Source: Candidatus Auribacterota bacterium
GTDB taxonomy: Bacteria > Auribacterota > JAFGBW01
Length of the DNA: 19,132 nucleotides
Assembly: GCA_016932965.1 (NCBI GenBank)
Contig: JAFGBW010000191.1
Span: forward strand, 1 to 19,132
Direction of reading: 5' to 3'
The notes under the pieces are model-generated. The model was not told the DNA's origin. It searched no databases and saw nothing but the letters and a program-made list of their open reading frames with translations. Within the stretch, counting starts at the first letter, position 1. Every line of letters begins with the position of its first letter. A program made the translations under genes and the position numbers. Of this stretch, positions 1 to 19,132 are shown piece by piece.

Positions 1-1
1 G

Positions 2-241
2 ATGCCTAAGATCAATGATGTTTTTGATATGGAATTAAGTCTTCCGCTAAAGGAAAGAAACCAGAGAATTTCAGTTACAGCCGTTGTACGCTGGGCCAGG
101 CTAAAAAATTTCAAGGATTTTCCAGAAGAACGATTCCGGGAATATGAATACTGCTGCGGCATTGAATTCTTGCACACGGAACACCGGGAAGAAATCCAGC
201 AGTTTGTGGACTACATCCAAACCTTTGTCAGTCACGCATAG
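2..241 (+). CDS. PilZ-domain protein, C-terminal fragment (5' end outside window)
   Basis: This is the last 79 residues of a protein that begins left of the window. The pattern fits the second half of a PilZ barrel: an ELSLPL strand, then an alternating strand leading to VVRW, then GIEFL, then a closing helix rich in E, I and F (EEIQQFVDYI). PilZ domains bind cyclic di-GMP and switch motility, exopolysaccharide or other outputs. The ligand-binding RxxxR and D/NxSxxG motifs lie N-terminal to this part and would be off the window, so nucleotide binding cannot be judged. The ATG at 2 is probably internal, because a PilZ domain starting there would lack its first strands. The next gene on the same strand starts several hundred bases away, so no operon is evident. 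Confidence 0.75.
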   Translation: MPKINDVFDMELSLPLKERNQRISVTAVVRWARLKNFKDFPEERFREYEYCCGIEFLHTEHREEIQQFVDYIQTFVSHA

Positions 242-616
242 ACCTCATCTAAAAAACGGCCTATATCATCCCTTATTTCTGTTCTATATCAGACATTTCA
301 TTCGGAATTTCTTGACTCTCATTAGATGTGAGTGCGGAAACCACTATTTTGCCGCTCCAAACCACAATGCCTTATCATTTCATGTGTCTTGACACTCTAT
401 TTTTCTTTCCTGGCATTTTTGTTACTTCACTTTCATATAGTTAGAACACAGAATTACTCATTACAAACTCAAAGGATAATGGAATATCTATCAAATAATA
501 ACACTCTCTTATATAAGCGGTTATGCAAATATCATAACGATGGAATGACTGACCTATTGCGCTCAGCGAAAAAATCAGGTATAGCCCAATTGAATGAATA
601 TAAGCCATTGATTCCC
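242..616. other. Intergenic or leader region before the JAMM-like gene
   Basis: This stretch separates the PilZ gene from the chosen start at 617. It contains a perfect TTGACA hexamer at 389-394, but the bases 16-18 downstream give only a poor -10 match (TGGCAT). The reading frame of the next gene stays open back to at least 332, with in-frame ATGs at 332, 479 and 545. None has a well-spaced ribosome site; the AAAGG at 471-475 is only 3 bases from the ATG at 479. I see no other gene or hairpin here. Confidence 0.4.
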
Positions 617-1720
617 ATGAATAAAAACAACTGTTTATTTTTTTATCCGTTTCGTATCTCTGGCAGATTAGGCCTGATCCTGGTATTATTTTTTACATGC
701 TGCGTTTCACAAGGACATTCAGCAGGTTCCTGTCAGGACATCCCCGTCGAACGTGAATCACTCTCCCCTCAATCTCTTTTTCAAAATAATCCAAAACTGC
801 TCCAATCCATCCGGTCTTTGGAACCTGTATTATCGACAGCCTCTCTTTCCAGAATGGAGGAAGCCATTAAAAACATCCGAAAAGCAAAAAATATAAGATC
901 TGTTATGGATAAAAGGTTTTTCAAAAAACAAGGAGCTATGGTCGTGTTGGATCAAGTCTCTTTTGAAGACCTCCGATGGTTATCCAGGCATGAGAATCTG
1001 AATTCTACAGAATACGGACTGTTCGAACTTTCAAACGAAAAATGGATTTTTATGAGAAGAGCGGAAGATCTGGAACAGCCTCCTCATTTTTTCCAAAAAC
1101 TCTGGAGATACCTGCGAGGTTACGGATGGGTTAAAATGGCTGAGAACGAAATCCGGCTCCGGCTGCCTCCAGAATTAACCTTTTTGTTTGAACATGGATT
1201 CGTTGTCACAGACATCCACAGTCACCCCAGACCCGATAGTCCGGATTCAAAAAAACCGTCGATCCTGGATCATATTTTCTATAATTCTCCCAACTCCTTT
1301 ATCATTCATAGAGACTTTTTTATCCCCTATGATTCCTATATTGAAGTAAAAGAATGGGAGGATCCGCAACTGTATCAAACCTGGATGAAAGAGGCTCAAT
1401 CCAAGGGGGCAGAAGCCTATTATGATCTGGAACATCAATACGCCTCCCAGTTACAATATCGAGTGATCCCGTGGCATTCCCCTTCTGCTGCTGATGCTTT
1501 TAATCAAAGAAACAAATCTTCATTGATCTATTATCTGACCTGGTGCAAACCCTGGCAGAGGAAAAAACTGCTTGTTCAATTATATAACAGATTGGGCAGC
1601 GCCATGTTCCCTCTGTTTGATTTTTTCACGGAAGAACTGCATTCCCTGTTAGACTGCAATCTCGCATTCAGAGAGGAATGGGACCGAAAAACCCGGCTCT
1701 TTGCTTCTCAGAGCGCATGA
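617..1720 (+). CDS. Exported protein with JAMM/MPN-like HSHP...SxxD metal motif
   Basis: Counted from the ATG at 617, this is a 367-residue protein. Residues 1-36 look like a signal peptide: a basic start, hydrophobic core GLILVLFFTCCV, then a small-residue region ending near HSAG. Residues 200-218 read DIHSHP, an 11-residue gap after the second His, then SILD. That resembles the JAMM zinc-protease signature HxHP...SxxD, whose usual gap is about 7 residues. Glutamates at 176 and 178 (AENEIR) could supply the upstream catalytic Glu. JAMM folds act as deubiquitinases or isopeptidases, or sit in bacterial peptidase and toxin proteins. The substrate here is unknown. The frame is open upstream to 332, so a start at 479 or 545 is possible; 617 was chosen because it puts the signal peptide at the N-terminus. 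The 3' end overlaps the convergent SprT-like gene by 13 bases. Confidence 0.6.
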   Translation: MNKNNCLFFYPFRISGRLGLILVLFFTCCVSQGHSAGSCQDIPVERESLSPQSLFQNNPKLLQSIRSLEPVLSTASLSRMEEAIKNIRKAKNIRSVMDKRFFKKQGAMVVLDQVSFEDLRWLSRHENLNSTEYGLFELSNEKWIFMRRAEDLEQPPHFFQKLWRYLRGYGWVKMAENEIRLRLPPELTFLFEHGFVVTDIHSHPRPDSPDSKKPSILDHIFYNSPNSFIIHRDFFIPYDSYIEVKEWEDPQLYQTWMKEAQSKGAEAYYDLEHQYASQLQYRVIPWHSPSAADAFNQRNKSSLIYYLTWCKPWQRKKLLVQLYNRLGSAMFPLFDFFTEELHSLLDCNLAFREEWDRKTRLFASQSA

Positions 1721-2868
1721 CCAATCAGATTGTTTTTATTTCCAAGAATCAGGCCTTTGAATCTTTTTTTATCATGATGAACCGGCTTGTGCAGAACAAT
1801 ACTTTTTCCATCCTCCTGTCCCTGTTTGTATGGATCGGAATGAATCCACCTTCCTCCTCCTTTGCTTCTCCGAACCCGGGGATGCCGGTATTTGAAAAAT
1901 TCCTCCATGAGCGGACTGACTGCCAACACCAGCTCATTGGACACGAATGGGGCATTCCTGCCCCGTTCCATTTTTTTCCTGAATCCTTCCAATAACCCGA
2001 GAAGATAACTTTTCTTGTGCCGGATTCCTTTCAAGCCGTTTTTTCTCCTGTATTCCTGCCAGAACAAATCACAACACCGTATTAAAAAGGCATAAACATA
2101 CTCGGCCATTTCCAGATTTTCTTTTCTTCCCATGATCTCGATGCTGGTTGTCCGGACATCAAGATTTGGCTGATAAGAAGGCACCAGAATATAATCGACA
2201 AAGAAAAAATCTTTCAAGATGTTACAAATCAAAACTTCCTCCACAGGAACCCGTCTGGTTTTCCTTTCCAGACAACAATAATCATAATCTGAATGAGTCT
2301 CCCCCTCTTTCTGAACAGAAAGATTGTATTTCAAAAGCAGTTCATTGGCTTTCAGCATGGCACTAGAAGCCTCTTTTTCATGGGGAGAAGTGGACAAGGC
2401 AAAAAGTTTTTTGACTTTCTGGATCAATAGGGCCTCTTTAGGCTGCTGTTCAATCTTCCTTCTGTCATCGAGCGAAAATCCCATATCAGCGTCTGATGCG
2501 GTAGCCCTTTCTGAAGCCCCGATCATACGGCTTGCCCTTTTAAATTCGTCGCCGTGAGGCATGGCAAAGGAAGCATGGAACACTTCATCAACGATCAGAT
2601 GTGAAAGCTCATGCTTCAAGGTTTCGATCACAGCATCCCATGAACAATATCGCAAAAGTCTGTCTGAAACCGCAATAGTCCTGGTCAGGGGATCCCATCT
2701 TCCCCAACGGTGCATTTTTTCCACGATGATATTCGGAACCGGAACCTTGAGGCGATAACAATAAATGATTCCCGCAACAGTATCTCTAAGAATCCTGATC
2801 CAGGCATGATACAAATCCAAAGGATGTCTCCAGAATATGATCAGTAGAGGCCAATTAATAATTAACAA
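1708..2868 (-). CDS. SprT-like zinc metalloprotease-fold protein with DUF2786 domain
   Basis: This 386-residue protein has two recognisable parts. Residues ~20-115 are SprT-like: H86-E-L-S-H90 is the HExxH zinc/catalytic motif, and H105 in the MPHGDEFKR context is the likely third ligand. Residues ~146-185 match DUF2786, a helical domain with the usual IQKVKKLFAL...EASSAMLKANELL pattern. The following ~110 residues (VPVEEVLICNILKDFF onward, ending near YKQGQEDG) fit the DUF7168-type domain that often follows it. SprT-family proteins cleave DNA-protein crosslinks in eukaryotes (Spartan); the role of the bacterial DUF2786 forms is not established. The first possible start is TTG at 2868, with a stop just upstream in frame. 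The next ATG (residue 52) would cut into the SprT fold, so the TTG or a nearby non-ATG codon is likely used. No clear ribosome site is seen. No signal peptide is evident. Confidence 0.85.
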   Translation of the reverse strand: MLIINWPLLIIFWRHPLDLYHAWIRILRDTVAGIIYCYRLKVPVPNIIVEKMHRWGRWDPLTRTIAVSDRLLRYCSWDAVIETLKHELSHLIVDEVFHASFAMPHGDEFKRASRMIGASERATASDADMGFSLDDRRKIEQQPKEALLIQKVKKLFALSTSPHEKEASSAMLKANELLLKYNLSVQKEGETHSDYDYCCLERKTRRVPVEEVLICNILKDFFFVDYILVPSYQPNLDVRTTSIEIMGRKENLEMAEYVYAFLIRCCDLFWQEYRRKNGLKGIRHKKSYLLGLLEGFRKKMERGRNAPFVSNELVLAVSPLMEEFFKYRHPRVRRSKGGGRWIHSDPYKQGQEDGKSIVLHKPVHHDKKRFKGLILGNKNNLIGHAL

Positions 2869-3027
2869 TTCTAATAAGGAGAATCATTTTTAAAAAATCA
2901 TCTGACTGCAACCGAACCAATACTTCTCATGGTATATCATAAACTGCTTTTCCAATGAGCAAGTTCACTTTCATTCTAAATTCTCAATTTATACTCATTC
3001 ATTTACGCTAGGAGATGACCAAAGCTC

Positions 3028-3047
3028 ATCCGGATAAATACCCGGAT
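3028..3047. repeat. Short inverted repeat ATCCGG-N8-CCGGAT
   Basis: A perfect 6-bp inverted repeat with an 8-base loop lies 15 bases past the stop of the radical SAM gene, in the gap before the SprT-like gene. On the minus strand, the direction of transcription, it is not followed by a T-run, so an intrinsic terminator is doubtful. It could be a weak RNA hairpin that protects the 3' end or pauses polymerase. Confidence 0.3.
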
Positions 3048-3061
3048 TTTCTTGCAGATAA

Positions 3062-5131
3062 TCAATATGTTCCCTCGAAATCAGGAAACAGGGAATCCAG
3101 ATAAAGCGTGTATTCCTCATGAAGGCGAATCAATTTATTGCGATATTCGCGCGGCAGGGCTTCAATCCGTTCCTTCATTCTGATAAGAAATTCATTTTTT
3201 TCTCTGAATATTTTCTGAACCCGCTCTTCACCTAAACTCAATCCCGATTTGATTGAAAAATTCAGCCTCTGCCTGAAATGCAGTACTTTTTCAAGAAAAT
3301 GCCTGGTTAATTCCAGATAAACATGGATGTTTTTATAGGTTTCCATCAATTTAGGATGATATTCAGAAGGAAGAGCATGGATTTTATTTTTTGCATTCAA
3401 AAGAAAATTCTTTTTGTCCTCAATGAGCCTTTCCACCCATTCTTCACCGATATCCCTGCGGGTCTTCCAGAAAAACGCCATCTTCTCTGTAAAATAATCC
3501 AGCTTTTCCTGGCAATAGGTGTAAAGCCGGTAAGCCTTATGCGCGGACTGGGTGATCTCAATAAAATGATGCCCCATTACGCACAGCGCCACTGCTTCAG
3601 GAAACTGCTCTGCATGAAACACAATGGAATGAAACAGCCATTTCCAGTAAGTCCAGCCGTACCGAGTAAACGTCTGTTTGTTCATCGACCGCAATAAAAT
3701 CTTGATGTCTTTCCATTTGACTCTCCCCACGGCCTTGGGCCCCTGGTTCCAATGATCCAGAAGAACAGAACAGCGTTCAAAAAAATTCCTGCCACTTGTG
3801 TCATAGAGACGGATCAGAAGGTTTTTATAATCTTCAATGATCTTATTTTTATCTTTACCTGGCAAAGGGATAAAATTTAAGTCAAGAGAATGGGTATTAT
3901 TCCCGTCCGTGTCCTCCAACAAGCGTCCTTCCTCGCGGAGACGGGCATACAATTCCGATCCTTTTACGGCAGATAAAAGCCCTGCCATCACCTTAGGAAT
4001 GCCGGCCTCTCTGCAAAAGTCGAAAATCTGATCCGTGATATTTTCCGGATCTTTGTCATTCCCGATAATGAATCCGGCTGTCACTTCCATTCCATATGAC
4101 TGTATTTTCCGGACATCCTCCAAAAGATTTGTCCTGACATTCTGGTATTTATTCATGGACTTCAACACGTTCTTGTCCGGGGTTTCGATACCGACAAAAA
4201 CCATGTCAAACCTTGCATCCCGCATCATGGCCATCAATTCCTCATCTCTGGCCAGGTTGATGCTGGCTTCCGTATAGAAGGTAAACGGATAATTATTTGA
4301 TTCCTGGAATAGTCTCAATTCCAGGAGAGCCCGCTTGACGGCCCGGACATTACTGATGAAATTATCATCCACTACAAACACGGGACCCCGGTAACCCAAA
4401 GAAAAAATTTGCCTTATTTCCTCCATGATTTTTCCTGCTGATTTGACCCTGGCTTCATGGCCGAACAGCGTGGCTTCATTGCAGAAATCACAAAAGAACG
4501 GACAGCCTCTGGAAAATTGAACTGCCATCGAAGCGTATTCATCCATCTTTAAAAGGTCGAATCTGGGTACAGGAGAAGAAACCATAGAAGGCCTTGGCAT
4601 GCCTGAAATGATTTCAGCATTCTCGCCTGAAAATGCATAAAGGGAGGCCAGTTCTTCTTCATCTATTTTCTTTTCCACTGCCTTTGACCGGATCACAGGG
4701 CGGGCATACACCCTTTTTACTTCACCTTTTTCAACATCACGCAGAAAGGAATCCAGGACACCTGATTCAGCCTCGCCGAGAAGCAAATAATCCGCCCCAT
4801 GAATCTCCCCATAATACTGGGTTGGATAGGGACCTCCGCAGGCTACTGGAATGCGCAGCCGGTTGGCCATATCAATGACTTCCTGCAAGGATTCCTTCTG
4901 GACGATCATGGAAGAAGTCATCACCATGTCGGCCCATAACATATCCTTTTCTTCCAATGGTCCAATATTCATGTCTATCAGTCTGATTTCATGCTGAGAA
5001 GGGATCATGGCTGCGACGGTGATCAAACCCAAGGGGGGCATACTGGCCTTCTTAGCAATAATAGGAAGACTATAAGAAAAACTCCAGTAAGTATTTTTGG
5101 GAAACTGAGGATATACCAAAAGTAATTTCAT
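3062..5131 (-). CDS. B12-binding-domain radical SAM protein (DUF4070 type) with duplicated C-terminal helices
   Basis: This 689-residue protein has a Rossmann-like B12-binding domain at residues ~1-130 (MKLLLVYPQFP, MPPLGLITVAAM, ACGGPYPT, LLLGEAE). The radical SAM core starts at ~200 and carries C210-x3-C214-x2-C217, the three cysteines that hold the 4Fe-4S cluster. Further radical SAM hallmarks are VVDDNF and FVGIETPD. Residues ~380-470 match DUF4070, seen in the family that includes the hopanoid C-2 methylase HpnP. Such enzymes usually methylate unactivated carbons or rearrange lipids and metabolites; the substrate here cannot be read from sequence. Residues ~480-689 are an extra helical region with two related ~47-residue units. 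The ATG has a good ribosome site (AAAGGA) 6 bases upstream. Its own promoter is visible at 5165-5193, and the 246-base gap before it suggests independent transcription. Confidence 0.85.
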   Translation of the reverse strand: MKLLLVYPQFPKNTYWSFSYSLPIIAKKASMPPLGLITVAAMIPSQHEIRLIDMNIGPLEEKDMLWADMVMTSSMIVQKESLQEVIDMANRLRIPVACGGPYPTQYYGEIHGADYLLLGEAESGVLDSFLRDVEKGEVKRVYARPVIRSKAVEKKIDEEELASLYAFSGENAEIISGMPRPSMVSSPVPRFDLLKMDEYASMAVQFSRGCPFFCDFCNEATLFGHEARVKSAGKIMEEIRQIFSLGYRGPVFVVDDNFISNVRAVKRALLELRLFQESNNYPFTFYTEASINLARDEELMAMMRDARFDMVFVGIETPDKNVLKSMNKYQNVRTNLLEDVRKIQSYGMEVTAGFIIGNDKDPENITDQIFDFCREAGIPKVMAGLLSAVKGSELYARLREEGRLLEDTDGNNTHSLDLNFIPLPGKDKNKIIEDYKNLLIRLYDTSGRNFFERCSVLLDHWNQGPKAVGRVKWKDIKILLRSMNKQTFTRYGWTYWKWLFHSIVFHAEQFPEAVALCVMGHHFIEITQSAHKAYRLYTYCQEKLDYFTEKMAFFWKTRRDIGEEWVERLIEDKKNFLLNAKNKIHALPSEYHPKLMETYKNIHVYLELTRHFLEKVLHFRQRLNFSIKSGLSLGEERVQKIFREKNEFLIRMKERIEALPREYRNKLIRLHEEYTLYLDSLFPDFEGTY
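3095..3235 (-). repeat. Second copy of the internal protein repeat in the radical SAM gene
   Basis: Residues 633-679 of the radical SAM protein. It begins LGEERV, has EALPREY in the middle and ends YLD. It aligns without gaps to residues 561-607 at about 38% identity, including G-E-E at the start, the A-L-P-x-E-Y core and the closing Y-L. Confidence 0.7.
3311..3451 (-). repeat. First copy of the internal protein repeat in the radical SAM gene
   Basis: Residues 561-607 of the radical SAM protein. It begins IGEEWV, has HALPSEY in the middle and ends YLE. It pairs with the copy at 3095-3235, and 25 residues separate the two. Charged residues are spaced as in amphipathic helices, so this is probably a helical hairpin or coiled-coil duplication. 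Confidence 0.7.
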
Positions 5132-5164
5132 ATCTGTCCTTTTCTATCTAAATGTAAAAAAATT

Positions 5165-5193
5165 TTTATAAGATTATCATGAAACATCATCAA
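5165..5193 (-). promoter_or_regulatory. Predicted sigma-70-type promoter of the radical SAM gene
   Basis: On the minus strand, TTGATG (5188-5193) and TATAAA (5165-5170) are separated by exactly 17 bases. The -10 ends about 33 bases before the ATG at 5131, giving a short leader that contains the ribosome site. This is a motif match only. Confidence 0.5.
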
Positions 5194-5377
5194 AAGCAAG
5201 CCACAAAAACAAATCCGCTCCGAAAATAAATATAATCAACAGAGAACTTATGGTAAAAAAAGCAGCGGCTTCAGCGGAAGATTCTCTCTATACCATAATA
5301 ATCATATTGAAAAGCAGCTGACAGACGAAATCCGGACAAAGCCGAAGATGCCGGTGATGGAAGTTGCCCTGCTTGAC

Positions 5378-6415
5378 TTATTCCTGATCATTCTTTTCCG
5401 CTTCGAGCCGGGCGGCTGCTTCTGCCGCTTCCTGTTTCATCTGACCCATTTCTGATTCCGCGATTGCATCAGCTTCTTTTTTGGCCAGATCCAATGCTTC
5501 TTCATCTTTTGTTTTTTCACTTGTATCCTCTGTCATGGAATCAGGTATTGTCTCTTCCCTGATTTCCAAATCAGATGGAGGTGACTCGATAGGCAAAACA
5601 GAAGGGGATTCTCTCTCTTCTTGAATCTCCATGTATTCAGGTTGAACGGATGGAATCTCGGGTTCAGGTTCTATCACGGCAGCAGGGACAGGTCCAGCCG
5701 TTTCAGGGGGTATCACAGGCTCTGATTTTACAGTTTGAGGGACAGAAGAAGAAAACCGGTCTTCAGGAATCTGTTGAACAGAAACCGGCTTCTTTTTTTC
5801 TTTCTTGATTTTTTTCTCTTTTCGTTTTCGTTGCTCTAGGAAATACTGCCGGATCAATCCTTTTGGTTTGAACTGGCAGTGATTAACAAGGTAAAGCCTG
5901 GTTTTCTGGTCTTCCGTCAGCTTACTCTGGTCCAATTGAGCAAATAAGCGCGGCAGCTCATTTACACTGAATTCATACCGGATTGTCTCTTCCTCTTTTC
6001 TGAAAAAGGATTCTTCAAATCCCTTTAAAGTCAAACGGTGAATCCGAATGGTTTTTCCCTGCCGGAACGGATCGGAATGCATTTCCATGAGTTTTAAAAT
6101 CGCGTCCGGCGTGTTTATATCCTGTAATAACGGCACGGCATATTCCGCGTTCCCATATCGCAGATCATCCTGAATAAAAGCCCATCGCACCTGATCATCA
6201 AACCGGTTCGATGCCAGCTGCCTTTTATGGAATCGTTCCATCTGTCTCTTTGTATTTTCCCTTTCTTCACCGGACTGCATTCGGATTTTTTCGCGGAATT
6301 CAGAAATAACAGACAGGGCTTCCTGCCTGGACTCATCCGATAACACAAAGCCGGAAAAAGAAAAAAAGACCGTCAGACCGCATAGAAGACCCGCAACATT
6401 CCATTTATGATTCAC
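5378..6415 (-). CDS. Exported protein of unknown function with Pro/Glu-rich tail
   Basis: I do not recognise this 345-residue protein. Residues 1-26 are a signal peptide: the start is NHKW, the hydrophobic core is AGLLCGLTVFFSFSGFVL, and cleavage is probably near SDES. Residues ~27-185 are a charged, mostly helical domain (RQEALSVISEFREKIR, FDDQVRWAFIQDDLRYG). Then come a lysine-rich segment (RKRKEKKIKKEKKK), a ~100-residue low-complexity stretch rich in P, E, V and S, and an Ala/Glu helical C-terminus (KKEADAIAE...EAAEAAARLEAEK). This layout of folded domain, basic linker and extended acidic tail suggests a periplasmic scaffold, but no activity is visible. The start chosen is GTG at 6415, because AAGGAG lies 9 bases upstream of it. 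An in-frame ATG at 6442 would add 9 residues that include the ribosome site itself. Confidence 0.65.
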   Translation of the reverse strand: MNHKWNVAGLLCGLTVFFSFSGFVLSDESRQEALSVISEFREKIRMQSGEERENTKRQMERFHKRQLASNRFDDQVRWAFIQDDLRYGNAEYAVPLLQDINTPDAILKLMEMHSDPFRQGKTIRIHRLTLKGFEESFFRKEEETIRYEFSVNELPRLFAQLDQSKLTEDQKTRLYLVNHCQFKPKGLIRQYFLEQRKRKEKKIKKEKKKPVSVQQIPEDRFSSSVPQTVKSEPVIPPETAGPVPAAVIEPEPEIPSVQPEYMEIQEERESPSVLPIESPPSDLEIREETIPDSMTEDTSEKTKDEEALDLAKKEADAIAESEMGQMKQEAAEAAARLEAEKNDQE

Positions 6416-6424
6416 TTGAAGATT

Positions 6425-6430
6425 CTCCTT
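6425..6430 (-). promoter_or_regulatory. Ribosome binding site fixing a GTG start at 6415
   Basis: AAGGAG on the minus strand is followed by 9 bases and then GTG. The alternative ATG at 6442 lies upstream of this site and has no comparable signal, so the site decides in favour of the shorter protein with a normal signal peptide. Confidence 0.6.
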
Positions 6431-6564
6431 CCTGAACAACAACTAACCTCTTTCTTAATGAAATAATCTATTCCCTCTCAGTTAACCTGAAATAAAATTT
6501 GATTTTTCATATTAAAAAATGAATAAGAAAAAAAAGCAAAGATATTTTTTTCCAAGAGTAAAAA

Positions 6565-9500
6565 TCAGGAAGCCTGCCGTACAACTGATGGGGGCAAAAG
6601 AGCGTCTAGGTGTTGCAGGATGAGACCTTTTTCATCTTCTTCACTCAAGGCCTCCATGATCTCCATGAACCGTTCCTTAGGAATCTTTAATTGTCTCAAG
6701 ACACGGTTTAAATCTTTTTCAGTCAAAGAAGCGGTTTTAAGCAACCCTTTTATTCTCCTCAGATCATTCAACTGCTCTCCGGCCAAAAAGGTCTGCGGAT
6801 CCCGGTGGTGAATATCTGAAAACGTAGAGATGTGCAGTCTGGGGGCGAAATTAATGACCACCGTATTCCCCTTCTGATCAAATTCCGTCGGCATTTTTAA
6901 TCCAAGGACCGTCCTGATAAAAGCCTCGGCACTGAATCCGTCCGGAGAATTGATCCTGGAAGCAGCTGATATAACATCTTCCCATGATTCCTGGCAGAAT
7001 TTCAGCTTTTCACGGGGCACTTTAGGACTGTCTCTCTCAAACGCCGTATTGAAAAAATAGGTTGTTTCTTTTCTTCCCTGGGCATCCCACAAACGGGCCA
7101 GAGCATAGCAGAAGGTGATGAGGCCTTTGGGCCCGAAATCCACGTTTTCACACATGTATCTGAACCGGATGGTCCTGTTTTCCCTGAGCCAGTCTAAAAG
7201 AAGGGTCAAATGAGCCGGATCCTGTCGCTGTAATTCCTGAAACATTTCCAATACTTCCCGATATTGAGATGCAAAAGCAGGATTGGCATCAACGAGCTGC
7301 CCGGTCAGATAAACCAGCAATTGCGACTGGTTGAGATCCTTAGTCTTTTCATCTGTACTCTGTTTGGCTGCAAAAGTCCTTGCATCACCCAGGTAGAAAC
7401 CTTTTGTTTCTCGCTTCACCACGATACCCAGATAACCGTACAACAGCCGGGCGAACGGATAAAACTGATCGAGACTCATGAATTCCTCCATGTTGCCCAG
7501 TTCCTGCAAAAATAAAATATTCCCAATATGATGATCGGTCAGAGTCCCTGTCCCTCTTCCTGTATAGTAAGCGAGATCAATGAATCCGGAAGCGAGCCAG
7601 TACCGGTACAGATAATTCATAAAACGGTCATCAATATACAGGGTGTTCCCGTCCTTTACGTTAGTGCCCAGACCGATCTTCCTTTGAAGCATGGCAATGA
7701 TTCCATCAAAATCAGTATCGGTTAATCTAAAAACATTGAACCGGCGATCCTCATCCTGGTCAAAATCAAAAAGCCTTTCAATAAAACGTCTGTCTAATTT
7801 TGCCTGGGTTCTGGAACTGGTAAAATGAAAACCGGTGATGGTTCCACCGGAAGCCTTTTGTATTTTATAAAACAAATAAAGAAGCTGTGTAATATGGATA
7901 TCCTGCAAATTGGCAAATACAGGACGGCAATGATCCAATTCTGCTTCTGAAATGAATTGGGCAAAATGATCACCGCCTTCCGTTTCCAGCACCTGTTGTC
8001 GAATGGATTGCAATTGTCTCACCACCTTATCCTGTTTTCTCTTGTTTTTCCCCACCAATCTTCTGATCCTGTTTTCAAACTCGTCTTTCTCTTTCAATGC
8101 CCCAATATCATGCAAACCCGATACATATTCTGCGACATCCTTGTCAAAGCGGTTTCCGTCTTCATAGGATAAAAGATCAGCGCTATAAACTATTTTGACA
8201 AACTGAAATAACATCTCTTTTTCTTCCGGATTTTTAAATTCTTCTAAGGCAGAAGTAAGGGGTCTTGAGGGCTGCTCCCCTCCTATCAGCCCTCCCAATC
8301 CATGATTTCGTGCGATAAACTTCGCCCAGCTGATCACCCTGGCATAGTTTTCTCCCAGGGTCACAGGATCAAGGCCGACTGTATTCAAGGCTGCTTCAAT
8401 CATCTGTTCCCCACGCTTCATATGATCCCCGGAATCATGAATGTCGCCTATGTCATGAAAAAAAGTGATCGCATGAACGATTTTATGAACCATGTCTCTT
8501 GGAAACCCGATTTGGGGGGAACTCATGTAATCAAAAACATGATCCAGAGAAACCGCGATGGGTTCCAAATGACTCTCCGGAATGGCCGGTAATCTGTTCT
8601 CTCTTCTTTCCCGGTTGAAATCGTCATATTGCCGGAATTCAAACAATCTCATGAAATGATTCAACCTGACGCAGTGATGAAGGATCGTTACTCCGACATA
8701 TTCTAACCCGGTATATTTATCCCTGTTTAACATTCCAAGCCATGTCATGGCCTTGGTCATTCTGTTTCCTTTTTCAGTCTTCATGTCTAATAAACGGGAA
8801 AGGGCTTCATCAGGCTGAGGCTCTGAAAAAGCCCCGGTTAAATCTTCCAACGCTCCGCGGTCAGGGACAACAAGCTCTGGATAGGTGAATTCCTTTGCCC
8901 CAGCTTGTCCCTTTTCAGATGTTTTTAATTTATTGATGATCGGTCTGACCCCTCCATCTCCTGAAAAAAGGCTCCTGTTGTCCCTGTGTTCCCTGGACAA
9001 AGTGATGATGAGTTCGATATCTTCCTTGCTGATTTCCTTTGTTTTTTCCAATAAAGGTCTCAATATTCTTTCTATATTGGCTGAATCATCTCCCAAAAGA
9101 ATCCGGGAATAATCTTTGAGCATGTTGGTAAGAAAAATCACTTTTTTTATGGTTTCATCCGTTCCATTCTGGTCAATTTCTCTGAACCTTTTTTGAAGAC
9201 GTGTCAGCTCCCCTCCCTGCAGATCAGGACGCACGGATCCGTCTTTTCTGCGGCTGTTGAAATAACCGTACCAGGTTCCATCCATATAAGTCCTGGGCAT
9301 GCCCGGCAATGAATGGGTCAATAACGCCAGGCTTTCCGGCGCGTGTTCCAGATGATCCAATGCCAGACAGGATTCACAGTTTAAATCATGCCGGCTGTAT
9401 CCATCCCAGAAGGCATCACCCTTATCAACAAACCAGTGAAGGTCTGCGATGTTGGTATTATCCTGCACCCATTTCCATAATAGAAAAATATTATTCTCTT

Positions 9501-10626
9501 TTGATTTCCAAAGACGGGCTAATTCAAGAAGATTCGAAAAAGGGATCGCCTGAGTCCTCTTGGATATGGCATTAAACAGCATTTCCCGGATTCTGTTGAT
9601 AGCCTCGCTTTGAATGCTCCTCAATTGGAGAAAGGATGTGATGTCCTCTGCTGCCATTTCACAACGCAAGGCATGAAAAAAACAACTGACCGCTTTTTTA
9701 TAACTGGCGTTGGCATGGCGGAAATTTTCCTCGGAAGGTTCTTCCATCAGATGGTCTCCTTCCTCCATGAATCTGGTTCCTTCTGTGATGAGCTTCTCTG
9801 ATAAGAAATCCAGACTCACTCTGGGTCTTGAAGCGTCTTCACCGTATATCTTGTCATCAATAAAAAGGATCTCCTCCTCTATGTCGCCTCTGATTAGGTT
9901 CTGTTTACCTTTTCCGGCAAAGTGAGCTAAAATCGGATCCTCCGTATATTCTTCAGGGGTTTTATTGGGGTCCAGTGTTAATATCACCCTCATGAATTCA
10001 TCCATGGATGGGATGCAGCTCTCGACAGACCGCGCATGAAGAACCGGCGCTGCTTTTGAACGCCTCTTTAATAAAGCAATGGCCTTGACTTCTTTTTTGA
10101 TGACTTTTTCCAGTTGAGATACATCCGTGTCTCCCGACCCCATTTTTTCCTGCTGTACCGCTGTCCCCAGGTTTATGGATTGCAGCTGTTGAGAAAAAAA
10201 TTCCCAATTTATTTTTTCTGCATCTTCCTGTTGAGTTGAAAACAGATGAATGCCTGTGGGAAAAGATCCTTTTTCATTTTTCAAATGGAGCGTCAGGGAC
10301 AGATTGCCAGATTGATCAAGAAGCACCACAAAAGTTTTATCATCCGTCCCAATATCAAAAGCCTCGCTGTCCTGCGGGGAAATTTCTGCCAGAGAAATCC
10401 CGGTTTGTTCTGCCAAAACCACATCCATCAACTTTCCCTGCATGAAGTACTGATCCCCATACCATTTCCTGCCGGCGATTTGATTGCCTTTATATACCGC
10501 CCATTGTTTGTTAGCTTCTTTTGAAAGTCCCTGGGATTGTTGTGTGACTGGAGCAAGGGCAAAAACACTTGCCGGACTCAAAACCAATATAAGATTGATA
10601 ATGAAAAACAAATTCAGTTTCTTCAT
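6565..10626 (-). CDS. Giant exported protein with central HD-phosphohydrolase domain
   Basis: From the ATG at 10626 this is a 1353-residue protein. It begins with a classic signal peptide (MKKLNLFF, hydrophobic core, cleavage near VFA-LAP). Residues ~640-830 carry an HD-domain ligand set: H650/H651 (ILHHC), H724-D725 (FFHDIGD), H735 (GDHMKRG), H775 (ARNHG) and D817 (YSADLLSY). HD proteins are metal-dependent phosphohydrolases acting on nucleotides, cyclic dinucleotides or (p)ppGpp; the substrate here is unknown. The first ~620 residues and the last ~500 match no family I know. A charged coiled-coil-like stretch follows the HD domain. The frame stays open 64 codons further upstream, into and past the promoter and into rarA, but the ATG at 10626 is preferred because it starts the signal peptide and lies downstream of a strong promoter. 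The ribosome site is weak (GAAGAT). The ALAP-type leader on a giant protein is reminiscent of Omnitrophota (inference). Confidence 0.75.
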   Translation of the reverse strand: MKKLNLFFIINLILVLSPASVFALAPVTQQSQGLSKEANKQWAVYKGNQIAGRKWYGDQYFMQGKLMDVVLAEQTGISLAEISPQDSEAFDIGTDDKTFVVLLDQSGNLSLTLHLKNEKGSFPTGIHLFSTQQEDAEKINWEFFSQQLQSINLGTAVQQEKMGSGDTDVSQLEKVIKKEVKAIALLKRRSKAAPVLHARSVESCIPSMDEFMRVILTLDPNKTPEEYTEDPILAHFAGKGKQNLIRGDIEEEILFIDDKIYGEDASRPRVSLDFLSEKLITEGTRFMEEGDHLMEEPSEENFRHANASYKKAVSCFFHALRCEMAAEDITSFLQLRSIQSEAINRIREMLFNAISKRTQAIPFSNLLELARLWKSKENNIFLLWKWVQDNTNIADLHWFVDKGDAFWDGYSRHDLNCESCLALDHLEHAPESLALLTHSLPGMPRTYMDGTWYGYFNSRRKDGSVRPDLQGGELTRLQKRFREIDQNGTDETIKKVIFLTNMLKDYSRILLGDDSANIERILRPLLEKTKEISKEDIELIITLSREHRDNRSLFSGDGGVRPIINKLKTSEKGQAGAKEFTYPELVVPDRGALEDLTGAFSEPQPDEALSRLLDMKTEKGNRMTKAMTWLGMLNRDKYTGLEYVGVTILHHCVRLNHFMRLFEFRQYDDFNRERRENRLPAIPESHLEPIAVSLDHVFDYMSSPQIGFPRDMVHKIVHAITFFHDIGDIHDSGDHMKRGEQMIEAALNTVGLDPVTLGENYARVISWAKFIARNHGLGGLIGGEQPSRPLTSALEEFKNPEEKEMLFQFVKIVYSADLLSYEDGNRFDKDVAEYVSGLHDIGALKEKDEFENRIRRLVGKNKRKQDKVVRQLQSIRQQVLETEGGDHFAQFISEAELDHCRPVFANLQDIHITQLLYLFYKIQKASGGTITGFHFTSSRTQAKLDRRFIERLFDFDQDEDRRFNVFRLTDTDFDGIIAMLQRKIGLGTNVKDGNTLYIDDRFMNYLYRYWLASGFIDLAYYTGRGTGTLTDHHIGNILFLQELGNMEEFMSLDQFYPFARLLYGYLGIVVKRETKGFYLGDARTFAAKQSTDEKTKDLNQSQLLVYLTGQLVDANPAFASQYREVLEMFQELQRQDPAHLTLLLDWLRENRTIRFRYMCENVDFGPKGLITFCYALARLWDAQGRKETTYFFNTAFERDSPKVPREKLKFCQESWEDVISAASRINSPDGFSAEAFIRTVLGLKMPTEFDQKGNTVVINFAPRLHISTFSDIHHRDPQTFLAGEQLNDLRRIKGLLKTASLTEKDLNRVLRQLKIPKERFMEIMEALSEEDEKGLILQHLDALLPPSVVRQAS

Positions 10627-10661
10627 GTTATCTTCATTATGATCAAGACATTGATAATCAT

Positions 10662-10688
10662 TTGAGTTAATAATAATCCTTATATAAT
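10662..10688 (+). promoter_or_regulatory. Predicted rarA promoter, interlocked with the divergent one
   Basis: A perfect -10 TATAAT (10683-10688) has a weak -35 TTGAGT (10662-10667) 15 bases upstream. Initiation near 10695 would give a leader of ~49 bases. The likely start lies inside the opposing promoter's -10/start region. Confidence 0.45.
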
Positions 10689-10696
10689 ATGTAAAA

Positions 10697-10725
10697 TATA
10701 TACCCTCATTCAACAGATATGTCAA
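10697..10725 (-). promoter_or_regulatory. Strong predicted sigma-70 promoter of the giant HD gene
   Basis: On the minus strand, TTGACA (10720-10725) is a perfect -35, separated by 17 bases from TATATA (10697-10702). Initiation near 10690 would give a leader of ~64 bases before the ATG at 10626. This supports the downstream start over the longer open frame. Confidence 0.65.
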
Positions 10726-10743
10726 TAGAGCGAATTCATTTTT

Positions 10744-12135
10744 ATGGATCTGTTTGACCAGATTGCTAAACAATATTATCAGAAATACGTGCCCCTGGCT
10801 GAACGGGTCAGGCCGCAATGCCTGGAGAATTTTTTCGGGCAGGAAAATATCTTTGAAGCCGGCTCCCCTGTGGGTATGATTGTGAGGGGTGAAGGGATAG
10901 CTAACCTGATATTCTGGGGGCCGCCTGGCACAGGAAAAACAACCCTTGCCAGGCTATTGGCCCGGCATTTGAATTCTCATTTTGAACAAATCTCTGCTGT
11001 TCATTCCGGCAAAAAGGAATTACAGGAAATCGAAAAACAATCACGGGAACGGATCCGATTTTATAACCGGGGAACAGTGCTTTTTATTGACGAAATCCAC
11101 CGTTTTAACAAAGCCCAGCAGGATGGACTCCTCGATGCCGTGGAAAGCGGAGTATACACACTCATGGGCGCGACAACAGAAAACCCCAGCTTTGAACTCA
11201 ACTCCGCGCTTTTGAGCCGCTGCCGGGTGGTGATACTGGATCTCTTATCAGAGAAAGCGGTAGAAAAAATAGTCTTGAGGGCACTGGAAGATAAAGAAAG
11301 GGGTCTGGGCAAGACAAACATTCAAATTTCAGACAAAGCACTCAAGGAATTGATCAGGATTGCAAACGGCGATGCCCGTTCAGCCTTGAATATTCTGGAA
11401 CTCTCAGCGATGGCTTCAGCGGAGCGTTACAAAACCCTGCCCCCGTCAGATTCAAGAACCATCGAACCCGTTGATTTATCTCATGGTTTGGACAAACGGT
11501 CCATTTTATATGATAAAACCGGCGAAGAGCACTATAATCTCATTTCCGCTTTCATCAAATCCGTCCGCGGTTCTGATCCCCAGGCTGCTGTTTATTACCT
11601 GGCGCGTATGCTAGAAGGAGGAGAAGACCCGGTTTTCATAGCAAGACGGCTGTGCATTTTAGCCAGCGAAGATATCGGCAATGCCGACCCTCAGGCAGCT
11701 ATCTTAGCTGCTTCCATTTCACAGACCGTACAGATGATCGGCCTGCCTGAAGCCCGGATCCCTTTGAGCCAGCTTGCGTTATATTTAAGCCTGGCTCCAA
11801 AAAGCAATGCTTCTTATCTGGCCATTTCACAGGCCCAGCAGGAAGTGGCGAAAAGCGGGGCCATTGGTGTTCCCAAAAAAATCCTGAATGCTCCGACCGA
11901 CCTCATGAAGGAGTTGGAATATGGAAATGACTACCATTATGCTCATGATTATGAAGACGGATTTTATCCTGAGTTCCTTTTGCCGGAGGCCATCGAATCC
12001 ATGAAATTTTATCATCCCACTGAATATGGTTTCGAAAAACACATGAAACAAAGACTCGAAGAACTGGAGAAAAGAAGAAAAAAGACCCTCTCAGGGAAAC
12101 GCCACCGGGACAACCGATCCCGGAAAAAAATGTGA
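10744..12135 (+). CDS. rarA: Replication-associated recombination protein A (RarA/MgsA), AAA+ ATPase
   Basis: This 463-residue clamp-loader-like AAA+ ATPase acts at stalled replication forks and is thought to unwind or remodel DNA ends with SSB. Family features are all present: an N-terminus of the MDLF...PLAERVRPQ type, Walker A GPPGTGKT (residues 59-66), Walker B VLFIDE (112-117), sensor 1 GATTENP (142-148) and the arginine-finger region LLSRC (~156-160). The RarA-specific C-terminal part is there too ([42 protein letters not shown]) along with the terminal [11 protein letters not shown]. Its length is near the usual ~440 residues, with a short basic tail. The ATG at 10744 matches the family start; no strong ribosome site is visible. 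It diverges from the HD gene. At its 3' end it overlaps the convergent TPR gene by 45 bases, with no terminator in between. Confidence 0.96.
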
Positions 12136-13092
12136 ACCCATCGCCCCGTATATTTTTACCGTCTTTCTCAAATTATTTTCATTCACAGGAGCTTCAAACA
12201 GCCTTTTCAGATAACGTCCATGCTGTTCTTCAAAGCAAAAAGGGGACCCCCCTGCCAGAGTGAGTCCTTTTTTGATCATGCTTTCAGCGTGTCTTTGTTT
12301 TCCGGTCAAATACAGAAGCTGAGACTGTCCCCAATAATAATACATCATGCCGCGCAAATCTTTGGTTTCACGGAAGAATTGTCTTGCAGCAGCGAAAGCT
12401 TTTTCTGCCAAACGGTATTTCTTAACTTGCATCCGTGCCATGCCTTCTCCCCAAAGCGTATAGGCGTAACTGGCTTTATCCTGAATACGAAGATAGCCTC
12501 TTTCAGCCTTTTTAAAAAAAACAATCGCATCCTCATAACGGTTCAACATCCTATTAGCATTAGCCATTCCGCAAAAAGAATAACTCTTGCCGAAATCATC
12601 ATTTATTCCCTGAAAAATCCCGTTTGCCCGGGAATAATATCGCCATGAATTCTGATAATCTCCCCTCATGCGTGAAACACCGCCCATGCCGCATAATGAA
12701 TAAGCCATTCCGCTTTTATCTTTAAGATTCCGATAGATCCCATGAGATCGGGAAAAGAAAGAAAAGGCTTTTTCCAACTGCCCCAACAGACGAAAGGTTC
12801 CCGCCTTGGCCCAAAGACAATAAGCCACACCCTCTTCATCATGAAAGCGTCCATATTTTTTCTCGGCCCGGTCAAACAAACAGATCGCCTGCTTTAATTC
12901 TCCCGTTCCCCGGAGGGACATTCCCTCTCCGCAAAGGGCATCGATAAAAATCTCCGAATCCCTATCACACAAGGTCCGGGCTTTCCGGTACTCATGAATG
13001 GCCCGTGAAAACTCCCCCATCAATCTCAAACAATGTCCCTTGGAACAATAACAGGCGGCTCTTCCGGACAGATCATGAATTCCTTGGAACAT
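12091..13092 (-). CDS. TPR-repeat protein with ~40-residue repeats; N-terminus uncertain
   Basis: From the ATG at 13092 this is 333 residues, made almost entirely of ~38-40-residue helical repeats of the TPR type. Each has a pattern like A-Y-x-L-C/W-G-x-G-x-x-x-R-x-x-G, then a second helix A-x-x-x-F/Y-x-x-A, then a D-x-x-G turn; about seven units are visible. A Cys or Trp recurs at the same repeat position (YSLCGMG, YSFCGMA, ALCGEG, YTLWGEG). Such arrays bind partner proteins; the partner is unknown. The repeat pattern continues upstream of the ATG (FREASLLYSQAER runs straight into MFQGI). The frame is open back to a stop just past 13188, where a CTG codon has an AAAAGAG ribosome-like site 6 bases upstream. 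The true start may be that CTG, or the 5' end may have been lost. No signal peptide is seen. The 3' end overlaps rarA by 45 bases. Confidence 0.75.
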   Translation of the reverse strand: MFQGIHDLSGRAACYCSKGHCLRLMGEFSRAIHEYRKARTLCDRDSEIFIDALCGEGMSLRGTGELKQAICLFDRAEKKYGRFHDEEGVAYCLWAKAGTFRLLGQLEKAFSFFSRSHGIYRNLKDKSGMAYSLCGMGGVSRMRGDYQNSWRYYSRANGIFQGINDDFGKSYSFCGMANANRMLNRYEDAIVFFKKAERGYLRIQDKASYAYTLWGEGMARMQVKKYRLAEKAFAAARQFFRETKDLRGMMYYYWGQSQLLYLTGKQRHAESMIKKGLTLAGGSPFCFEEQHGRYLKRLFEAPVNENNLRKTVKIYGAMGSHFFPGSVVPVAFP

Positions 13093-13306
13093 TCTTTCAG
13101 CCTGAGAATAAAGAAGCGAAGCTTCCCGGAACAGACTTTTCCCATGTTTCTGTTGCGCTTGATTAAAGATGAAATGGGGACTTTTCAGAACAGACTCTTT
13201 TCTATGTTAGAATATTAAAGATACGCTTTTATTTGAAATGATATGCTGTTCTCTTCCCTCATTCTCGATCCCCAGTTCGTCATTTCTGGTCTGCCCTTGC
13301 CTGAGG

Positions 13307-13531
13307 TTATCGACCTTTTTTTCTCCGCATCAGCTCGTTGAGTTTGTTTATTTCCCCGGCTCTTTGTCCTTCCAGCATTTTTTTCTTGATGGCACGGCGC
13401 TCATTCTGATTGCTCGCGGAGCTCAGCTCGTTAGTGAATTTGTCCGCAGTTCGTTTCTTTATTTTTTTCTTTTCCTTGATCAGGGCATCCAAATTGATTC
13501 CAAAAGATATTTTTTTTTCAACAGATGTCAT
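13307..13531 (-). CDS. Small lysine-rich ORF coupled to the TPR gene
   Basis: I do not recognise this 74-residue, strongly basic ORF. It starts MTSVEKKISFG, is rich in Lys, Arg, Glu and Asn, contains KEKKKIKKR and KKKMLEGQ, ends MRRKKGR, and is probably helical. It has no signal peptide, membrane segment or cysteine. The ATG overlaps the stop of the upstream TPR gene as ATGA (13528-13531), a typical translational coupling arrangement, which supports it as a real gene transcribed with that one. The base composition is A-rich, so a chance open frame cannot be excluded. A 118-base gap separates it from the possible CTG start of the next TPR gene, which could belong to the same transcript. Confidence 0.5.
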   Translation of the reverse strand: MTSVEKKISFGINLDALIKEKKKIKKRTADKFTNELSSASNQNERRAIKKKMLEGQRAGEINKLNELMRRKKGR

Positions 13532-14421
13532 CTCAACATTTTATTCTTCTCAATGATCTGATTCCAGATATTTTCTCTTTGTCTTTTTTCCATTTCATTC
13601 TTTCTCATGATCTCGTCCCGGATTTTCCTGGTCTCCTCCATTTGCAAGGAATAAGATCTACCCTGTCTAAAACCGGCCAGGCTTTTTTCATATTCTCTAC
13701 TGGGTTCAAGAGAAAGAGCACGCATTTCATTTTCAATGGCCTTCCTGAGGTTTTTTTCGGAATATATACAGGCCAGAGTATGATAAAATAAAGGATTGTG
13801 TTCGAGAATGACCAGTTTTTCAGCATGTTCAAGAGCGGAATCGATATTATGTTTTTCAAAGTTGATCCAAGCGAGCTCATAATGAGCGACGGCTAAATCC
13901 GGCTCAATCATGATGGCTTTCTGATAATCAGAAACCGCTTCATTGATCTCACCGTTCTCCTTCTTAAATCTGGCCCGGGCCGCCCAATATTTTGCCACAT
14001 TCCAATTCAGATCAATGGCCTTGTCAAAAGCCTGCAACGCATTGACCTTTTCATTGACTTGATGATATAAAATTCCAAGAAAAAAAAAGGCTTCAGCATA
14101 CTTCGGATTCATTTCAATTACGGTCTTAAACCCATCTATAGCGGTCCGCATTTTTCCGGATTTAAAATCCGTTTTTGCCTTGTAAAAACGGTAAACCAAA
14201 TCACGCGGATCAAGACGAACACAGGTAATGAAATCTGCAGAAGCCCGTTCAAAATCCTCACGCTGATAATAATAATAACCTCTTTGAAAATATAATTCAG
14301 GATCTTTTGGGGTGATGGTAAGCAATCCGTTTATTTCATCGAGGATGGAATCGGCCGGAGAATAGGACAATACTCCCCCTGTTAAAAACAGCATCACCAT
14401 TATTTTTTTTATCTTCCTCAC
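13528..14421 (-). CDS. Exported TPR-repeat protein
   Basis: This 297-residue protein has an N-terminal signal peptide (MRKIKKIMVMLFLTGGVLSY, cleavage near residue 20-24). There is no lipobox Cys, so it is likely periplasmic or membrane-tethered by the leader. From residue 41 it has consecutive 34-residue TPR units: 41-74 ending LDPRD, 75-108 ending MNPKY, 109-142, 143-176 ending EPDL, 177-210, and a shorter sixth unit ending LEPS. The last ~55 residues are a charged helix (EETRKIRDEIMRKNEMEKRQRE). TPR arrays of this kind act as protein-binding scaffolds in envelope assembly or secretion. The start is GTG at 14421, with an AGGGGG site 6 bases upstream, and a promoter is visible at 14463-14491. 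The stop codon overlaps the start of the small downstream ORF. Confidence 0.85.
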   Translation of the reverse strand: MRKIKKIMVMLFLTGGVLSYSPADSILDEINGLLTITPKDPELYFQRGYYYYQREDFERASADFITCVRLDPRDLVYRFYKAKTDFKSGKMRTAIDGFKTVIEMNPKYAEAFFFLGILYHQVNEKVNALQAFDKAIDLNWNVAKYWAARARFKKENGEINEAVSDYQKAIMIEPDLAVAHYELAWINFEKHNIDSALEHAEKLVILEHNPLFYHTLACIYSEKNLRKAIENEMRALSLEPSREYEKSLAGFRQGRSYSLQMEETRKIRDEIMRKNEMEKRQRENIWNQIIEKNKMLR

Positions 14422-14462
14422 CGTTTACCCCCTAAACTTTCGTAACGGCTAATACCATTTAT

Positions 14463-14491
14463 ACTATATTATTTTTTTCAGTATTTTTCAA
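14463..14491 (-). promoter_or_regulatory. Predicted promoter of the exported TPR gene
   Basis: On the minus strand, TTGAAA (14486-14491) and TATAGT (14463-14468) are 17 bases apart, within an A/T-rich tract. Initiation near 14456 would give a leader of ~35 bases carrying the AGGGGG ribosome site. Confidence 0.55.
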
Positions 14492-14534
14492 GTTTTTTTT
14501 TCATGGCCTAGTACCACGAAACCCTAACACAGAT

Positions 14535-14548
14535 GCATGAATTCATGC
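14535..14548. repeat. Perfect 14-base palindrome GCATGAATTCATGC
   Basis: This is an exact self-complementary sequence ~44 bases upstream of the -35 of the exported TPR gene. It is the right size for a dimeric regulator's operator, but no cognate regulator gene is present in the window, so the role is conjecture. Confidence 0.4.
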
Positions 14549-14877
14549 GACATATAAAACCATAAAAAGCAGGATCTCCGGCCAGGCCAGAATTGATCTA
14601 AAAATGAGTCAAAATAACATCAAAAATAAAACGGCCGAATTTTCGAAAGCCTGAAATCCATCGAAGTCTTTATAAACTGATATCGGACAAGTACAGCATG
14701 ACTCATCCTGTCAATCAAGCTTCCTCACCTTTTGAATGAAACGACAAAATACGATATCACGACAACATCGACTTGAATTGCCACTTTCTGTCTTCATGCT
14801 TTAAGTCATCTCATCCATTCGGCATAACCTGCAACCTCATCCAATAAGAGACTTCATTTTCAACTCTCTTGTTCAGA

Positions 14878-16644
14878 TCAAAGAGCCAATTCATTCATGT
14901 CTTTGTTCGTCAAGGGAATGAAAAAATACAGTGTGGTTTCCACATTCTGCTTGCTCCAAATATAGAGCTGAGTATTATGCAATTCCACAAGGCTTTTGGA
15001 AATGCATAATCCCAATCCCGTTCCCTGCATCCGTGTTTCAGAAGCATCCAATTGTTTAAACCGTTCAAAAATTTCAGGAAGTTTTGATTCAGGAATGCCT
15101 ATCCCTGTGTCTTTGACCATGACACACATGGTTCTATTCATAAACCTTTCATCCACGGGTATTGGCAACGGAGGAGACGATCGAATAAAGGGCATGGCAA
15201 AAAATTCAATAGAGCCCCGCTGTGTGAATTTACTGGCATTCGATGCCAGATTCAACAGCACTTGCTTGATACGCATACGGTCACCAAAGACCATTTTCAC
15301 TGAATTCACATCCGGGATCTTTAATTCAATGGCTTTTCCTAAAATCAAGGCCTTTGTGGCGGAGACCACTTCATGAATAAGGGGACTGAGGTCAAAATAC
15401 TCGCAGAATAATTCGAACTGACCCGCCTCCAATTTGCTGAAATCCAGCACATCATTGATGAGGGCAAGGAGGTGCTCCCCATTACCTTTGATCTCGCTGA
15501 AAAAATCTTTCGTGGCTGTTTCATGAACCCTTTTCAAACCCACTTGAGAAAATCCGATGATGGCGTTTAAAGGTGTCCGGAGTTCATGGGACATCATGCT
15601 GAGGAACCTGTTTTTTGCCTCATTGGCCGCCTTCAATTCCTTGTTTTTTTCCTGTAACGTGATATTTAAAGTTTCCAGTTCAGCGGTCCTGTCCAGGACT
15701 TTCCTCTCTAATTCAAGATTAAAGGACTGAATCTGCTGCAATGCCTGATCCAACTGGGAATTGGTTTTAGCCAGGCTGATATTCTGTTCTTCGATTTCTT
15801 TCTGGGAATGGATCAAGCGGTTCACCATGGTGTTAAAGCTATTGGATAAGATGGCCACTTCATCTTTAGAAGCAATTTCAATGTGGTGAGATTGATAATC
15901 TCCCTCTGTGATTTTTTCCGCCATTTGGGTGAGAAGGGTCAGCTTTCTTGTCAAAAACATGGTTTGGAGATAATAGAAGAAAAGCGCTAATATGATAACA
16001 GGTATGGAAAGTGATATAAAAAAACGCGTGCTTTCTTTCAAAGACTGATCCACGGCTTCAAAACTGACACCCAAATGAATATTACCGACATAGGGAGAGA
16101 CGGGTTCCATGGAAGAAATTTTTTCAGTTTTGGGACCGTCATCAAATGGTGAAAGAGCGACCATTTCATCCGGGAGATTGGAAGAAAGCATGAAATCGGT
16201 TTGATGGCTCACAGGTTGAATGATATGAACCATTTGCCTTGAATGAATGAAGTAAGAATAATCTTCCCTTAAGAATGACTTTTTTTTCAAGTAATCGGCA
16301 ACAGGGGCGGTATGAATATAGGTATCTGTGGACTCCGGCCCGCAGAAAATACTTTCATTGAATTTTTTTGAGTAAACGATGCAGTATTTGATATTACTGG
16401 CTTCAGAAAGGAACAGGTTGATCTTCTCTTCGATATTCTGTTTATCCCAGATTAAAATACTCAAAGCCAGATTTTGAGATAATAGTTCAGCGGAGCGGAC
16501 AGCAGTCTGTCTTATTTCAGCAAACTGCCTTTGTTTTTGATCCTTTAAAGTGAAAACGAATAGAATCGCAAGCAACAAGACTAAAAAAAACATGTTCTGG
16601 ATAAACGATTTTACCCAGAGTTTATGATAAAAAAAAACTTTCAT
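14878..16644 (-). CDS. Membrane sensor histidine kinase (orphan)
   Basis: This 588-residue two-component sensor kinase has transmembrane helix 1 at residues ~17-33 and an extracytoplasmic domain at ~35-205 that ends in a Cache-like strand pattern (VGNIHLGVSF). Transmembrane helix 2 is at ~207-230 and a HAMP linker at ~231-285 (LTRKLTLLTQMAEKI, DEVAILSNSFNTM). A long coiled coil follows at ~285-345. The HisKA phosphoacceptor is H353 in MSHELRTPLN. The ATP-binding domain has an N box (NLASNASKF, 465-473), G1 DTGIGIP (512-518), an F box FERFK (526-530) and G2 GTGLGL (541-546). All catalytic motifs are intact; the final strands after G2 are less typical. There is no receiver domain and no response regulator gene nearby, so its partner lies elsewhere. 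The ATG has TAGGA very close upstream. The gene diverges from the CheR-like gene across an 89-base shared promoter region, which hints at a functional link but does not prove one. Confidence 0.93.
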   Translation of the reverse strand: MKVFFYHKLWVKSFIQNMFFLVLLLAILFVFTLKDQKQRQFAEIRQTAVRSAELLSQNLALSILIWDKQNIEEKINLFLSEASNIKYCIVYSKKFNESIFCGPESTDTYIHTAPVADYLKKKSFLREDYSYFIHSRQMVHIIQPVSHQTDFMLSSNLPDEMVALSPFDDGPKTEKISSMEPVSPYVGNIHLGVSFEAVDQSLKESTRFFISLSIPVIILALFFYYLQTMFLTRKLTLLTQMAEKITEGDYQSHHIEIASKDEVAILSNSFNTMVNRLIHSQKEIEEQNISLAKTNSQLDQALQQIQSFNLELERKVLDRTAELETLNITLQEKNKELKAANEAKNRFLSMMSHELRTPLNAIIGFSQVGLKRVHETATKDFFSEIKGNGEHLLALINDVLDFSKLEAGQFELFCEYFDLSPLIHEVVSATKALILGKAIELKIPDVNSVKMVFGDRMRIKQVLLNLASNASKFTQRGSIEFFAMPFIRSSPPLPIPVDERFMNRTMCVMVKDTGIGIPESKLPEIFERFKQLDASETRMQGTGLGLCISKSLVELHNTQLYIWSKQNVETTLYFFIPLTNKDMNELAL

Positions 16645-16662
16645 TTTCCTAACGGATGATTC

Positions 16663-16705
16663 TTTACAGCCTATTCATTTTTAAATAATGTTAGATGCGA
16701 GTATA
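16663..16705. promoter_or_regulatory. Divergent promoter region between histidine kinase and CheR-like gene
   Basis: Plus strand: TTTACA (16663-16668), 17 bases, TAATGT (16686-16691), initiating near 16698 about 36 bases before the GTG at 16734. Minus strand: -10 candidate TATACT (16700-16705) with no good -35, initiating near 16693 for the kinase gene. The two would overlap and compete for polymerase. Confidence 0.4.
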
Positions 16706-16720
16706 TCTTATCCGATATTC

Positions 16721-16725
16721 AGGAG
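16721..16725 (+). promoter_or_regulatory. Ribosome binding site fixing the GTG start of the CheR-like gene
   Basis: AGGAG is followed by 8 bases and then GTG at 16734. This is the best-formed ribosome site on the plus strand in this region, and it places the hydrophobic leader inside the protein. Confidence 0.65.
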
Positions 16726-16733
16726 AAGTAAAA

Positions 16734-19132
16734 GTGTTATCTTTTTTTAAGCCAGTTGCATTCAATCTGATCGGTGACAAGGCGGCGTGCGACAAGTCTT
16801 TCAGAGGCACGAAGAAAGACACCCCTTTTTTAAAAAAAACTCTCCTGGCTGGATTAACCGTATTATTATTCCATTCCCCTTTCCCGTCTTATGCGGAATT
16901 ATTACCCATTGATATTCAGGCTGTTACGCTGGATTATTCTAAACCTGAAGATGACATTCTCCGTTTTTTTCTGAAAGAATTGGCTAAAACAGCTTACGAA
17001 GAAGGACATTATTCCAATGTACTGACCGATCCAAAAATGTTTGATGTATTTTTCAGGAATTTTACATACAAACCAGACTACCTCATTGATAAAATCCCTT
17101 TAAAGAAAACTTCAACCATCAGTAAAATGATCCAGGCCACATTGAGGGACTTGATTCCGCATTATGCGGAAGCTATTTTAACTGCCGACAAAGAATATTT
17201 TCTATTCTGCAACACTATCCGTGGCAATCATATTTTATGCATAACAAAAAAACCGTTATTCCAGCCGCTTTATGAAGACCTGCATCATGAATTATTCTTA
17301 TCCATTCTAACCGTAAAAAATTTTTTAAATAATATTTTAAGAGAACCTGTTTATTTCGAATCCCTTCAGAACACACCCAGCTTCGGCCGCTTGCTTCTTC
17401 AGGAGGTTCAACCTGTCAAATCCCCTTCTTTCTCCGACATAAACCTTCCCTATTTTATCGAAACCCTGCCTTCTCTGGGTTACGACGTAGCCAGTCTTGC
17501 CAACGAAGCCCGTTTTTTCAAGGGTGAAACGGAACAGGAAAGAGAATGGTGTTTCTATTCCCTTCCGATTGTCCAATATGCGGTCCGCGACAAAAAACAA
17601 TTGAACCATTTTTTCTTCAAGCTGGATGATCCCGTCTCCCTCAAACAGATTTTGGAATTATTAACGAATGAAAATGGCAAAGGAGCTACCCTCCTTAAAA
17701 AACACATTCAGTCATATATTTCGTTAAAACAAAACCATGAATTTCCGACCATGAATCCCCACGAAAAATTCAGCGAGTTTTTTGAAAACTTGCACTATTC
17801 CATCAATTATGACGCCATCCCTGCCGCCCATACAAGCAAACTCTATCAGAATGTGATCAATTATATATTAAGCCAGGGTATTTCTAATTTTAATGAATTA
17901 AGTAAAAATAAAGAGATGATCATAACCGTTATCAATAAATTTTTCACCCTGGGCACAACTTATTTTTTTCGCCATTGGAGTATGTTAAGCGATTTTCCTG
18001 ATCATCTTTCTGATGCGATTAAAGAGGCCAGATCGCATAAAAGACCTTTGAAAGTGTCCGTATTTGCCTGTTCCACAGGAGAAGAGGTCTTGACGATTGC
18101 GTTTTCCTTTCTGGATAAGGGAATCACTGATTTCACCATTTTAGGATCTGACATCAACGAAGCTTACATTGAGCAAGCCAAGAAAATGACCTATGCCATG
18201 CAGAATTTTGAAAGGATCCCAGACAACATCCGGGGTCCGGTTATAAAAAAATATTTCAAAAAAAATGGCGATGGAAATTATGAGATTAAGGATAAAGATT
18301 TTTTTAATAGACGGATTTCCTATATCGTTCTTGACATCACTAAACCCCTGCCTTCTGATCTGCCTAAGGAATGGGCTCCGCCTTATGATCTGATTTCCTG
18401 TCAGAACATCTTTCTCTATTTGAGTGATAAATTCGTGTCCCGCCTTTATAAGAATCTCCTGAAATTATTAAACGAAAACGGACTTTTTATTCTAGTGGAC
18501 AAAATTTATTCACACAATCTTCTGAAAAAATGCAACCTGTCCAGAAAAACCCTCCACATCAATGATATCATCATCAAATTGATCCCTCAAAAAATGACCG
18601 ATCAACAGATCTATCAATCTTTAAAAGAAATCAATAAAGAAGGACCGTATTCCTTTGCCGCCATTAGGCAGATCAATGATCTTGCTCTTTTTAATCCACC
18701 GCAAAAACGGGCTTGGTTTAAAGAACTGATGCATCAGAAAGGGGACCGTTCCTTGATCTATTATTTAGTCGGAAAAAATAATCTCAAACTGGGAGCATAC
18801 AGCGAGGCGGAAGAAGTTCTGACGAAGGGAATATGGCAAAGTCCCTATTTATTGAACAATTATTGGATGCTGGAAGAAGTCAAAAAAAAATTGGGGAAAA
18901 AATCAGACGCAGAATATCTGAATGTCATCAGCAAGGCCATCAAGCTCTTTTATAGCAACAGAGCGTATAAAGATTTGACGGAAATTCTGAATCTCTTTCA
19001 GAAAGCCATTAAAAAAGAGCCTGATAATATGCTGGGCTTCTATGTCTTCGGATATCAATTGATCCGATACGGACTTTTCCTTAAAGACAATAACGGATCA
19101 TTACTGGATTACGAACGATTCTTCAATCAGGC
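16734..19132 (+). CDS. CheR-type SAM methyltransferase with leader peptide and TPR-like tail (3' end outside window)
   Basis: About 799 residues are visible and the frame is open to the window edge. Residues ~34-55 form a hydrophobic leader (LLAGLTVLLFHSPFPSYA) after a basic region, like a signal peptide or anchor. Residues ~56-380 match nothing I know. From ~385 there is a CheR-like unit: an N-terminal helical part leading to TTYFFRHW (family form T-x-F-F-R), then the SAM-binding loop ACSTGEE (445-451), the acidic strand end GSDIN, DITKPLP, and DLISCQNIFLYL (552-563, family form DLIxCRNxLIYF). CheR enzymes methylate glutamates of chemoreceptors using S-adenosylmethionine. After ~640 there is a helical, TPR-like tail (YYLVGKNNLKLGAYSEAEEVLTKG), as in CheR-TPR proteins. 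A leader on a SAM-dependent enzyme is odd, because SAM is cytoplasmic; it may be an inner-membrane anchor. No chemotaxis genes are adjacent, so the target may not be a chemoreceptor. Confidence 0.8.
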   Translation, partial: MLSFFKPVAFNLIGDKAACDKSFRGTKKDTPFLKKTLLAGLTVLLFHSPFPSYAELLPIDIQAVTLDYSKPEDDILRFFLKELAKTAYEEGHYSNVLTDPKMFDVFFRNFTYKPDYLIDKIPLKKTSTISKMIQATLRDLIPHYAEAILTADKEYFLFCNTIRGNHILCITKKPLFQPLYEDLHHELFLSILTVKNFLNNILREPVYFESLQNTPSFGRLLLQEVQPVKSPSFSDINLPYFIETLPSLGYDVASLANEARFFKGETEQEREWCFYSLPIVQYAVRDKKQLNHFFFKLDDPVSLKQILELLTNENGKGATLLKKHIQSYISLKQNHEFPTMNPHEKFSEFFENLHYSINYDAIPAAHTSKLYQNVINYILSQGISNFNELSKNKEMIITVINKFFTLGTTYFFRHWSMLSDFPDHLSDAIKEARSHKRPLKVSVFACSTGEEVLTIAFSFLDKGITDFTILGSDINEAYIEQAKKMTYAMQNFERIPDNIRGPVIKKYFKKNGDGNYEIKDKDFFNRRISYIVLDITKPLPSDLPKEWAPPYDLISCQNIFLYLSDKFVSRLYKNLLKLLNENGLFILVDKIYSHNLLKKCNLSRKTLHINDIIIKLIPQKMTDQQIYQSLKEINKEGPYSFAAIRQINDLALFNPPQKRAWFKELMHQKGDRSLIYYLVGKNNLKLGAYSEAEEVLTKGIWQSPYLLNNYWMLEEVKKKLGKKSDAEYLNVISKAIKLFYSNRAYKDLTEILNLFQKAIKKEPDNMLGFYVFGYQLIRYGLFLKDNNGSLLDYERFFNQ

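What the first reader, a model, noticed from the sequence alone, without database searches (positions are those of the whole stretch)
6565..10626. 1353-residue exported protein built around a complete HD phosphohydrolase site
The HD ligand series (H650/651, H724-D725, H735, H775, D817) is intact, yet the protein has a textbook signal peptide and ~1100 residues that match no family I can recognise. HD enzymes usually handle intracellular nucleotides or second messengers, so an exported one implies an extracytoplasmic substrate, or a leader doing something other than export. This is the strongest candidate here for an undescribed system.
Basis: partly seen in the sequence, partly recalled or inferred. 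Interest (0 to 1): 0.65.

Follow-up and report, generated by a model that had tools for sequence, protein, structure and literature searches.

The report
Exported HD-site enzyme with shared leader
A 1353-residue orphan protein from an unnamed bacterium carries an export signal and a probable metal-dependent phosphohydrolase site, and its leader (ALAP-x-S/T) turns out to be shared by about 17 unrelated proteins of the same genome, several of which look like ATP-using enzymes that normally stay inside cells.

Summary
The HD domain is probable, not proven. Pfam HD scores 17.0 bits (cut-off 22; E 0.0074) on sub-regions only. The complete ligand pattern occurs in 9 of 20,000 shuffles, and in fetched DNA it otherwise hits only HD-family loci (16 of 16). 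Structure models were too weak to decide. It is not HD-GYP. No homologue was found in 44 genomes of its phylum, plasmids, phages, viral contigs, or by exact 8-residue patterns in GTDB r220. The rest of the protein matches nothing.

The new result is the leader. A codon-pattern census of its own genome shows ALAP-x-S/T behind a signal-peptide-like segment in about 13 proteins, 17 with variants. S/T two residues after the Pro occurs in 11 of 12 leaders against 14 of 69 other matches (p = 3.6e-6). Mature parts are unrelated: four Ser/Thr kinases, a PfkB kinase, a GNAT, the HD protein. Two distant genomes of the phylum carry ALAPKS leaders on PPDK-like and APH+M3 proteins. So the HD protein is one of a set of exported cytoplasm-type enzymes with a shared N-terminal motif. 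Destination and substrate are inferred.

The parts
6565..10626 (-). HD-site protein gene, 1353 aa plus stop
   Evidence: translation; no family match for the full length; no homologue
10555..10626 (-). signal-peptide-like leader, residues 1-24; likely cut VFA|LAPVT (Pro after A-L-A disfavours the later site: established knowledge, not tested)
   Evidence: sequence; hydropathy; one of about 17 such leaders
10543..10560 (-). ALAPVT, the ALAP-x-S/T motif (residues 23-28)
8137..8709 (-). probable HD metal-dependent phosphohydrolase domain, residues about 640-830
   Evidence: PF01966 16.7 bits and 17.0 bits (cut-off 22); HDIG TIGR00277 13.4 bits; ligand pattern
8674..8676 (-). H651 in H-x-x-R-L, first HD ligand
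8452..8457 (-). H724-D725 in FFHDIGD, signature HD dyad
   Evidence: lies in the PF01966 match
8422..8424 (-). H735 ligand
8302..8304 (-). H775 ligand (NH, not HH as in HD-GYP)
   Evidence: PmGH ligands in PMC4159591
8176..8178 (-). D817 in YSADLL, last ligand
10684..10713 (-). promoter-like TTGAAT-18-TATTAT upstream of the HD gene (chance-level match)
   Evidence: 12 found, 9.6 expected
617..1720 (+). second motif-bearing exported protein in the window: leader from ATG 617, motif SLSPQS at 758-775, JAMM-like HSHP...PSILD
   Evidence: no Pfam match

Best explanation
The gene encodes a lineage-restricted protein that is exported by the Sec pathway and carries an HD-type metal-dependent phosphohydrolase core (about residues 640-830) between two large regions of unknown fold. 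It belongs to a set of otherwise unrelated proteins in this genome that share the N-terminal motif [A/S/Y]-L-[A/S]-P-x-[S/T] directly at or just after a signal peptide. The set is rich in enzymes that use ATP or acetyl-CoA and normally work inside cells. Most likely the signal peptide takes the protein across the inner membrane, is cut at VFA|LAPVT, and the LAP-x-S/T mature N-terminus is read by a sorting or secretion step that sends this set to one place outside the cytoplasm, possibly another cell, where the HD site hydrolyses a phosphoester. Shown: leader, motif class, ligand pattern. Inferred: export, cleavage, sorting, destination, activity, substrate.
For: Ligand pattern at 9/20,000 shuffles, and in real ORFs otherwise only in HD-family loci. 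PF01966 E 0.0074-0.029 against 24,736 models on three of seven overlapping sub-regions tried. Own-genome codon-pattern census: 84 places, leaders; S/T at the second residue after Pro in 11/12 leaders against 14/69 others, p = 3.6e-6. Domains: PF00069 2.5e-20 and 1.1e-19, PfkB 5.7e-29, GNAT 1e-5; two more kinases 6.2e-16 and 4.8e-13 with YLAPKS and SLSPRS leaders. The four leader-bearing kinases keep the catalytic D/K/N and the DxG Asp by reading (HRDLKPGN, FTDLKPHN, HGDPKPAN, HNDLKWEN). Ordinary kinases of the same genome whose N-termini could be read lack the motif. Mature parts are mutually unrelated except kinase to kinase. ALAPKS leaders in G006 and G013, another family of the phylum, on APH+M3 and PPDK_N proteins.
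Against: The HD score is below Pfam's cut-off and vanishes in some sub-regions. hhalign to a profile of the phylum's HD proteins, mostly HD-GYP, gave no support. Structure models are weak and fold matches insignificant. No homologue, so no conservation test of the ligands. The ALAPK[S/T] search found leaders in only 3 genomes of 43; the two genomes of the same order show none with ALAPx[S/T]. Leaders were picked by eye from a hydropathy ranking. No SignalP run was possible.
Confidence: 0.45

Rival explanations
1. Ordinary exported or periplasmic HD phosphohydrolase that frees phosphate from nucleotides; the ALAP-x-S/T motif is only this lineage's preferred signal-peptide end, with no sorting role.
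For: In about half of the own-genome leaders the motif begins right at a plausible cleavage site (xxA|LAP).
Against: In others the motif lies several to about 20 residues past the likely cleavage site (L126, L127, L132, G006 and G013 proteins), and S/T two residues after Pro is not a signal peptidase requirement. ATP-dependent kinases with the same leader make little sense in an ATP-free periplasm.
Confidence: 0.25
2. No HD enzyme: the ligand series is a chance pattern in a large exported helical protein with a structural or adhesive role.
For: Sub-threshold Pfam score; hhalign null; no significant structure match; extra HD dipeptides at 730 and 839.
Against: Pattern frequency 9/20,000, and hits in real ORFs otherwise all HD. 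Weak matches to PF01966 and TIGR00277 at the same residues. HD-superfamily chains (3djb, Cas3 HD 3s4l and 8wth, PDE10, SAMHD1) recur among the sub-significant fold matches.
Confidence: 0.18
3. The leader is an uncleaved N-terminal anchor or targets an internal membrane compartment, so the enzymes keep access to ATP inside the cell.
For: Explains ATP- and acetyl-CoA-dependent partners; Pro directly after A-L-A blocks one cleavage site (established knowledge).
Against: A good earlier site exists in many leaders (VFA, LFA, LYA, SHA before LAP). Positive N-termini put the rest outside by the positive-inside rule.
Confidence: 0.12

Closest known systems
[quoted passage not shown]
   Same: Complete ligand order H-HD-H-H-D, H-x-x-R-L at the first ligand, HDIG dyad, ADLL at the last; sub-threshold PF01966 and TIGR00277 matches at the right residues
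   Different: Below family cut-offs; about 73 residues between first His and HD; exported leader; about 1150 residues of unknown sequence around it
HD-GYP c-di-GMP phosphodiesterases (PmGH, PMC4159591)
   Same: Multi-His ligand series
   Different: HDIGD instead of HDIGK, NH instead of HH, no GYP motif, different spacing, no profile match
Proteins exported by a short N-terminal motif after a signal peptide (Plasmodium PEXEL; surface-lipoprotein export signals of Bacteroidota), from memory
   Same: Works like: a short motif just behind the signal peptide shared by unrelated cargo, kinases included
   Different: Not related; no motif match, no known reader, bacterial non-lipoprotein; sorting role untested

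Membership tests
HD superfamily (PF01966) | Score over the curated cut-off of 22 bits | tested here: not met
   17.0 bits at best, E 0.0074, residues about 717-817
HD superfamily (PF01966) | H...HD...D ligand series in order | tested here: met
   H651, H724-D725, H735, H775, D817; 9/20,000 shuffles
HD superfamily (PF01966) | Five-helix HD core with converging ligands | tested here: inconclusive
   AF2 pLDDT 37.8 and 53.6; all helical; HD chains appear only among insignificant matches
HD-GYP | HD-x-G-K and HHExxDGxGYP | tested here: not met
   HDIGD and NHGLGGLIGGE (motif from PMC4159591)
RelA/SpoT hydrolase | HDxxED motif | tested here: not met
   sequence HDIGDIHD; motif from memory
PgpH-type 7TMR-HD | Several transmembrane helices before HD | tested here: not met
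   single hydrophobic segment, the leader
Sec signal peptide | Positive n-region, hydrophobic core, small residue at the cleavage site | tested here: met
   MKKLNLFFIINLILVLSPASVFA|LAP; SignalP not available
ALAP-x-S/T leader class (described here) | Motif at or shortly behind the signal peptide, on unrelated mature parts | tested here: met

The most novel reading that the evidence does not exclude
ALAP-x-S/T is an undescribed N-terminal sorting signal of this phylum that, after Sec export, delivers a repertoire of cytoplasm-type enzymes (kinases, acetyltransferases, an HD phosphohydrolase, PPDK-like and JAMM-like proteins) to the cell exterior or into another cell.
Probability: 0.3. Interest if true: 0.85.

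Novelty: new variant of a known kind. Interest (0 to 1): 0.55.

Why it matters
If the motif is a sorting signal, it is a simple sequence tag that would let the exported effector-like repertoire of this poorly known lineage be read directly from genomes, and it would raise the question of where ATP-dependent enzymes work once exported.

Tried and rejected
Homologue searches in the whole phylum, plasmids, phages, viral contigs and GTDB r220 patterns: none. The one weak own-genome hit (L002, E 0.004) lies in the wrong frame over a flagellar flgI-like gene and was rejected. PDB sequence search gave only chance hits. AF2 of 600-930 failed (pLDDT 37.8); 625-845 reached 53.6 with pTM 0.53, but no fold match is significant. 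HD-GYP rejected on motif; RelA/SpoT and 7TMR-HD on motif and topology. hhalign to the phylum's HD set negative. A radical SAM scan to reach named relatives gave only distant hits; the phylum was not identified. Literature: no description of such a leader found; the library is open-access only.

Full report
Observation. The gene is at 6565-10626 on the minus strand and encodes 1353 residues. The leader is MKKLNLFFIINLILVLSPASVFALAPVTQQ. It is the only strongly hydrophobic stretch. No library recognises the full protein.

Is there an HD domain? Probably. Three of the seven overlapping sub-regions tried match Pfam HD at 15.1 to 17.0 bits, E 0.0074 to 0.029 against all 24,736 models. The best lies below the curated cut-off of 22, and the match disappears in other sub-regions, so the evidence is fragile. 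NCBIfam HDIG matches the same place at 13.4 bits. The full ligand pattern with loose spacing limits is found in 9 of 20,000 shuffles of the protein. In 1057 real ORFs it hits only this protein and 16 others; 15 come from loci fetched by the HD model and the sixteenth is an HD-GYP by reading. The pattern was written with this protein in view, so these figures describe its specificity and are not a blind test. An HMM from the phylum's HD proteins scores the region at 9.6 bits against 1.8 for the best of 200 shuffles, but the score is spread over two weak pieces, one of them the second HDIG at 839, and hhalign to the same set is negative. Structure prediction without relatives gave a poor and a half-ordered all-helical model. 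Fold searches gave nothing significant, though HD-superfamily chains such as 3djb, Cas3 HD 3s4l and 8wth, PDE10 and SAMHD1 recur in the lists.

What kind of HD? Not HD-GYP: the HDIGK lysine is Asp, the HH pair is NH and there is no GYP (PMC4159591). Not RelA/SpoT (no HDxxED) and not 7TMR-HD (no further membrane segments). With H651, H724, D725, H735, H775 and D817 it has enough ligands for a metal centre of two ions, by analogy; this is inference.

Relatives. None in 44 genomes of its phylum, the plasmid, phage and viral collections, or by exact 8-residue patterns in GTDB r220. It is an orphan at the sensitivity available.

The leader. The codon pattern for ALAP (Leu also matched Phe) was sought in the whole own genome: 84 places, no excess over the reversed pattern. 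Reading them shows that about a dozen sit right behind a signal-peptide-like segment at the start of a protein. The residue two after the Pro, not used in picking them, is S or T in 11 of 12 and N in the twelfth, against 14 of 69 S/T in the rest. The window protein has ALAPVT. Variants turned up when the genome's protein kinases were inspected: two divergent kinases begin with leaders ending YLAPKS and SLSPRS, and the neighbour gene at 617-1720 in this very window has SLSPQS. In all, 17 own-genome leaders are tabulated; one pair is near-identical and three are short, cut by a contig end or lack an ATG. The printed row for the window protein in that table is misplaced by the script onto LSPAS; the true motif is ALAPVT.

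What the leaders carry. Above family cut-offs: four Ser/Thr kinases, PfkB, GNAT. Below: the HD protein, and an 848-aa protein with a nucleotidylyltransferase-like stretch. The mature parts do not resemble each other except kinase with kinase. In two genomes of another family of the phylum, ALAPKS leaders stand on a PPDK_N protein and on an APH-like plus M3 peptidase protein, and on two proteins of unknown kind. Among the places read, the ALAPK[S/T] search gave nothing similar in the other genomes, and the two genomes of the same order showed none for ALAPx[S/T]. Ordinary kinases of the own genome do not have it where their N-terminus could be read. So the leader is a module attached to unrelated proteins, patchy in the phylum.

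Mechanism. Most likely the signal peptide is cut before LAP, leaving LAP-x-S/T at or near the new N-terminus, where it could be recognised. Since kinases and acetyltransferases need ATP and acetyl-CoA, the set would make sense if delivered into another cell or a compartment with these cofactors. This is inference; no secretion machinery was tested.

Verdict. The HD protein is a new variant of a known kind with a probable, unproven active site. The shared leader is the more interesting result and makes a directly testable claim.

Noticed in passing
window 617-1720 (+): Exported protein with motif SLSPQS and a JAMM-like HSHPRPDSPDSKKPSILD stretch, with an insertion against the usual spacing; no Pfam match.
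   Followed up: partly
window 16695-19130 (+), open at the window's end: CheR-type SAM methyltransferase (PF01739, 6.9e-23) behind a signal-peptide-like segment (FLKKTLLAGLTVLLFHSPFPSYA), without the LAP motif: another cytoplasm-type enzyme with an export-like leader.
   Followed up: partly
window 1708-2868 (-): SprT-like plus DUF2786 plus DUF7168 protein.
   Followed up: no
window 5378-6442 (-): Orphan 354-aa protein just downstream of the HD gene, hydrophobic N-terminus, Pro/Glu-rich C-terminal half; no family.
   Followed up: no
L281:783-3932 (-), genome G013: PPDK_N protein of 1050 aa with signal-peptide-like start and ALAPKS.
   Followed up: partly
L282:232-4278 (+), genome G006: 1349-aa fusion of an APH-like kinase region and an M3 peptidase with ALAPKS leader.
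   Followed up: partly
G000 contigs C2 (L130) and C185 (L131): Two near-identical leaders (SALAPKNNNLTAVT) on two contigs: recent duplication or strain variation in the bin.
   Followed up: no
G000 genome: About 26 Pkinase matches in one 3.1 Mb genome against one each in G006 and G013.
   Followed up: no
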